Origin: Uruburuella testudinis
GTDB taxonomy: Bacteria; Pseudomonadota; Gammaproteobacteria; Burkholderiales; Neisseriaceae
Reading direction: 5' to 3'
Assembly (NCBI RefSeq): GCF_022870865.1
Contig: NZ_CP091508.1
Location: forward strand, 62,001-126,000
Length of the DNA stretch: 64,000 nucleotides
The notes beneath the pieces are model-generated. The model ran no database searches, was not told where the DNA came from, and saw nothing but the letters and a program-made list of their open reading frames with translations. The translations under genes were made by a program, and so were the position numbers. Positions 1 through 64,000 of the stretch are shown here, one piece after another; within the stretch, counting starts at the first letter, position 1; every line of letters begins with the position of its first letter.

Positions 1-2
1 GC

Positions 3-479
3 AATACGCTGGCGGGTTACGCTCGGGCCTTTGGTATGAATGTGATTTTCGGCGAACACAAACATGCCGACCGCGTGCGCGAAGGTTATGTTGCTTTTGA
101 TGAAGCCATCCGCAACGCCGATGTGGTGTCGCTGCATTGCCCACTCAACGAACAAACCGCCGATATGATTGATGAAGCCGAATTGCAGCAGATGAAGCCC
201 GGCGCCATTCTGATTAACTGCGGCCGCGGCGGCCTGGTCAATGAAACCGCGCTGGTGGCGGCTTTGAAATATGGCGGGCTCGGCGGCGCCGGCTTTGATG
301 TGCTCACCGAAGAGCCGCCGCGCAACGGCAATCCGCTGCTCAAAGCGCGGTTGCCCAATCTGATTGTTACCCCGCACATGGCTTGGGGCAGCCAGGAAGC
401 GCAAAACCGGCTGTTTGATATTTTGGTGGATAACATCAATTGCTTTGTTGCGGGTAAGCCGCAAAACGTAGTGGCATAA
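3..479 (+). CDS. hprA: D-2-hydroxyacid (glycerate) dehydrogenase, 3' part
   Basis: C-terminal 158 codons of an NAD-dependent D-2-hydroxyacid dehydrogenase, probably glycerate/hydroxypyruvate reductase. The frame is open to the left edge, so the true start and most of the Rossmann glycine motif lie outside the window. Visible family marks are the catalytic arginine in NCGRGGLVNE, the glutamate in LTEEPP and the catalytic histidine in VTPHMAWGS. The enzyme reduces hydroxypyruvate to D-glycerate in the cytoplasm. Substrate is inferred from family resemblance; another 2-hydroxyacid is possible. It converges on gnd across a shared DUS hairpin. Confidence 0.8.
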   Translation, partial: NTLAGYARAFGMNVIFGEHKHADRVREGYVAFDEAIRNADVVSLHCPLNEQTADMIDEAELQQMKPGAILINCGRGGLVNETALVAALKYGGLGGAGFDVLTEEPPRNGNPLLKARLPNLIVTPHMAWGSQEAQNRLFDILVDNINCFVAGKPQNVVA

Positions 480-523
480 TGCAGATAAAGGTAATCATCC
501 GCTCAATCCGGCAAGCTCGGATT

Positions 524-544
524 TGTGGATAATATTGTGGATAA
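524..544 (+). other. Two tandem perfect DnaA boxes (12-bp period)
   Basis: TGTGGATAA, the complement of the consensus DnaA box TTATCCACA, occurs at 524-532 and again at 536-544 in the same orientation in the noncoding gap between hprA and gnd. The second copy abuts the DUS terminator. The boxes are seen directly; binding by DnaA is inference. Confidence 0.45.
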
Positions 545-585
545 GATAAGGCCGTCTGAAACAAAATATTTCAGACGGCCTTATC
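545..585. terminator. Bidirectional DUS hairpin terminator, hprA/gnd
   Basis: An inverted pair of AGGCCGTCTGAA with 17-bp arms (545-561 and 569-585) lies between convergent genes, so it can end transcription from both sides. Confidence 0.8.
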
Positions 586-628
586 TTTAAAACCAAACCG
601 ATTAATCGATGCGGTTTGCCGACATTAA

Positions 629-2077
<1,449 letters not shown>

Positions 2078-2199
2078 CAGGGTTCCTTCTGTTTGTGATG
2101 TTTATAGCCTTTTACTTTAACCGATTGATGGGCAATAAACAATGTTGGCTTTTCTTGTGTGTTGTTATTTAAAGAAAAATCTTTAGTGCCCAGATTTTG

Positions 2200-2450
2200 C
2201 TTTTCAAACCCGCGAAAATTTGGCCGTGTATGATTATTATGATTAATTTATTTAATTTAAAGATATAGATAATGAAAGCCGGTTTTTATTGTGGATAAAT
2301 CAGATTCACTTTATTTTTCAAAAGAATAGGCCGTCTGAAAGTGTGGGGGAAACCATTGCTCCGATAGGTGGATAATTGTGGATAAACTTTCTGCTTTAGG
2401 AAAATCTGTGGATAAAGCTATGCCTATACACAGCTTTCAGACGGCCTTAT
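2200..2450. other. AT-rich noncoding region with three perfect DnaA boxes
   Basis: The gnd-ggt gap (2078-2560) has a very AT-rich stretch at about 2220-2275. It is followed by TGTGGATAA at 2290-2298, 2377-2385 and 2407-2415, plus a one-mismatch copy GGTGGATAA at 2367-2375, all in the same orientation. Two DUS copies of opposite orientation bracket the last boxes (about 2329-2339 and 2436-2447). An AT-rich block beside DnaA boxes resembles an origin unwinding region. It could also be a DnaA-regulated promoter or a titration site. Confidence 0.4.
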
Positions 2451-2560
2451 GCCCATTCGGCAAAATTATCCGCCTGTTGCATTTTTAAACGGTATCGATG
2501 ATGCTTGAAGCCGTCTGAAAAAATCACGTATAGTGTGGCATTGTTTAAAGGAGCATCATC

Positions 2561-4318
2561 ATGCAGATCAAACCGGCTTTATATGCGGTGTTGGGCGCGT
2601 TGGCTTTGGCGGCTTGCGCATCAGCACCCCAGCAACCAACCACCGGCGGCGCGGGCGATTTGGCGCCTGAGCAAGGCAGCGGCCGTGTCGAGCAAAATCT
2701 GGTACACGCCAAAAACTTTATGGCCGCATCGGCCAACCCGCTGGCCACCGAAGCGGGCTATCAGATACTCAAACGCGGCGGCAGCGCCATTGATGCGATG
2801 ATTGCGATGCAGACCACGTTGAGCCTGGTTGAGCCGCAGTCTTCCGGTTTGGGCGGCGGTGCATTTTTGGTGTATTGGGACAACTCAGCCAAAAAACTGA
2901 CTACTTTTGATGCCCGCGAAACCGCGCCGCAAGGGGCAACGCCGCAGTTGTTTATGGGTACCGACGGTCAGCCCTTGAAATTTATGACGGCCGTGGTGGG
3001 CGGCCGCTCGGTGGGCACGCCGGGTGTGCCCAAACTGATGGAAGATGTGCACAAACGTTACGGTAAACTGGCGTGGAACAGTTTGTTTGATTACCCGGTC
3101 AAGCTGGCGGAAGACGGCTTTGAAGTGTCGCCGCGCATGGCTGCATCGATTGAACAAAACCGGCAATATTTAAGCCGCTATACTGCCACGGCGGCATATT
3201 TTCTGCCCGGCGGCGAGCCGTTGGCGGCAGGCACTTTGTTGAAAAATCCGGCATTTGCCCAAAGCGTGCGCCTGCTGGCCAAAGAAGGCAGCGCACCGTT
3301 TTACAGCGGCACACCGGCACGCAATATGGTAAGCGCTGTGGCGGCGGCGGCCGATAATCCGGGCAGCCTGAGCCTGGCCGATTTTCAAAAATACCGCGTG
3401 GTGGAGCGCGCCCCGGTGTGCAAACCTTACCGTGAATACGAAATCTGCGGCATGGGTGCGCCTTCTTCGGGCGGCATTGCGCTGGGGCAGATTTTCGGTA
3501 TTCTGCAAAACCACGATATGAAAGCTTCCGGCGCCGATAAGCTGCAAAGCTGGCGCTGGCTGGGTGATGCTTCGCGGGTGGCTTTTGCCGACCGTGATTA
3601 TTATGTCGGCGACCCCGATTTTGTAGACGTGCCCGTGCGCCCGATGCTGGATCCGGCTTATCTGAAACAACGTGCCGATGAAATCAATGCTGCCGATAAA
3701 GCGCTGGAAACTGTTAACCGCGGCGATTTCAACCGCCGCTACAGCCGTGGCACCCCCATCGAGCTGCCGTCGACCAGTCATTTGGTGATTGTGGATAAAG
3801 AGGGCAATGTGGTGTCGATGACCACATCTATCGAAAATGCTTTCGGTTCCACCCTGATGGCCAACGGCTACCTGCTCAACAACGAGCTTACCGATTTTGC
3901 TTTCAACCCGGCCGACAGCACCGGCAAAGTGGTGGCAAACAGCGTTGCACCCGGCAAACGCCCGCGCTCTTCTATGGCGCCGACCATTGTGTTGAAAGAC
4001 GGTAAACCTTATCTGGCCGTGGGCTCGCCCGGCGGCAGCCGCATCATCGGCTATGTGGCTAAAACGCTGGTGGCGCATATCGATTGGGGCATGGATATTC
4101 AAGAGGCCATCGATTTGCCCAATATGCTCAACCGCGGCAGCGCTTATGAAGTGGAAGAACACACCGCCGCTGCCGATATGGCGCCGGGCTTGGGGCAGCT
4201 GGGCTATAAAGTGCAAATCCGCGATTTGAATTCGGGTGTGCAGGGGATTGTGATTCAGCAAAACGGTTTGCAGGGCGGCGCCGACCCGCGGCGGGAAGGG
4301 AAAGTGATGGGGGATTGA
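2561..4318 (+). CDS. ggt: Gamma-glutamyltransferase, lipoprotein
   Basis: A 585-residue gamma-glutamyltransferase that cleaves gamma-glutamyl bonds such as that of glutathione. The first 20 residues form a lipoprotein signal ending in the lipobox LAAC, so the protein is probably membrane-anchored, as reported for the meningococcal enzyme. The autoprocessing nucleophile is predicted to be Thr405 in PSTSHLVIVDKEGN, where the precursor splits into large and small subunits. VGSPGGSRI near residue 489 is the oxyanion-hole region. AAAGGAG precedes the start. A DnaA-box-like sequence inside the gene (3790-3798) is explained by the codons for VDK. Confidence 0.95.
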   Translation: MQIKPALYAVLGALALAACASAPQQPTTGGAGDLAPEQGSGRVEQNLVHAKNFMAASANPLATEAGYQILKRGGSAIDAMIAMQTTLSLVEPQSSGLGGGAFLVYWDNSAKKLTTFDARETAPQGATPQLFMGTDGQPLKFMTAVVGGRSVGTPGVPKLMEDVHKRYGKLAWNSLFDYPVKLAEDGFEVSPRMAASIEQNRQYLSRYTATAAYFLPGGEPLAAGTLLKNPAFAQSVRLLAKEGSAPFYSGTPARNMVSAVAAAADNPGSLSLADFQKYRVVERAPVCKPYREYEICGMGAPSSGGIALGQIFGILQNHDMKASGADKLQSWRWLGDASRVAFADRDYYVGDPDFVDVPVRPMLDPAYLKQRADEINAADKALETVNRGDFNRRYSRGTPIELPSTSHLVIVDKEGNVVSMTTSIENAFGSTLMANGYLLNNELTDFAFNPADSTGKVVANSVAPGKRPRSSMAPTIVLKDGKPYLAVGSPGGSRIIGYVAKTLVAHIDWGMDIQEAIDLPNMLNRGSAYEVEEHTAAADMAPGLGQLGYKVQIRDLNSGVQGIVIQQNGLQGGADPRREGKVMGD

Positions 4319-4345
4319 ATTAAATCCTTCACTGCAATACAGATT

Positions 4346-4383
4346 AAGGCCGTCTGAAGAAAATTTTTCAGACGGCTTTTTTT
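4346..4383 (+). terminator. DUS hairpin terminator of ggt
   Basis: Inverted DUS pair followed by a T-run (TTTTTT) directly downstream of ggt. Confidence 0.85.
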
Positions 4384-4407
4384 ATGCTTATCTGTATGCT
4401 TTTTTAG

Positions 4408-4557
4408 CCCATTCACAAAAGTAAGCCAACAAGGCGGCGAGCCGAAGACAGTACAGTGAGTATGGGGCTGGTTGACTTGGTGCTTCAGCACCTTAGCGAA
4501 AGCAGTCCTCTTCGAGCTCAGGCGAGCCACCGCCGTTAGGTTATTTTTGTGAATGGA
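4408..4557. repeat. Repeat A, full copy A1
   Basis: Begins GCCCATTCACAAAAGTAAGCC and ends with the near complement GTTATTTTTGTGAATGG, giving imperfect terminal inverted repeats of about 18 bp around a 150-bp body. It is the best reference copy of the family in this window and carries no DUS and no plausible ORF. It fills much of the 388-bp gap between ggt and the PH-domain pseudogene. Confidence 0.8.
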
Positions 4558-4706
4558 TTACATTGTTTCCGGGGTTTTCTGCCGGCTGTTGTGCTTCAAC
4601 AATTGCTCAAATCTGCTTAAAAATATCATTTTTTGACGTTTATTTACCTACAGAGTATTATAATTTACAATTTGTTTGTATATTGATTGTTTTAAAGGTG
4701 ATGCTG

Positions 4707-5137
4707 ATGGCAAGCTATATTGAAAATAATTTGGGCAGAGATGAAGAGATTGTGTATAGAGCGCAGGTTTCATAGCTGTCGCAATATCGGAATTTTATTT
4801 TAGGTGTTTTTGCCTGATTTATTTTATCGGAATTATTTTCTTTATTGCGGCTGTTTTGAATGTAATGACCACGGAGCTTGCGCTGACCAATAAAAAAGTG
4901 ATTGCCAAATTCGGCTTTATCCGCCGTTCTACGATAGAGCTGAATCTGGATAAAGTCGAGAGTATTTCTGTGGAACAGGGCTTTATCGGACGGATATTCA
5001 ATTTCGGCTCAATTGTGGTTCGCGGCACCGGCGGCAGCCAGGCACCGATTCCTTATATTGCACAGCCTTTGGAATTTCGCCGGCAGGTTAACGCACTTTT
5101 GGATAAAAAAGCAGATTTTAAAAAAATAACAGCTTGA
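4707..5137 (+). pseudogene. Bacterial PH-domain membrane protein, broken by a stop and a frameshift
   Basis: The reading frame starts at 4707 as MASYIENNLGRDEEIVYRA after AAAGGTG. It meets a TAG at 4773-4775, where related proteins have Trp, and continues in the same frame to about 4814, where TGA at 4815-4817 marks a one-base shift. The remainder is open in another frame to 5137. The joined product has a hydrophobic membrane hairpin followed by a PH-like domain (TTELALTNKKVIAKFGFIRR, then IVVRGTGGSQAPIP), like the small YdbT/DUF304-type proteins. The 3' part shows no further damage, so decay looks recent. Sequencing error cannot be excluded but would need two events. Confidence 0.75.
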
Positions 5138-5145
5138 TTTTCAAT

Positions 5146-5189
5146 ATAAAAGGCCGTCTGAAACGAATCGGTTTCAGACGGCCTTTTAT
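5146..5189. terminator. Bidirectional DUS hairpin terminator
   Basis: Perfect 19-bp arms (5146-5164, 5171-5189) containing DUS, with A- and T-runs on the two sides, between the convergent PH pseudogene and the small secreted protein gene. Confidence 0.85.
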
Positions 5190-5199
5190 TATGGGAGTA

Positions 5200-5445
5200 T
5201 CAGCGCGATTCGCTGCGGCGCAACGGACGATAGCTGTTGTCTGCTTGAGCTTGATTGTTGACGGCGGCAAATTTCACGCTGTCGTCGCTTTTGGCATTGT
5301 GGCGGTGCGGTTGCGGCACTTCGCGCACGACATTGCTCAAATCGCCGTGGGGATGATAGCCGTAGGGATAATTTTCAGTTGGCGCACCGGCTAAAGCGGC
5401 GGTGGCGGTCAGGCTTAATACGGCAGTCAGAATAATGTTTTTCAT
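5200..5445 (-). CDS. Small secreted protein of unknown function
   Basis: An 81-residue product with a clear Sec signal peptide (MKNIILTAVLSLTATAALA, cleavage expected before GAP). The mature part is short, hydrophilic and rich in His, Pro, Asn and Arg (YPYGYHPHGD, VPQPHRHNAK), without a recognisable domain. AAAGGAAA stands upstream of the ATG. The gene is monocistronic between two DUS hairpins. The His/Pro-rich start of the mature chain could bind a metal, but this is only a guess from composition. Confidence 0.7.
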   Translation of the reverse strand: MKNIILTAVLSLTATAALAGAPTENYPYGYHPHGDLSNVVREVPQPHRHNAKSDDSVKFAAVNNQAQADNSYRPLRRSESR

Positions 5446-5591
5446 GATGATTTCCTTTAAATTGATGGTTTCTTGTGGGATGACGTTGCTTTGTCAATCA
5501 ATGAGCGTATTGTATTTATTTTATATTGGTTGATAAATATCAGTTTTATTGAAACACTATTTACTATTTGGAAATATTAAAATCCATAAAT

Positions 5592-5628
5592 AAAGGCCGT
5601 CTGAAACCGATTTGTTTCAGACGGCCTT
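5592..5628. terminator. DUS hairpin terminator downstream of lpxC
   Basis: Inverted DUS pair with 16-bp arms just beyond the lpxC stop codon; it also lies upstream of the small secreted protein gene. Confidence 0.8.
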
Positions 5629-5647
5629 TTGCCAATCTTTGTTTTAT

Positions 5648-6565
5648 TCACGCCGCATCAGGCAGGCCGTGAAATGCAGCGGGCAAGTCTTCATCATTCG
5701 GAAACTCCACCCATTCGTAAGCACTTGGGTCAGCCAACACCGCGCGCAATAAAGCATTGTTGACGGCGTGGCCGGATTTGTAGCCCTCAAATGCACCGAT
5801 AATCGGATGGCCGACAATATACAAATCACCGATGGCATCGAGGATTTTATGGCGCACAAATTCATCGGGATAACGCAACCCTTCGGGATTGAGTACGTCG
5901 GTGTCGTCAATCACAATCGCATTGGAGAGGTTGCCGCCGAGACCGAGGTTGTGGGCGCGCATCAGCTCCACTTCCTGCATAAAGCCGAAAGTGCGGGCGC
6001 GGGCGATTTCGTCTACATAAGATTTACCGGCAAAGTCGATTTCAAATGTGGGGTTGCTGCGGTTGAATACGGGGTGGTCGAATTCGATGGTGAGGGTAAC
6101 TTTGAAGCCGTTATAGGGGGTGAAACGCACCCATTTGCCGGTTTCTTGAATTTCCACCGGTTTCAAAATTTTCAGAAAACGTTTTTGCACTTTTTGATCG
6201 ACAATGCCGGCATCTTGCAGCAGATAGATAAACGGCAGGCTGGAGCCGTCCATAATCGGGATTTCAGGCGCATTGAGCTCGATTAAGGCATTATCGATGC
6301 CGTAAGCCGCCAATGCCGACATAATATGCTCAATGGTGCCCACGCGCACACCGTGTTCGGTTACCACAGTAGACGAAAGGCGGGTGTCGTTGATCAGATA
6401 CGGCGTGAGCGCAATCATTTCGCCTTGTTCGCCGGCTAAATCAGTGCGGCGGAATGAAATGCCGCTGTTTTCGGGGGCAGGATGTAGGGTAAGCGCCACC
6501 CGTTCGCCGGAGTGCAGGCCGACACCGGTCACGCTCACCGATTTGGCTAAGGTTCTTTGCAGCAT
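5648..6565 (-). CDS. lpxC: UDP-3-O-acyl-N-acetylglucosamine deacetylase
   Basis: The zinc-dependent deacetylase for the committed step of lipid A synthesis, 305 residues as in Escherichia coli. Zinc ligands are expected at His80, His239 and Asp243 (GTIEHIMSAL and RHKILDAIGD). Glu79 and His266 (GYKSGHAVNN) are the catalytic pair. The gene is monocistronic here, divergent from gapA over a 579-bp gap with origin-like features. Product levels are usually controlled by proteolysis in enterobacteria; nothing in the sequence tests that here. Confidence 0.97.
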   Translation of the reverse strand: MLQRTLAKSVSVTGVGLHSGERVALTLHPAPENSGISFRRTDLAGEQGEMIALTPYLINDTRLSSTVVTEHGVRVGTIEHIMSALAAYGIDNALIELNAPEIPIMDGSSLPFIYLLQDAGIVDQKVQKRFLKILKPVEIQETGKWVRFTPYNGFKVTLTIEFDHPVFNRSNPTFEIDFAGKSYVDEIARARTFGFMQEVELMRAHNLGLGGNLSNAIVIDDTDVLNPEGLRYPDEFVRHKILDAIGDLYIVGHPIIGAFEGYKSGHAVNNALLRAVLADPSAYEWVEFPNDEDLPAAFHGLPDAA

Positions 6566-7144
6566 GGGTTTATCCTTATTCGGTATTTTGCTTGATAATA
6601 CGATAAAACTGAATGACCAACATAATATTTTTAATAGTATTTACTTATGCAAAGCATTGGTGCCTGCATTTTATCGGGTTTTCGCTGATGTATAACTTCA
6701 GGCTGCGCCGGTGGATAAGTTGAGATTATCCACAACACAGATGCGGATTTTGCTTTTTATACATTTTATCCTGGTTTGGAACGGGGTTTATCCCTAAACT
6801 TTCATCTAAAGTAGCTTTTTGTTTTTTCATGTAAAAACAGCTTTATCCACAAGACACTGCCGCCTTCATCTAATATCATCTTTTTAATATTTAAATCTAT
6901 ATTTATAAAAGCGCACTAAATCATACCGTTCAGACGGCCTGTAAAACAGTACTTCATTCATTTGAAAAAATCAGTCGGTAAAAGAAAATGACACGCTTCA
7001 AATCATTGTTTGAAAACCGGGACAGCTTAATTTAAATCAGATTTTGTATCATTACATTCAAGTAGTTCTAGGTAGTAATTTTATTTCATGGTAAAACGCA
7101 TTTATAAATTTACCACCTTATTCAGATTTCTTTAGGAGCAAAAT
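6566..7144. other. 579-bp lpxC-gapA gap: DnaA boxes plus AT-rich block, candidate origin region
   Basis: Perfect DnaA boxes TTATCCACA lie at 6726-6734 and 6843-6851. A one-mismatch box in opposite orientation (GGTGGATAA) is at 6710-6718, and a weaker TTATCCCTA is near 6789. A strongly AT-rich stretch follows at about 6872-6920, and a second at 7020-7110. A single partial DUS occurs near 6930-6941. This arrangement of boxes beside an AT-rich block is what a bacterial oriC looks like. Two parS sites lie 3 and 6 kb away. No gene was found in the gap. Confidence 0.45.
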
Positions 7145-8149
7145 ATGAGCATTAAAGTTGCGATTAACGGTTTCGGCCGCATCGGCCGCTTGGCATTGCG
7201 CCAAATCGTGAAAACAGAAGGCATCGAAGTGGTGGCGGTAAACGACCTCACACCGGCCGATATGCTGCTGCACCTGTTTAAATACGACACCACCCAAGGC
7301 CGTTTTCAAGGCACTGCCGAGCTGAAAGACGATGCGATTGTGGTTAACGGCAAAGAAATCAAAGTGTTTGCCAATGCCAACCCGGAAGAGCTGCCTTGGG
7401 GCGAGTTGGGCGTTGATGTGGTGTTGGAATGCACCGGCTTCTTTACGACGCAAGAAAAAGCTGAGAAACACATCAAAGCCGGTGCACGCAAAGTGGTGAT
7501 TTCAGCACCGGGCGGCGATGTGAAAACCGTGGTATTCAACGTGAACCAAGATATTCTCGACGGCAGCGAAACCGTGATTTCCGCCGCATCCTGCACCACC
7601 AACTGCCTGGCGCCGATGGCTGCCGTATTGCAAAAAGAATTCGGTGTGGTAGAAGGCCTGATGACCACCATCCACGCCTACACCGGCGACCAAAACACGC
7701 TTGATGCGCCGCACCGCAAAGGCGATTTCCGCCGCGCTCGTGCCGCTGCGCAAAATATCGTGCCCAACAGCACCGGCGCCGCCAAAGCCATCGGCTTGGT
7801 GATTCCTGAATTGAACGGCAAACTCGACGGCTCTGCCCAACGCGTGCCCGTGGCGACCGGTTCTTTAACCGAATTGGTAACCGTGTTGGAAAAAACCGTC
7901 AGCAAAGAAGAAATCAATGCAGCCATGAAAGCCGCAGCCAACGAATCTTACGGCTATACCGAAGAGCCGCTGGTTTCTTCCGACATTATCGGCATGGAAT
8001 TCGGCTCATTATTTGACGCCACCCAAACCCGCGTGATGACCGTTGGCGACAAACAGCTGGTGAAAACTGTGGCTTGGTACGACAATGAAATGTCTTATAC
8101 CTGCCAATTGGTGCGCACCTTGCAATACTTCGCCACTTTAATTAAATAA
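7145..8149 (+). CDS. gapA: Glyceraldehyde-3-phosphate dehydrogenase
   Basis: A 334-residue NAD-type GAPDH that converts glyceraldehyde 3-phosphate to 1,3-bisphosphoglycerate. [12 protein letters not shown] is the nucleotide-binding turn. Asp34 in VNDLTPADM favours NAD. The catalytic Cys150 sits in [13 protein letters not shown], and His177 in [10 protein letters not shown] completes the pair. TTAGGAG precedes the start. Neisseria usually carry two paralogues; which one this is cannot be settled from the sequence alone, so the symbol is generic. Confidence 0.95.
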
Positions 8150-8200
8150 ATCAAAGATTTACGATTTACAAAACGCTTCATAAACACATAATATAATAAA

Positions 8201-8237
8201 TAAGGCCGTCTGAAAGATTCTTTCAGACGGCCTTTTA
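8201..8237 (+). terminator. DUS hairpin terminator of gapA
   Basis: Inverted DUS pair with TTTT after the right arm, about 50 bp after the gapA stop. Confidence 0.85.
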
Positions 8238-8389
8238 TTGCAAGCAGCTTAAACCGGTTGCACCAAGCTTTCATCATAAAAACCGGGTATTGTTATTGAT
8301 GCTGTTCAAACTGGCAAGGCTGCCGTAGAAAGGCAGAAGTGTCAGCAAGATACTGTTTTTAGTATACTTTTTTTGAAGTTGAGAAAAAA

Positions 8390-8429
8390 CCTTTGATGCC
8401 GTCTGAAAAAGTTCAGACGGCATCAAAGG
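8390..8429. terminator. Hairpin built from the ATGCCGTCTGAA dialect
   Basis: 18-bp perfect arms (8390-8407, 8412-8429) with a 4-nt loop. Both DUS cores read ATGCCGTCTGAA rather than AGGCCGTCTGAA. It lies between gapA and trmO and ends trmO transcription. The rest of 8238-8476 shows nothing else. Confidence 0.75.
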
Positions 8430-8476
8430 TTTGCACTTATATCACTTCTTTCTTTATTTCACTATAGTGATGATTT

Positions 8477-9166
8477 TTATGAACAGATTCGAGTTTGCGG
8501 ATAAACCGCCACCACTGTAGCGGTGTGGCCTGCAATCTGAAATTTGACTTCATAACCGGCCACACTCATCACATACACGCGTTCGGGAATGTCTTGATAA
8601 GCCGGGCGCGGGTCTTGGGCGATGGATTGGCCGATTAGCGCGCGGATGTCTGTGGATAATTGTTCTGCACCGCAATCGGCCTGCCATGCCACGTTTAATT
8701 CATCGGGTTTGCCGCTGACAAAACCGCTGGCGGCTTCGGGCTTGGCTTCGACAAATGGGATATACGGTTTGATGTCGACCACCGGTGTACCGTCGAGTAA
8801 ATCAGCGCCGCTGCAAATCAGGCAGATGGTTTTGCCGGTTTCGATGCGTTCCAGTTTCAACAGCGATAAGCCCAAATGGTTGGGGCGATGCGGACTGCGG
8901 GTGGCGAACACGCCCATTTTTTGTTTGCCGCCCAAGCGCGGCGGGCGCACCAGCGGCGACCAGCCCTCATCGAGCACGCCGTGAAAGATAAAGCTGATCC
9001 ACACGTAATCAAAAGCATCCAAGCCGCGCACGCTGTCGGCTGTGAATTCGTGGTTGAGCTCAATGCGCACTTCGGCTGCCGGCACCAGACCCGGTTGGCG
9101 GGCCACGCCGAATTTTTGCGGATAAGGGGAATGCACGGTGGCAATGGTTTCGATAAGGTGTTGCAT
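8477..9166 (-). CDS. trmO: tRNA (N6-threonylcarbamoyladenosine-37 N6)-methyltransferase
   Basis: 229-residue TrmO/YaeB-family enzyme that uses S-adenosylmethionine to convert t6A37 to m6t6A37 in ANN-decoding tRNAs. Family marks are the opening MQHLIETIATVHSPYPQKFG, then FATRSPHRPNHLGLSLLKL and LLDGTPVVDIKPYIP. I chose the ATG at 9166 because it starts the conserved region. Longer frames upstream read through a DUS and are not conserved in style. No good ribosome binding site is visible: a DUS occupies the position just before the ATG. TsaC, which starts t6A synthesis, is also encoded in this window (19822-20385). Confidence 0.88.
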   Translation of the reverse strand: MQHLIETIATVHSPYPQKFGVARQPGLVPAAEVRIELNHEFTADSVRGLDAFDYVWISFIFHGVLDEGWSPLVRPPRLGGKQKMGVFATRSPHRPNHLGLSLLKLERIETGKTICLICSGADLLDGTPVVDIKPYIPFVEAKPEAASGFVSGKPDELNVAWQADCGAEQLSTDIRALIGQSIAQDPRPAYQDIPERVYVMSVAGYEVKFQIAGHTATVVAVYPQTRICS

Positions 9167-9284
9167 AAGGCCGTCTGAAAGAAATAATCGGAATGAAAAA
9201 CAAGGGTGAAATTGTAGCATTGAATGCCCCTGTTTCAGACGGCCTTTGTTATAATCAAAGGTTAGAAATATAGGAAACCCACGC

Positions 9285-9926
9285 ATGATTGTGTCGATTG
9301 ATGTAGATGCTCAAAAAACTTTTTCGCCGCTGTGTCCTGATGAATTGCCTGTTGAAGAAGGCGATACGATTGCCGCTGAATTAAATGCGCAGGCCGCATT
9401 GGCCGATTTGCGTGTGATGAGCAAAGATGCGCACAGCCCGGCGGCCAAGTGGTTGGTAGACAGCCCCGATAAGATGTTGCAGCCCACCGGGCTGGCGAAT
9501 GCCGATGTGACATGGGTATCGCATGCGATGGTGGGCACTAAAGGCTTTGAGCTGCTTGATGGCCTGCCCGCTGCGTGGGAATATGATTATTGTATCTGGA
9601 AAGGTGTGGATCCTGAATTTCACCCGTATGGCGCATGTTTTCATGATATTGAAGAAAAATTGAGCACGGGTTTGCTGGAATGGTTGCACAGTAAAGATGC
9701 CAAAACCATTATTGTAGGCGGCTTGGCAACGGATTATTGTGTGAAAACCACGGTGTTGCAGCTTCTAAAAGGCGGCCGTTGGCAGGTGATTGTCAATGCC
9801 GCCGCTTGCCGCGGTATTGCGCCCGATACGGTAGAAACGGCCTGGAATGAAATGATGGATGGTGGTGCCGTGGTGCTGGAAAATGCAGAATCTATTGCTA
9901 ATTATATTAAAATCAATAAGTTATGA
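9285..9926 (+). CDS. pncA: Nicotinamidase (isochorismatase fold)
   Basis: A 213-residue cysteine hydrolase of the nicotinamidase family that turns nicotinamide into nicotinate for NAD salvage. The expected catalytic triad is Asp8 (IDVDAQKTF), Lys106 (IWKGVDPE) and Cys152 (GLATDYCVKTT). Asp48 and His50 in SKDAHSP are likely metal ligands. AGGAAA lies upstream of the ATG. The gene is divergent from trmO and is followed directly by a parS palindrome. A different isochorismatase-family amidase remains possible. Confidence 0.82.
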   Translation: MIVSIDVDAQKTFSPLCPDELPVEEGDTIAAELNAQAALADLRVMSKDAHSPAAKWLVDSPDKMLQPTGLANADVTWVSHAMVGTKGFELLDGLPAAWEYDYCIWKGVDPEFHPYGACFHDIEEKLSTGLLEWLHSKDAKTIIVGGLATDYCVKTTVLQLLKGGRWQVIVNAAACRGIAPDTVETAWNEMMDGGAVVLENAESIANYIKINKL

Positions 9927-9927
9927 A

Positions 9928-9943
9928 TGTTTCACGTGAAACA
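9928..9943. other. parS site, perfect (ParB binding)
   Basis: TGTTTCACGTGAAACA is an exact 16-bp palindrome matching the widely conserved chromosomal parS consensus TGTTNCACGTGAAACA. It is in the short gap between pncA and waaC. ParB spreads from such sites, which in most bacteria lie near the replication origin. Confidence 0.85.
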
Positions 9944-9984
9944 TCAGGCGCTTGTTTATCATTATCGGCAAACGGAAGCATGTG

Positions 9985-10959
9985 ATGAAAATTTTGCTTG
10001 TACGCCTTTCTAGTATGGGTGATTTGATCCACACCTTGCCGGCAGTAGATGATTTGTCGCGCATGCGCCCGGACATCGAGCTGCATTGGCTTTGTGAGGC
10101 AGGGTTTGCCGATATTGCCCGTTTGCACCCGTTTGTGAAACGAGTGCATCTTATGCATGGCCGAAAATGGCGGAAGCAATTGACGCAAACGGCCACATGG
10201 CGTGAAATAGGCCGTCTGAAAAGCGATTTGCAACAACAGAATTTTGATAATGTGCTCGACAGCCAGGGGCTGATAAAAAGTGCATTGTTTGCCAAAGCAG
10301 CCAATGCACCGGTGCAGGGTTTGGATTTTTACAGCGCCCGCGAACGGTGGGCGGCGCTGCTGTATAACAAAGTTTACCCCGTGCCTAAAGGCAGAAATGC
10401 GGTTTGGCGTAACCGCGCATTGTTTGCACAGGCATTCACTTATCGGATGCCGTCTGAACAGCGCTTTGGTTTGTCGGTGCCGCCGGCCGGCCGGTTGGAA
10501 AATTTGCCGCCGCACTATTATGTTGCCTTGCATGCAACCAGCCGCGACAGCAAATTGTGGCCATTGGATTATTGGCTGGATTTGCTGCAAAAGTTGCATC
10601 AGCGCGAGCATGCGCCGGTGTATTTGCCATGGGGCAGTTTGCAGGAAAGAGAACGTGCTGAAAGCATAGCGGCCAAACTGCCGTTTGCACGGGTGTGTGA
10701 AAAAATGAATCTGCTCCAAGCGGCTTATTTGCTGGCTCATGCAACCGGTGTGGCCGGTGTCGATACCGGTTTGCTGCATTTGGCCAATGCGCTTGATGTG
10801 CCGGTGGTGGGTATTTATACCGATACCGATCCGGCCAAAACAGGCGTGCAGATTTCGGCATGGTCGCAAAATTTGGGCAATGCAGGTCAGATTCCGCTGC
10901 CTGAAAGGGTTTATGAAGCTTTATCGGATTGTATTGCTGCCAAAGATGAGGCCGTCTGA
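9985..10959 (+). CDS. waaC: Lipopolysaccharide heptosyltransferase I
   Basis: A 324-residue glycosyltransferase of family 9 that adds the first heptose to the Kdo residue of the lipooligosaccharide inner core, on the cytoplasmic face of the inner membrane. It opens MKILLVRLSSMGDLIHTLPA and carries the ADP-heptose-binding region AGVDTGLLHLANALDVPVVGIY. The ATG at 9985 was chosen because it begins the conserved N-terminus and follows GGAAG. A DUS is translated in the gene at about 10209, an ATGCCGTCTGAA copy lies at 10447-10458, and a third DUS supplies the last codons GAG GCC GTC TGA. Confidence 0.94.
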   Translation: MKILLVRLSSMGDLIHTLPAVDDLSRMRPDIELHWLCEAGFADIARLHPFVKRVHLMHGRKWRKQLTQTATWREIGRLKSDLQQQNFDNVLDSQGLIKSALFAKAANAPVQGLDFYSARERWAALLYNKVYPVPKGRNAVWRNRALFAQAFTYRMPSEQRFGLSVPPAGRLENLPPHYYVALHATSRDSKLWPLDYWLDLLQKLHQREHAPVYLPWGSLQERERAESIAAKLPFARVCEKMNLLQAAYLLAHATGVAGVDTGLLHLANALDVPVVGIYTDTDPAKTGVQISAWSQNLGNAGQIPLPERVYEALSDCIAAKDEAV

Positions 10960-11074
10960 ATAATTTCCACAAAAATCAGCTGACGGTGCCGGCTTGCCCG
11001 CCGTGAATGGTTTTTTTGCTTGCTGCTTTTTTGCTTGCTTTGATAAATAAGTATGAATCAAAATCCGTAAAGGT

Positions 11075-11105
11075 TTGAATAAGCTTTATTTTTATCGGGT
11101 ATAAT
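11075..11105 (+). promoter_or_regulatory. Probable sigma-70 promoter of etfBA
   Basis: A perfect -10 TATAAT at 11100-11105 with TTGAAT at 11075-11080 (19-bp spacer, slightly long), in the AT-rich 292-bp gap ahead of etfB. Predicted leader about 140 nt. Confidence 0.5.
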
Positions 11106-11251
11106 TTAAAGCTGATAGGGCTGGTGAATGTGATTTTATAAAACAGCTTGTGTTTTATATATGTTTTATTTATGCAGCAACAGCCGTCTTGTCAGATATT
11201 GAGTTAACAGGTCATTAATTGCCGGCATGGTTTCCGGCTCAAGGAGAACGC

Positions 11252-11998
11252 ATGAAAGCACTGGTCGCCGTAAAACGCGTGGTGGATTACAATGTTAAAG
11301 TCCGGGTTAAAGCCGATGGTTCGGATGTGGATATCGGCAATGTTAAAATGTCGATGAATCCGTTTGACGAAATTGCTGTGGAAGAAGCCGTGCGCTTGAA
11401 AGAAGCGGGCAAAATCAGCGAGATTGTGGCGGTATCACTGGGCGAGAAAAAATGCGAGGAAACTTTGCGCACAGCACTCGCTATGGGTGCCGACCGGGCT
11501 ATTCATGTAGAAACCGATGCCAAGCTGGAGCCGTTGGCGGTGGCCAAATTGCTGAAGGCAGTGGCCGATAAAGAACAGCCGCAGCTGCTTTTGTTGGGCA
11601 AACAGGCGATTGATGACGATGCCAATCAAACCGCACAAATGCTGGCTGCTTTGCTGAATGCAGCGCAAGGCACGTTTGCCGCCAAAGTGGTGTTGGCAGA
11701 TAATGAAGTGTTGGTAACCCGTGAGATTGACGGCGGTTCGGAAACCGTGGCATTAACACTGCCTGCTGTGATCAGCGCCGATTTGCGCTTGAATGAGCCG
11801 CGGTTTGTCAAACTGCCCAATATTATGGCGGCCAAGAAAAAACCGTTGGAAAAAGTATCACCAACAGATTTGGGCGTGGATATTACGCCACGTGTCAAAG
11901 TATTGAAAATGGCCGAACCTAAAACGCGTCAGGCCGGTGTGAAAGTAGCCGGTGTGGCCGAATTGGTTGAGAAATTAAATCAGGCTCGAGTGATTTGA
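11252..11998 (+). CDS. etfB: Electron transfer flavoprotein, beta subunit
   Basis: 248-residue beta subunit of the heterodimeric electron transfer flavoprotein, which carries electrons from acyl-CoA and related dehydrogenases to ETF-quinone oxidoreductase. It starts [20 protein letters not shown] and carries the family signature around [30 protein letters not shown] and [18 protein letters not shown] sits 6 nt before the ATG; an upstream frame extension is not needed. etfA follows after 10 nt. Confidence 0.95.
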
Positions 11999-12008
11999 GG
12001 AATATGAT

Positions 12009-12944
12009 ATGAGCGTATTGATTATTGCAGAACATAACAATCAGCAATTGAATCCGGCTACATTACATGCGGTTGAAGCAGCATCCAAGCTGGGTGAAGT
12101 GCATCTGCTGGTGGCAGGTAGCGGTATTTCGGCGGTTGTGGAAGCCGCCGGGCAAGTGAGTGGCGTAGCGAAAGTATGGTCGGCCGATGCGGCTTATTAT
12201 GGCGAAGGTTTGGCAGAAGAAATCGCACCGCTGGTGGTTAAGCTTGCCGAGCATTACACCCATATCGGGGCCACTGCTACCGCATTCGGCAAAAACCTGC
12301 TGCCGCGCGTGGCTGCATTGTTGGATGTGCCGCAAATCTCTGATTTAACAGAAATTATAGATGCACAAACTTTTGTGCGCCCGATTTATGCGGGCAATGC
12401 ATTTGAAACTGTGCAAAGCGATTCGGCCAAATTGGTGCTAACATTCCGCTCAACTGCATTTACAGCCGCTGCTGCCGAAGGTGGCCATGCCACAGTAGAA
12501 AATGTTGAGGCTGCGCCGGCACAAAATTTAAGCCGTTTTGTCGGCCGAGAGCTGACCCAATCAGACCGGCCGGAGCTTACACAAGCCAAGGTTGTGGTAA
12601 CAGGCGGGCGTGCTTTGGGCAGCGCCGAGCAATTTGATGCGCTGCTGACACCGCTGGCGGATGTATTGGGCGCAGCTATTGGCGCTTCTCGTGCTGCGGT
12701 AGATGCCGAATATGCGCCGAATGATATTCAGGTCGGGCAAACCGGTAAAGTGGTGGCGCCCGAGCTGTATATCGCCGTGGGCGTTTCCGGCGCCATCCAG
12801 CATATCGCCGGCATGCAAGACAGCAAAGTGATTGTTGCCATCAATAAAGATGCAGATGCACCTATTTTCAATATTGCCGATTATGGTTTGGTGGGCGATT
12901 TATTTGAAATCGTGCCGCAGTTGACCGCTGCATTGAAACAGTAA
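12009..12944 (+). CDS. etfA: Electron transfer flavoprotein, alpha subunit
   Basis: 311-residue alpha subunit. The N-terminal half resembles the beta subunit fold. The C-terminal half is the FAD domain, with [14 protein letters not shown] and then [20 protein letters not shown] and [17 protein letters not shown]. It forms an operon with etfB and ends at an ordinary intrinsic terminator just after a parS-like site. Which dehydrogenase feeds this ETF cannot be told from the window. Confidence 0.96.
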
Positions 12945-12947
12945 ACA

Positions 12948-12963
12948 GGTTTCACGTGAAACA
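12948..12963. other. Second parS site (one mismatch)
   Basis: GGTTTCACGTGAAACA differs from the perfect parS at 9928 only in its first base and keeps the 14-bp palindrome. It lies 4 nt after the etfA stop codon, outside any gene, 3.0 kb from the first site. Confidence 0.75.
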
Positions 12964-12987
12964 TTAAATTGTGCTTCATTATTATTG

Positions 12988-13030
12988 AATAAAAACTTTA
13001 TACGCAAGCATTACGTATAAAGTTTTTATT
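12988..13030 (+). terminator. Intrinsic terminator of etfBA (not DUS-based)
   Basis: Perfect 17-bp arms (12988-13004 and 13014-13030), AT-rich with AAAAA and TTTTT flanks. It is one of only three terminators in the window that lack DUS. Confidence 0.85.
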
Positions 13031-13037
13031 ATTTTTA

Positions 13038-13074
13038 TTTCAGACGGCCTGAACATGATAAAGGCCGTCTGAAA
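13038..13074. other. DUS pair in reversed order upstream of ltaE
   Basis: The order is TTCAGACGGCCT then AGGCCGTCTGAA, the opposite of the terminator arrangement. It still forms a hairpin, 13 bp before the ltaE start codon. It may influence ltaE leader structure. Confidence 0.5.
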
Positions 13075-13087
13075 ACAGGAGCAAACC

Positions 13088-14131
13088 ATGAACTCTTTAC
13101 ATAACCCTGAAATCATCTCATTTGCTTCAGATAATTATGCCGGCGCCCATCCTGAAATATTGGCGGCATTAACCGCAGCCAACGGCGGGCATGTGGCTGC
13201 TTACGGATATGACCCATATACCGAGCGATTACAGCAAGTGATGCGTCATCACTTCGGCGATCAAGCTGAATGCTGGCCGGTGTTTAACGGCACCGGCGCG
13301 AATGTTTTGGGCCTTCAGGCAATGTTGCCGCGGTGGGGCGCAGTGATTTGTGCAAACAGTGCTCATCTGAACACCGATGAAAACGGTGCGCCACAAATAA
13401 CCGGTGGTTTGAAACTGTGGCTGGTAGACACGCCCGATGGCAAACTCACGCCTGATTTGATTGCAGAACAGGCTTGGGGATTCGGCAGCGAGCACCGCGC
13501 CCAACCATTGGTGGTTAGCATCAGCCAAACCACCGAATACGGCACATGTTACAGTGTAGATGAAATCCGCGCGATTGCCGATTATGCGCACAGCCTGGGC
13601 ATGAAACTGCATATGGATGGTGCACGGATTGCCAATGCCGCTGCTTATTTGAACCTGCCGTTGCGGAGCATGACCACCGATGCCGGGGTAGATTTGCTTT
13701 CGTTCGGCGGCACCAAAAACGGTTTGCTGTTTGGCGAATGTTTGGTTGCTTTATCTGCTGATGCCGTAACAGGCATGGCGCATTTAAGGAAAATCAACTT
13801 GCAACTGGCCTCTAAAATGCGTTTTATTTCCGCCCAATTTATTGCATTGCTGGAAAACGATTTATGGTTGCACAGCGCCTGCCACAGTAACCGGATGGCG
13901 CTCAGGCTGAAAGAAGGTCTTGAAGGTATTGATGGCGTATCGGTGTGTTATCCGGTGCAATCCAATGCCGTATTTGCCTGCTTACCGCCGCATATATTGG
14001 AGCAGGCACGCCGGCATTTTGCTTTTTATGATTGGGATAATCACGGCATGGTGCGTTTGATGTGCAGTTTTGATACCCGTGCCGAAGATGTGGATAAGTT
14101 GACGGGCATCATGCGGAATGCAATTTTATGA
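13088..14131 (+). CDS. ltaE: Low-specificity L-threonine aldolase
   Basis: 347-residue PLP enzyme of the beta-eliminating lyase family that cleaves L-threonine or allo-threonine to glycine and acetaldehyde. The PLP lysine is predicted at Lys210 in SFGGTKNGLLFGE, and Asp177 in LHMDGARIAN binds the pyridine nitrogen. The N-terminus (ISFASDNYAGAHPEIL) is typical. CAGGAG precedes the start. The stop codon overlaps the next start as ATGA, so translation of yigZ is probably coupled. The glycine produced could feed ThiO, but that link is inference. Confidence 0.9.
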   Translation: MNSLHNPEIISFASDNYAGAHPEILAALTAANGGHVAAYGYDPYTERLQQVMRHHFGDQAECWPVFNGTGANVLGLQAMLPRWGAVICANSAHLNTDENGAPQITGGLKLWLVDTPDGKLTPDLIAEQAWGFGSEHRAQPLVVSISQTTEYGTCYSVDEIRAIADYAHSLGMKLHMDGARIANAAAYLNLPLRSMTTDAGVDLLSFGGTKNGLLFGECLVALSADAVTGMAHLRKINLQLASKMRFISAQFIALLENDLWLHSACHSNRMALRLKEGLEGIDGVSVCYPVQSNAVFACLPPHILEQARRHFAFYDWDNHGMVRLMCSFDTRAEDVDKLTGIMRNAIL

Positions 14132-14751
14132 GTGCGGCCACATACCTGACGTTGGCTGTTGAATCAGCGGCTGAATTTAAAGATAAAGGCAGTCGCTTTA
14201 TCGCTTTTGCTTATCCGATAAAGTGTGCTGAAGAAGTCAAAGCATTGGTGGAAGCATTACGCCAAAACCATCATAAAGCCCGGCATTGGTGTTATGCCTA
14301 CCGTTTGGGCACAGACGGCCTGCAATTTCGTGCCAATGATGACGGCGAACCCTCCGGCAGTGCCGGACGGCCGATTTTAGGACAGATTGATTCGGCAGGG
14401 CTGACAGATGTATTGGTGGTGGTGGTGCGTTATTTCGGCGGCACTTTGTTGGGCGTGCCCGGATTGATTCATGCTTATAAAACGGCCACTGCTGCGGCTC
14501 TGCAACAGGCCGAAATAATTGAAAAAAATATTGAAAAAAGCGTGTGGCTGCGCTGTGAATACCCACATCTCAACGATGCCATCCGTATTGCCAAACAGCA
14601 TCAGGCCATCATTATCCGGCAAGAATTGCAGCTTGATTGCCGCTTGCACATCCGAATTCCCTTGGCTTCATATGAGGCAGCAGTCAACGCTTGGCAACAG
14701 ACACGTGTTATTGAGTTGTTAGCGGATGAAGCAATTATTGAGATGCAATAG
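14128..14751 (+). CDS. yigZ: YigZ/IMPACT-family protein
   Basis: 207-residue member of the UPF0029/YigZ-IMPACT family. Signatures are the central FRANDDGEPSGSAGRPIL and VVVVRYFGGTLLGVPGLIHAY, followed by a C-terminal ferredoxin-like domain. The biochemical role is not settled; relatives are linked to translation or nucleic-acid binding. The 4-nt overlap with ltaE shows co-translation. Confidence 0.9.
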   Translation: MSAATYLTLAVESAAEFKDKGSRFIAFAYPIKCAEEVKALVEALRQNHHKARHWCYAYRLGTDGLQFRANDDGEPSGSAGRPILGQIDSAGLTDVLVVVVRYFGGTLLGVPGLIHAYKTATAAALQQAEIIEKNIEKSVWLRCEYPHLNDAIRIAKQHQAIIIRQELQLDCRLHIRIPLASYEAAVNAWQQTRVIELLADEAIIEMQ

Positions 14752-14816
14752 CTTGATTTGTTGCTGTTAAAGGTTGTTTATATTTCCCGTGTTCAGTTTA
14801 AAGATAAGCCGGCAAT

Positions 14817-15018
14817 GCCCATTTCTAAAAAATAATCTGACTGTTGGGATTTGCTTGGGCTCAAAGAAGATAGGCTTCATTGAGAAGCTGAAACGCTAAG
14901 CCAACCGGTTCTTGTATTATAGTGTTCAATTAAATCACCCTACTTTGTGTTTTGTTTTGCCTTTCGTGTGTACTGTCTTCGTCCCGTTGCCTCGTCAGAT
15001 TATTTTTGTGAATGGATA
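14817..15018. repeat. Repeat A, diverged copy with an AT-rich insertion
   Basis: The left end CCCATTTCTAAAAAATAATC is decayed and the right end ATTTTTGTGAATGGA is kept. About 50 extra AT-rich bases lie in the middle relative to the 150-bp form. It accounts for most of the 422-bp gap between yigZ and znuD. Confidence 0.65.
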
Positions 15019-15054
15019 GCACAACAGTCGCTCAATTTTAAACAGACATGTCAA

Positions 15055-15085
15055 AAGGCCGTCTGAAAATTTTTCAGACGGCCTT
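15055..15085. terminator. DUS hairpin terminator between yigZ and znuD
   Basis: 15-bp arms around a one-base loop. Convergent position, so usable from both sides. Confidence 0.8.
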
Positions 15086-15173
15086 GATCATTATTTATTG
15101 CAGCTGTTGTTTTACATATGCTATCAGTTTTCGCTGCCCTTTCCTGCAACAAATACTGATTTGCTTCAATATT

Positions 15174-17573
15174 TTAAAAATCTACATTAATCCCGAAGCT
15201 GAAATTGCGCCCGATTTGCGGCACATAAGGCAGGAAAGAATTATGGATATAAACTTTTTGGTTGAGCAGGTTATTGGCATTCAGCGATAGTTGGTAGCCG
15301 CTTTTTCCCAGTTTGTTACGGTAGTTCAACCCCATGTCCAGCAAGTGATAACCTTTAGAAGCGCTTTCCAATTTGCCGGTTTTATTTTGCTTGAATATCC
15401 GGGTATAGGCCAGTGAGCCGTTCCATTTTTGATTAAAGGTGCTGTTGAAGCGTATGCCTAATCTTGCCGGCGGCATACGCGGGGCATTGCGGCCGGGTTG
15501 GGCGAGCATTTCTTTGCCGAGATAAGGGCGGACATCTTCTTGATAGTCTTCATCCCATACCGCTTCGCCATATAAATCTTTGCCAGGCAGTTTGGGCAGA
15601 TCAAACAGTTTGCCGCGCACATAATCACCAAACAGGGTAGCCTGATGGTTGGGGGTGAAGCGATAGCTCAGCTGGCCTTCGATACCGTAAATTTTTGCCT
15701 GCGACTGTGTTTGGCGGCGCATAAACAAATTATTTTCGCGATACAGGTTTTCATTGTGGATATAGTTTTTGAAACGGCTGTAATAGGCGCTGATACCGTA
15801 ATCCCAAGATTCGCTGCTGTGGCGCAAACCCAGCTCGATATTGTTTGATTGCTCTTTTTTCAGGTTTTTATTGCCGTATTCAAATGAATTGGTGGCCAAA
15901 TGCTGACCGTGATAATACAACTCTGCCGGTGTGGGCAGGCGTTCGTTATGTGATGCGGTGAGCGACAAGCGGTAATCCGGATGAAAATCCCAATGCAATG
16001 CGCCTGAATAAGAAAACGCTTTTTGTTTGTTGGGCGCCAGATCAGGCAGCTCTTGCGAGGCAGATAAATCAGCATAGGTTTCGCGGTAGCTTTTTAAAAG
16101 CTCGGCATCGTAATCCATATAAACGCCTTGCTTTTCAGCGCGTGCGCCCGCTTCGAATAAGAAATTTTTCCAACGGTATTGCTCAAGGGCAAACAGGCTG
16201 AACTGTTTATTGGTGTTTTCCGCCAAAGGCCAGCGTACTTCGCGGTTGTCCGGGCTGTTGGCACTGCTTTTTTGCGTTTGATACTGCACGCCCCACACGC
16301 CCGACAAGCCGCCCAGCGGTTGATGATAAAGCTCCAATCTTGAATTGAAACCGCGGTTTTTAAAAATATTAACGGCTCTGCCGTAATTTTTGCGCGCTTT
16401 TTCCTGTTCGCGTTCGGGATTAATGGTATCAAAAGATTTGCCGGCATCTTTTTCATCATGATAATAATCGGCACGCGCCAAGCTGATGCGTATTTTCTCG
16501 ATGCCGGGTAGGGGCTGTTTGATTTCGCTGCGCAAATCGAAGCGCTTCGATACCAAATCTACCCAAGGCCCCGGGTGGGAATGATCATGGTTGTGGCCGT
16601 AAGGGTGCTCGTGGCTGTGGCCGGGGTCGAAACCGTGATCGCTGCCGCAATGGAAGTGGGGGTTTTCGCTGATGTGATGCGCTTCCATCAAATGCGGATA
16701 GGGATAAGTGTAGCTGTAGTCAAACTGATTGCCATAAATATGTGCGGTGCAAGAATCAAATTTGTGGTTGTGGCCGGTGAGGCCGTATTTGTCTTTACGG
16801 TAGCTGTAAGATGCGCCCACATAGCCGCGTTCGCCAATCAAAGAAGCGCCGATGGTGCCCACTTTGGATTTATGATGCGTATCAGGCACAAATTTGACGG
16901 TTTCACCAAGATTGATGCCGGGCACCCGGTAATTATCAGCATGGCGTGAAAGCCCTTCCGCCCGAATGGCAATGTGTTCGCCAACACCCAAAGTGATGCC
17001 TGCCGTAGCCAGCTTTTCTTTGCTGTTGCTGTTATAGCGGGCGCCGAATTCGCCTTCATAGCCTTTTTCAGGCATCGCCGCTGGTATGCGCTTATCGGCT
17101 ACGTTCAATACCCCGGCGGGTGAGGCCGATGCATACAACAGCGTGGCCGCGCCGCGTACCAGCTCGACCTGGCTGGCCAGCAATGTATCCGTTGCTACGG
17201 CATGATCGGGCGACAGTGCCGACATATCCACCACATCGGAGCCGTTTTGCAAAATTTTTACCCGCACGCCTTCCTGCCCGCGAATCACCGGCGCACTCGC
17301 ACCGCCGCCGAAAGGGTTGCTGTGTATGCCCGGCTCACCGGCCAGCGCATTACCGAGGGTGGCGGAACGCTGTTTGAGGGTTTCGCCGCTGATTATTTTG
17401 TCGCTGGCTTTTCGTGCCTGCGTGAACGGCAGCGATTCAAAAGCCTGCGGGCGTTTACCGGTTACCGTAACCGCCTGCAATGTCTGACTGCCCGACACTT
17501 CATGATCGGCCGCCCAGGTATTGGCAACGGCAAGCGCCAGCACCGATACCATCATTTGTTTGGAAGAAAGCAT
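15174..17573 (-). CDS. znuD: TonB-dependent zinc receptor
   Basis: 799-residue outer-membrane receptor. It has a signal peptide (to about AWAA), a TonB-box-like LQAVTVTGK, a plug domain (LGNALAGEPGIHSNPFGGG, PVIRGQEGVRVKILQNG) and a beta-barrel ending in Phe as outer-membrane proteins do. A long His/Asp-rich external loop (GHSHEHPYGHNHDHSHPGP) matches the zinc-capturing loop of ZnuD. Zinc passes to the periplasm using TonB energy. A perfect Zur box lies 36 bp upstream. ATG at 17573 was chosen over the adjacent in-frame TTG at 17576. Confidence 0.93.
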   Translation of the reverse strand: MLSSKQMMVSVLALAVANTWAADHEVSGSQTLQAVTVTGKRPQAFESLPFTQARKASDKIISGETLKQRSATLGNALAGEPGIHSNPFGGGASAPVIRGQEGVRVKILQNGSDVVDMSALSPDHAVATDTLLASQVELVRGAATLLYASASPAGVLNVADKRIPAAMPEKGYEGEFGARYNSNSKEKLATAGITLGVGEHIAIRAEGLSRHADNYRVPGINLGETVKFVPDTHHKSKVGTIGASLIGERGYVGASYSYRKDKYGLTGHNHKFDSCTAHIYGNQFDYSYTYPYPHLMEAHHISENPHFHCGSDHGFDPGHSHEHPYGHNHDHSHPGPWVDLVSKRFDLRSEIKQPLPGIEKIRISLARADYYHDEKDAGKSFDTINPEREQEKARKNYGRAVNIFKNRGFNSRLELYHQPLGGLSGVWGVQYQTQKSSANSPDNREVRWPLAENTNKQFSLFALEQYRWKNFLFEAGARAEKQGVYMDYDAELLKSYRETYADLSASQELPDLAPNKQKAFSYSGALHWDFHPDYRLSLTASHNERLPTPAELYYHGQHLATNSFEYGNKNLKKEQSNNIELGLRHSSESWDYGISAYYSRFKNYIHNENLYRENNLFMRRQTQSQAKIYGIEGQLSYRFTPNHQATLFGDYVRGKLFDLPKLPGKDLYGEAVWDEDYQEDVRPYLGKEMLAQPGRNAPRMPPARLGIRFNSTFNQKWNGSLAYTRIFKQNKTGKLESASKGYHLLDMGLNYRNKLGKSGYQLSLNANNLLNQKVYIHNSFLPYVPQIGRNFSFGINVDF

Positions 17574-17608
17574 CAATTAATCCGCCTGCCCGTTAGTCTC
17601 AAATAATA

Positions 17609-17623
17609 TGTTATAGTATAACA
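17609..17623 (-). promoter_or_regulatory. Zur box of znuD
   Basis: TGTTATAGTATAACA fits the meningococcal Zur consensus TGTTATDNHATAACA at every position. Placement close to the start predicts repression when zinc is plentiful. Confidence 0.85.
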
Positions 17624-17893
17624 ATTGTAATAAAAAGTTAAGCAGGATTTACTCGTAATTATCAAAAATTAATGTGCAGTATGGTATTTCAATTAAAGTA
17701 ACCGGATACAAAATGGGCTGTATGGAGATGAGCCAAACAGCGTGATGCCCATTTAAAAACTGCTTGATGGTATTATTTTGCCTGAGCGCAAAGCAGCCGG
17801 TTTCAGCAGGCATTAACGCAGCCCAGTATCTGCTATAGCCTTCAACCTGCCGCGGGATGAGTTTGCTTTTCAAATGGTTGGAATTGATTTTTC

Positions 17894-17940
17894 ATATATT
17901 CTTGGCCGTCTGAAAAGTTTTCAGACGGCCAAGAATATAT
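17894..17940. other. 47-bp near-perfect palindrome carrying a DUS pair
   Basis: Two perfect 23-bp arms around a single G. The DUS core reads TGGCCGTCTGAA. It lies between divergent znuD and purD, where neither gene needs a terminator. The rest of the gap (17574-18112) holds a B remnant and otherwise nothing recognisable. Confidence 0.7.
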
Positions 17941-17985
17941 TCAGAAACAAAATCCCCTCATAAACGACACATCAGGACACCCTAA
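17941..17985 (+). repeat. Repeat B, right-end remnant
   Basis: Keeps the arm AACAAAATCCCCTCATAAAC and the terminal TCAGGACACCCTAA; the left two thirds are gone. Confidence 0.65.
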
Positions 17986-18066
17986 ACCCGGTTGCGCTAC
18001 ACCCATAAGATTTGGCCAGATCAAAATCCAGATGTATCACAGGCTGCCCTGCCCGCTGAAATCCGC

Positions 18067-18072
18067 TATAAT
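18067..18072 (+). promoter_or_regulatory. Possible -10 box of purD
   Basis: TATAAT 41 bp ahead of the purD start. No convincing -35 at the right distance. Confidence 0.4.
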
Positions 18073-18112
18073 TCTAAGCCCTATCCTATCCGCACCCATA
18101 AGGAATTCCGTT

Positions 18113-19384
18113 ATGAAATTACTCGTTATCGGCAGTGGCGGCCGCGAGCATGCGCTGGCCTGGAAGCTGGCACAGTCGCCCCGGGTGGCCACCGTATATG
18201 TTGCCCCCGGCAATGCGGGCACTGCAACCGAGCCCAAGTTGGAAAACGTGGCGCTTGACGGCCATAGCGAATTGATTGATTTCTGCCGCCGGAAAAATAT
18301 CGCGTTTACCGTGGTCGGCCCGGAAGCGCCGCTGGCGGCCGGGGTGGTTGATGATTTCCGTGCTGCCGGTTTGCCGATTTTCGGCCCCGACCGTTATGCC
18401 GCACAGCTGGAAAGCTCGAAAGATTTTGCCAAAGCCTTTATGGCGAAATACCGGATTCCCACCGCACAATACCAAACCTTTGCTGATGCAGCGGCGGCGC
18501 ATGCGTATATCGACCTTAAAGGCGCCCCGATTGTGATCAAGGCCGATGGTTTGGCAGCGGGCAAAGGCGTGATTGTGGCGGAAACCCCCGATGAAGCCCA
18601 TGCCGCCGTTGATGACATGCTGTTGGGCAATAAAATGGGCGATGCCGGCGCGCGGGTGGTGATTGAAGATTTTCTGCAAGGCGAAGAGGCCAGCTTTATT
18701 GTGATGGTGGATGGTGAAAATGTGTTGCCGATGGCCACCAGCCAAGACCACAAACGCCTGCGCAACCAAGATCAAGGCCCCAACACCGGCGGTATGGGCG
18801 CATACAGCCCCGCACCGGTGGTCACGCCGGCCGTATATGAGCGCGCCATGAATGAAATCATCTTGCCCACCGTACGCGGCATGCAGGCCGAAGGCCACCC
18901 TTTTACCGGTTTTTTATATGCGGGTTTGATGATTGATGCCACAGGCGCGCCCTATACCATCGAATTCAACTGCCGCTTCGGCGACCCCGAAACCCAGCCG
19001 ATTATGAGCCGCCTCAACAGCGATCTGGTTGAGTTGGTCGGCGCGGCTATTGAGGGCAAACTCGATAACGTGCATGCCGAATGGAATCCGCAAACCGCGG
19101 TCGGCGTGGTGTTGGCAGCCGAAAATTATCCCGACACCCCCCGCAAAGGCGATGTTATCAGCGGCTTGAATGAGGCAGACCGTATCGGCAAAGTGTTCCA
19201 TGCCGGTACTTGCGCCGATCAAGAAAGCCGCATCACCACCGACGGCGGCCGCGTGTTATGCGTTGTGGGTTTGGGTGACGATGTGGCCGCAGCCAAAGCC
19301 AAGGCTTACGAGGCATTGGAAAAAATACATTTCGACGGCATGCAATACCGCACCGATATTGCCGACAAAGCCATACGGACATGA
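18113..19384 (+). CDS. purD: Phosphoribosylamine-glycine ligase (GAR synthetase)
   Basis: 423-residue ATP-grasp enzyme that joins glycine to 5-phosphoribosylamine, the second step of purine synthesis. It starts MKLLVIGSGGREHALAWKL and carries the ATP-grasp stretches IKADGLAAGKGV and HKRLRNQDQGPNTGGMGAYSP. The metal-binding end of the domain is EFNCRFGDPETQ. AAGGAAT precedes the ATG at 18113, which I prefer to an upstream in-frame start because the conserved domain begins there. Its 3' side is followed by A-repeat remnants. Confidence 0.96.
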   Translation: MKLLVIGSGGREHALAWKLAQSPRVATVYVAPGNAGTATEPKLENVALDGHSELIDFCRRKNIAFTVVGPEAPLAAGVVDDFRAAGLPIFGPDRYAAQLESSKDFAKAFMAKYRIPTAQYQTFADAAAAHAYIDLKGAPIVIKADGLAAGKGVIVAETPDEAHAAVDDMLLGNKMGDAGARVVIEDFLQGEEASFIVMVDGENVLPMATSQDHKRLRNQDQGPNTGGMGAYSPAPVVTPAVYERAMNEIILPTVRGMQAEGHPFTGFLYAGLMIDATGAPYTIEFNCRFGDPETQPIMSRLNSDLVELVGAAIEGKLDNVHAEWNPQTAVGVVLAAENYPDTPRKGDVISGLNEADRIGKVFHAGTCADQESRITTDGGRVLCVVGLGDDVAAAKAKAYEALEKIHFDGMQYRTDIADKAIRT

Positions 19385-19404
19385 CGGCACACAATGGAGG
19401 GAAT

Positions 19405-19458
19405 ACCCGCTCTTACCAATAGTCGGCCCGCCGCCTTGTCATATTTTGTGAATGGGTA
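19405..19458. repeat. Repeat A, right-end fragment
   Basis: Only the last 50 bp, ending ATATTTTGTGAATGGGTA, are preserved, directly downstream of purD. Confidence 0.6.
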
Positions 19459-19533
19459 TAAAAGCATTTGCGCACTGGTCGGAACAGCGGCAACCGCGTA
19501 TAATGGCAGACTTGCGTTTCAGGCCGTCTGAAT

Positions 19534-19694
19534 ACCCATTTACACAAACAACCTAACCGCGTTGTTTCGCCTCGGCTCGAAGAAAATCGGTTTTGCTAAG
19601 GGGCTGAAGCACCAAGCAACCGGCTCCATACGGGTTTACTGTTTCAGTTTGCCGCTTTGCCGGCCTGCCTACTTTTTTGAATTTTTGAATGGGT
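19534..19694. repeat. Repeat A, near-full copy ending 12 bp before tRNA-Gly
   Basis: Runs from ACCCATTTACACAAACAACC to TTTTTGAATGGGTA and retains the internal gene-like block GCTCGAAGAAAATCGGTTTT. A DUS (about 19520-19532) abuts its left end. Its right end overlaps the region where the tRNA promoter must lie. Confidence 0.75.
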
Positions 19695-19706
19695 AATAAA
19701 CGCCTT

Positions 19707-19780
19707 GCGGGTGTGATGTAGTGGTAGCATAACTGCTTCCCAAGCAGTTCGGACGGGTTCGAATCCCGCCACCCGCTCCA
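19707..19780 (+). tRNA. tRNA-Gly (anticodon CCC)
   Basis: Complete cloverleaf of 74 nt with encoded CCA. Acceptor GCGGGTG pairs with CACCCGC, the anticodon loop TTCCCAA is in a stem ACTGC/GCAGT, and the T arm GACGGGTTCGAATCCCGCC is standard. Reads GGG glycine codons. tsaC follows 41 nt downstream. Confidence 0.97.
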
Positions 19781-19821
19781 ATTTTCGCTTGCTCCCTTCC
19801 CGTCTTTTATTGCCCGCCATC

Positions 19822-20385
19822 ATGATCCGCCTGCCTGCCCACACAGCCGTTTACCGTTTGCGCGCCCATCTGCGCCGTGGCGGCGTGGTGGCTTATCCCA
19901 CCGAATCCAGCTATGGTTTGGGCTGTCTGCCCGGCCATTCACGCGGCCTGCGCCGGCTTATCCGTTTGAAAAAAAGACCGCAAAGCAAAGGCCTGATCAG
20001 CATCGGCGGCGATTGGGCGCAGCTCTCGCCTTTATTGCGGCCACAAAATGCCGCAACCAAACAAATCCTGCTGCAACACTGGCCTGCTCCCAAAACCTAT
20101 CTGCTTTGCGCCCGTGCCGGTATTCCGGCCGCCTTGCGCGGCAAAGGCCGCAGCAAACTGGCTGTGCGTATTCCCGATCATGCCGGTGCCCGCGCATTGT
20201 GCAAACGCATCGGCACTGCGCTGGTTTCCACCTCGTGCAACCGTGCCGGCAAACGGGCTTGTCGCAGCGAGCGTGAAGCCCGCCGTCAGTTTGGTCGCGA
20301 TGTCTGGGTGATCGGCGGCCGCACCGGCTGCCGGCGCGCGCCGAGTACCATTATCGATTGGGAAAGCGGCCGGGTGTTGCGGTAG
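19822..20385 (+). CDS. tsaC: Threonylcarbamoyl-AMP synthase (YrdC/Sua5 family)
   Basis: 187-residue TsaC-type enzyme that makes threonylcarbamoyl-AMP from threonine, bicarbonate and ATP, the first step of t6A37 formation in tRNA. Family marks are VVAYPTESSYGLGC, the KRPQSKGLI substrate motif, SKLAVRIPDH and STSCNRAG. The ATG at 19822 is preferred to an in-frame TTG at 19789. The ribosome binding site is weak. It may be cotranscribed with the tRNA-Gly just upstream. TrmO in this window acts on the finished t6A. Confidence 0.88.
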   Translation: MIRLPAHTAVYRLRAHLRRGGVVAYPTESSYGLGCLPGHSRGLRRLIRLKKRPQSKGLISIGGDWAQLSPLLRPQNAATKQILLQHWPAPKTYLLCARAGIPAALRGKGRSKLAVRIPDHAGARALCKRIGTALVSTSCNRAGKRACRSEREARRQFGRDVWVIGGRTGCRRAPSTIIDWESGRVLR

Positions 20386-20434
20386 CATTAATGAAGTATT
20401 AAAGCCTTATATTGCAACAGGAAAATAGGATACC

Positions 20435-20600
20435 CTAGGGTGTCCGGACAATTTGATTTACGGGTGTATTTTGCCCCCGAAAACGCATCTGCTGCGTTAA
20501 AAAGCCTCGCAAGATGCCCAATCTTGCTGCGTTTTTTGCCTGGCATCTGCATTTTTAGGAACAAAAATCCCCTCATAAACAAATTGTCCGGACACCCTAG
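20435..20600 (+). mobile_element. Repeat B (MITE-like), intact copy B1
   Basis: 166 bp from CTAGGGTGTCCGGACAATTT to AAATTGTCCGGACACCCTAG, with 20-bp terminal inverted repeats. The inner hairpin is formed by GCAAGAT and ATCTTGC around a short loop. It encodes no protein. The tetranucleotide CTAG at both ends may be a target duplication. Its right end fuses with a DUS half. Confidence 0.85.
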
Positions 20601-20672
20601 GCCGTCTGAAACTGATGTGGCGCAATAATGCCTTTTTCAGTTTATGTTTTAATCTGCCGCAGCACCATTAAT

Positions 20673-20973
20673 ACCCATTCACAAAAGTAAGCTGATAAGG
20701 CGGCGAACCGAAGACAATACACACATACGGAGCCGGTTAACTTGGTAGGGTATCCTGAGCATTCGATTGACGGGTGTATTTTGCCCCTGAAAACGCATCT
20801 GCTGCGTTAAAAAGCCTCGCAAGATATCCAATCTTGCTGTGTTTTTTGCCTGGCATCTGTACTTTTATCACAAAAAATCTGAATCATCCTGAATGGTCAG
20901 GACACCCTAGCAAAACCGGCTCTCTTCGGGCTCAGGCGAGCCAACACGGTTAGAATATTTTTGTGACCGGATA
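20673..20973. repeat. Repeat A, full copy interrupted by B2
   Basis: Left part ACCCATTCACAAAAGTAAGC to GGTTAACTTGG, then element B, then CAAAACCGGCTCTCTTCGGG to ATTTTTGTGACCGG. With B removed, a standard A copy remains, so B came later. The whole block fills the gap upstream of thiO. Confidence 0.8.
20746..20910 (+). mobile_element. Repeat B, copy B2, nested in repeat A
   Basis: 165 bp from TAGGGTATCCTGAG to GGTCAGGACACCCTAG, of the sequence subtype with ATCACAAAAAATCTGAATCA in its right arm. Inserted next to the GGTTAACTTGG segment of A, the same place as copy B6. Confidence 0.85.
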
Positions 20974-20995
20974 ATCTGCATACAAAGGAATCTTT

Positions 20996-22096
20996 ATGCC
21001 CCGCATAGCCATACTCGGAGGCGGTTTGTCCGGCCGGCTGACTGCTTTACAACTGGCCGGTCAAGGCTTTCAGACGGCCTTGTTCGACAGCGCTTCACGA
21101 GCGGGCGAGCAATCGGCCGCTTATGTGGCTGCCGCCATGCTGGCGCCCTTGGCCGAATCGGTGGAGGCTACGCCCGAAGTGATTGCGCTGGGCAGACAGA
21201 GCCTGCCTTTGTGGCGCACATTGTTAGGCCGTCTGAACACCCCTGTGTTTATGCAGCAACAAGGCAGCCTGATTGTTTGGCACGGACAAGACAAACCGTT
21301 GGCCGTGCAGTTTGAGCAACACCTGCACCGTGCCGCCGCGGCACCGGCTGCCGAGCATTGGCAGGCCGCCCAAATCGCCGCTGGCGAGCCGCAGCTGGCG
21401 GGGCGGTTTCAGGCCGCTTTATACCTGCCCGGCGAAGGCCAGCTCGACAACCGCCAAGTGCTCGATGCCTTAGCCGATGCGCTTGACCGGGCCGGTGTTG
21501 ACTGCCATTGGCACAGCCCGGTAGAAACGGCCGATGTGCAGGCATCATTCGATTGGGTGGTCGATTGCCGCGGTTTTGGTGCAAAAGCTGCTTGGAACAG
21601 GCCGTCTGAAACGCCCGATGCGGCAAAATTGCGCGGCGTGCGCGGCGAGGTGGCCAGAGTATACGCCCCGGAAATCACGCTCAACCGCCCCGTCCGCCTG
21701 CTGCATCCACGCTACCCGCTCTATATCGCACCGAAACAAAACCATGTGTTTGTCATCGGCGCCACCCAAATCGAGAGCGAAAGCCAAGCCCCCGCCGGCG
21801 TGCGTTCGGGGCTGGAATTGCTGTCGGCGCTTTATGCCGTGCACCCTGCATTCGGTGAAGCGCAGATTCTGGAGCTGGCCGCCAATCTGCGCCCCACGCT
21901 CAACCACCACAACCCCGAAATCCGCTATTGCCGCACTCGCCGTTTGGTAGAAATCAACGGCCTGTTCCGCCACGGCTTTATGATTGCACCAGCTGTAACC
22001 GCCGCCGCCGTCAGGCTGGTGGCCGCCTTGTCGGATAACCGCGAACCGCCGCCCGCCGATCAGCAAAGCGGTCTGCCTTATTTAACGGCACCATAG
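20996..22096 (+). CDS. thiO: Glycine oxidase ThiO
   Basis: 366-residue FAD enzyme of the D-amino-acid oxidase family that oxidises glycine to the imine used for the thiamine thiazole ring. The N-terminal Rossmann motif is AILGGGLSGRLTALQLAGQG; FRHGFMIAPAVTAAAVRL near the C-terminus closes the FAD site. AAAGGAA precedes the start. First gene of the thiO-thiS-(thioesterase)-thiG cluster. No TPP riboswitch is visible upstream, where repeats occupy the whole gap. Several DUS copies are translated in the gene. Confidence 0.9.
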   Translation: MPRIAILGGGLSGRLTALQLAGQGFQTALFDSASRAGEQSAAYVAAAMLAPLAESVEATPEVIALGRQSLPLWRTLLGRLNTPVFMQQQGSLIVWHGQDKPLAVQFEQHLHRAAAAPAAEHWQAAQIAAGEPQLAGRFQAALYLPGEGQLDNRQVLDALADALDRAGVDCHWHSPVETADVQASFDWVVDCRGFGAKAAWNRPSETPDAAKLRGVRGEVARVYAPEITLNRPVRLLHPRYPLYIAPKQNHVFVIGATQIESESQAPAGVRSGLELLSALYAVHPAFGEAQILELAANLRPTLNHHNPEIRYCRTRRLVEINGLFRHGFMIAPAVTAAAVRLVAALSDNREPPPADQQSGLPYLTAP

Positions 22097-22156
22097 CCGC
22101 CGGCCGTATTCGGCGCTATACTTTCAGACGGCCTTATTGAGATTCAGGAAGCTACC

Positions 22157-22351
22157 ATGCAGATCAGCGTCAACGGCGAAACCATTGAGTTCGGCGGCCG
22201 GACTTTGGCCGAACTGATTGAGCGGCAAGCCCCGCAAACCCCGTTTGCAGCCGCCGTCAACACCCGTTTTATTCCCAAAGCCGATTACCACAGCCACATG
22301 CTGCAAAACGGCGATCAAATCGATATCGTCCGCCCTGTGGTAGGCGGTTGA
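22157..22351 (+). CDS. thiS: Sulfur carrier protein ThiS
   Basis: 64-residue ubiquitin-like carrier ending in the obligatory Gly-Gly (VRPVVGG), which is adenylated by ThiF and converted to a thiocarboxylate that donates sulfur to thiazole. It starts MQISVNGETIEFGGRTLAEL. Sixty bases follow thiO, including a DUS half. GGAAGC lies before the ATG. Confidence 0.95.
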   Translation: MQISVNGETIEFGGRTLAELIERQAPQTPFAAAVNTRFIPKADYHSHMLQNGDQIDIVRPVVGG

Positions 22352-22374
22352 ACCGCAACAGCAAAGGAGCCACT

Positions 22375-22836
22375 ATGCACCCGTCCGACAGCGATACGGC
22401 CGGCAGCCGCCCGCAAGGCGGCATGCTGCTGCGCACACTGGCCATGCCGGCCGACACCAACGCCAGCGGCGATATTTTCGGCGGCTGGATTATGTCGCAA
22501 ATGGATATCGGCGGCGCCATTCTGGCACAAGAAATCGCCCACGGCCGCGTGGTCACTGTGGCGGTGGCGCAAATCACCTTTTTCCGCCCCGTCAGCGTGG
22601 GCGATGTGGTGTGCTGCTACGGGCGTTGTGTCAAAGTGGGCAACACTTCCGTGCAAATCAAAGTGGAAGTGTGGGTGAAAAAAGTGCTGCACGAGCCCGA
22701 AAGCGACCGCCAACGCGTTACCGAAGCCGTGTTTACTTTTGTGGCCGTTGATGCGCAAGGCCGCCCGCGCCCGATTCCAAAAAACAACAATCCCGAGCTG
22801 GATAAAGCCCTAGGATGTCCTGACCATTCAGAATGA
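22375..22836 (+). CDS. yciA: Acyl-CoA thioesterase (YciA type), C-terminus altered by element B3
   Basis: 153-residue hot-dog-fold thioesterase that hydrolyses acyl-CoA in the cytoplasm. Family features are the start GGMLLRTLAMPADTNASGD, then IFGGWIMSQMDIGG and VAQITFFRPVSVGDVV. The final residues GCPDHSE and the stop codon are encoded by the mobile repeat that begins at 22810, so the native tail has been replaced. The catalytic domain is intact, so the product is probably functional. AAAGGAG precedes the ATG at 22375. It sits oddly inside the thiamine cluster. Confidence 0.88.
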   Translation: MHPSDSDTAGSRPQGGMLLRTLAMPADTNASGDIFGGWIMSQMDIGGAILAQEIAHGRVVTVAVAQITFFRPVSVGDVVCCYGRCVKVGNTSVQIKVEVWVKKVLHEPESDRQRVTEAVFTFVAVDAQGRPRPIPKNNNPELDKALGCPDHSE

Positions 22837-22975
22837 CTCAGATTTTTTGTGATAAAAGTACAGATGCCAGGCAAAAAACGCAGCAAGATTGAGCATTTTG
22901 CGAGGCTTTTTAACGCAGCAGATGTGCTTTTAGCGCAAAAAAGATAATGATATATGAATGGTCAGGACACCCTAG
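22810..22975 (-). mobile_element. Repeat B, copy B3, inserted at the end of yciA
   Basis: 166 bp from CTAGGATGTCCTGACCATTC to GAATGGTCAGGACACCCTAG. Its first 27 bp are translated as the yciA C-terminus. Shares its right CTAG with the partial copy that follows. Confidence 0.85.
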
Positions 22976-23095
22976 GGTATCCCGATGTGCCGATTTAAGG
23001 GTATATTTTGCCCCTGAAAGCGCATCTGCTGTGCTAAAAATCCCGGCATCTGCATTGGCAGAGACACAAAACCCCTCATAAACGATGCCGAGCGC
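22972..23095 (+). repeat. Repeat B, internally deleted tandem copy B4
   Basis: Starts CTAGGGTATCCCGATGTGCC, keeps TATTTTGCCCCTGAAAGCGC, loses the central hairpin and resumes at GGCATCTGCATTGGCAGAG with ACCCCTCATAAACGATGCC. Head-to-head with B3, between yciA and thiG. Confidence 0.7.
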
Positions 23096-23189
23096 TGTTT
23101 TACCCGAAAAGCCGTTTTGCGTATTGCATGAGGGCAGACTTCGAAAACATCAACATTTTTCCGCCGCACCAACCCATAAGGCAGAGCCC

Positions 23190-23984
23190 ATGAATACACT
23201 CACGCTTTACCATCAAGATTTTTCCGGCCGCCTGCTGCTGGGTACGGCTGCCTACCCCACCGCCGATATTCTGCGCCAAAGTGTGGCCGCTGCCGAACCC
23301 GCCATGATTACCGTATCACTGCGCCGCGCCGGTGCCGGCGGTGAAGCGCACGGGCAAGGGTTTTGGGAATTGCTGCAAAACCTCAATATCCCCATCCTGC
23401 CCAATACCGCCGGCTGCCAAAGCGTGCAGGAAGCCGTGACCACCGCGCAGATGGCGCGCGAAGTGTTTGGCACCGACTGGATCAAGCTCGAATTGATCGG
23501 TGATGACGATACCCTGCAACCCGATGTGTTCCAACTGGTTGAAGCCGCCAAAATATTGATTGACGAGGGCTTCAAGGTGCTGCCGTATTGCACTGAAGAC
23601 CTGATTGCCTGCCGCCGCCTGCTTGATGCCGGCTGTCGGGCGCTGATGCCTTGGGCGGCACCCATCGGCACCGGCCTAGGCGTGGTGCACGAATACGCCT
23701 TGCGCGTGTTGCGCGAACGCCTGCCCGACACGCCGCTGATTATCGATGCCGGATTGGGCGTGCCCTCACAAGCCGCACAAGTGATGGAATGGGGCTTTGA
23801 TGCTGTATTGCTCAACACCGCCGTTTCCCGCAGCGGCGACCCCGTTAATATGGCGCGCGCCTTTGCCCTGGCTGCCCAAGCCGGACGGCTGGCTTATGAG
23901 GCCTGCCCGGTGCAGCCGCGCGAACAGGCGCAAGCCAGCACGCCTACCGTGGGGCAGCCGTTTTGGCACAGTGCCGAATATTAA
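23190..23984 (+). CDS. thiG: Thiazole synthase
   Basis: 264-residue TIM-barrel enzyme that condenses deoxyxylulose 5-phosphate, the ThiO/ThiH imine and ThiS-thiocarboxylate into thiazole phosphate. Lys99 in [12 protein letters not shown] is the predicted Schiff-base residue. [21 protein letters not shown] and [12 protein letters not shown] are family blocks. The ATG at 23190 follows AAGGCAG. A longer upstream frame reads through repeat B sequence and is rejected. Separated from thiS by a thioesterase gene and two B elements. Confidence 0.95.
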
Positions 23985-23997
23985 ATTTTATCTTGCG

Positions 23998-24036
23998 ATC
24001 AGGACACCTTAGCTATTCTGAATAGTCAGGACAATC
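23998..24036. repeat. Repeat B terminal remnants
   Basis: TCAGGACACCTTAG followed by TATTCTGAATAGTCAGGACA, two ends without a core, between thiG and trpC. Confidence 0.5.
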
Positions 24037-24049
24037 CGGCGGTGGTGCA

Positions 24050-24832
24050 TTAAAACAGCGTTTTCACTGCCGCTTCGATATCGTCGGCACGCATAAAGGT
24101 TTCGCCGATCAGGAAGGTGTGCACGCCGTTTGCCTGCATAAAGTCGACATCTTCTTTATCGCGGATGCCGCTTTCGGTCACCACGGTTTTGCCTTTGAGG
24201 GCCGGCAGCAAATCAAGGGTTTGTTGCAGCGACACGTCGAATGTGCGCAGGTTGCGGTTGTTGACGCCGACCAGCGGGGTAGTCAGGGTGCGGCATTTTT
24301 CCAACTCGGCTTCATTGTGCAGCTCTAGTAAAACCGTCATGCCGAGCGAGTGGGCGGTGGCTTCGAATTGCGCCAGTTCGTCTGCTTCCAGCGCGGCGGC
24401 AATCAGCAATACGGCATCGGCACCCCAAGCGCGTGCCTGATAAATCTGATAATCGTCAATCATAAAATCTTTGCGCAACACCGGCAGATTAACCGCTGCT
24501 TTAACTTGTTTGAGGTATTCCGGCGAGCCTTGGAAGTAAGGCTTGTCGGTGAGCACTGATAAACAGGCGGCGCCTGCGCGCTCATAGGCCTGTGCAATGG
24601 CGGCAGGGTTGAAGTCGGCACGAATCAGCCCTTTGCTGGGGCTGGCTTTTTTCACTTCGGCGATAATGGCAGGCTTGCCGGCGGCATGTTTGGCGTGTAT
24701 GGCTTGCAAAAACGGCCGTGCCGGTGCGGCGGCTGCGGCTTGGCGTTTGATTTCGTCGAGCGGTATGGCGGCTTTTTCGGCGGCTACTTCCTGTGCTTTG
24801 GTGGCAAGGATTTTATTCAGAATATCGGTCAT
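24050..24832 (-). CDS. trpC: Indole-3-glycerol phosphate synthase
   Basis: 260-residue monofunctional TrpC that closes the indole ring in tryptophan synthesis. The catalytic lysine-bearing stretch [11 protein letters not shown] is at residues 60-70, with [29 protein letters not shown] and VTESGI in the expected order. No other trp gene is beside it, as is usual for dispersed trp genes in Neisseria. It converges on thiG with only a B remnant between. Confidence 0.96.
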
Positions 24833-24852
24833 GGTTGTTCTATCGTAAGGGG

Positions 24853-24894
24853 GATTTCAGACGGCCTGAATCATCATTCAGGCCGTCTGAAATC
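24853..24894. other. DUS pair in reversed order, 18-bp perfect arms
   Basis: TTCAGACGGCCT comes first and AGGCCGTCTGAA second, with a 6-nt loop, just upstream of trpC. It can fold like a terminator but sits in the leader of trpC and downstream of the TRIC gene. Confidence 0.6.
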
Positions 24895-24956
24895 CATTCA
24901 CAAAATAGCTTAACGGCGTTGGGCTTGCCTTATCGGCTGACTTTTGTGAATGGGTA
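24893..24956. repeat. Repeat A, short deleted copy
   Basis: 64 bp comprising mainly the two ends (CCATTCACAAAATAGCTTAA and GACTTTTGTGAATGGGTA). Confidence 0.65.
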
Positions 24957-25026
24957 TGAAAATAAAATCGGGCAGGCTTTATGCTACCTGAAATCGGCGC
25001 GATGCGGTAGCGTTCAGACGGCCTGT

Positions 25027-25635
25027 TTAAAAGCGGGGTAATGCCCAGGCCACGCGGTGCGCCCACAATCTGAGCGCGTAGCCGCCCCAGAGCAGGATAT
25101 TTAAGGTCAGCGCGTTGACCCAGCCGAAGCGGTCGATGCCGTAGAGCGCCAGGCCGATAATCACCGATACTGTGCCATAAAAATCTTTGCGCAAAATCAT
25201 CGGAATATCATTCACCAGCGTATCGCGCACAATGCCGCCGCCCACTGCGGTTACAAAACCCAGCATCACCACGCCGAACAGGTTTAATTCATACATCAGC
25301 CCCACTTGTGCGCCGGTGATGGTAAAGGCGGCCAGCCCGAGCGAATCGGCGAGCAGAAACAAGGCGGCCAGCACTTTCTTTTGGCGGTGTTGCAGTTTGA
25401 ACAGCCATGCCAGTATCAGGGTGATGCCGATGGTGATGATGGCGCTGTTTTGGGTAAACACCAAAGGCACGCGCCCCATCAATACATCGCGCATCATGCC
25501 GCCGCCGATAGCGGTGAGCAGCGCCACAATCAAGACGCCCAACATATCCAGCCGCTTGCGCACACCGACCAGATAGCCGGAAACGGCAAAAGCGGCGGTG
25601 CCGATGATGTGGATGATTTCTGTGGTGTGGTTCAT
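25027..25635 (-). CDS. TRIC/YadS-type (UPF0126) membrane protein
   Basis: 202-residue integral membrane protein with about seven hydrophobic segments and two repeats marked by AIGGGMMRDVLMG and AVGGGIVRDTLVN, the signature of the UPF0126 family. Members include prokaryotic TRIC-like cation channels, and some have been described as glycine transporters. The substrate here is unknown. A TATAAT lies 28 bp upstream (25663-25668 on the minus strand). Confidence 0.88.
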   Translation of the reverse strand: MNHTTEIIHIIGTAAFAVSGYLVGVRKRLDMLGVLIVALLTAIGGGMMRDVLMGRVPLVFTQNSAIITIGITLILAWLFKLQHRQKKVLAALFLLADSLGLAAFTITGAQVGLMYELNLFGVVMLGFVTAVGGGIVRDTLVNDIPMILRKDFYGTVSVIIGLALYGIDRFGWVNALTLNILLWGGYALRLWAHRVAWALPRF

Positions 25636-25662
25636 GGCAAAACAGGCCGCGGTAAAAAGCCG

Positions 25663-25668
25663 ATTATA
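25663..25668 (-). promoter_or_regulatory. -10 box of the TRIC-family gene
   Basis: TATAAT on the minus strand, in the context CGTTATAATCGG. The same context occurs at 35217-35226. The -35 is unclear because a DUS lies there. Confidence 0.5.
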
Positions 25669-25768
25669 ACGCAGAGGCCGTCTGAAGGTGGGGGGTGTTG
25701 CCGGCGGGGTTGAAGTGTGGATAAGTGCCGATGTGTTTGAGAAACCGGCGATAGCCGTTCAACTTAAT

Positions 25769-25830
25769 GCCCATTCATAAAAGTAAGCTGAATAAGGCGG
25801 GCTAACGCGTTAAATCATTGTTGTAAATAG
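25769..25830. repeat. Repeat A, short deleted copy
   Basis: CCCATTCATAAAAGTAAGCTG joined to a decayed right end TTGTAAATAGG. The remainder of the 440-bp gap upstream of the YdeP-like gene (25636-26075) holds one DUS, one DnaA-box match (25716-25724) and nothing else recognised. Confidence 0.55.
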
Positions 25831-26075
25831 GCATTAATCATCCGATTGCCTTGCCTGATTTTACTGCCCGTTATGTTTTTTTGTCTGCCGCTGCATATGA
25901 TTATTCCATTAGATGGGGATATAATATCCGTTCATAAAAAGCATCCGGCTGTGTCGGCCGGCCGCCGCGTCGGCTTGCTTTTTATAAATCAGTATCATGC
26001 TCAAACCGCCGTTTTTTTTGCCGGAATGTTGACCGGTGGCGGAATCCCACCCTTGATTGAGAAAAGGAAGCAGCG

Positions 26076-28358
26076 ATGGCACATTCTAAAATTCATCACG
26101 GTCATTATCCCGCCGGCGGCTGGTTGGCGGCTAAAGCCCTGGGCGATGCTTTTCACGAGCAGATGAATATGCGTGAAGAGATCAAAATCATGTTTGAAAT
26201 GAATAAGCCCGGCGGTTTCGACTGCCCGGGATGCGCCTGGCCGGATGCCAATCCGCCGCACCCGGTGGAAATGTGTGAAAACGGCGGCAAAGCCATGTCG
26301 TGGGAAGCCACTTCCAAGCGCACCACGCCTGAATTTTTTGCCAAGCATACGGTGGGCGAGCTGTTGGGCTGGTGCGATTATGATTTGGAAAACGAAGGCC
26401 GTCTGACGCACCCGATGAAATACGATGCGGTCAGCGATACCTATCAGGCCGTGGAATGGGATACCGCTTTTGCCGAAGTGGGCGCGCTGCTGCAAAGTTA
26501 TGCGCCTGAAACGGTGGAATTTTACACTTCGGGACGCACTTCCAACGAAGCAGCCTTTCTATACCAGCTGTTCGGCCGCGAATACGGCCACAATAATTTT
26601 CCCGACTGTTCCAATATGTGCCACGAGCCGACCAGTGTCGGCCTGCCGCCGGCCATCGGTGTGGGCAAGGCCACCATCACGCTGGATGATTTGGCCGAAT
26701 GCGACTTGTTGATCAGCATCGGCCATAATCCCGGCACCAACCACCCGCGCATGCTCACTTATTTGCGGGAAATTTCCCGTCGCGGCGCCAAAATCGTAGC
26801 CATCAATCCCTTGAAAGAGCGGGGGCTGATTGATTTTATTCCGCCGCAAAGCCCGATGCAGATGGTGGATTTCCAACCGACCAAACTGGCCTCCGATTAT
26901 TACACCGTGCGTGTCGGCGGTGATGCGGCGCTGCTCAAAGGCGTGATGCGCTGCGTGATTGAAGCGCATGAGGCAGCGTTGGCCGCCGGGCAGCCGGCAG
27001 TGCTGGACGAAGCCTTTATCGCCGAACATACCAGCGGCTATGAAGCATTGCGCGCCGACGTGTTGGCTGTGCCGTGGGACAAAATCGAGCAAGTGTCCGG
27101 CTTGGCGCGCAGTCAGATTGAAGCCATCGCCCGCCTTTATATAGAGGCGGAACGCACCATCATCTGCTACGGCATGGGCGCTACCCAGCACGAAAGCGGC
27201 ACGCAAAACATCCAGCAAATGGTCAATCTGCTGCTGCTCAAAGGCAATATCGGCCGCCCCGGCACCGGCATTTCACCGGTACGCGGCCATTCCAATGTGC
27301 AGGGCGACCGCACCGTGGGCATTACCGAAAAACCCAATGCGGCCTTAATCGGCAACCTCGAAAAACGTTACGGTTTTGACGTGCCCAAAACATGGGGGCA
27401 TGCCGCCGTGGCCAGTATGCAGGCGATTGCCGAAGGCCGCGCCAAAGCCTTAATTTGCATGGGCGGCAATCTGGTGATGGCCATGCCCGACCAGTCGCGC
27501 TGCATTCCCGGCGTAAAATCACTGGATTTGGCGGTGCATATCGGCACCAAACTCAACCGCTCGCATCTGACCATTTCAAAAAACACCTATCTGTTCCCCG
27601 TGCTCGGCCGCACCGAAATCGACCGCCAGGCCGGCGGCGAGCAGGCGGTTACCGTAGAAGATTCGATGTCGATGGTGCATGCCTCGTGGGGCAAGCTCGA
27701 GCCGGCCAGCCCACATCTGAAATCGGAATGCGCGGTAGTGGCCGGCATGGCCAAAGCCACGCTGCCCGACAGTAAAGTGGATTGGGATAAACTGATAGGC
27801 AACTATGATTTGATTCGCGACGATATCGAATTTGTGTTTCCCGAATTTGCCGGGTTTAATGAAAAAATCCGCCGGCCGGGCGGCTTCCATCTGCGTAACG
27901 CCGCTGCGGAGCGCGAGTGGAATACCCCCAACGGCAAAGCCAATTTTCTGGTGATGGACGGTATAAACGAAGATCCGCGCGCCGGTGACAGCAGCCGCTT
28001 CTCACTCACCACCCTGCGCAGTCACGACCAATACAACACCACGGTATACGGCCTCGACGACCGCTACCGCGGGGTATACGGCATGCGCAATGTCTTGTTT
28101 ATCAATGCCGCTGAAGCCGCAGGTTTGGGCGTGGCTGAAGGAGATAAAGTGAATATTGAGGCGCTGGACAAAGCCGGCCGCCCGACCGGCCGCCGTTTGG
28201 ACGGTTTGGTGGTGGTAGTGATCGAAATGGCCGACCGCGCCGCCGCCACTTATTTCCCTGAAGCCAATGATTTGGTGGATTTGGAAAATTTTGATAAGGC
28301 CAGCGGCATTCCGGCTTATAAAAATGTGCCCATCCGTATTGAAAAAGCTCCGGCATAA
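26076..28358 (+). CDS. YdeP/FdhF-like molybdopterin oxidoreductase
   Basis: 760-residue cytoplasmic-type molybdoenzyme of the formate dehydrogenase alpha-like family closest in style to YdeP. An N-terminal CPGCAWP supplies two cysteines. [23 protein letters not shown] and [17 protein letters not shown] are family blocks, and [27 protein letters not shown] and [12 protein letters not shown] bind the bis-MGD cofactor. The C-terminal domain ([18 protein letters not shown]) closes the pterin site. No partner iron-sulfur or membrane subunit is adjacent. The substrate is unknown; YdeP is linked to acid resistance in enterobacteria. AAAAGGAAG precedes the start. Confidence 0.88.
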
Positions 28359-28371
28359 CGGTGGTGTATCA

Positions 28372-28417
28372 ACAACGATGAGGCCGTCTGAAATATTTCA
28401 GACGGCCTCATCGTTGT
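28372..28417. terminator. 46-bp perfect palindrome with DUS, after the YdeP-like gene
   Basis: 23-bp arms without any unpaired centre, extending well beyond the 12-bp DUS. Acts as terminator for the upstream gene. Confidence 0.8.
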
Positions 28418-28498
28418 TTGTTGGCATCTGCTTTGTTTTTATATCTGTTTAAAATGTTTACTCAGAAAAATACCTTGATATCTGTTTGCCAAAGTAAG

Positions 28499-28663
28499 CT
28501 GGGGTGTCCTGATGTGTCGATTTACGGGTGTATTTTGCCCCTAAAAACGCATCGGCTGCGTTAAAAAGCCTCGCAAGATACCTCATCTTGCTGCGTTTTT
28601 TGCCTGGCATCTGTACTTTTATCACAAAAAATCTGAATCATTCTGAATGGTCAGGACACCTAG
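28499..28663 (+). mobile_element. Repeat B, copy B5, abutting the rnpB promoter
   Basis: 165 bp from CTGGGGTGTCCTGATGTGTC to AATGGTCAGGACACCTAG. Same subtype as B2. It ends 21 bp upstream of the rnpB -10 box, where the -35 should lie. Confidence 0.85.
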
Positions 28664-28684
28664 AACTGCTGCCGGCGGGCGTGT

Positions 28685-28690
28685 TATAAT
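28685..28690 (+). promoter_or_regulatory. -10 box of rnpB
   Basis: TATAAT placed 6 bp before the inferred 5' end of RNase P RNA. The -35 position falls on the junction with element B5 and has no good match. Confidence 0.65.
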
Positions 28691-28696
28691 GGCCGC

Positions 28697-29071
28697 GTAC
28701 ACAGGCAGGCCAGACAGTCGCCGCGTATTGCATCAGGCATACGGGGAGGAAAGTCCGGGCTCCAAAGAGCAGAATGCCGGCTAACGGCCGGGCGCGGCAA
28801 CGCGACGGAAAGTGGAACAGAAAGCAAAACCGCCGATGGCTGTTTGTGCAAACAAGCGGCACAGGTAAGGGTGAAAAGGTGCGGTAAGAGCGCACCGTGC
28901 ACTTGGCAACAAGGCGCAGCAGGCTAAACCCCATTCGGAGCAAGACCAAACAGAACACGACGACGCTGCTCGCCGAGTGTTCGGGTAGGTTGCTGGAGCG
29001 TATCAGCAATGGTGCGCCTAGAGGAATGACTGTCCGACGACAGAACCCGGCTTACCGGCCCGCCTGTGTAC
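28697..29071 (+). ncRNA. rnpB: RNase P RNA
   Basis: Bacterial type A RNase P RNA of about 375 nt, the catalytic part of the enzyme that matures tRNA 5' ends. The conserved GGAGGAAAGTCCGGGCTCC (CR-I region) and ACAGAACCCGGCTTA (CR-V) are present. The ends pair as helix P1: 28699-28711 with 29057-29069, one mismatch. GCGGTAAGAGCGCACC and TAGAGGAATGACTGTCC are further conserved blocks. Exact ends are inferred from P1. A DUS hairpin follows as terminator. Confidence 0.95.
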
Positions 29072-29082
29072 AACTGATTTCG

Positions 29083-29126
29083 AAAGCTTGAGGCCGTCTG
29101 AAAAGTTTCAGACGGCCTCAAGCTTT
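29083..29126 (+). terminator. DUS hairpin terminator of rnpB
   Basis: 21-bp perfect arms reading AAAGCTTGAGGCCGTCTGAA inward, 2-nt loop, T-run after it. The same extended stem recurs at 40597-40640. Confidence 0.85.
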
Positions 29127-29294
29127 TCATCATTTCAAAAACAAGCTGAAATCTTGCACAATATCATCAAATTCAAATAAATTGACGACAGGAAACTGAT
29201 CGCAAATCATTTATGCGCACGGGCGCAGACGCTACAGCGCAGTATTTTGATATGAGCCAGATAATCATCGGGCGGCCGGGTTGACGGGCGTTAC

Positions 29295-29446
29295 ACCCGT
29301 TCACAAAAATAACCTAACAGCGTTGGCTTGCCTGAGCTCGAAGAGGACTGGTTTCGCTAAGACGCTGAAGTGCCAAGTCAACCAGCCCCGTACGTGTGTA
29401 CTGTCTTCGGTTCGCCGCCTTGTTAGCTTACTTTTGTGAATGGGTA
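29295..29446. repeat. Repeat A, full copy (reverse orientation to A1)
   Basis: 152 bp from ACCCGTTCACAAAAATAACC to GCTTACTTTTGTGAATGGGT, uninterrupted. Best copy for comparison with the B-interrupted ones. Confidence 0.8.
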
Positions 29447-29450
29447 TTAA

Positions 29451-29525
29451 GTTTTGTCCGACAGCATTCGCTTGGCGCTACAGCACACCGTTCCCTCCCG
29501 TCCCAACGGGTTGGGGAGGGGCAAA
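29451..29525 (+). repeat. Repeat C, copy 1
   Basis: Block containing GACAGCATTCGCTTGG and TCCCAACGGGTTGGGGAGGG. Related to the opposite-strand copy at 34081-34166 and the shorter one at 40703-40750. Confidence 0.6.
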
Positions 29526-29542
29526 GCAGTGAAGGGCTTTTG

Positions 29543-29600
29543 ACCCGTTCACAAAATAACCTCGCTGTTTGGCTCGCCGCTTCGTATGCTGACTCAGCTT
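29543..29600. repeat. Repeat A, left-end fragment
   Basis: GACCCGTTCACAAAATAACC and about 40 bp of body, without a right end. The remaining parts of 29127-29294 and 29601-29670 show nothing recognisable. Confidence 0.5.
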
Positions 29601-29672
29601 GACGACGATCATAACAGAATGTTTTGAATCAGAAATTCCATAATTTGACGATGATTTATCATCACGATACCA

Positions 29673-29720
29673 AGGCCGTCTGAAAGATTGTAATAAGCCA
29701 AGCAATCTTTCAGACGGCCT
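29673..29720. terminator. DUS hairpin, 18-bp arms
   Basis: Arms 29673-29690 and 29703-29720 with a 12-nt loop, upstream of the ABC permease gene and after the repeat cluster. Which transcript it ends is unclear. Confidence 0.55.
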
Positions 29721-29870
29721 GTATTGTGTGCGCCAGACAACTTAGGTTGGCATGGCGCATGGTATGCCGCAGCGGTAAAAATTTCAGGCGCAACAAGGTG
29801 ATGTACGATATTCGCCGCCATATCGGCGCTTTGTTTTACAATAAAGCTCTTTTTTGCTACCGCCGCCGCC

Positions 29871-31409
29871 ATGACCTTGCCCCGCCCGTTTGCCACTTTG
29901 CTGATTGCGCTGCTGCCGCTCGGTTTTCTTGCCGTGATGGTGGCTGCGCCGTTGTTGGCTCTGGCGGCTTATGATCAAAGCGGGCTGTTGTGGCAGATAT
30001 TGGGCGACGGCTATATGCAGTGGCGCATGGTCTGGACGGTGATACAGGCGGTGCTGACTTGCGCGTTGGTGCTGCTGCTGGGCGTGCCGGCGGCTTGGGT
30101 GTTGGCACGGTTTGAATTTCGCGGCCGGCGGCTGATTTTGCGCTTGCTGATGCTGCCGTTTGTGATGCCCACGCTGGTGGCGGGTATGGGCGTGTTGGCG
30201 CTGTTCGGCGCCCGCGGCCTGCTGTGGCCGGGCTGGCAGGATACGCCTTATCTGCTGCTTTACGGCAATGTGTTTTTTAATTTGCCGGTGCTGGTGCGTG
30301 CCGCGTATCAAGGGTTTTTGCAGGTGCCGGCGGCGCGGTTGCGGGCGGCGCAGACTTTGGGCGCGGGCGCGTGGCGGCGGTTCTGGCATATCGAGCGGCC
30401 GGTATTGCAACCTTGGCTGGCCGGTGGTTTGTGCTTGGTATTTCTTTATTGTTTTTCCGGTTTCGGGTTGGCGCTGTTGCTGGGCGGAAGCCGCTATATC
30501 ACGGTAGAAGTGGAAATCTACCGGCTGATTGCGTATGAGCTCGATATGGCGCAGGCCTCGGTGCTGGTGTGGCTGGTGTTGGCGGTAACGGCGGCTGCGG
30601 GTGGGGTTTATGCGCTGCTCAGCCGCCGCACCGCCGCCGGTAAAAACATCCGCCCGCTGCCGCCCGCCCCGCCGCAGGGTGTGGCGCAGAAAATGCTGCT
30701 GGCCGCCGTTTTGGTCGGGCTTTCACTCTGCTGCCTGCTGCCGCTGGTGGCGGTGGCGCTGCAAGCTTTGCAGGCGGGCGCTTCGTGGCAGGTGTTGCAG
30801 GAAGCGGCAACCTGGCAGGCAGCGTGGAACACTTTGCGCTTCACAGCCTTGGCAATGCTCGCGGCTGTGTTGCTGGGTGTGATGCATGCCTGGCTGGCGC
30901 GGCGGGCGGCGTGGGTGCGCAGCATCACTTTTCTGCCGTTTATGGTGTCGCCGGTGTGTGTGGCGTTTGGCGTGCTGCTGCTCTATCCCGAGTGGACGGC
31001 GTCGCTGCCGTTGTTGGTGGCGGCCTATGCGCTGCTGGCTTATCCCTTTATCACCAAAGATGTGCTGACCGCATGGGATTCGCTGCCTGCCAACTACAGC
31101 GCCGCCGCCCGCAGCATGGGTGCCACGCCTTTTCAGACGGCCTGTTATGTGACGGCGCCGCTGCTGCTGCCCTCATTGCGGCGCGGGTTGACGCTGGCCG
31201 CCGCCACTTGCATCGGCGAATTTGCAGCCACGCTGTTTTTATCGCGCCCCGAATGGCAGACGCTGACTACGCTGGTTTACCGCTATTTGGGCACGGCCGG
31301 GGCGGATAACCACGACCGTGCGATGGTGGTGGCACTGCTGTTGATGTTGCTGGCGTTGCTGGTGTTTTTATGGCTGGATGCGGCGGAAAAACACGATAAT
31401 ACGCATTGA
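29871..31409 (+). CDS. ABC transporter permease, double-length (ThiP/FbpB type)
   Basis: 512-residue inner-membrane permease with two binding-protein-dependent permease domains in one chain (about 50-250 and 300-500), roughly twelve hydrophobic segments and the EAA-like loops LRAAQTLGAGAWRRFWHIERP and YSAAARSMGATPFQTACYVTAP. Such fused permeases serve ferric iron or thiamine/TPP import. No binding protein is encoded next to it, so the substrate is open. No clear ribosome binding site precedes the ATG. The ATPase gene follows after 93 bp including a DUS. Confidence 0.82.
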   Translation: MTLPRPFATLLIALLPLGFLAVMVAAPLLALAAYDQSGLLWQILGDGYMQWRMVWTVIQAVLTCALVLLLGVPAAWVLARFEFRGRRLILRLLMLPFVMPTLVAGMGVLALFGARGLLWPGWQDTPYLLLYGNVFFNLPVLVRAAYQGFLQVPAARLRAAQTLGAGAWRRFWHIERPVLQPWLAGGLCLVFLYCFSGFGLALLLGGSRYITVEVEIYRLIAYELDMAQASVLVWLVLAVTAAAGGVYALLSRRTAAGKNIRPLPPAPPQGVAQKMLLAAVLVGLSLCCLLPLVAVALQALQAGASWQVLQEAATWQAAWNTLRFTALAMLAAVLLGVMHAWLARRAAWVRSITFLPFMVSPVCVAFGVLLLYPEWTASLPLLVAAYALLAYPFITKDVLTAWDSLPANYSAAARSMGATPFQTACYVTAPLLLPSLRRGLTLAAATCIGEFAATLFLSRPEWQTLTTLVYRYLGTAGADNHDRAMVVALLLMLLALLVFLWLDAAEKHDNTH

Positions 31410-31502
31410 TAAAAATAAGCCGGTGGTCAGCTTGTTTGGCCGTATTACAGCCATACCCATCGATTTTTGCATGGGCATAGGCCGTCTGAAACAGGAAACG
31501 TG

Positions 31503-32447
31503 ATGCTCGAACTCAAACATATCCACAAAACATTCGGCGCCAAAACCGTGGCCGACGATATCAGCCTGACGGTGGCCGACGGCAGTTTGACGGCCATCTT
31601 GGGGCCTTCCGGTTGCGGAAAATCTACCTTGCTCAATATTGCCGCCGGCCTGGTGCCGCCCGACAGCGGCGAAGTGTGGATCGGTGGTGAAAACCGCACC
31701 GATACGGCTGCTGAAAAACGGCAGGTGGCGCTGATGTTTCAGGATTATGCGCTGCTGCCGCATCTGAATGTGTGGCAAAACGTGGCTTTCGGCCTGAAAA
31801 TGCGCGGCACGGGCGCTGCCGAAGCCCGCCGTCGTGCCGAAACCGCCTTGGCTGCGGTGGGGCTGGCGGCCGAAAGCGGGCGGCGGGTAGATGCCTTGTC
31901 GGGCGGCGAACAGCAGCGGGTGGCGCTGGCGCGCGCGTTGGTGGTGCAGCCGCAGCTGTTGTTGCTCGATGAGCCGTTTTCCAGCCTCGATACCGGCTTG
32001 CGCCAACAGTTGCGCGGGCAAACATTGGCGCAGGTGCGCGCCCAAAATATTCCGGCGGTGCTGGTCACGCACGACCCGGAAGAAGCTTTTGCGCTGGCCG
32101 ATCATCTGATGCTGATGCAGGGTGGGCGCATGGTGCAATACGGTGCGCCCGATGCGCTGTTGCAACGCCCCGCCGATGCTTGGGCGGCCAGGCTGATGGG
32201 GGCGATTAATGTTGAAGATGCGCGCTATATTCCGCAACAGGCCTTGCAGTTCGCCCATCCGCAGGGGCAGGCTTCGAGGGTGGTGCAGAGCTTGGCGCTG
32301 CCCGATGCCTGCCGTTTGCGGGTGTTGCATCCGCAACACGGTGAAATCACGCTGAATTTGGGTTGGAACGAAGCCGCCGGACGCGATATCGGCGCAGGCA
32401 GCATTTGGCCGGTGCGGGTAGATGAAGCGCAGATTGTGTATTTTTGA
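31503..32447 (+). CDS. ABC transporter ATP-binding protein
   Basis: 314-residue ATPase partner of the preceding permease. Walker A is GPSGCGKST, Q-loop FQDYALLPHLN, signature LSGGEQQRVALARAL, Walker B LLLLDEPFSSLD and switch His in VLVTHDPEEAFAL. The about 90-residue C-terminal extension (DARYIPQQALQF to PVRVDEAQIVYF) resembles a TOBE-type regulatory domain as in FbpC/PotA, which argues for iron or a similar substrate rather than the shorter ThiQ. ATG at 31503 follows a DUS and AGGAAAC. Confidence 0.88.
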   Translation: MLELKHIHKTFGAKTVADDISLTVADGSLTAILGPSGCGKSTLLNIAAGLVPPDSGEVWIGGENRTDTAAEKRQVALMFQDYALLPHLNVWQNVAFGLKMRGTGAAEARRRAETALAAVGLAAESGRRVDALSGGEQQRVALARALVVQPQLLLLDEPFSSLDTGLRQQLRGQTLAQVRAQNIPAVLVTHDPEEAFALADHLMLMQGGRMVQYGAPDALLQRPADAWAARLMGAINVEDARYIPQQALQFAHPQGQASRVVQSLALPDACRLRVLHPQHGEITLNLGWNEAAGRDIGAGSIWPVRVDEAQIVYF

Positions 32448-32492
32448 TAAGCGCAACGGGTGCATGGGCTTTCAGACGGCCATCACTTTACA

Positions 32493-32521
32493 TTGTCTGA
32501 ATCATCAAATAAATTTATAAT
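32493..32521 (+). promoter_or_regulatory. Sigma-70 promoter of the manganese exporter gene
   Basis: TTGTCT (32493-32498), 17-bp spacer, TATAAT (32516-32521). Start of transcription expected near 32528, just ahead of the riboswitch core. Confidence 0.7.
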
Positions 32522-32527
32522 GGCGTA

Positions 32528-32700
32528 TATTTCCGCTCTTAGGGGAGTAGCCATCCGCGTGTTTCAGGCGCGCGGAGCCGTTGTCAACATAATTGCCCCG
32601 CATCAGTCGGCGCATGGCAGCGGCATCTTTGACCAAACAGAGACAGGCAAGACTTAAGGCACGCAAAGCCGCTGTGGGCAGCGCTTTGACGTGCTTTTTT
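32528..32700 (+). ncRNA. yybP-ykoY manganese riboswitch
   Basis: Leader RNA with the class hallmark CTTAGGGGAGTAGCC, a GC-rich paired arm and GTTGTCAACAT, followed by AGGCAAGACTTAAGGC. The 3' part forms a strong intrinsic terminator (32659-32700), so control is most likely transcriptional: Mn2+ binding should favour read-through. The gene behind it is a UPF0016 exporter, the usual partner of this riboswitch in proteobacteria. Confidence 0.85.
32659..32700 (+). terminator. Riboswitch expression-platform terminator
   Basis: Stem GCACGCAAAGC against GCTTTGACGTGC, with a further inner stem, then TTTTTT at 32695-32700. Not DUS-derived. Confidence 0.85.
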
Positions 32701-32729
32701 GTTTGCCCACGGTTTGAGTGTCTTGATTT

Positions 32730-33302
32730 ATGGAAGCTTTTCTTTCTTCTACCCTGGCCGTCGCCATTGCCGAAATCGGCGATAAAACCCAATTGCTGGC
32801 GCTTTTTCTGGCGGCGCGCTTTCATCAGAAAAGCGCGATTATTGCCGGTATTTTTGTAGCCACATTGTTCAATCATCTGTTTTCCGCCGTGCTCGGCGTG
32901 TGGCTGGCGCAATTTATTTCCCCCGAAATGATGAAATGGATTGTCGGCGTGAGCTTTATCGCCGTCGGTCTGTGGCTGCTGGTGCCCGATAAAGACGGCG
33001 GCACCGACAAGCGCTGGCTCAAATACGGGGCTTTCGGCGCCACTGCGGTGTTGTTTTTTCTGGCCGAAATCGGCGACAAAACCCAAATCGCCACGGTGTT
33101 GCTGGCGGCCAAATACCAGGCCATGTTTTGGGTGGTGGCCGGCAGCACGTTCGGGCTGATGCTGGCCAATGTGCCGGTGGTATTTTTAGGCCGGGCGATG
33201 ATGAAAAAAATCCCCGCCAAAGCGGTGCGCACGGCTGCTTGTGTGCTGTTTTGCCTGCTCGGCATGGTTACGCTCGCCGGCGGCGGCATTGCGCTGCATT
33301 GA
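32730..33302 (+). CDS. Manganese exporter, UPF0016/GDT1 family
   Basis: 190-residue integral membrane protein with six predicted helices in two homologous halves, each bearing the family motif EIGDKTQ (residues 15-21 and 113-119), whose acidic residues bind the cation. Bacterial members (MneA-like) export Mn2+, matching the manganese riboswitch upstream. The start region has no obvious ribosome binding site. The next gene begins 11 nt after the stop, across a DUS that provides most of the spacer. Confidence 0.92.
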   Translation: MEAFLSSTLAVAIAEIGDKTQLLALFLAARFHQKSAIIAGIFVATLFNHLFSAVLGVWLAQFISPEMMKWIVGVSFIAVGLWLLVPDKDGGTDKRWLKYGAFGATAVLFFLAEIGDKTQIATVLLAAKYQAMFWVVAGSTFGLMLANVPVVFLGRAMMKKIPAKAVRTAACVLFCLLGMVTLAGGGIALH

Positions 33303-33312
33303 GGCCGTCTGA

Positions 33313-33957
33313 ATGAAACTGGAAATCCTACAGCATCACGATGATTTTGTTGCCGTTTATAAGCCCGCCGGATTGGCGGTGCATCAGCAGGCGGAAGCTG
33401 CCGGGCTCACGCAGGTGCTGGCGCGGCAGCTCGGTGTGGCGCGGCTGTGGCTGGTGCACCGGCTCGACAAACCCACCAGCGGCGTGTTGCTGCTGGCTTT
33501 GAATCAAGCCGCGGCCTCGGCATTGGCGCAGCAGTTTGCCGCCAAAACCATGCGCAAAACTTATCTTGCCCTCAGCGACGGGCGCCCTGCCAAAAAGCAG
33601 GGCTGGGTGAAGGGCGATATGCACAAAGCCCGACGCGGGGCGTGGAAGCTGGCGCGCAGCATGGAAAACCCTGCCATTACCCGCTTTTACAGCCAAAGCA
33701 CCGCCCCCGGCCTGCGCTTGTTTGTGTTGCAGCCGTTCGGCGGCAAAACCCATCAGCTGCGCGTAGCCATGAAAAGCTTGGGCAGCCCGATTTTGGGCGA
33801 TACGCTCTACTGCGGCACGCCTGCCGCGCGGCTGTTTCTGCATGCCTGGAAGCTCGAATTCAGCCATGGCGGCCGTGATTTCTGCATTTGTGCCGAGCCG
33901 GACGGGGATTGGCCGGATAGGATTTCAGACGGCCTTAAATCAATGCCGCCGTTTTGA
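33313..33957 (+). CDS. RluA-family pseudouridine synthase
   Basis: 214-residue pseudouridine synthase. The catalytic Asp52 lies in LVHRLDKPTSGVLLLA, and LQPFGGKTHQLRVAMKSLG is the conserved RNA-binding block. Short single-domain form without an S4 domain, like the TruC/Rlu-type enzymes. The exact RNA target is not predictable. The start codon overlaps the end of a DUS (CCGTCTGAATG), so the uptake sequence occupies the place of a ribosome binding site. Probably cotranscribed with the manganese exporter. Confidence 0.87.
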   Translation: MKLEILQHHDDFVAVYKPAGLAVHQQAEAAGLTQVLARQLGVARLWLVHRLDKPTSGVLLLALNQAAASALAQQFAAKTMRKTYLALSDGRPAKKQGWVKGDMHKARRGAWKLARSMENPAITRFYSQSTAPGLRLFVLQPFGGKTHQLRVAMKSLGSPILGDTLYCGTPAARLFLHAWKLEFSHGGRDFCICAEPDGDWPDRISDGLKSMPPF

Positions 33958-34080
33958 TGCGGTTGTCAAACGCTGTATGGGTGTGAATCGGCATCACAAA
34001 AAGTGTGTCAAGGCTTTTAAATAAGGTGCGTTCGGAATAAGATAATTTAAGATCATTCATGAGATATCAATCCTTCGCGA

Positions 34081-34166
34081 TTTTGCCCCCACCCTAACCC
34101 TCCCCCGTTGGAACGGGAAAGGGAACAGCGTGCAGCAACGCCAACCGAATGCTGCCGGATAAAATT
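34081..34166 (-). repeat. Repeat C, copy 2
   Basis: Opposite orientation to the copy at 29451. Contains CCCTCCCCCGTTGGAACGGG and CAACCGAATGCTGCCGG. Otherwise the 553-bp gap 33958-34510 holds short unconvincing ORFs and a DUS hairpin. Confidence 0.6.
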
Positions 34167-34404
34167 TAATGTCCGGCAACCCGCTGCCCGGTGATGATTT
34201 GGCCTGTATAAAAATCCTGCGCCGTGATGTCTGCCCGTGCTATGAACTGTCTTTGCCCAACTTGCTGTCGTCAGTTGGTTTGAATTTAACGATAGCCTGC
34301 TTGTTTTTTTATTTTTATAGAAACAGCAGCTTGCCATCAATCAGCTGCTCTTTTTTGGCATTTTCTTATCTCGAACCCACGTTAAACATGATAATCAACA
34401 GATG

Positions 34405-34440
34405 AGGCCGTCTGAAACTTTTCAAGGTTTCAGACGGCCT
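34405..34440. terminator. DUS hairpin downstream of the DUF4124-like gene
   Basis: 14-bp arms, 8-nt loop, TTTT to the right. Confidence 0.7.
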
Positions 34441-34510
34441 TTTGCAGGATTTCAAATGGGTATGGCAGCCGCAGCATAAACGGCGGATAACGCGGGCAAA
34501 CCGCTCCGGT

Positions 34511-35191
34511 TTATCTGCCCATTTCGCTTTTGATGGCGCGGATATTGGCTTCACGGTCGCGCACGGCCTGCTCCAGGCGGGTGATTTTGGCTTTGTCGCC
34601 TTTTTTGCGCGCCACGTTCAGTTGTGCCTGTGCGCGCACTAAGGCGCTTTGTTCGTTACGCACTTCATTTTGCAGAATCTGCCTGCGGGTGAGCTGGGGC
34701 TTGGGCGGCGGGGCAATCACCGGCGCGGCGGTGCGCGGGGCGGCTTTGCTTTTGGCATTGTTTTTGCGCGGCTGGTTGCGCAGGCGCACATTCATGGGCG
34801 GTGCGGCGGCTTCGGCGGTGTTGGTGACGCTGTTGTTGCGCACTGTGGGCAGGATTTTGATGTCGTCGTAGCTGCCGAATTGTTCTTTTTCCCAAATCCG
34901 GCTGATGTTGTCGTTGCCGGCGGGGGCGGATGCGCTGTCGGTGGGGGCATCGCTGATGCCGTTCATGCTTGAGAGCTGGCAATGGCGGCCTTGTTTTTCG
35001 GTGGTAAACACGGCCTTGCCGTCGATTTGGCAGATATAGGTGGCGGCGTGCAGGGGCTGCGCGAAACCGGCCAGCAGGCAGGCGCTCAGGCCGGGAAGGC
35101 TCATTCGCAAAAGTAAACCGGGCCGGCGGCGGCTTGGGAGAGGCAATGCCGCCGGCTTATTTTTTCGGATGGGTGTCAAGGTGTTTTTCAT
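34511..35191 (-). CDS. Secreted protein with DUF4124-like N-terminus and coiled coil
   Basis: 226-residue exported protein of unknown function. A long basic N-terminus leads into a hydrophobic stretch ending FAQPLHA. The first mature residues ATYICQIDGKAVFTTEKQ look like the DUF4124 motif with a cysteine pair. A low-complexity Pro/Ala/Lys middle follows (about 120-165), then a charged coiled coil (LVRAQAQLNVARKKGDKAKI). The start is uncertain: a -10 TATAAT sits 7 bp before the upstream in-frame ATG at 35212, so I take the next ATG at 35191; no ribosome binding site is clear for either. Confidence 0.65.
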   Translation of the reverse strand: MKNTLTPIRKNKPAALPLPSRRRPGLLLRMSLPGLSACLLAGFAQPLHAATYICQIDGKAVFTTEKQGRHCQLSSMNGISDAPTDSASAPAGNDNISRIWEKEQFGSYDDIKILPTVRNNSVTNTAEAAAPPMNVRLRNQPRKNNAKSKAAPRTAAPVIAPPPKPQLTRRQILQNEVRNEQSALVRAQAQLNVARKKGDKAKITRLEQAVRDREANIRAIKSEMGR

Positions 35192-35218
35192 GGTTTGGGC
35201 GGGGTTCGACATAGGCCG

Positions 35219-35224
35219 ATTATA
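35219..35224 (-). promoter_or_regulatory. -10 box of the DUF4124-like gene
   Basis: TATAAT on the minus strand. Transcription would begin at about 35212. Confidence 0.5.
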
Positions 35225-35261
35225 ACGATGGCGCTTGTAAAATTGGGTTTGGATGTTGAGG

Positions 35262-35531
35262 CCTATTTACAAAAATAACCTAACGGTGTTGAAGCGCTAG
35301 GGTGTCCTGACAATTCAGAATTATTCAGATTTTTTGCGATAAAAGTGCAGATGCCAGGCAAAAAACGCAGCAAGATTGGGCATCTTGCGAGGTTTTTTAA
35401 CGCAGCAGATGTGCTTTTATCGCAAAAAAGATGATGATATATGAATTGTCAGGACACCCTAAGTTAACCGGCCGCGTACGTGTGCACCGTCTTCGGCCCG
35501 CCGTCTTGCCCGCTTATTTTGGTGAATGGGT
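35262..35531. repeat. Repeat A, full copy interrupted by B6
   Basis: Left CCTATTTACAAAAATAACC, B element, right GTTAACCGGCCGCGTACGTG to TATTTTGGTGAATGGG. The right end abuts the DUS that ends waaA. Confidence 0.8.
35297..35462 (-). mobile_element. Repeat B, copy B6, nested in repeat A
   Basis: 166 bp from CTAGGGTGTCCTGACAATTC to GAATTGTCAGGACACCCTAA. It enters A beside GTTAACCGG, the same segment hit by B2. Confidence 0.85.
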
Positions 35532-36785
35532 TCAGACGGCCTCGGCGATTTTGGCGGCCATGCGGGCGCTGGCGCCGCGGTGGCGGGCAACAAAAGCTTC
35601 GGCGCGGCCGGCATATTGCGCCCGTTGTTCGGGGTGCGCCAGCCATTCGGTTACGGCATGGCGCCATTGTTCGGCGTCGGCTATTTGTTTGGCGGCGCCG
35701 GCTTGCAGTGCGCCTTGGCAGGCATCGGCAAAATTATAGGTGGAGGGGCCAAACAGGGTGGGAACGCCGCAGGCAATCGGTTCGATGATGTTTTGACAGC
35801 CGGTGTCGACCAGGCTGCCGCCGACAAAGGCGATGTCGGCGGCCAGATAATAGCCGAACAATTCGCCCATGCTGTCGCCTATCCACACTTGCGTATCGGC
35901 AGCAACCGGGGCGTTGTCGCTGCGTTTTTGAACTTTGAAGCCGTGTTGTGCGGCTAAATCAAAGGCCGTCTGAAAGCGTTCGGGGTGGCGCGGCACAATC
36001 ACCAGCAAGGCATCGCTCTGATGCTGCCAGGCTTGCAACAGCAAGGCCGCTTCATCAGTGCCTTCGTGTTCGCGGGTGCTGGCGCAGACCACGACCGGGC
36101 GGCTGCCGATGCGTTGTTTGAAGGCGGCGGCGCAATCGTGCATGGCGGCGCTCGGGGTGATGTCGTATTTGCTGTTGCCGCACACGTGCACGTTGGATGC
36201 GCCGATAAAGTGCAGCCGTTCGGCATCGGCGGCGGTTTGGGCGTAGCAGCCGCACAGGCCGGCCAGCGCGGGCGCCACCAGCGGGCGTATTTTCAAATAG
36301 CCGTTTTGCGATTTTTCCGACAGGCGGGCGTTGGCCAGAAACAGCGGCACGCCGGCTTCGGTGCAGCCGTGCATCAGGTTGGGCCAGATTTCGGTTTCCA
36401 TCAGAATGCCCAGCCGCGGCCGGTGTTCGTGCAGAAAACGGCGCACGTATTCGGGCTTGTCGTAAGGCAGATAGCGGCATTGTGCATCGGGATACAGCGC
36501 TTGGGCGGTGGCGCGGCCGGTTGGTGTCATTTGTGTGAGCAACAGCGGCGCGTCGGGAAAATATTTTTTCAGCTCGGCAATCAGCGGTTGGGCGGCGCGG
36601 GTTTCGCCTACCGACACGGCATGTATCCACAGCGGCTGCTGCACCGGGTCGGCCAGCGGTGTGCCGAAGCGCTCGCCCCAATGCTCGAGATAGGCGGGCG
36701 CTTTTCGGCCGCGGCGGCGCAGATAGCGGCGGATAAGCGCTGGTGCGATGCGCCATAATTGGGTGTATAGCCAGCGTGCATTCAT
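35532..36785 (-). CDS. waaA: 3-deoxy-D-manno-octulosonic acid (Kdo) transferase
   Basis: 417-residue family-30 glycosyltransferase that adds Kdo to the lipid A precursor at the inner membrane. The N-terminus is hydrophobic/basic for membrane attachment. The catalytic Glu61 lies in HAVSVGETRAAQPL. METEIWPNL, VCGNSKYD and GGSLVDTGCQNIIEP form the CMP-Kdo site. ATG at 36785 chosen because the conserved chain starts there; the frame upstream reads through a DUS. The last codons GAG GCC GTC TGA are a DUS. It works with lpxC and waaC of this window. Confidence 0.95.
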   Translation of the reverse strand: MNARWLYTQLWRIAPALIRRYLRRRGRKAPAYLEHWGERFGTPLADPVQQPLWIHAVSVGETRAAQPLIAELKKYFPDAPLLLTQMTPTGRATAQALYPDAQCRYLPYDKPEYVRRFLHEHRPRLGILMETEIWPNLMHGCTEAGVPLFLANARLSEKSQNGYLKIRPLVAPALAGLCGCYAQTAADAERLHFIGASNVHVCGNSKYDITPSAAMHDCAAAFKQRIGSRPVVVCASTREHEGTDEAALLLQAWQHQSDALLVIVPRHPERFQTAFDLAAQHGFKVQKRSDNAPVAADTQVWIGDSMGELFGYYLAADIAFVGGSLVDTGCQNIIEPIACGVPTLFGPSTYNFADACQGALQAGAAKQIADAEQWRHAVTEWLAHPEQRAQYAGRAEAFVARHRGASARMAAKIAEAV

Positions 36786-36923
36786 AAGGTTTGAGGCCGT
36801 CTGAAAAGGTTGTTGGGAAAAATAAAGGCGTCGGCCAAATTTGCAACCAAGGCCGACGGATGCTGCCGGGGGTTGAGATATCAGACTGTATTGTAGCCGA
36901 TTTGTGCCCGCAAATATGAAAAA

Positions 36924-36953
36924 GGCCGTCTGAAACAAGATTTTCAGACGGCC
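36924..36953. terminator. DUS hairpin after the Spy-like gene
   Basis: 12-bp arms with a 6-nt loop, downstream of the lipoprotein gene at 37001 and upstream of waaA. Confidence 0.7.
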
Positions 36954-37000
36954 AAGGCTGCGCTTAAACAGCAGGGAATACAGCTTGATTTAATGTTGCA

Positions 37001-37540
37001 TCAGCGTTGGGCGGGTTTGTCTTGCGGCGTGCGGCCGTTTTTACGGGCATCTTGGCGCTGCTGTTGTTTGGCCAGCCATTGTTGGCGCTGTTCGGGCGTA
37101 AGCACCTGCATAACGGCATGGCGGGTTTTCAGCTGTTGCAGCTCGGCTTCGTTGTGGCGCTGTTGGCGTTGGGCTTGGTATTGGTCGCCTTGGGCAATCA
37201 GGTTGCGGGCGGCAGCTTCATCGAAAGTGGGGTTGGTCAGCAGGCTGTTTTCAGCGGCGCGGCGGGCTTCCATCCGGCTGCGGAATTGCTCGCGCTCAGC
37301 CGCATCAGGCGCGGGGCGCTCGCCGCGTTGCGGGCGGTTTTGCTGCATGATTTGCTCGATTTGGGCTTTTTGCGCATCGGTGAGGTTTAAATCGCGCAAA
37401 TCACGGGGCAGACCGCCGCGTTTGAAATCTTTGTGCATGCCTTGCTCGTGTTTGGAGCCGCGTTGCGGTTTGTCGGCGGAGCAGGCAGTGAGGGCGAGCC
37501 CCATCAATACGGCGGCAGAAATGGCTGCGGTTTTTTTCAT
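37001..37540 (-). CDS. Spy/CpxP-like periplasmic lipoprotein
   Basis: 179-residue lipoprotein: signal MKKTAAISAAVLMGLALTAC with lipobox LTAC. The mature chain is basic and helical, with two LTxxQ-type motifs, LTDAQKAQIEQIM and LTPEQRQQW, as in the Spy/CpxP family of envelope stress proteins. It ends in a Gln/Arg-rich tail. A chaperone-like or stress-sensing role in the periplasm is inferred from the family. TAAGGAAA precedes the ATG at 37540; upstream extension of the frame is not credible. No sensor kinase pair is adjacent. Confidence 0.8.
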   Translation of the reverse strand: MKKTAAISAAVLMGLALTACSADKPQRGSKHEQGMHKDFKRGGLPRDLRDLNLTDAQKAQIEQIMQQNRPQRGERPAPDAAEREQFRSRMEARRAAENSLLTNPTFDEAAARNLIAQGDQYQAQRQQRHNEAELQQLKTRHAVMQVLTPEQRQQWLAKQQQRQDARKNGRTPQDKPAQR

Positions 37541-37738
37541 TGTGTTTTCCTTACATTGGTGTTGGGAAGAGATGCGGCAATGATAGCCATTTAATATGTT
37601 AAGACGGGTATTTATTGCGTAAATCATGTTTTTGCTGGTGTTAAACATACATGCTTGTTTATAAGCAGTTTGTTTCAGACGGCCTGTTTGTGGTAAAACA
37701 GCAATATGCCGATTGCCACATTATTTCAAGGACATTTT

Positions 37739-39583
37739 ATGACGCGTTTGCAACGCTGGCTGGTCGTTTGCCTGCTGCTGGTGTGCGCCCCCTTTGCAGC
37801 GGCCTGTGTGCCGGAGCGGCCGATAAAACTGGGTGCGCTCGATTGGGAAAGCGGCCAGTTTACCACGGCGGTGTTGCAAACCCTGTTGCAGCAAGGCTAC
37901 GGCTGCACGGTGGAAACTGTGCCCGGCACCACCACGGCGCTGGAAACGGCGCTGGCGCAAGACGATATTCAAATCATTGCCGAACAATGGGTGGGTCGTT
38001 CGCCCGTCATGCAAAAAGCGATTGACGAAGGCCGCGCGGCGGTTATCGGCGACACCCTTCAGGGCGGTGCGCAGCAGGGCTGGTATGTGCCCGATTATGT
38101 GAAAAAAGCCCATCCCGATTTGCGTGATGTGTCTGATTTGGTGCGTTTTAAAGATTTGTTTCCCGACCCCGAGCAGCCGCAAAAAGCGCGTTTTCTCAAC
38201 TGCCCCAGCGGCTGGACGTGTGAAACGTTTAACACCCGCCTGTTGGCCAATACCGGCCTGGATGCGGTGTTCAATAATGTGCACCCGGGCACCGGCGCGG
38301 CGCTGGATGCGGAAATTTCTTCTGCCTACGAGCAGCAAAAACCGATTCTTTTCTATTATTGGCAACCCACGGGGCTGATGGCGAAATACCGCTTCGAGCC
38401 GGTGGCGTTTCCGCCCTATCACGACGGCTGCTGGCAGACGCTGCTTCAGGCCGACAGCCGCAATAATTGTGTGTCGGGCTTTCCGGTATCCAAGCTGGCG
38501 ATGTCGGTGTCGGCACCGTTTCAGACGGCCTATCCCGAGTTGGTGCAGCTTATCGGAAACATTCAGTTTGCCCCCGATATGCTCAACCGCGCCATTTTGG
38601 AGATGACGGAAAACCAGCGCAGCGGTGCGGCGCAGGCACGTTTGTTTTTGCAGCAGCATCCTGAAGTGTGGCGGCAGTGGGTCAGCGCCGAGGCGGCAGA
38701 GCGTTTGAATGCGGCGCTGGAAACCGGCGGGCGCGCCGAAGCCGGTATTTTCGCTTCGTGGTCGGTGGCCGAGGGCTTAAACCGCTCGCTGTCAAACACC
38801 GTGCAGCAACACGGTGCGCAATTTCGCCATGTCAGCCAAATCACCCTCGATTCGCTGCTGCTGCCGCTTGAGCGGGCTTTGCAGCGCCTGCCGGCGTGGT
38901 TGGTGCTGCTCTTGGTGGGCGGCATCGGCTGGCATGCCACCCGCAAGCTGTGGTTTGCTGCTTTGTGTGCCTTCGGGTTTTACGCCATCGGCTCGCTCGG
39001 CTTGTGGGCGGCGCTGATGCAGACTTTGGCGCTGCTGCTGGCTTCGGCGCTGTTTATCATCATCATCGGCATTCCCGCCGGCATTGTGATGGCCCGCAGC
39101 CCGCGCCTGCACAAGCTGTTCTCGCCGGTGCTCGATGTGATGCAGACCATGCCGAGTTTTGTGTATCTGATTCCGGTGCTGATGCTGTTCGGCATCGGTA
39201 AGGTGCCGGCGCTGTTTGCCACCGTGGTATACGCCATCGCGCCCCTGATCCGCCTCACTGCGCTGGGCATCCGCCAAGTGAACCCACAGATGATTGAAGC
39301 GGCCGAATCGTTCGGCAGCACGCGCCGGCAATTGTTGTTGTGGGTGCTGCTGCCGCAGGCCAAGCCCAGCATCATGGCGGGCATCAATCAGGCGGTGATG
39401 ATGTCGCTGGGCATGGTGGTGCTGGCCAGCATGATCGGCGCCCGCGGCTTGGGCGAATATGTGTTGCAGGCGGTGCAAACGCTCAATATCGGCCAGGGGG
39501 TAGAAGCGGGGGCGGCGATTGTGATTCTGGCGATTATTAGCGACCGCATCACCCAAGCCTACGGGCGCGGGCGTAAAAAATAA
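37739..39583 (+). CDS. Glycine betaine/choline ABC transporter, fused binding protein-permease
   Basis: 614-residue fusion. A Sec signal (to about AAACV) and an OpuAC-type substrate-binding domain (about 25-310, with LDWESGQFTTAVLQTLL and GWYVPDYVKKAHPDL) are joined to a ProW-type permease (about 380-610, with the EAA loop AAESFGSTRRQLLLWVLLPQAKPS). The substrate is a compatible solute such as glycine betaine or proline betaine. Note the order: binding domain before permease. AAGGAC precedes the ATG at 37739. The ATPase gene follows after 170 bp that hold a B remnant. Confidence 0.9.
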   Translation: MTRLQRWLVVCLLLVCAPFAAACVPERPIKLGALDWESGQFTTAVLQTLLQQGYGCTVETVPGTTTALETALAQDDIQIIAEQWVGRSPVMQKAIDEGRAAVIGDTLQGGAQQGWYVPDYVKKAHPDLRDVSDLVRFKDLFPDPEQPQKARFLNCPSGWTCETFNTRLLANTGLDAVFNNVHPGTGAALDAEISSAYEQQKPILFYYWQPTGLMAKYRFEPVAFPPYHDGCWQTLLQADSRNNCVSGFPVSKLAMSVSAPFQTAYPELVQLIGNIQFAPDMLNRAILEMTENQRSGAAQARLFLQQHPEVWRQWVSAEAAERLNAALETGGRAEAGIFASWSVAEGLNRSLSNTVQQHGAQFRHVSQITLDSLLLPLERALQRLPAWLVLLLVGGIGWHATRKLWFAALCAFGFYAIGSLGLWAALMQTLALLLASALFIIIIGIPAGIVMARSPRLHKLFSPVLDVMQTMPSFVYLIPVLMLFGIGKVPALFATVVYAIAPLIRLTALGIRQVNPQMIEAAESFGSTRRQLLLWVLLPQAKPSIMAGINQAVMMSLGMVVLASMIGARGLGEYVLQAVQTLNIGQGVEAGAAIVILAIISDRITQAYGRGRKK

Positions 39584-39602
39584 CTAGGTGAGCATGTGAT
39601 TG

Positions 39603-39665
39603 ATGAGCGCTTTTGCCCGGCATCTGCATGTTCAGGAGCAAAAATCCTTTTATCAACACATAGCC
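39603..39665 (+). repeat. Repeat B remnant inside the betaine transporter operon
   Basis: GCCCGGCATCTGCATGTTCAGG to CAAAAATCCTTTTATCAACAC matches the right arm of B1 but has neither end nor core. Confidence 0.55.
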
Positions 39666-39753
39666 AGAAAGCCTGAACCATGCGGTTGGCGAGCAAAAAA
39701 GGCAACCGCGCCGACAGCAAAATCATTGCCATCCACCCATTACCGGAACCGTT

Positions 39754-40584
39754 ATGACCATCCGATTCGACAACATCAGCAAAATCTACGGCCAAGATAA
39801 GGCGTGCACGCGTGCGCTGGCGATGCTGCGGCAAAATGCGCCGGGCGATGAAATTTTTCAGGCCACCGGCTGCCAGGTCGGCCTGCGCCATATCACGCTG
39901 GAGATTCCCGCCGGCGGCATTTTCTGCATTATGGGTTTGTCGGGCTCGGGCAAATCCACATTGGTGCGCCATATCAACCGCCTGATTGAGCCCAGTTGCG
40001 GCGAAATCTGGGTAGACGGCACCAACGTTACCGCGTTGGGCGCCAAAGCGCTGCGCGATTTCCGCCAGCAGCGCGTGAGCATGGTGTTTCAGCATTTCGG
40101 CCTGCTGCCGCATCTGACTGTGCTGCAAAACACCGAATACGCCCTGCGCGTGCGCGGTCTGCCGCCCAAAACGCAGCATGAAACTGCCCGCCATTGGTTA
40201 AATGAAGTGGGGTTGGCCGGATACGAAGCCAGCTATCCCGAAGCGCTTTCAGGCGGCATGCGGCAGCGTGTCGGCTTGGCACGGGCGCTGGCGTCAGATA
40301 CGGACATTATTTTGATGGACGAAGCTTTTTCGGCACTTGATCCGCTGATCCGCACCAAGCTGCAAGACCAATTGCTCGATTTGCAGCAGCGGCTGCGCAA
40401 AACCATTGTGTTTATTACCCACGATATTGATGAGGCGCTGAAAATGGGGCATTGCATCGCCATTTTGAAAGACGGCGAATTGGTACAGTCGGGCACGCCG
40501 CAAACCTTGCTGCACCGGCCTGCCGATGATTATGTGGCCGAATTTATGCGGGCGGCCAAAGTGGCGCCTGTTCACAAGCAATAA
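39754..40584 (+). CDS. proV: Glycine betaine/choline ABC transporter ATPase
   Basis: 276-residue ProV/OpuCA-like ATPase. Walker A is GLSGSGKST, with FQHFGLLPHLTVLQN, LSGGMRQRVGLARALA, DIILMDEAFSALDPLIR and FITHDIDEALKMG. The insert before Walker A (CTRALAMLRQNAPGDEI) is typical of ProV. The C-terminal CBS pair that senses ionic strength in longer homologues is absent, so osmotic gating by CBS domains is not expected. Operon partner of the fused binding protein-permease. Confidence 0.92.
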   Translation: MTIRFDNISKIYGQDKACTRALAMLRQNAPGDEIFQATGCQVGLRHITLEIPAGGIFCIMGLSGSGKSTLVRHINRLIEPSCGEIWVDGTNVTALGAKALRDFRQQRVSMVFQHFGLLPHLTVLQNTEYALRVRGLPPKTQHETARHWLNEVGLAGYEASYPEALSGGMRQRVGLARALASDTDIILMDEAFSALDPLIRTKLQDQLLDLQQRLRKTIVFITHDIDEALKMGHCIAILKDGELVQSGTPQTLLHRPADDYVAEFMRAAKVAPVHKQ

Positions 40585-40596
40585 CCGATAAAGGCC

Positions 40597-40640
40597 AAAG
40601 CTTGAGGCCGTCTGAAAGTTTTCAGACGGCCTCAAGCTTT
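40597..40640 (+). terminator. DUS hairpin terminator of the betaine transporter operon
   Basis: 21-bp arms identical in sequence to those after rnpB (29083-29126), followed by TTTTTT. Confidence 0.85.
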
Positions 40641-40702
40641 TTTCAACAAGCGGCCGCTGTGTGGTGTGGGTTTTGCCTGCGAATCATGCTGTGTTACCCA
40701 CC

Positions 40703-40750
40703 TTGGGAAACCCTAACCCTCTCCCGCTGGAACAGGGGCGGGAAACCGGG
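40703..40750 (-). repeat. Repeat C, short copy
   Basis: CCCTAACCCTCTCCCGCTGG with AACAGGGGCGGGAAACC, in the gap before efeB. Confidence 0.5.
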
Positions 40751-40755
40751 TGCCG

Positions 40756-42018
40756 TTATGCGCGCAGCAGGCTTTGGCCGAAAAAGCCGCCTTCTTCCAC
40801 GCCCGGCAGGGTGAAGAAATAGCCGCCGCCAAACGGGCTGATGTATTCTTCCAGCGGCTCGCCGTTGAGCAGGTTTTGCACGAAGATAAAGCCGTCGGCA
40901 AGATTGGCCTGATAGCAGATGAAAACCAGCCCGACATCGAGCTGACCCGATTTGGCCAGGCCGCGTGAATAGTCGAAAGGCCGTCTGAACAACAGATGCT
41001 TTTTCATAAATTCGGGGTCGCGCGGGTTGGCCAGGCGCATGTGGCTGTCTTTCGGAATCACTTTGCCGTCAGGGTCTTTGCCGTAATCGGGCGTTTCCAT
41101 TTCGGTTTGGCCGCCGAGCGGGGCGCCGCTGTATTTTTCGCGCCCGAAAATGGTTTGCTGCTCTTGCAGCGGGGTGCGGTCCCAAAATTCGACAAAATGG
41201 CGGATGAGGCGCACGGCCTGATAGCTGCCGTTTTTCGCCCATTCGGGCTCATCGAGGCTGTTGGCGGCTATGCCTGTCCACAATACTTCATCGGCGGTTT
41301 GCGGGTTTTGCACATCGGGGTTGCCCGAGCCGTCGCGAAAGCCGAACAGGTTGCGTGCGGCGGCGCCCGGCTCGGTTTTGGGCAGAAAACCGTCGATGCT
41401 CCAGCGGATGATGGCGTATTGGGCGGTGTTTTTAATCAGGTCGCGCAGGGCGTTTTGGCAGGTTTCGGGGGTGAAGGCGCAGATTTGGATGCTCAAGTCG
41501 CCGTCACACCATTCGGCGGCGAGTTTGTCGTTGGGAAAGCGCGTCATTTCCACCAGATGTTTGGGCTTTTTGGCGGCCAGCCCGAAGCGTTGGTCAAACA
41601 GGCTGGCGCCCACCGACACGGTGATGGTCAGGCCGTCGGGCTTGATGGTTTTGCCGAGAATGCCGCTGCCGGCGGGCGGCAGTTTGGCGTCGCCGTCTTG
41701 CAGCTCGCCGCCGCGGGTCAGAAACTGGATGCGGGCGGTGAGCATGCGCAACAGGTTTTCCAGCTGCGACGGGGTTTGTGCGGAGACGTCAAATGCGGCC
41801 ATGATGGCAAACGGCTGGTGCGGCGTGACAATGCCTTGCTGGTGGGAGCCGTAGCAGTTGTAGCTTTCGCTGCGGTGTTGCGCTTGTTCGGTTTTTTCTT
41901 CGGCGCGGCCTTTTTTTTCGCCATAGGCAAAACCGCCTGCCGCTGCGGCGATGCCGGCGGCGAGTGCGCCTTTGAGCAGGGTGCGTTTTTCGGGTTGGGT
42001 GGGGGAATCGGGGTTCAT
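40756..42018 (-). CDS. efeB: Dyp-type heme peroxidase EfeB
   Basis: 420-residue periplasmic Dyp-type peroxidase of the EfeUOB ferrous iron system. The heme-site motif GFRDGSGNPD carries the catalytic Asp; DSHMRLANPRDP holds the proximal His region. The N-terminus EKRTLLKGALAAGIAAAAGG is a Tat-type signal in which the usual Arg-Arg is Lys-Arg. It is third in the efeU-efeO-efeB order but separated from efeO by 364 bp. ATG at 42018 follows AGGAC. Confidence 0.92.
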   Translation of the reverse strand: MNPDSPTQPEKRTLLKGALAAGIAAAAGGFAYGEKKGRAEEKTEQAQHRSESYNCYGSHQQGIVTPHQPFAIMAAFDVSAQTPSQLENLLRMLTARIQFLTRGGELQDGDAKLPPAGSGILGKTIKPDGLTITVSVGASLFDQRFGLAAKKPKHLVEMTRFPNDKLAAEWCDGDLSIQICAFTPETCQNALRDLIKNTAQYAIIRWSIDGFLPKTEPGAAARNLFGFRDGSGNPDVQNPQTADEVLWTGIAANSLDEPEWAKNGSYQAVRLIRHFVEFWDRTPLQEQQTIFGREKYSGAPLGGQTEMETPDYGKDPDGKVIPKDSHMRLANPRDPEFMKKHLLFRRPFDYSRGLAKSGQLDVGLVFICYQANLADGFIFVQNLLNGEPLEEYISPFGGGYFFTLPGVEEGGFFGQSLLRA

Positions 42019-42051
42019 GGTTGTTGTCCTGATTTTATTTGTGGATTGTTG

Positions 42052-42093
42052 AGGCCGTCTGAAAAAGGCAGCGTGCGCGGTTTCAGACGGCCT
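42052..42093. other. DUS hairpin in the efeB leader
   Basis: Inverted DUS pair with a 16-nt loop, 33 bp upstream of the efeB start. It could attenuate efeB or mark that efeB has its own promoter further upstream. Confidence 0.5.
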
Positions 42094-42110
42094 GTGGTCA
42101 AACCGTGATG

Positions 42111-42215
42111 CTTCAATGGATAGATTCGGCAGTTTTACCTGAAAATATTTTATTAATTTCTCTTTTAAAACAATTAGATTGATTGAAAAAATGCCGTGAT
42201 TCAATGGCCGCTTCT
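42111..42215 (-). repeat. Noncoding repeat D, copy upstream of efeB
   Basis: Shares TTCGGCA-TTTTA, TTTTATTAATTT, TTTTAAAACAAT and GTGATT-AAT in the same order and spacing with 46064-46172, which lies upstream of the deaminase gene. Reads as a common AT-rich promoter-like region on the minus strand. Confidence 0.55.
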
Positions 42216-42330
42216 ATCAGGAAACAGTGAAATATTTCTGCTTTAACAAAGGCCGTCTGAAAAACTGCCGGGTTACGGTTTGTTGATAACTGATCAGCCG
42301 GCCGGGCAGCGCCTGCATTTCAATCAATCG

Positions 42331-42368
42331 TTCAGACGGCCTTATCCATCAAGTTAAGGCCGTCTGAA
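42331..42368. other. Reversed-order DUS hairpin after efeO
   Basis: TTCAGACGGCCTTA (42331-42344) and TAAGGCCGTCTGAA (42355-42368), just downstream of efeO. May end or weaken the efeUO transcript. Confidence 0.55.
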
Positions 42369-42382
42369 AGCTGCTGATGCCA

Positions 42383-43546
42383 TCAATTCAAGCCCAAAGT
42401 GCCGCGCAGTTGCGCCAAATCTTCGGCCAGCGCGTTAACCGGCGCCTGGAGTGCTTTGCGGTCGGCTTCGCTGAGTTTGTCGTAAGTTTCAAAGCCGCCG
42501 GCGGTTTTGTATTTGGCCAGAATGTCGTTTACGGTTTTGAAATTGGCATCGGTTTTATCGAGCAATGCTTGGTTTTTCTCGGCAATCAGCGGGCGGAACA
42601 GCGCCACAATTTTCTCGGCGCCTTCCACATTGGCTTGAAAGTCGCTCAAATCGGTGTGGCTGTAGCGGTCTTCTTCGCCGCTGATTTTGCTGCCGGCCAC
42701 TTCTTCAATCAACACTGCCGCGCCGCCCACTACTTTATTGGGCGGGAACGACAAAACATCGATTTCCTGTTGCAGCGCTTTCACATCGGCCAGCAGTTTG
42801 TCGGCAGTTTCATTGACGCCGGCGGTGCTGTTTTCTACCCATAAAGCGTATTCGATGCGGTGGAAGCCGGTGAAGGCCGGGTCGGTCGGGCCTTGTTTGA
42901 AATCGTCTTCACGCGCATCGATGGCGGGATCAAGCTCGTTAAACAGCTCGGCAATCGGCTCGATACGCTCATAATGGTAGCGGGCGGATGCAAACTGTGC
43001 TTTGGCCGCGTCAATATTGCCGGCTTTGACGGCCGCCACAAAAGCTTCGGTTTTGGCCACCAATTCTTTGGCTTCGCCCTGCACATAAACTTTATAGTCG
43101 GCCAGCGGCTGCTCCAGCTTGGCCATATCGGCTTGCGATTCGGTGGGGGTAAAGCCGCTGTCGGTTACCGTGAGCTTGCCGCGCGGGTTGGTGAGCAGGC
43201 CGCAAGTCATCTCGTATTCGCCCGGCAGCAGGGTTACCGTCATCTTATCGGCAAGGCCGGGGGCGATGTTTTCGCGCTCGTCGACCACCATCACGCCCTG
43301 CAAAATCTCCCATTCGAGCTTGCGGCCGCTGTTGTTTTGAATATTGAACACGGTTTGGCCGCTCGGCACGCTCAGCGCCATCGGCTCGCAGGCGGCATCG
43401 TTTACCGCCACATTCACGCTGCCGTCGGTATTGGCCGCACCGGCAGATGCGCCCGAGGCCGCCGGTTTTTCTGCTTCGGGCGGCTGGCAGGCACCCAAGC
43501 CCAAAGCCAGCAACACAGATAAGGCGGTGATATTCAATGTTTTCAT
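42383..43546 (-). CDS. efeO: Iron uptake protein EfeO (cupredoxin-M75), lipoprotein
   Basis: 387-residue periplasmic protein of the ferrous iron system. The lipoprotein signal [20 protein letters not shown] is followed by a cupredoxin-like domain (about 40-130, with [20 protein letters not shown] and [14 protein letters not shown]). The M75 domain holds the metal-binding motifs HYERIE and [10 protein letters not shown]. EfeO presumably binds iron and passes it to EfeU. The lipid anchor is notable, since many EfeO proteins are soluble. AAAGGG precedes the start. It lies 30 bp after efeU. Confidence 0.93.
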
Positions 43547-43576
43547 GTAAAACCCTTTATTTAAGCAAGATTAAAA

Positions 43577-44395
43577 TCAACGGGCAGGCAGCGGTTTGCT
43601 GCTGCGTAAAAACCAAAACAGCATCGGTATCAGATACAGGAGCCAAGCGCCGACTTCGCCCCGGCTCGGGTGGTCGCTGTAGCCGAAAAATCCGCCCAGA
43701 ATCACGCCCAGCGGGCTGTCTTCGTGCAGAATATGCGCCGCATGAAAGGCGGTATCCTGAAAATGGTTCCACACGCCTGCTTCATGCAGCGCCCGCAGCG
43801 ATCCGGCGAGCAGGCCGGCTGCCACCACAATCAGAAACACCCCGGTCCAGCGGAAAAATTTTGCCAGATTGATGCGGATGCCGCCCTGATAAATCAGCGT
43901 GCCGATCAGCACCGCGGCAGCCAAACCCAACACGGCACCGGCGGGCATGCGCCAGGAAGGGCTTTGCTGGAATACCGCAATCAGAAAAAAGACACTCTCC
44001 AAGCCTTCGCGCGCCACCGCCAAAAAAGCCATGCCCACCAGCGCCCAGCCGTGGCCGTTGCCGCGGTTGAGCGCCGCCTGCACCGATTGCTGCACGTGTT
44101 GTTTCATCGAACGGGCGGCTTTCTGCATCCACAAAATCATGTAGCTGATCATGGCCACCGCCACCAGCCCGATAATGCCCACCACCAGCTCTTGTTGTTT
44201 TTGCGGAATTTCACCGGTTTCACGGTGGATGCCGTAGCCCAACGCCAAACACATCAAAGCCGCCAGCACTACGCCCAGCCACACTTTCGGCATCAGCCGG
44301 CTGTGGCCGGACTGTTTCAGAAAGCCGGCCACAATGCCCACAATCAGCGCAGCTTCAATGCCCTCGCGCAGCATAATCAGAAAAGCAATAAACAT
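43577..44395 (-). CDS. efeU: Ferrous/ferric iron permease EfeU (FTR1 family)
   Basis: 272-residue inner-membrane permease with seven predicted helices and two REGxE iron-transfer motifs, REGIE (residues 10-14) and REGLE (129-133), as in FTR1/EfeU. ATG at 44395 was chosen because the motif-bearing first helix begins there, as in homologues; the frame remains open upstream. First gene of efeUOB. Fur control is expected from the family, but I found no convincing Fur box in the AT-rich upstream 100 bp. Confidence 0.92.
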   Translation of the reverse strand: MFIAFLIMLREGIEAALIVGIVAGFLKQSGHSRLMPKVWLGVVLAALMCLALGYGIHRETGEIPQKQQELVVGIIGLVAVAMISYMILWMQKAARSMKQHVQQSVQAALNRGNGHGWALVGMAFLAVAREGLESVFFLIAVFQQSPSWRMPAGAVLGLAAAVLIGTLIYQGGIRINLAKFFRWTGVFLIVVAAGLLAGSLRALHEAGVWNHFQDTAFHAAHILHEDSPLGVILGGFFGYSDHPSRGEVGAWLLYLIPMLFWFLRSSKPLPAR

Positions 44396-44541
44396 AATCA
44401 GTGTATCAATTGAGAAATATTTACTTATCTTTATATGCCTGTTGATATTCAAATGCAAATAGTTTTTATTACTTATATTCACGAGAGAGATTGAAGATAT
44501 TCATTTATTTTCATTGGAAAATTTGATAGAGGCGTTTAACG

Positions 44542-44651
44542 GATACCCGTTTGTAAAAGTCAGCTCACCACATCATCAGCTGAAACCCGTTCGCAACAGT
44601 AAGCGAACAAGGCGGCGGGCCAGCGCCGTTGGCTTATTTTTATGAATGGTG
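44542..44651. repeat. Repeat A, rearranged copy
   Basis: ACCCGTTTGTAAAAGTCAGC, then a second left end ACCCGTTCGCAACAGTAAGC, then the body to TTATTTTTATGAATGG, suggesting two copies fused by deletion. Confidence 0.6.
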
Positions 44652-44660
44652 ATGAGTATC

Positions 44661-44693
44661 AGGCCGTCTGAAAACCATATTTTCAGACGGCCT
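44661..44693. terminator. DUS hairpin downstream of the deaminase gene region
   Basis: 14-bp arms with a 5-nt loop between repeat A and a B remnant in the efeU-deaminase gap. Confidence 0.6.
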
Positions 44694-44698
44694 TATAT

Positions 44699-44838
44699 TT
44701 GTTGATAAAAGCAAAGCGGCAAATCAAAGGCAAAAACGCAGCAAGATTAGACATCTTGCGAGGCTTTTTAACGCAGCAGATGCGCTTTCAGGAACAAAAA
44801 TCCCCTCATAAACAACACATCATGGCACCACGGGGCGC
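44699..44838. repeat. Repeat B, chimeric remnant joined to repeat A
   Basis: The core CGCAGCAAGATTAGACATCT in one orientation runs into the arm AACAAAAATCCCCTCATAAAC, which belongs to the other side, so arms have been exchanged. It ends ATCATGGCACCACGG and passes directly into repeat A sequence GCGCTGAAGTGCCAAGCC. Confidence 0.6.
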
Positions 44839-44885
44839 TGAAGTGCCAAGCCAACCTGTTCCGCCTATGCAGCCCGGAATGGGTT
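44839..44885. repeat. Repeat A, right part after the B remnant
   Basis: GCGCTGAAGTGCCAAGCCAACC to GGAATGGG. Third case in the window where B and A meet. Confidence 0.5.
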
Positions 44886-45926
<1,041 letters not shown>

Positions 45927-46063
45927 TCACTTGATTTTGAATAAGGTGCCGTTGCCGCCGTGCAAGATTGCCGGGATCAGGTGCCGGCCCGGCCATCAGC
46001 ATGGCGGTTTGGCTGAAATATCCAATATTTCAGACCGCCGGTGGCCAAATTCGCGGGTTTGGC

Positions 46064-46172
46064 TTCGGCCATTATGGGTTCGGCAATTTTAACGCCAACA
46101 ATCTTTTATTAATTTATTTTTTAAAACAATGAGATTAATTTAAGAGCATGCAGTGATTTAATTGCTGTTGCG
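46064..46172 (-). repeat. Noncoding repeat D, copy upstream of the deaminase gene
   Basis: Counterpart of 42111-42215; about 180 bp upstream of the gene start at 45887, a similar distance to that at efeB. Accounts for much of the 344-bp gap 45888-46231. Confidence 0.55.
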
Positions 46173-46189
46173 ATAAGTGTTTGAGCGAT

Positions 46190-46221
46190 ACAGGCCGTCT
46201 GAAACTTTTCAGACGGCCTGT
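46190..46221. terminator. DUS hairpin terminator of the dienelactone hydrolase gene
   Basis: 15-bp arms with a 2-nt loop, 10 bp after the stop codon. Confidence 0.8.
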
Positions 46222-46231
46222 TGCGGCGTGC

Positions 46232-46963
46232 TTATAAAGTGCGCCCGAGCAAATTGAGCATGTTTTGCCAGGCCGACGCGGCGGCTTCTTCGTTGTAGGC
46301 CAGATCCACACCGTTTTTCTCGCCGTTGCGGGTGGCTTGCGGGTTGGTGAAGCCGTGTTTGGCACCGGGGAAAATATCCACGCTGTAGCGCACTTTGGCG
46401 GCGTTCATTTCCTGCTCGAAGGCGGCGAGATCGTCGAGGGTGACCATGGTGTCTTTCTCGGCGTGTTCGATCAGCAGGCTGCCTTTGATAAAGCCTTCTT
46501 GTGCCGGTATGGCGGGGGTGAGGTTGCCGTGGAAGCTGGTAACGGCTTTTAAATCGGCACCGCGGCGGGCCATGTCGAGCACCACTTTGCCGCCGAAGCA
46601 AAAACCGATGGCGCCGATGCTGTGGGGATTGATTTGGCTTTGGGCGGTCAGCGCGTGAAAGGCCAAGTCGGTGCGTTCGACCAAAATGGCCGGGTCGGCC
46701 AGCACTGCCGTCATCCATTCGTTGGCTTGGGCGGCATCGTCGGTGAGGCATGCGTCGCCATACAAATCCATCGCCAGCGCGGCATAACCGGCTTCGGCCA
46801 GCCGCTCTGCCGCACGTTTGGCGTGCTCGCTCAGCCCCCACCACTCCGGTGCCACCAGCACGCCGGACAATTCGTCGGCAGCCTGTTCGGGCAGGCACAA
46901 ATGGCTTTGCAGGGTTAAACCGTCGGCGGTTGTGTAGCTTAAGGTGCGGGTAATCACAGACAT
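46232..46963 (-). CDS. Dienelactone hydrolase family protein
   Basis: 243-residue cytoplasmic alpha/beta hydrolase of the dienelactone hydrolase family. The predicted triad is Cys122 (GAIGFCFGGKV), Asp171 (HAEKDTMVTL) and His203 (GAKHGFTNPQ). The natural substrate is unknown; carboxymethylenebutenolidase is the namesake activity. CAGGAGCC precedes the ATG. Monocistronic between a DUS hairpin and repeat A. Confidence 0.9.
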   Translation of the reverse strand: MSVITRTLSYTTADGLTLQSHLCLPEQAADELSGVLVAPEWWGLSEHAKRAAERLAEAGYAALAMDLYGDACLTDDAAQANEWMTAVLADPAILVERTDLAFHALTAQSQINPHSIGAIGFCFGGKVVLDMARRGADLKAVTSFHGNLTPAIPAQEGFIKGSLLIEHAEKDTMVTLDDLAAFEQEMNAAKVRYSVDIFPGAKHGFTNPQATRNGEKNGVDLAYNEEAAASAWQNMLNLLGRTL

Positions 46964-46990
46964 AGCAGGCTCCTGATAAAAAGTTTTGAT

Positions 46991-47058
46991 ACCCGTTCAT
47001 AAAAATAATCTAACGGCATCTGCGCGCCGCCTTGCCGGCTGATTTTTGTGAATGGGTT
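46991..47058. repeat. Repeat A, short deleted copy
   Basis: ACCCGTTCATAAAAATAATC joined near GCCGCCTTGCCGGCTGA to ATTTTTGTGAATGGGT; upstream of the hydrolase gene. Confidence 0.65.
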
Positions 47059-47110
47059 TCAGACGGCCTAAGCTTAATGCAATCGTGTGCAATAAACAAG
47101 GCGCTGCGGT

Positions 47111-47276
47111 CTAGGGTGCCCTGACCATTAGTTTATGAGGGGATTTTTGTTCCTAGAAATGCAGATGCCAGGCAAAAAATGCAGCAAGATTGGACATCTT
47201 GCGAGGCTTTTTAACGCAGCAGATGCGTTTTCAGGGGCAAAATACACCCGTAAATCGAATGGTCAGGACACCCTAG
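47111..47276 (-). mobile_element. Repeat B, intact copy B7
   Basis: 166 bp from CTAGGGTGCCCTGACCATTA to GAATGGTCAGGACACCCTAG. Same subtype as B1, with GAGGGGATTTTTGTTCC in its left arm. Confidence 0.85.
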
Positions 47277-47340
47277 GGCTTTTTGAAGGGCGGCTAAAAT
47301 CGGGTTTGGATAAATATTTGTTAACAGGCGTGATGAAATC

Positions 47341-47383
47341 AAACAGGCCGTCTGAAATACGATTGGTTTCAGACGGCCTGTTT
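47341..47383. terminator. DUS hairpin downstream of murA
   Basis: 17-bp arms AAACAGGCCGTCTGAAA and complement, 9-nt loop. The same flanks occur in the metG terminator at 54169. Confidence 0.75.
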
Positions 47384-47417
47384 GAAGGACAGCGGCGGAT
47401 TAAGGGGTTGGGACAAT

Positions 47418-48794
<1,377 letters not shown>

Positions 48795-48929
48795 TTATAG
48801 TGGATTTTGCGCAGATTGCGTTTGTATGGCAGGTAAAATTTCAGACGGCCCCGATGCGTGTTGTCAAGGCCGTCTGAAAGCGGGAATGAAGGTGTATTTT
48901 GCCCTTCAAAAACCAATGGTCGGCATGCC

Positions 48930-49178
48930 TTAGGATTGTTTGGCCGCCCATTCGGCAGGGGTGGCGGCGGTGCTGATCGACAGGGCGTGCAATTCGTTGC
49001 TGGCGAGCTTTTCTTTCAGCCCGTCTTTAATCAGGCGGTGGCGGGCGAGGCGGGCTTTGCCTTCAAATGCAGCGGAAACGATGTGGGCGAAAAAATGGTG
49101 GCCGTCGCCTTCCACTTCGATGTGTTCGCAGGACGCAACGGCGGCAATCATTTCTTTAACTTGTTCGGGCGTGAGCAT
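48930..49178 (-). CDS. ibaG: BolA/IbaG-family protein
   Basis: 82-residue BolA-like protein. It starts MLTPEQVKEMIAAVASCEHIEVEGDGHHF and has the class II helix-turn-helix-like HRLIKDGLKEKLASNELHALSI. IbaG relatives bind a 2Fe-2S cluster with monothiol glutaredoxins and serve iron-sulfur or acid stress functions. AAAGGA precedes the ATG. Upstream of murA. The gap between them holds a DUS pair and a lone TATAGTGGATT. Confidence 0.9.
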   Translation of the reverse strand: MLTPEQVKEMIAAVASCEHIEVEGDGHHFFAHIVSAAFEGKARLARHRLIKDGLKEKLASNELHALSISTAATPAEWAAKQS

Positions 49179-49375
49179 GGGGGTTCCTTTTCGGCAGTTT
49201 GTTCAGACCGCTTGGGCGGCTTGGCCTGTGGTTTTTGAGGGGTAGAGTACATCTGTAAACCAAATGGCCGGCGCGCTCCGGTGCGGCCGCGGTTGTCGAG
49301 TATTATAAAGGATTCTTGCAACAATATTCTGTATAATCGGTCATAATGTTTTTCAGACGGCCTGATGATTGATCA

Positions 49376-49463
49376 TACCCATTCACACCCATTCACAAAA
49401 ATAATCTCACGGCGTTGGCTTGCCTTCTCTACTCTTTGCGAGCTTACTTTTGCGAATGGGCAT
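49376..49463. repeat. Repeat A, short copy with duplicated left end
   Basis: ACCCATTCACACCCATTCACAAAAATAATC, body shortened, ending GCTTACTTTTGCGAATGGG. Ends shortly before the ftsE leader and a DUS. Confidence 0.65.
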
Positions 49464-49504
49464 AACAGGCCGTCTGAAAGCCCTTTTTCATTTTGAGCAC
49501 AATC

Positions 49505-50158
49505 ATGATCCGTTTCGAGCAAGTTTCCAAAACCTATCCCGGCGGTTTTCACGCGCTGAAAAACGTCAGCTTCAATATCGATAAAGGCGAGATGATTTTC
49601 GTGGCCGGCCATTCCGGCGCGGGCAAATCCACCATGCTCAAGCTGATTGCCGGTATCACCAAGCCCACCACCGGTAAGGTGTGGATGAACCGGCAAGACA
49701 TCGGCGGCCTCAACGACAACCAAATCGGCTTTCTGCGCCAGCACATCGGCATCGTGTTTCAAGACCACAAAATCTTGTTTGACCGCAACGTGCTGCAAAA
49801 CGTGCTGCTGCCGCTGCGCATCATCGGCTACGACCGTGCGCAGGCCGAAAAGCGCGCGCGGGTGGCGATTGAAAAAGTGGGGCTGGGCGGGCGCGAGCAT
49901 GCCGACCCGGTGACACTCTCGGGCGGCGAACAGCAGCGTTTGTGTATCGCCCGCGCCGTGGTGCACCAGCCCAGCCTGCTGATTGCCGACGAGCCTTCCG
50001 CCAACCTCGACCGCGCCTATGCACTCGATATTATGGAATTATTCAAAACCTTTCACGAAGCGGGCACCACCGTGATTGTGGCCGCACACGATGAAACCCT
50101 GATGGCCGACTACGGCCACCGTATTTTACGCTTGCAGGAAGGCAGATTCGCCTCATGA
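49505..50158 (+). CDS. ftsE: Cell division ATPase FtsE
   Basis: 217-residue ABC ATPase that with FtsX controls septal peptidoglycan hydrolases. Walker A AGHSGAGKST (34-43), Q-loop FQDHKILFDRNVLQN, signature LSGGEQQRLCIARAV, Walker B LLIADEPSANLD and HDETL. ATG at 49505 is the conserved MIRFEQVSK start; the earlier in-frame codon adds only four residues. Stop overlaps the ftsX start by 4 nt (ATGA). Confidence 0.95.
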   Translation: MIRFEQVSKTYPGGFHALKNVSFNIDKGEMIFVAGHSGAGKSTMLKLIAGITKPTTGKVWMNRQDIGGLNDNQIGFLRQHIGIVFQDHKILFDRNVLQNVLLPLRIIGYDRAQAEKRARVAIEKVGLGGREHADPVTLSGGEQQRLCIARAVVHQPSLLIADEPSANLDRAYALDIMELFKTFHEAGTTVIVAAHDETLMADYGHRILRLQEGRFAS

Positions 50159-51069
50159 AACACTATCTCTCGCTCCACGCCGAATCTGCCCGCAATGCCG
50201 CCCGCCACTTTATCCGCCAGCCTTTGGCCACGCTTTTGATTCTGCTGATGCTCTCGATTGCCATGACACTGCCGCTGGCGCTGTATCTGGGCGTGCAAAG
50301 CGGGCAGGCGGTGCTCGGCAAACTCAACGAGGCGCCGCAGATTACCCTCTATATGGAATTGGGCGCCGATGAAGTCGACAACGAAGCGGTGAAAAACCTG
50401 CTGGCCGAAGATACGCGCATCGAAAACAGCGAATTCGTCGCCAAACAAGCCGGCCTCGAAGAATTGCAGCAAAGCATGGGCGGGCAGGATTTGGTGTCGA
50501 TGCTCGATGAAAATCCGCTGCCCGATGTGTTTATCGTTACCCCCGATGCCGGCACCGCGCCCTCGGCGATACAGGCTTTGCAGCAGGATTTGGCCGATCT
50601 GCCGATGGTGGAAGCCGCCAAACTCGACACCGAATGGATGCAGACCCTCTACCAAATCAATGATTTCGTGCACAAAATTTTCTGGTTTCTCGCCATCACC
50701 CTGAGCGTGGCGTTTGTGCTGGTGGCGCACAACACCATCCGCCTGCAAATCTTGAGCCGCAAAGAAGAAATCGAAATCACCAAGCTGTTGGGCGCCCCCG
50801 CTTCGTTTATCCGCCGCCCGTTTTTATACCAAGCCGCTTGGCAGAGCGTATTGTCTGCCGCCATCAGCATCGGCCTGTGCGCCTGGCTGATGCGCGCCAG
50901 CCAGCCGCTGATCAGCCAGATTTTCCGCCCCTACGGCCTCAATATCGAATGGCGGTTTTTCCATGCCTGGGAAATTCTGACCGTGTTGGCGGTGGTAACC
51001 GCCTTAGGCATTGCCGGCGCCTGGCTGGCCACACAGCAGCATTTGCTGAGCTTTAAAGCCAGAAAATAA
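50155..51069 (+). CDS. ftsX: Cell division protein FtsX
   Basis: 304-residue inner-membrane partner of FtsE. One helix near residues 22-45 and three in the C-terminal half, with a periplasmic loop (about 50-170) between, the usual FtsX topology. RLQILSRKEEIEITKLLGAP is the cytoplasmic coupling segment. Translationally coupled to ftsE. The downstream gap holds a degenerate DUS pair and a repeat A copy. Confidence 0.95.
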   Translation: MKHYLSLHAESARNAARHFIRQPLATLLILLMLSIAMTLPLALYLGVQSGQAVLGKLNEAPQITLYMELGADEVDNEAVKNLLAEDTRIENSEFVAKQAGLEELQQSMGGQDLVSMLDENPLPDVFIVTPDAGTAPSAIQALQQDLADLPMVEAAKLDTEWMQTLYQINDFVHKIFWFLAITLSVAFVLVAHNTIRLQILSRKEEIEITKLLGAPASFIRRPFLYQAAWQSVLSAAISIGLCAWLMRASQPLISQIFRPYGLNIEWRFFHAWEILTVLAVVTALGIAGAWLATQQHLLSFKARK

Positions 51070-51265
51070 ATAAGTACGCGCCATTCAAAAATACCTGACG
51101 GCCTTGCCCGCGTTGCCATACGCTGTCTGCACGATGCGGTTTTCAGACCGCCGCGTTATTGGCTTGTTTTTTTGAACAGACATCATGAGGCCGTCTGAAA
51201 CCAAATCTGTGGCAGACGGTCTGTTGATGCAGGCAGCCGATTCTTTTTCAGCGGCTGTTTGAATA

Positions 51266-51348
51266 GCCGTTCACAAAAGCCAGCCGGCAAAGCGGCGGGT
51301 GAGCCAACGCAGTTGGTTGTTTTTGTGAATGGGTATGAAAAAACCTTT
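51266..51348. repeat. Repeat A, short copy
   Basis: AGCCGTTCACAAAAGCCAGCC to GGTTGTTTTTGTGAATGGGT, 83 bp, ending just before the pncC start. Confidence 0.65.
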
Positions 51349-51363
51349 CGGAACCAACACATC

Positions 51364-51837
51364 ATGAATACCCTGGAAGCCGTAACCACCCGCCTGCTCG
51401 AACAAAACCACACCGTAACCTGCGCCGAATCCTGCACCGGCGGCCTGCTGGCGGCCGAGCTTACCCGTTTGCCGGGCAGCTCGAATTGGTTTGACATGGG
51501 CTTTATTACCTACAGCAACGCCGCCAAAGAACAGCTGTTGGGCGTCAACACCGCCACGCTTGATTTTTACGGCGCGGTGAGCGAAGAAACCGTGCGCGAA
51601 ATGGCATTGGGCGCGCTTTTGGCCGCCAAGGCCGATTTTGCCCTGAGCATCTCCGGCATCGCCGGCCCCGGCGGCGGCAGCGATGAAAAACCCGTGGGCA
51701 CAGTATGGTTCGGCCTGGCCGGCAAACAGCATATCTGGGCAGAGAAAGCCTGTTTCGAAGGCGGCCGCGATGCCGTGCGCGCCCGGGCCGTGCAGTTTGC
51801 ATTGGCGTTTTTGCTGGAAAAAATAAACCAGGCATAA
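51364..51837 (+). CDS. pncC: Nicotinamide-nucleotide amidohydrolase
   Basis: 157-residue stand-alone CinA C-terminal domain that converts NMN to nicotinate mononucleotide in NAD recycling. The catalytic serine is in TCAESCTGGLLAAEL; SGIAGPGGGSDEKPVGTVWFGL is the second signature. ATG at 51364 chosen because the domain begins there. No strong ribosome binding site: the upstream 20 bp lie beside the end of a repeat A. Together with pncA it gives the window two NAD-salvage amidases. Confidence 0.93.
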   Translation: MNTLEAVTTRLLEQNHTVTCAESCTGGLLAAELTRLPGSSNWFDMGFITYSNAAKEQLLGVNTATLDFYGAVSEETVREMALGALLAAKADFALSISGIAGPGGGSDEKPVGTVWFGLAGKQHIWAEKACFEGGRDAVRARAVQFALAFLLEKINQA

Positions 51838-51905
51838 TACCCATTCACCAAAGTAAGCCGACAAGGCAGCGAGCCGACACAGCCAGGTTGCTTTGCGAAT
51901 GGCAT
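51838..51905. repeat. Repeat A, short copy directly after pncC
   Basis: ACCCATTCACCAAAGTAAGCC to GCTTTGCGAATGGC; its first bases touch the pncC stop codon. Confidence 0.6.
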
Positions 51906-51930
51906 AATCTGCCTGCGCACCTTGTCATTA

Positions 51931-51976
51931 ATATTGAGGCCGTCTGAAATGATTTATTTTCAGACGGCCTCAATAT
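51931..51976. terminator. DUS hairpin terminator of pncC
   Basis: 19-bp arms ATATTGAGGCCGTCTGAAA and complement, 8-nt loop. Confidence 0.8.
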
Positions 51977-52075
51977 CATTCAAAAGGTATGCGTATTATG
52001 GCCGCAACAACCCACAAGGCCGTCTGAAAAAAAGCTATAATCCACAGCATTGGTTTTCTATGAAGAACACATCAC

Positions 52076-54154
52076 ATGACACAACGCAAAATCCTCGTTA
52101 CCTCCGCGCTGCCTTATGCCAACGGCAGCATCCACCTCGGCCACATGGTCGAGCACATTCAAACCGATATTTGGGTGCGCTTTCAAAAGCTGCGCGGCCA
52201 CGAATGCTATTACTGCTGCGCCGACGATACCCACGGCACCCCCGTGATGCTGGCCGCCCAAAAGCAGGGCATTTCGCCGGAAGACATGATTGCCAAAGTG
52301 CGCGAAGAGCATCTGGCCGACTTCAGCGGCTTCGGCATCGGCTACGACAACTACTACAGCACCCATTCGCCTGAAAACAAACAGTTTTCCGAACAGATTT
52401 ACCGCGCCCTCAAAGCCAACGGCAAAATCGAAGCGCGCACCATCGAGCAGCTGTTCGACCCCGAAAAAAACATGTTTCTGCCCGACCGCTTCGTCAAAGG
52501 CGAATGCCCCAAATGCCACGCCCAAGACCAATACGGCGACAACTGCGAAGTGTGCGGCACCACCTATTCGCCCACCGAGCTGATTAAACCTTATTCCGCC
52601 ATTTCCGGCGCCGCGCCGGTGCTCAAAGAGAGTGAACACTTCTTCTTCAAACTCGGCGAATGCGTCGAATATCTGCAAGCATGGACTTCGGGCAGCACCA
52701 CCTTGGCCGACGGCCGCGTGCAGCCGCACCTACAGGCCGAAGCACTCAACAAAATGAAAGAATGGCTCGCCCCCGATGAAAACGGCGAAGGCGGCCTGAG
52801 CGATTGGGACATCTCCCGCGATGCGCCCTATTTCGGCTTTGAAATCCCCGACGCGCCCGGCAAATATTTCTACGTGTGGCTCGACGCCCCCGTGGGCTAC
52901 ATGGCCTCGTTTAAAAACCTGTGCGAGCGCATCGGCGTTGATTTCGACGAATTTTTCAAAGCCGGCAGCCCCACCGAGATGTATCACTTTATCGGCAAAG
53001 ACATCCTCTATTTCCACGCCCTGTTTTGGCCGGCCATGCTCAAATACAGCGGTCACCGCGCCCCCACCGGCGTATTCGCCCACGGCTTTCTCACCGTTGA
53101 CGGCCAAAAAATGTCGAAATCGCGCGGCACCTTCATTACTGCCAAATCCTATCTCGACCAAAAGCTCAACCCCGAGTGGATGCGCTACTACATCGCCGCC
53201 AAGCTTAACAGCCGCATCGAAGACATCGACCTCAACCTGCAAGACTTTATCGCCCGCGTCAACAGCGATTTGGTCGGCAAATACGTCAACATCGCCGCAC
53301 GCGCCGCCGGCTTTATCGCCAAACGCTTTGAAGGCCGTCTGAAAAACGTTTCCGACAGCCCCCTGCTGCAACAGCTCGCCGCGCAAAGCGACACCATCGC
53401 CGCCGACTACGAAAACCGCGAATACGCCAAAGCCCTGCGCGACATCATGGCATTGGCCGATACCGTCAACGAATATGTCGATGCCAACAAACCGTGGGAG
53501 CTGGCCAAACAAGAAGGCCAAGAAGAACGCCTGCACCAAGTGTGCAGCGAGCTGATAAATGCCTTCAAAACCCTCAGCGTTTACCTGGCGCCCGTATTGC
53601 CGAACGTGGCCGCCCAAGCCGCCGGTTTTCTCAACCTGCCGCAACTGAGCTGGGCCGATGCCGTCCGCCACCTTTCAGACGGCCACAGCATCAACAAATA
53701 CCAACATCTCATGCAACGTGTGGAGCAACAACAAGTGGACAACTTAATCGAAGCCAACAAACAAAGCATTCAAACGGCCGCCGAAACCCCTGCCGGCACC
53801 TCAAACTACGCCCCCGTGGCCGAACAGGCAAGTTTCGACGACTTTATGAAAATCGACATGCGCGTAGCCAAAGTATTGAACTGCGAAGCCGTCGAAGGCA
53901 GCACCAAGCTGTTGAAATTCTCACTCGATTTCGGCTTTGAGCAGCGCACCATTTTCTCCGGCATCGCCGCCTCCTACCCCAACCCGGCCGAACTCAACGG
54001 CCGCATGGTCATCGCCGTCGCCAACTTCGCCCCGCGCAAAATGGCCAAATTCGGCACCAGCGAAGGCATGATTTTGAGCGCCGCCACCGCAGAGGGCAAA
54101 TTGAAATTGCTGGATGTCGACACAGGCGCACAGCCGGGCGATAAAGTCGGCTGA
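52076..54154 (+). CDS. metG: Methionyl-tRNA synthetase
   Basis: 692-residue class I synthetase. HLGH at residues 20-23 and KMSKS at 345-349 form the ATP site. The zinc knuckle [17 protein letters not shown] has the four cysteines. The C-terminal about 110 residues ([20 protein letters not shown]) are the EMAP-like tRNA-binding and dimerisation domain. A DUS is translated in the gene (near 53332). GAAGA lies 11 nt before the ATG. Confidence 0.97.
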
Positions 54155-54168
54155 TGCTGTGATGAGTC

Positions 54169-54202
54169 AAACAGGCCGTCTGAAATTTCAGACGGCCTGT
54201 TT
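54169..54202. terminator. 34-bp perfect DUS palindrome, metG/REase terminator
   Basis: 17-bp arms with no unpaired centre, between convergent metG and the restriction gene; it overlaps neither stop codon. Confidence 0.85.
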
Positions 54203-54203
54203 A

Positions 54204-55043
54204 TTAAAATTCAATATTGCCTTCGTTTTTGATTTGCTCAATAAATTTATCGATTGTCGATAAATTATATACGCTTGAAATAATACTAATCGCTGCTTCC
54301 AGTTTGTTTTTAGCTGAAAGCCAACCTTGACCATCGGTTATCCAAACAAATTCATAATTTGGATATTGGTTGATTTTCGGCGCAACATCCGAATAGGCTC
54401 TGGCTACCTCATTTAATTTTGAACCGCCGCTGTTATAGTAATTCGTTTCAATAAAGTAGGTTTTTAGGCGGGTTTTAATCACAAAATCAAAGCGTTTTAC
54501 ATCCACCCCCAGCGTGGTAATCTCGGGAAAAAGCGTGCTGGGTACTTCAGATTTAAACAGTAAATTTTCACTCCCAAACAGTAAGGCAACGGCATTGGCC
54601 ATGTTATCGCCACCACGGTTTTTGCGGGCATTGGTATCCAGCCCGACTTCGATACCGAAAACATAATCCACCAGATTGGTGATGTCTTTATTTTGAAAAA
54701 CTTCTGCCAAGCCGGTTTCTTGAATATATTCAAAGATTTTATCAGGTGAATGAAAATAGCTGTCTAAAACAACAATATCGCCTTGGCTGTTAAATGTTTT
54801 GGCTTTTTTGTTTTTGCGGATGGCAATTAAAATATCCAGTATTTCAAATACTTTAGGATTTTCCTGATACAAGTCTTCAATGGCTGATTTTAAATCTTCT
54901 TTGCCGATTAAATAATTAAGTTGATTGAGCTTGATGGCGATTTTGCCGACATTGGCTCTGATTTTGGGGAAATCAGTAAAATAGCCTAATGTGGCATTGG
55001 TTTCTGATAGCTGTGAAATAAATAATTGAAATGATGAAGACAT
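54204..55043 (-). CDS. Type II restriction endonuclease, DpnII/MboI family (GATC)
   Basis: 279-residue endonuclease closely resembling DpnII. The diagnostic C-terminal half contains VDKRF-like VDVKRFDFVIKTRLKTYFIE, then NYYNSGGSKLNEVARAYSD and YEFVWITDGQGWLSAKNKLE. FDF and the following ET likely form the PD-(D/E)XK-like metal site. It cleaves unmethylated GATC. AT-rich codons (many AAT, TTA, ATA) contrast with metG next door, a sign of transfer. GGAAA precedes the ATG. Last gene of the five-gene block. Confidence 0.92.
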   Translation of the reverse strand: MSSSFQLFISQLSETNATLGYFTDFPKIRANVGKIAIKLNQLNYLIGKEDLKSAIEDLYQENPKVFEILDILIAIRKNKKAKTFNSQGDIVVLDSYFHSPDKIFEYIQETGLAEVFQNKDITNLVDYVFGIEVGLDTNARKNRGGDNMANAVALLFGSENLLFKSEVPSTLFPEITTLGVDVKRFDFVIKTRLKTYFIETNYYNSGGSKLNEVARAYSDVAPKINQYPNYEFVWITDGQGWLSAKNKLEAAISIISSVYNLSTIDKFIEQIKNEGNIEF

Positions 55044-55058
55044 TTTATTTCCATTTTA

Positions 55059-55607
55059 TTATGGTTGGGAATTAACATCGGGCAAGCCCAGCCATTTTAG
55101 AGGGATGGCGTTAAATTGATAATGGCAATTCATACATAAAATATAATCTAATGTGTCACGATATTTCGGATGTTTGTACCAATCACTCAATACATAGACG
55201 TATTCAACCCGCCAGCCCAAAGCATGAACCAACTTGGTATATTGTTTACGTTTGAAATCGCAGGTTTGCAATTTTTCATCTACTGATCCAGATACATGTT
55301 GGAATTTGATTTCAATGATAAATAGCGTATCGCGGACAATTACAAACAGACCATTATCCGGCTCTAAGCGTTTGGATAAATGCTCTCTCCAGTTGACATT
55401 GTATCGTGCTAAAAATCGGTAAAACTCTTGCTTTTTAAAACAATGAGCCAGTAATTCCTCATTAAACCAGACTTCATAACCTGCATTGTCGGGTGTTGGC
55501 CTTAAATTGTAGCCAGGAATAGATTCAAATATTGTACGAATATCGGCCTTAGATTCAAAATGTAAACCTGTTTGTGTATTGCTGCCCCCTTTTCCATCTT
55601 TAATCAT
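55059..55607 (-). CDS. Putative PD-(D/E)XK endonuclease within the GATC system
   Basis: 182-residue protein with a textbook nuclease core: Pro83-Asp84 (EPDNGLFVIV) and Glu99-Ile100-Lys101 (FIIEIKFQ). Its N-terminus GGSNTQTGLHFESKAD, with a further Glu, is common in type II restriction enzymes. The classical DpnII system has no such gene. It may be a second restriction enzyme, a nicking enzyme or a helper of the first. A conserved MNCHYQF near the C-terminus has a Cys-His pair. It overlaps the preceding methyltransferase by 8 nt and lies 15 nt before the DpnII-like gene. Confidence 0.7.
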   Translation of the reverse strand: MIKDGKGGSNTQTGLHFESKADIRTIFESIPGYNLRPTPDNAGYEVWFNEELLAHCFKKQEFYRFLARYNVNWREHLSKRLEPDNGLFVIVRDTLFIIEIKFQHVSGSVDEKLQTCDFKRKQYTKLVHALGWRVEYVYVLSDWYKHPKYRDTLDYILCMNCHYQFNAIPLKWLGLPDVNSQP

Positions 55608-56415
55608 TATTTATCCTTTTCTTTGCTAATTCAAAATAGTTTGATTCTAATTCGCAACCGCAAAATTGCCGACTATGTTTTAAAGCCGCTACCGCCGTGG
55701 TGCCACTGCCCATAAAGGGGTCAAAAATTAAATCTCCTGGGTTGGATGCTGCCAAGATACATCGCTCCAATAAGGCCAATGGCTTTTGCGTAGGATGTTT
55801 GCCGAATGTTTTTTCTAACTTTCCTGGCGGCGTAAATTGCCAAACGCATTTCATCTGCTTGTCGCCGTTTTGCGCTTTCATCACATCATAATGAAATATG
55901 TGTTTGGCTTTTTTATCTTTTTTCGCCCATAGTAATGTTTCGGTTGAATGGGTGAAAAAGCGGCAGGATAAATTGGGTGGCGGATTGGGTTTTTCCCAAG
56001 TGATATTGTTTAAAATATGATAGCCGATGAGCTGCATCATATAGCCCACCATATAAACATTATGGTAAGTGCCGCATACCCAAATTGTGCCGTTTGGTTT
56101 GAGCAATGCGTAACACAGCCGCAACCACTTTTCATAAAATTCCAAATCAGCGGCCATGCCTTTGGATTTATCCCATTCTCCTTTATTCACCGACACCATT
56201 TGTCCGTTTTGACAGCTAAAACCGTCATTGGATAAAAAATAAGGCGGGTCGGCAAAAATCATATCAAAACAACCGTTGGGATGCTTATCTAAAATTCGCC
56301 GCATGACATTCAACGAATTTTCATTGTAAATAATCAGGCCGTCTGAAACCGATTTTTTCAGACGGCTGTGGTAAATGGCGGCCTCTTCAGCCAACTTATT
56401 AAATTCATTCGCCAT
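55600..56415 (-). CDS. DpnA-like adenine methyltransferase (beta class)
   Basis: 271-residue m6A methyltransferase similar to DpnA, which protects GATC including on single-stranded DNA. DPPY at residues 56-59 precedes FDPFMGSGTT (231-240), the beta-class order. CFDMIFADPPYFLSNDG and NITWEKPNPPPNLSCRFFTHSTETLLWAKK follow DpnA closely. Residues 18-27 (SRLKKSVSDGL) are encoded by an inverted DUS pair and look inserted. ATG at 56415 overlaps the dam-like gene by 11 nt; a longer start at 56484 would overlap more. Confidence 0.9.
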   Translation of the reverse strand: MANEFNKLAEEAAIYHSRLKKSVSDGLIIYNENSLNVMRRILDKHPNGCFDMIFADPPYFLSNDGFSCQNGQMVSVNKGEWDKSKGMAADLEFYEKWLRLCYALLKPNGTIWVCGTYHNVYMVGYMMQLIGYHILNNITWEKPNPPPNLSCRFFTHSTETLLWAKKDKKAKHIFHYDVMKAQNGDKQMKCVWQFTPPGKLEKTFGKHPTQKPLALLERCILAASNPGDLIFDPFMGSGTTAVAALKHSRQFCGCELESNYFELAKKRINND

Positions 56416-57217
56416 AAACTGCCAATAGTTCTCCCACTTTTTGACGGCTGCTTCCTTTGGCTGCGATATTTCTTTGCACGTCAATTAATGCTAAGCGGGC
56501 ATCTTTATAAATTTCACGGGTAAAGGCGGTATCATGATTGGAAATCAACACGCCTTGCGATTGTTCTGCTGCTTCTTTCGCCGCCAGTGCCAAGCGGTTT
56601 TGGTCATCCATATTAAAGCCACCCTTGGCATACGCGGTAAAGGAAGCCGTTTCACTCAGGGGAACATAAGGTGGATCACAATACACAACATCATCATCTG
56701 TAGCCAAAGCCAAGGCCGTCTGAAAATCACTACACAGTATTTCAATGCGGTTGGATTTTTGAATAAAGCCCTGCATTTCAGCCTCAGGGAAATAAGGTGA
56801 TCTATAGCGCCCAAACGGCACATTAAACCTGCCTTTGCTGTTGTAACGGCATAAGCCATTAAACGCATGGCGATTGAGATAAACAAACAAGGCTGACCGT
56901 TCGGTTAGATCGGCACTCTGATTAAACTGCTCTCGCAGCTCGTAAAAGCGGGCTTCTTGATTATTTTCAGATGTAAAAAACTGGCGTGTAAAATCAATAA
57001 AATATTGTTTTTCCTGCTTTAAAATTTGATACAGGCCGATTAGGTCGGGGTTGGTGTCATTCAACAGATAAGCATCAAATTCCAGCGACAACGACAAGGC
57101 AGCTGAGCCGGCAAACGGCTCAATCAAGCGTTTGCGCGGTTCAGTGGGTAAGTTAAACTGAATGAAAGGAACAAGCTTGCTTTTGCCGCCTGCCCATTTG
57201 AGGAAAGGCTTAGACAT
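56405..57217 (-). CDS. Dam-like adenine methyltransferase, DpnM type (alpha class)
   Basis: 270-residue GATC m6A methyltransferase. The SAM motif region FLKWAGGKSKLVP and EPFAGSAALSL come first, then DPPYVPLSE at 181-184, the alpha-class order. SNHDTAFTREIY and the tail KVGELLAVYG are typical of Dam/DpnM. DUS is translated once (SDFQTALAL). Its start shares one base with the stop of the 91-residue gene upstream (TAATG), so the block is translationally coupled. Confidence 0.93.
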   Translation of the reverse strand: MSKPFLKWAGGKSKLVPFIQFNLPTEPRKRLIEPFAGSAALSLSLEFDAYLLNDTNPDLIGLYQILKQEKQYFIDFTRQFFTSENNQEARFYELREQFNQSADLTERSALFVYLNRHAFNGLCRYNSKGRFNVPFGRYRSPYFPEAEMQGFIQKSNRIEILCSDFQTALALATDDDVVYCDPPYVPLSETASFTAYAKGGFNMDDQNRLALAAKEAAEQSQGVLISNHDTAFTREIYKDARLALIDVQRNIAAKGSSRQKVGELLAVYGE

Positions 57218-57492
57218 TAGTGTTTAGATGCTTCATTAAAACGCTTCATTTCAGCAGCAATGACATCTTCTGTTGTCATGTAATTATAGTGCATTCGATA
57301 TTCTAGGCCGCCTTCCATTGCTTCTTCATAGGTGTCGCATTCAAAAGTTTCTACAAAAGCGGCTGCATTATCTTCAATGTCAGGGTCAAAAATCGTTAAG
57401 ATATAGGCTCCCTCATTGTATTCATCCGGAACAATGGCAAATTCCGCACTTTTATCTATACTTATTCCATAAAATTCTTTCATTGTTTGCAT
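57217..57492 (-). CDS. Small acidic protein at the head of the restriction-modification block
   Basis: 91 residues, strongly acidic (FDPDIEDNAAAFVETFECDTYEEAMEGG), no helix-turn-helix and no recognised domain. First gene of the block, overlapping the dam-like gene by one base. It might be a regulator or an inhibitor of the nuclease, or merely a passenger; the sequence does not decide. An ATG three codons further in is an alternative start. Confidence 0.6.
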   Translation of the reverse strand: MQTMKEFYGISIDKSAEFAIVPDEYNEGAYILTIFDPDIEDNAAAFVETFECDTYEEAMEGGLEYRMHYNYMTTEDVIAAEMKRFNEASKH

Positions 57493-57563
57493 TTTTGTCT
57501 CTCAATCATTATGGCGGTTTGAATTAGAATTATACGGGAATTTTATCTTTCAGACGGCCTGAT

Positions 57564-60146
57564 TTATTCCAATGCCAATCCTTTCAACCGATACAACGCT
57601 TCCAGCGCTTCCCGTGGCGATAATTCATCCGGCTGTATCTCTGCCAAGGCTTCGGCCAGCGGGTTTGGCGTGTTTTCCACAATCTGTTCTTCCTCCGCCA
57701 TCATTGCGCGGCTTTCAGACGGCCATTCGCTGAAAATATCCATCTGCGGCCGGTTGGCGGCGGCTTGCTGTTCCAATGCATTTAAATGTTTGTGGGCGGC
57801 TTTGAGGGCGCGGGCGGGCAGGCCGGCGAGTTTGGCGACGGCGATGCCGTAGCTTTTGCTGGCGGGGCCGGGCTCGATGTGGTGCAGAAAGACGATGTCT
57901 TGCCCTTCTTCCAGTGCGGAGAGGTGCATGTTGACGGCGGCGGGGTGGGCTTCGGGCAGGCGGGTGAGCTCGAAGTAGTGGGTGGCAAACAGGCTGAATG
58001 ATTGGTTTTTTTGCACCAAATGTTCGGCGATGGCTTGGGCGAGGGCGAGGCCGTCGAAGGTGGAGGTGCCGCGGCCGACTTCGTCCATCAGCACCAGAGA
58101 TTGTTCGGTGGCGTGGTGCAGGATGTAGGCGGTTTCGCTCATTTCGACCATAAAGGTGGAGCGGTTGCCGGCCAGGTCGTCAGAGGCGCCGATGCGGGTG
58201 AAAATTTGGTCGATGGGGCCAATCAGGGCGCGTTCGGCGGGCACGGCGCTGCCGGTGTGGGCGAGCAGGGTGATGAGGGCGACTTGGCGCATGTAGGTGG
58301 ATTTGCCGCCCATATTGGGGCCGGTGAGCAGCATCAGCCGGTGTTTGTGGTCGAGGGCGGTGTGGTTGGGGGTGAAGTGGCGCACTTGCTGCTCGACCAC
58401 GGGATGGCGGCCGTTGTCGATGTCGAGCACGGGGTAGTCGGCGAATTCGGGCATGTGGTAAGCGCGGGTTTCGGCGTGGCGGGCAAAGGTGGCGAGCACA
58501 TCGAGTGTGGCGGCGGCTTTGGCGGCTTGTTGCAGTTGCGGCAAGGCCGTCTGAAGGTTTTTCAGCAGGGTGTCGTAAAGCTGTTTTTCTAAGGCCAATG
58601 CGGTGTCTTGTGCGGCCAATACTTTTTCTTCAAAGGTTTTGAGCTCGGGGGTGATGAAGCGCTCGGCGTTTTTGAGGGTTTGGCGGCGGGTGTAGTCGGC
58701 GGGGGCTTGTTCTGCCTGCACTTTGGAGAGCTCGATATAAAAGCCGTGCACGCGGTTGAATTCGACTTTGAGGGTGGAAAGGCCGGTGCGTTCGCGTTCG
58801 CGCGCTTCGAGGGCCAGCAGGAATTCGTCGCCGTGGTTTTGAATGTGGCGCAGTTCGTCCAACTCGGCATGATAGCCGTGGTTGATGACGCCGCCGTCGC
58901 GCAGCCACACGGCCGGTTCGGGCAGGATGGCGGCGGCAAGTTGTTCGGCGATGGGTCGGGTGGCGGGGAACACGGCTTGCAGGGTGTGCAGCAGCGCGGA
59001 GGGGCTCTCGGGCAGCCCGATGTCGTCGACCAACACCAACAGGCTGTCGCGCAGGGCGGCCAAGTCGCGCGGGCGGGCGTTGCCCACGGCGATGCGGGCG
59101 GCGATGCGCTCGATGTCGGCGATGTTTTTCAGGCGGCCTTGGATGTCGGCGTAATGGTTGTGCAATTCGGTAACGGCCTGCTGGCGGGCGCGGATGTGTT
59201 CGCGGCGGCGCAGCGGGTGGTGCAGCCATTGGGCGAGCAGGCGGCTGCCCATGTGGGTGGCGCAGTTGTCGAGTGCGGAAAACAGGGTGGGTGCTTTTTT
59301 GCCGCTGAGGGTTTGGGTGATTTCGAGGTTGCGGCGGGTGGCGGCGTCCATGCCGATGTATTGGTTTTCGGTTTCGAGGCTGAGGCCGTCGAGGTGTTGC
59401 GGCAGTTGGTTTTGTGTAAGGCCGATGTAGTTGAGCAGCGCGCCGGCGGAGCCGATGGCGGCGGCATGCTCTTCGAGGTTGAGGCCGAAGCCGCGCAAAT
59501 CTTGGCTGCCGAAATAGTCGGTGAGCAGTTTGGCGGCGCTGTCGGCGGCAAATTGCCAGGCATTGAGGCGGGTGATGTTGGCGGCCTGTACCTGCGGGGC
59601 GTTGGCGGTATCGGGCAGCAGGATTTCTGCTGCCTGTAGGCGTGCGAGCTCGTCGGTGAGGCGCTCGGGCGTGGTCAGTTTGGTTTTGAATTCGCCGCTT
59701 TGCAGTGAAGCCCAGGCCAGGCCGATGTGTTTTTTATCGCTTTTTACCGTGCAGACGGCCACAATGCGGTTAGTTTCTTTGTCTTCGAGAAAAGCCGAAT
59801 CGGTGAGGGTGCCGGGGGTAACGATGCGCACCACTTTGCGCTCCACCGGCCCTTTTGTTGCGCCCACTTCGCCCACCTGTTCGCAAATGGCCACGCTCTC
59901 GCCCATTTTGACCAGCCGCGCCAGATATTGCTCGGCGGCATGAAACGGCACGCCGGCCATTTTAATCGGTTCGCCGTCAAGCTGACCGCGGGTGGTGAGG
60001 GTGATGTCGAGCAGCTTGGCCGCTTTGACCGCATCATCGAAAAACAGCTCGTAAAAATCGCCCATGCGGTAAAACACCAGTTTGTCGGCGTGGTCGGCCT
60101 TGATGCCGAGGTATTGCTGCATCATCGGGGAAACGGGTTTGCTCAT
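57564..60146 (-). CDS. mutS: DNA mismatch repair protein MutS
   Basis: 860-residue MutS. The mismatch-wedge Phe31-x-Glu33 is in [13 protein letters not shown]. Walker [15 protein letters not shown], Walker B-like [16 protein letters not shown] and the helix-turn-helix region follow. The C-terminal beta-clamp/dimerisation part is present to [10 protein letters not shown]. It recognises mismatches and recruits MutL. A single DUS half follows its stop. A GATC modification system sits immediately beside it. The start ATG has only a weak AAGG upstream. Confidence 0.97.
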
Positions 60147-60383
60147 GGGGCGGCCTTGCAGAAAGCTGAAACAAAGCGCTATTGTAGCAAAACCGTTAAA
60201 ACAGGTGGCGGCGCATTTAATCTTTTGATTCTATGCTAGAATGTGCCGATGCGTTTCAGACGGCATAAAATCAGCGCAAAAGGCCGTCTGAATAAGGAAC
60301 CAATATTGCGCCAAACAGTCTTCAGGTTTACCGTTTTAACCTATGCCGTGATGTTTTTCAGACGGCCTCAATATACAGCGATT

Positions 60384-61715
60384 ATGAATTCAGCCAATAT
60401 TTTCCGTTTTGCCCTAATGGGCCTGACCGCCGCCATTTTGGCAGCTTGCGGCACCAAACGCACCCCGACTCCTCCGCCGGGCCAACCCCCCTTGCCCGTT
60501 ACCCCCGGAGCCCCCTTGCCTGCGGGTACCCCCCTGCCGCCGGGGCATACGCTCAGCCCCGGCGGAGGCGCGGGCTATAAAGTAGTGGCACATAGTGCGC
60601 TGCCGCAATGGAATGAGCAGAATTTCGCCAACAGCCTGCGTTCGTTCCGCCTTGGCTGTGAGAAGCTGCAAGCCCGCCCCGGCTGGCAAAACGTGTGTGC
60701 GCAAGCGGCGCAGACGCCGGGCAGCAATGCCGCGGCCAAAGCCTTTTTCGAGCAATATTTCACCCCCTGGCAGGTCAGCGGCGACGGCAAACTCGGCGGC
60801 ACGGTAACGGGCTATTACGAGCCAGTGCTGCATGGTGATGTGAAGCAGACCGCTCAAGCGCGCTTCCCGATTTACGGCATCCCCAATGATTTTGTATCGG
60901 TCGAGCTGCCCGCCAACCTGCGCTCAAGCAAAGGCACGGTGCGCATCCAACCCAGCGGGCAGAATAAAGGCATGATCAGCGCATCCGGCCAATACAGCGC
61001 CAATCTGGCACAGTTTCCCATCAGCGAACGCACCCGCGCACTCAAAGGCCGTTTTGAAGGCAGTCGTTTCGTGCCTTATTACACCCGCAGCCAGATTAAC
61101 GGCGGCGCGCTCAACGGCAAAGCGCCGGTGTTGGGCTATGCCGACGACCCGGTAGAATTGTTTTTTCTGCACATTCAAGGTTCAGGCCGTCTGAAAACCC
61201 CAAGCGGCCAATATGTGCGCCTGGGTTTTGCCGATAAAAACGAATACCCTTATGTTTCCATCGGCCGCTATATGGCCAATAAAGGCTATCTGCCGCTGGC
61301 GCAAACCACTATGCAGGGCATCAAAGCCTATATGCAGCAAAACCCGCAGCGGCTGGCCGAAGTGCTGGGCCAAAACCCCAGCTATATTTTCTTCCGCCAG
61401 CTGCCGGGCAATGACGACGGCCCCATCGGCGCATTGGGCACGCCGCTGATGGGTGAATATGCCGGTGCGGTCGACCGCCACTACATTACCTTGGGCGCGC
61501 CGATATTTGTCGCCACCACCCACCCCATCAGCAACCATGCCCACAACCGCCTGATTATGGCGCAAGATACCGGCAGCGCGATTAAAGGCGCGGTGCGGGT
61601 TGATTATTTCTGGGGCTACGGTGATGAAGCCGGCAATGTTGCCGGCAAACAGAAACACACCGGTTATGTGTGGCAGCTGCTGCCCAACGGCGTGTTGCCG
61701 GAATACCGCCCGTAA
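60384..61715 (+). CDS. mltA: Membrane-bound lytic murein transglycosylase A (GNA33)
   Basis: 443-residue lipoprotein that cleaves glycan strands of peptidoglycan, the homologue of the neisserial antigen GNA33. Lipobox LAAC ends at Cys22. A Pro-rich linker follows (TPPPGQPPLPVTPGAPLPAG). The MltA domain has GGTVTGYYEPVLHGD, VELFFLHIQGSGRL and the catalytic Asp in MAQDTGSAIKGAVRVDYFWG with GYGDEAG. ATG at 60384 fits the signal peptide; the longer frame upstream translates two DUS copies and is rejected. Confidence 0.94.
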   Translation: MNSANIFRFALMGLTAAILAACGTKRTPTPPPGQPPLPVTPGAPLPAGTPLPPGHTLSPGGGAGYKVVAHSALPQWNEQNFANSLRSFRLGCEKLQARPGWQNVCAQAAQTPGSNAAAKAFFEQYFTPWQVSGDGKLGGTVTGYYEPVLHGDVKQTAQARFPIYGIPNDFVSVELPANLRSSKGTVRIQPSGQNKGMISASGQYSANLAQFPISERTRALKGRFEGSRFVPYYTRSQINGGALNGKAPVLGYADDPVELFFLHIQGSGRLKTPSGQYVRLGFADKNEYPYVSIGRYMANKGYLPLAQTTMQGIKAYMQQNPQRLAEVLGQNPSYIFFRQLPGNDDGPIGALGTPLMGEYAGAVDRHYITLGAPIFVATTHPISNHAHNRLIMAQDTGSAIKGAVRVDYFWGYGDEAGNVAGKQKHTGYVWQLLPNGVLPEYRP

Positions 61716-61734
61716 GCTTGCGAATATCAAAACA

Positions 61735-61771
61735 AGGCCGTCTGAAACGTTTACAACTTTTCAGACGGCCT
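61735..61771 (+). terminator. DUS hairpin terminator of mltA
   Basis: 13-bp arms with an 11-nt loop, 20 bp after the stop codon. Confidence 0.75.
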
Positions 61772-61920
61772 AAATTTTAAAGCGCGCATGTTCCTTACGG
61801 AACACATCCTACAGAGTATCTCACAGCGTGGATTTTGCTCACGAAAACCCTGTGCATGCAAAGGCCGTCTGAAATTATGTTACCATTCTGCTTTATTTAT
61901 TTTCATGAAAAGCCCTTACC

Positions 61921-62748
61921 ATGCCGATGCCTGCCGACTTTACCGCCGAACAGCAACAACGTTACCAAGCCTTGTTTGAGCAGATGCGCAAGTTTCCGAC
62001 TCCGTTTGACCGAAAAACAACGGATTATCATGCCAAGCTGGGGCTGACGACGGCGGATTTGCCTTTGTTGCTGGCGTTAACGCGTGATGAGGATTATTTG
62101 GAAGCAGAGGAGCCGGACGATTTTTTTGCCACACTGCATGCGGCTTATGCTTTAGGGGAATATCGTGATGAGGCGGCCAGCCGTGCAATGATTGAATGGG
62201 TGTTGCAAGATATTGCTTACGGCTGCGATGAGTCGATATACGAATACTTAGATATGTTTGCACCCGAAGGGGTGTTTCATCTGCCGTTTTTGCTGGAGGC
62301 AGCTCAACAGCAGCATGATGACGATGCGCGTGATGTGCTGATAAGTGCAGCCTCTTCCGTGGCGCAGCAGCATAAAGAAGTGCGTGATGAGGTTGTCGGA
62401 GTGTTGTTGGATATGCTCAAGCCTTATGCCACGCAAGAGCGTTTTTACAATGCCTTGCTGCTGATGTCGCTGTTGCCTTTGAAACCGGTGGAACACGTTG
62501 ATTTTATCCGCAAGCTGTATGCGGAAAAGGCGGTGGATATGACGGCCTGCGGCGATATTGAAGATGTAGAAATTTACTTAGGCTTGCGCAATAAGCGAAC
62601 AACGCCGAAACCGGATTATATGTTGATGGATATGGCACATGAGCATGGCGGCGTGGCGGAGCTGGTTGCGGGTGGCGTGAAAATCGGCCGCAACGACCCT
62701 TGCCCGTGCGGCAGTGGTAAAAAATATAAAAAGTGTTGCATGCCGTAA
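61921..62748 (+). CDS. Helical protein with C-terminal SEC-C zinc motif
   Basis: 275-residue cytoplasmic protein. Most of it is a helical region resembling DUF1186-type proteins ([31 protein letters not shown]). It ends with the SEC-C motif [18 protein letters not shown], whose CxC...CC ligands bind zinc, as at the end of SecA. Role unknown; SEC-C often marks proteins that contact the ribosome or SecB. A DUS lies in its leader, and a short intrinsic terminator follows. Confidence 0.8.
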
Positions 62749-62822
62749 GCACAGCCGAACATTGCGATACCTTATATATTTCACCCCAATAAAAGAGGTC
62801 TTGACAGAATCAAATTAAACTT

Positions 62823-62849
62823 AACGCCCCTTAATAAAAAGGGGCGTTT
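62823..62849 (+). terminator. Intrinsic terminator, GC-rich, not DUS-based
   Basis: AACGCCCCTT pairs with AAGGGGCGTT over a 6-nt loop and is followed by a short T-rich run, after the SEC-C gene. Confidence 0.65.
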
Positions 62850-62888
62850 CTTATGTACTTAAATAATAGGTATCGCAAGAATAGGAAT

Positions 62889-63290
62889 ATGATGATTGAT
62901 GTTTATGATTTTTTTCAAATTGTTTATGATGTGCTTCAAATTATTTTGAGACCGTTTGTTAGCGAAGTACCGGCAGTAACACTCACAGCATGGGCCTTGC
63001 TGATTTATTTCTTACGGATATCTGTGTCTGCTGACAATACTGTATTAAAAACCATTCGTTGTATCGCATTATTTTTGTTATCGGTATTTGGTGTTGTAAT
63101 ATCTGCTATATGGACGATACTAGTGGTGCAGATAATCTTTGGTATGGTTATCTTGGGCGTGTGGCCGGAGCTTGGAAACATCATAAAGTTCTTCGGATTA
63201 CTGCGATTGCTAAGTACTCCTACCGGTATTATATTGGGTTGGGTGGCTGCGGGATTGACTTTGAAAATCCGATTATTGATTAAACATTAA
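62889..63290 (+). CDS. Small integral membrane protein, unknown
   Basis: 133 residues with four predicted membrane helices (AVTLTAWALLIYFLRISV, IALFLLSVFGVVISAIW, TILVVQIIFGMVILGVW, TGIILGWVAAGLTLKI). No family recognised. AT-richer than its neighbours. I prefer the ATG at 62889 after AGGAAT; a start at 62853 has a better-spaced AAGGGG, but that sequence is the arm of the terminator just upstream. Confidence 0.6.
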   Translation: MMIDVYDFFQIVYDVLQIILRPFVSEVPAVTLTAWALLIYFLRISVSADNTVLKTIRCIALFLLSVFGVVISAIWTILVVQIIFGMVILGVWPELGNIIKFFGLLRLLSTPTGIILGWVAAGLTLKIRLLIKH

Positions 63291-63310
63291 CATCATTTCT
63301 AAATGTTATC

Positions 63311-63334
63311 GGCCGTCTGAATATTCAGACGGCC
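63311..63334. terminator. 24-bp DUS palindrome after the membrane protein gene
   Basis: GGCCGTCTGAAT and its exact complement without a loop, then ATTTTTT. Confidence 0.75.
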
Positions 63335-63362
63335 ATTTTTTATCAAAACGAAAGGAAACATC

Positions 63363-63489
63363 ATGGCAAAAACAATTGCATTAAACATCGTCTTTGAAGC
63401 CCCCATCGACGGCTTACCGATGGTGCGGCATGTGCTTCAGCCGATGCGTTTAAACGGCGGCAGGCAGGCGAGCAATTGTTTGCCGTAGC
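63363..63489 (+). pseudogene. Truncated ORF with a strong ribosome binding site
   Basis: AAAGGAAACATC precedes ATG and a plausible N-terminus MAKTIALNIVFEAPIDGL. After about 25 codons the frame runs antisense into the dinG 3' end and stops at 63489. It looks like the start of a gene cut off by a rearrangement that joined it to dinG. Family not recognised. Confidence 0.4.
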
Positions 63490-64000
63490 GTTGGGTTTTA
63501 ACGCGGTTGTCGAGGATGGTAACACGGCCGTAATCTTGCTCGGTGCGGATCAGCCGCCCCACGGCCTGCACCAGCTTCAGGCTGGCTTCGGGCACGGTGA
63601 TTTCGATAAAGGGGTTGCCGCCGCGCTGCTCGATCCAACGGTTTTGGGTTTTTTCGATGGGGTTGTCGGGCATGGAAAACGGCAGTTTGGCGATAATCAC
63701 CTGTACGCAGGCTTCACCCGGCAAATCGAGGCCTTCGGCGAAGCTGTCGAGCCCGAAAATGATGCTGGCACGGCCGTCGGCAATGGCTTCGGCATGTTTT
63801 TTCAGCAGCGTGGCTTTGGGGATGTCGCCCTGCACCAGCAACAGCGGCAGGTAGTCGGCACTCAGGCGCAGGGCAACGTTTTGCATTTGTTTGCGCGAGC
63901 TGAACAAGACCAGCGTGCCGATGGCTTCTTCGGTGTGAATCAGCTTGGGCAGCCATTCGACGATGGCATCGGTGTGGGCATCGGGGGTTTTGGGGCTGGC
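63437..64000 (-). CDS. dinG: ATP-dependent DNA helicase DinG, C-terminal part
   Basis: Last 187 codons of a DinG/Rad3-type helicase; the gene continues beyond the right edge. Helicase motifs V and VI are visible: IIFGLDSFAEGLDLPGE and LVQAVGRLIRTEQDYGRV. TLVLFSSRKQM is motif IV. The N-terminal ATPase and iron-sulfur regions are outside the window. DinG unwinds 5'-3' and resolves R-loops and damage intermediates. It converges on the truncated ORF. Confidence 0.88.
   Translation of the reverse strand, partial: ASPKTPDAHTDAIVEWLPKLIHTEEAIGTLVLFSSRKQMQNVALRLSADYLPLLLVQGDIPKATLLKKHAEAIADGRASIIFGLDSFAEGLDLPGEACVQVIIAKLPFSMPDNPIEKTQNRWIEQRGGNPFIEITVPEASLKLVQAVGRLIRTEQDYGRVTILDNRVKTQRYGKQLLACLPPFKRIG

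Follow-up and report, generated by a model that had tools for sequence, protein, structure and literature searches.

What are the two short palindromes that flank the waaC-etfBA genes of this bacterium, and where does its chromosome begin to replicate? The window, meaning the whole stretch of DNA that we analysed, spans 64 kb (positions 62,001-126,000 of NZ_CP091508.1) and belongs to a closed genome of a single contig of 2,949,123 bases. Throughout the comparisons, its genus is treated as Neisseria and its family is Neisseriaceae. We conclude with high confidence, from sequence evidence, that the palindromes are chromosomal parS (centromere) sites and that replication most likely starts nearby rather than at dnaA.

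Two parS-type palindromes around waaC-etfBA

The sites and the genes that they enclose are arranged as follows.

9928-9943, no strand: putative parS site 1, a perfect 16-bp palindrome TGTTTCACGTGAAACA with 0 mismatches, 5' of waaC
9985-10959, + strand: waaC, LPS heptosyltransferase I (TIGR02193 over cut-off), between the two sites
11252-11998, + strand: etfB, electron transfer flavoprotein beta subunit (PF01012 over cut-off), between the two sites
12009-12944, + strand: etfA, electron transfer flavoprotein alpha subunit (PF01012 and PF00766 over cut-off), between the two sites
12948-12963, no strand: putative parS site 2, GGTTTCACGTGAAACA, with 1 mismatch at the outermost base, 3' of etfA

For etfB and etfA, all NCBIfam models stay below cut-off in the profile search. 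Site 1 lies in the gap 9927-9984, between the stop codon of a nicotinamidase-like gene (which scores below the cut-off of that model) and the ATG of waaC; 41 bases separate its end from the waaC start. Site 2 occupies the gap 12945-13087, between the etfA stop codon and an aldolase-like gene.

The original prediction placed a perfect and a one-mismatch parS site in these noncoding gaps, and a pattern scan of the 64-kb window bears it out: TGTTTCACGTGAAACA and GGTTTCACGTGAAACA are the sole matches at up to three mismatches. Shuffled versions of the window contain on average 0.24 such matches, and two or more are found in 4 of 100 shuffles. Across the whole genome, at up to two mismatches, the pattern occurs in two places only, which are the two sites themselves, while the reversed control pattern occurs in one. 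The scatter of further copies round the chromosome that would have told against the prediction is therefore absent at that limit.

As the only mismatch of site 2 falls on its outermost base, its 14-bp core is intact. In the excerpted part of PMC7383237, the contacted G of parS is numbered base 1, which puts the outermost base outside the contacts; the limit of the 14-bp core is our own reading of that base numbering. Both sites have the form of a chromosomal parS, a 16-bp palindrome with its contacted core predicted to be intact. According to the part of PMC7022226 consulted, parS sites lie within the 20% of the chromosome closest to the origin. Here, two copies lie 3 kb apart, beside groups of DnaA boxes and close to an origin that is itself predicted.

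A strong hairpin with a T-rich tail (12988-13030, z -6.5) is found just after site 2, where it probably terminates the etfBA unit. We also considered the palindromes themselves as terminators and rejected this idea: neither appears in the terminator scan, which also misses the hairpin at 12988-13030 and whose 5 terminator-like hits are no excess over shuffles.

Conservation of the pair among relatives

At least one site with up to one mismatch is present in 77 of 83 genomes of the family. The genus is represented by 46 genomes, 41 of them at least 90% complete; at the same limit, 36 of these 41 carry two sites, 3 carry one and 2 carry three. The spacing is narrowly distributed: of the 37 pairs that could be measured, 34 are separated by 2.7-3.1 kb, and the median is 2,918 bp (range 2,715-3,886). 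One of the 37 pairs comes from a genome below 90% completeness, another has a two-mismatch member, and of the three sites of G009 two were used. Among the 75 family sites listed, 40 are perfect and 35 have one mismatch; the 14-bp core is kept in 31 of those 35.

The position relative to genes is maintained as well. In 17 of 18 genus loci, our own included, the fetched stretch contains both sites, one 5' of waaC and the other 3' of etfA. Site 2 keeps its place after etfA whichever gene comes next (yigZ, ltaE or others). Across the 18 loci, the flanks of the sites have a mean major-base frequency of 0.48-0.66; the corresponding figure for the core, 1.00, arises partly by construction, since the sites were located by their core. 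The ~2.9 kb spacing may have been selected, or may simply follow from the survival of both gaps within a gene block that is itself conserved.

A few genomes depart from this arrangement. G029 has a single site, and the second site of G016 has two mismatches. No site with up to one mismatch was found in G050, which is 85% complete. The same is true of G055, a closed, single-contig genome of 1.6 Mb from another genus, where we found only one two-mismatch site; its ParB is encoded next to ParA, and its centromere has possibly diverged or been lost. At the level of the order, the exact core is present in 103 of 120 sampled genomes, most commonly in one (49) or two (41) copies, so that a pair of sites is not peculiar to Neisseria.

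Two genomes from one other family of the order contain tandem arrays of parS cores: 13 copies ~220 bp apart in G159 (C61:134635-137276) and 4 copies 389 bp apart in G121 (C1:396580-397760).

Dispersed genes of ParB, ParA, SMC and DnaA

The prediction would have failed in a genome lacking parB; a single gene scores over the TIGR00180 cut-off. It occupies positions 192,967-193,827 (HMM match 193,057-193,545), ~120 kb from the sites, and is followed by ATP synthase genes. The parA-type ATPase gene is found at 2,889,297, beside rsmG, 133 kb from the sites and on the side opposite to parB; PF13614 is over cut-off and the NCBIfam ParA models are below theirs. An SMC gene over cut-off in the profile search is located at 1,202,769, and dnaA at 399,769, 326 kb from the sites. 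It was noted beforehand that parAB and dnaA are not visible in the 64-kb window. All three are indeed elsewhere on the contig, at genuinely large distances (120, 133 and 326 kb).

By sequence, the nearest solved relatives of this ParB are ParB and Noc proteins. Against NCBIfam, its lowest E-value is obtained with the Noc model TIGR04285, well below the cut-off of that model (223 vs 315 bits). As described in the excerpt of PMC7383237, four positions separate ParB from Noc, with R173 and G201 as the parS-type residues. Our protein has R, S, A and G at these positions; its R and G are the residues conserved in ParB, and it has no Noc residue at any of the four. It is the probable cognate ParB of the two sites. 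Of 31 loci tested (30 relatives and our own), 28 fit the motif and 3 have no pattern match; R and G are present in all 28.

The parA and parB genes of this genome are not adjacent, unlike those of a canonical parAB operon near the origin. Among 31 Neisseriaceae genomes whose coordinates could be used, the distance to parS is 118-691 kb for dnaA (median 323) and 36-950 kb for parB (median 186). This set leaves out G002, G050, G055 and multi-contig genomes; 11 of its 31 genome lengths are rounded to 100 kb, G066 and G082 were entered with only some of their sites, and G016 and G067 include a two-mismatch site. On the main contig of G002, which has three contigs, dnaA is ~365 kb and parB ~1.03 Mb from the first site.

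Of the 30 parB loci from relatives, 9 have a parA match next to parB, and each of these 9 belongs to another genus (G006-G008, G055-G056, G058, G060-G062). The 21 others, the 19 loci of the window's genus among them, show no parA match in the ~1.5 kb of fetched flank. The gene neighbourhoods look like the remains of a single rsmG-parA-parB-atp cluster that may have broken between its two par genes. In the Neisseriaceae genera where these two genes are linked, ParA and ParB are homologous to those studied here, where the pair is unlinked.

The locus resembles chromosomal ParABS systems that use TGTTTCACGTGAAACA, of the Bacillus, Caulobacter, Myxococcus and Pseudomonas type: the site is the consensus one, intergenic, and present in few clustered copies in an origin-like region, and the genome encodes a ParB with R173/G201-type residues, ParA and SMC. 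It differs from them in that parA and parB are non-adjacent, 133 and 120 kb from parS and on opposite sides, and in having only two sites. We regard the locus as a pair of centromere sites of a familiar kind, within what is probably the origin region. What stands out is how consistently the parS sites lie apart from the genes that encode their presumed partners; the origin candidate around gnd and lpxC is also of interest. In this genome, nature provides an example of a ParABS system with its two protein genes unlinked and its DNA sites still together.

Candidate origin and competing explanations

The window was predicted to be the probable origin/centromere region of the chromosome, and the distribution of DnaA boxes agrees with this. 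The genome contains 48 exact boxes (13 for the reversed control pattern), of which 10 fall within 62,524-76,097. At even density, which is a simplification, these 13.6 kb would be expected to hold 0.22. This is the densest group of exact boxes in the genome, and 7 of the 10 are intergenic. Almost opposite, at 1,624,748, lies a perfect match to the dif core, the sole one at up to three mismatches, 52.6% of the chromosome away from parS. Two box-bearing gaps stand out.

629-2077, - strand: gnd, phosphogluconate dehydrogenase (profile over cut-off), flanking element A
2078-2560: gnd-ggt gap, candidate oriC element A, with exact DnaA boxes at 2290, 2377 and 2407 and one near-box
2231: AT-rich 60-mer of element A, 17% GC, beside the DnaA boxes
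2561-4318, + strand: ggt, gamma-glutamyltransferase (profile over cut-off), flanking element A
5648-6565, - strand: lpxC (profile over cut-off), flanking element B
6566-7144: lpxC-gapA gap, candidate oriC element B, 33% GC, with exact DnaA boxes at 6726 and 6843, 117 bp apart
7145-8149, + strand: gapA-type GAPDH (profile over cut-off), flanking element B

Recurrence of the boxes was assessed in 21 loci (our own and 20 relatives), excluding for each gene the loci without it or short of flank. An exact box is present upstream of gnd in 10 of 11 loci (16 boxes vs 0.06 in shuffles), upstream of lpxC in 15 of 17 (31 boxes vs 0.09) and upstream of etfA, taken as a control, in none of 19. When one mismatch is permitted, the counts against shuffles become 36 vs 1.5 for gnd, 58 vs 3.0 for lpxC and 7 vs 1.7 for the etfA control, so background accounts for some of the near-boxes. 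Several loci come from close relatives, and the box counts are therefore not independent. Counting near-boxes, spacings of ~30 and 87 bp recur at gnd and of ~117 bp at lpxC.

Both gaps have the clustered boxes of a putative oriC, and each has an AT-rich 60-mer (17% GC at 2231, 20% GC at 6871). Equally or more AT-rich 60-mers occur elsewhere in the first 15 kb (12981, 5511, 8141, 4621), which makes this feature weak evidence for oriC. We dropped lpxC-gapA as the sole origin candidate: since the region upstream of gnd is as consistently boxed, both gaps are reported. In G029, the gnd-ggt gap, with exact boxes, and the lpxC region, with near-boxes only, are ~45 kb apart, so one of the two may be a titration site and not a part of the origin.

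Plotting the sites against GC skew, as had been proposed, places the origin coarsely and does not locate it precisely. In sampled stretches that cover 28% of the genome, skew is positive in 9 of 11 between 0 and 1.475 Mb and negative in 9 of 9 between 1.622 and 2.801 Mb. Between 2.80 Mb and 0.23 Mb, the cumulative skew has a broad minimum, which is lowest at the contig junction, ~73 kb from parS. A least-squares fit is best at the grid edge of -300 kb, with the next optimum at 0 kb (1.2% worse); at the parS position (70 kb) it is 4.3% worse than best, and the bootstrap range runs from -300 to +240 kb. In six relatives, skew is higher to the right of parS than to the left in 6 of 6, with a change of sign in 4 of 6 (marginal in G029). 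Their skew minimum lies 23-89 kb from parS, in two cases near the edge of the stretch; it is nearer to gnd than to parS in 4 of the 5 relatives where gnd was found, a pattern noticed post hoc. With its best fit on the grid edge and a second optimum at 0 kb, skew was rejected as a precise origin locator; as the fit is this noisy, we use it only to disfavour dnaA.

By analogy with studied systems, ParB, made 120 kb away, would nucleate on both parS sites, form clamps that depend on CTP and spread by sliding across waaC-etfBA and the adjoining DNA. CTP-dependent sliding of ParB is described for studied ParABS systems in the excerpted literature. ParA, encoded 133 kb away on the other side, would move the duplicated origins apart, and SMC would be loaded at the parS region; the analogy for segregation and SMC recruitment is taken from the consulted part of PMC7022226. 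To judge from the sequence, replication most likely starts 3-11 kb from parS, at the DnaA-box clusters of the gnd-ggt and lpxC-gapA gaps.

Three other explanations deserve to be weighed. The palindromes could be transcription-factor operators that control waaC and its neighbours and have no centromere role, a reading to which the mere 41 bases between site 1 and the waaC start lend some weight. An operator is hard to reconcile with a site 2 that stays 3' of etfA whatever gene follows, which led us to discard this reading, nor does it fit a sequence with two genomic copies only that matches the ParB consensus in a genome encoding a ParB with parS-type residues; we hold it to be very unlikely. 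Functionless chance matches are more improbable still, to the point of being negligible: the 4 in 100 shuffles with at least two matches were obtained at the loose three-mismatch limit, and stand against two sites unique in 2.95 Mb, whose place, number and spacing are kept in most of the genus.

The sites could also be parS with the origin 326 kb off at dnaA, as in many bacteria. One exact DnaA box is found just upstream of dnaA (399,605), and the contigs of several relatives begin at dnaA, which may be mere convention. Against this, skew has about the same value, ~+0.08, in the stretches sampled to the left (295 kb) and to the right (442 kb) of dnaA and shows no switch in the sampled stretches, the skew fit is 24% worse at dnaA than at its best point (the DNA at 315-442 kb lying outside the sample), and the DnaA-box group is located at parS. 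We regard a dnaA origin as unlikely, if slightly less so than the operators. Replication origins away from dnaA are known in other bacteria. Like them, this genome has DnaA-box clusters in AT-rich gaps far from dnaA; it differs in that two box-bearing gaps lie 3-11 kb from parS within the window.

The preferred reading, parS sites next to a probable origin, can be extended to a compact Neisseria locus in which a split origin (gnd-ggt and lpxC-gapA) accompanies a two-site centromere around waaC-etfBA at a selected spacing of ~2.9 kb, dnaA, parA and parB having moved away and parA and parB having split. We put this forward tentatively, and rather doubt that it holds in full. For a genus with many human-associated species, in some of which polyploidy is reported, the locus gives a precise, testable position for centromere and origin. 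Rotating a Neisseriaceae assembly to dnaA probably places its first base away from the origin. Among the matches listed in a search of open-licence literature, no title concerned Neisseria parS or a mapped Neisseria oriC; parB is absent from the main text of PMC7606547 as excerpted, and the excerpt of PMC2684130 contains Neisseria skew-index rows.

Finally, GCCGTCTGAA, which we take to be the uptake word of Neisseria, recurs in the window sequence.
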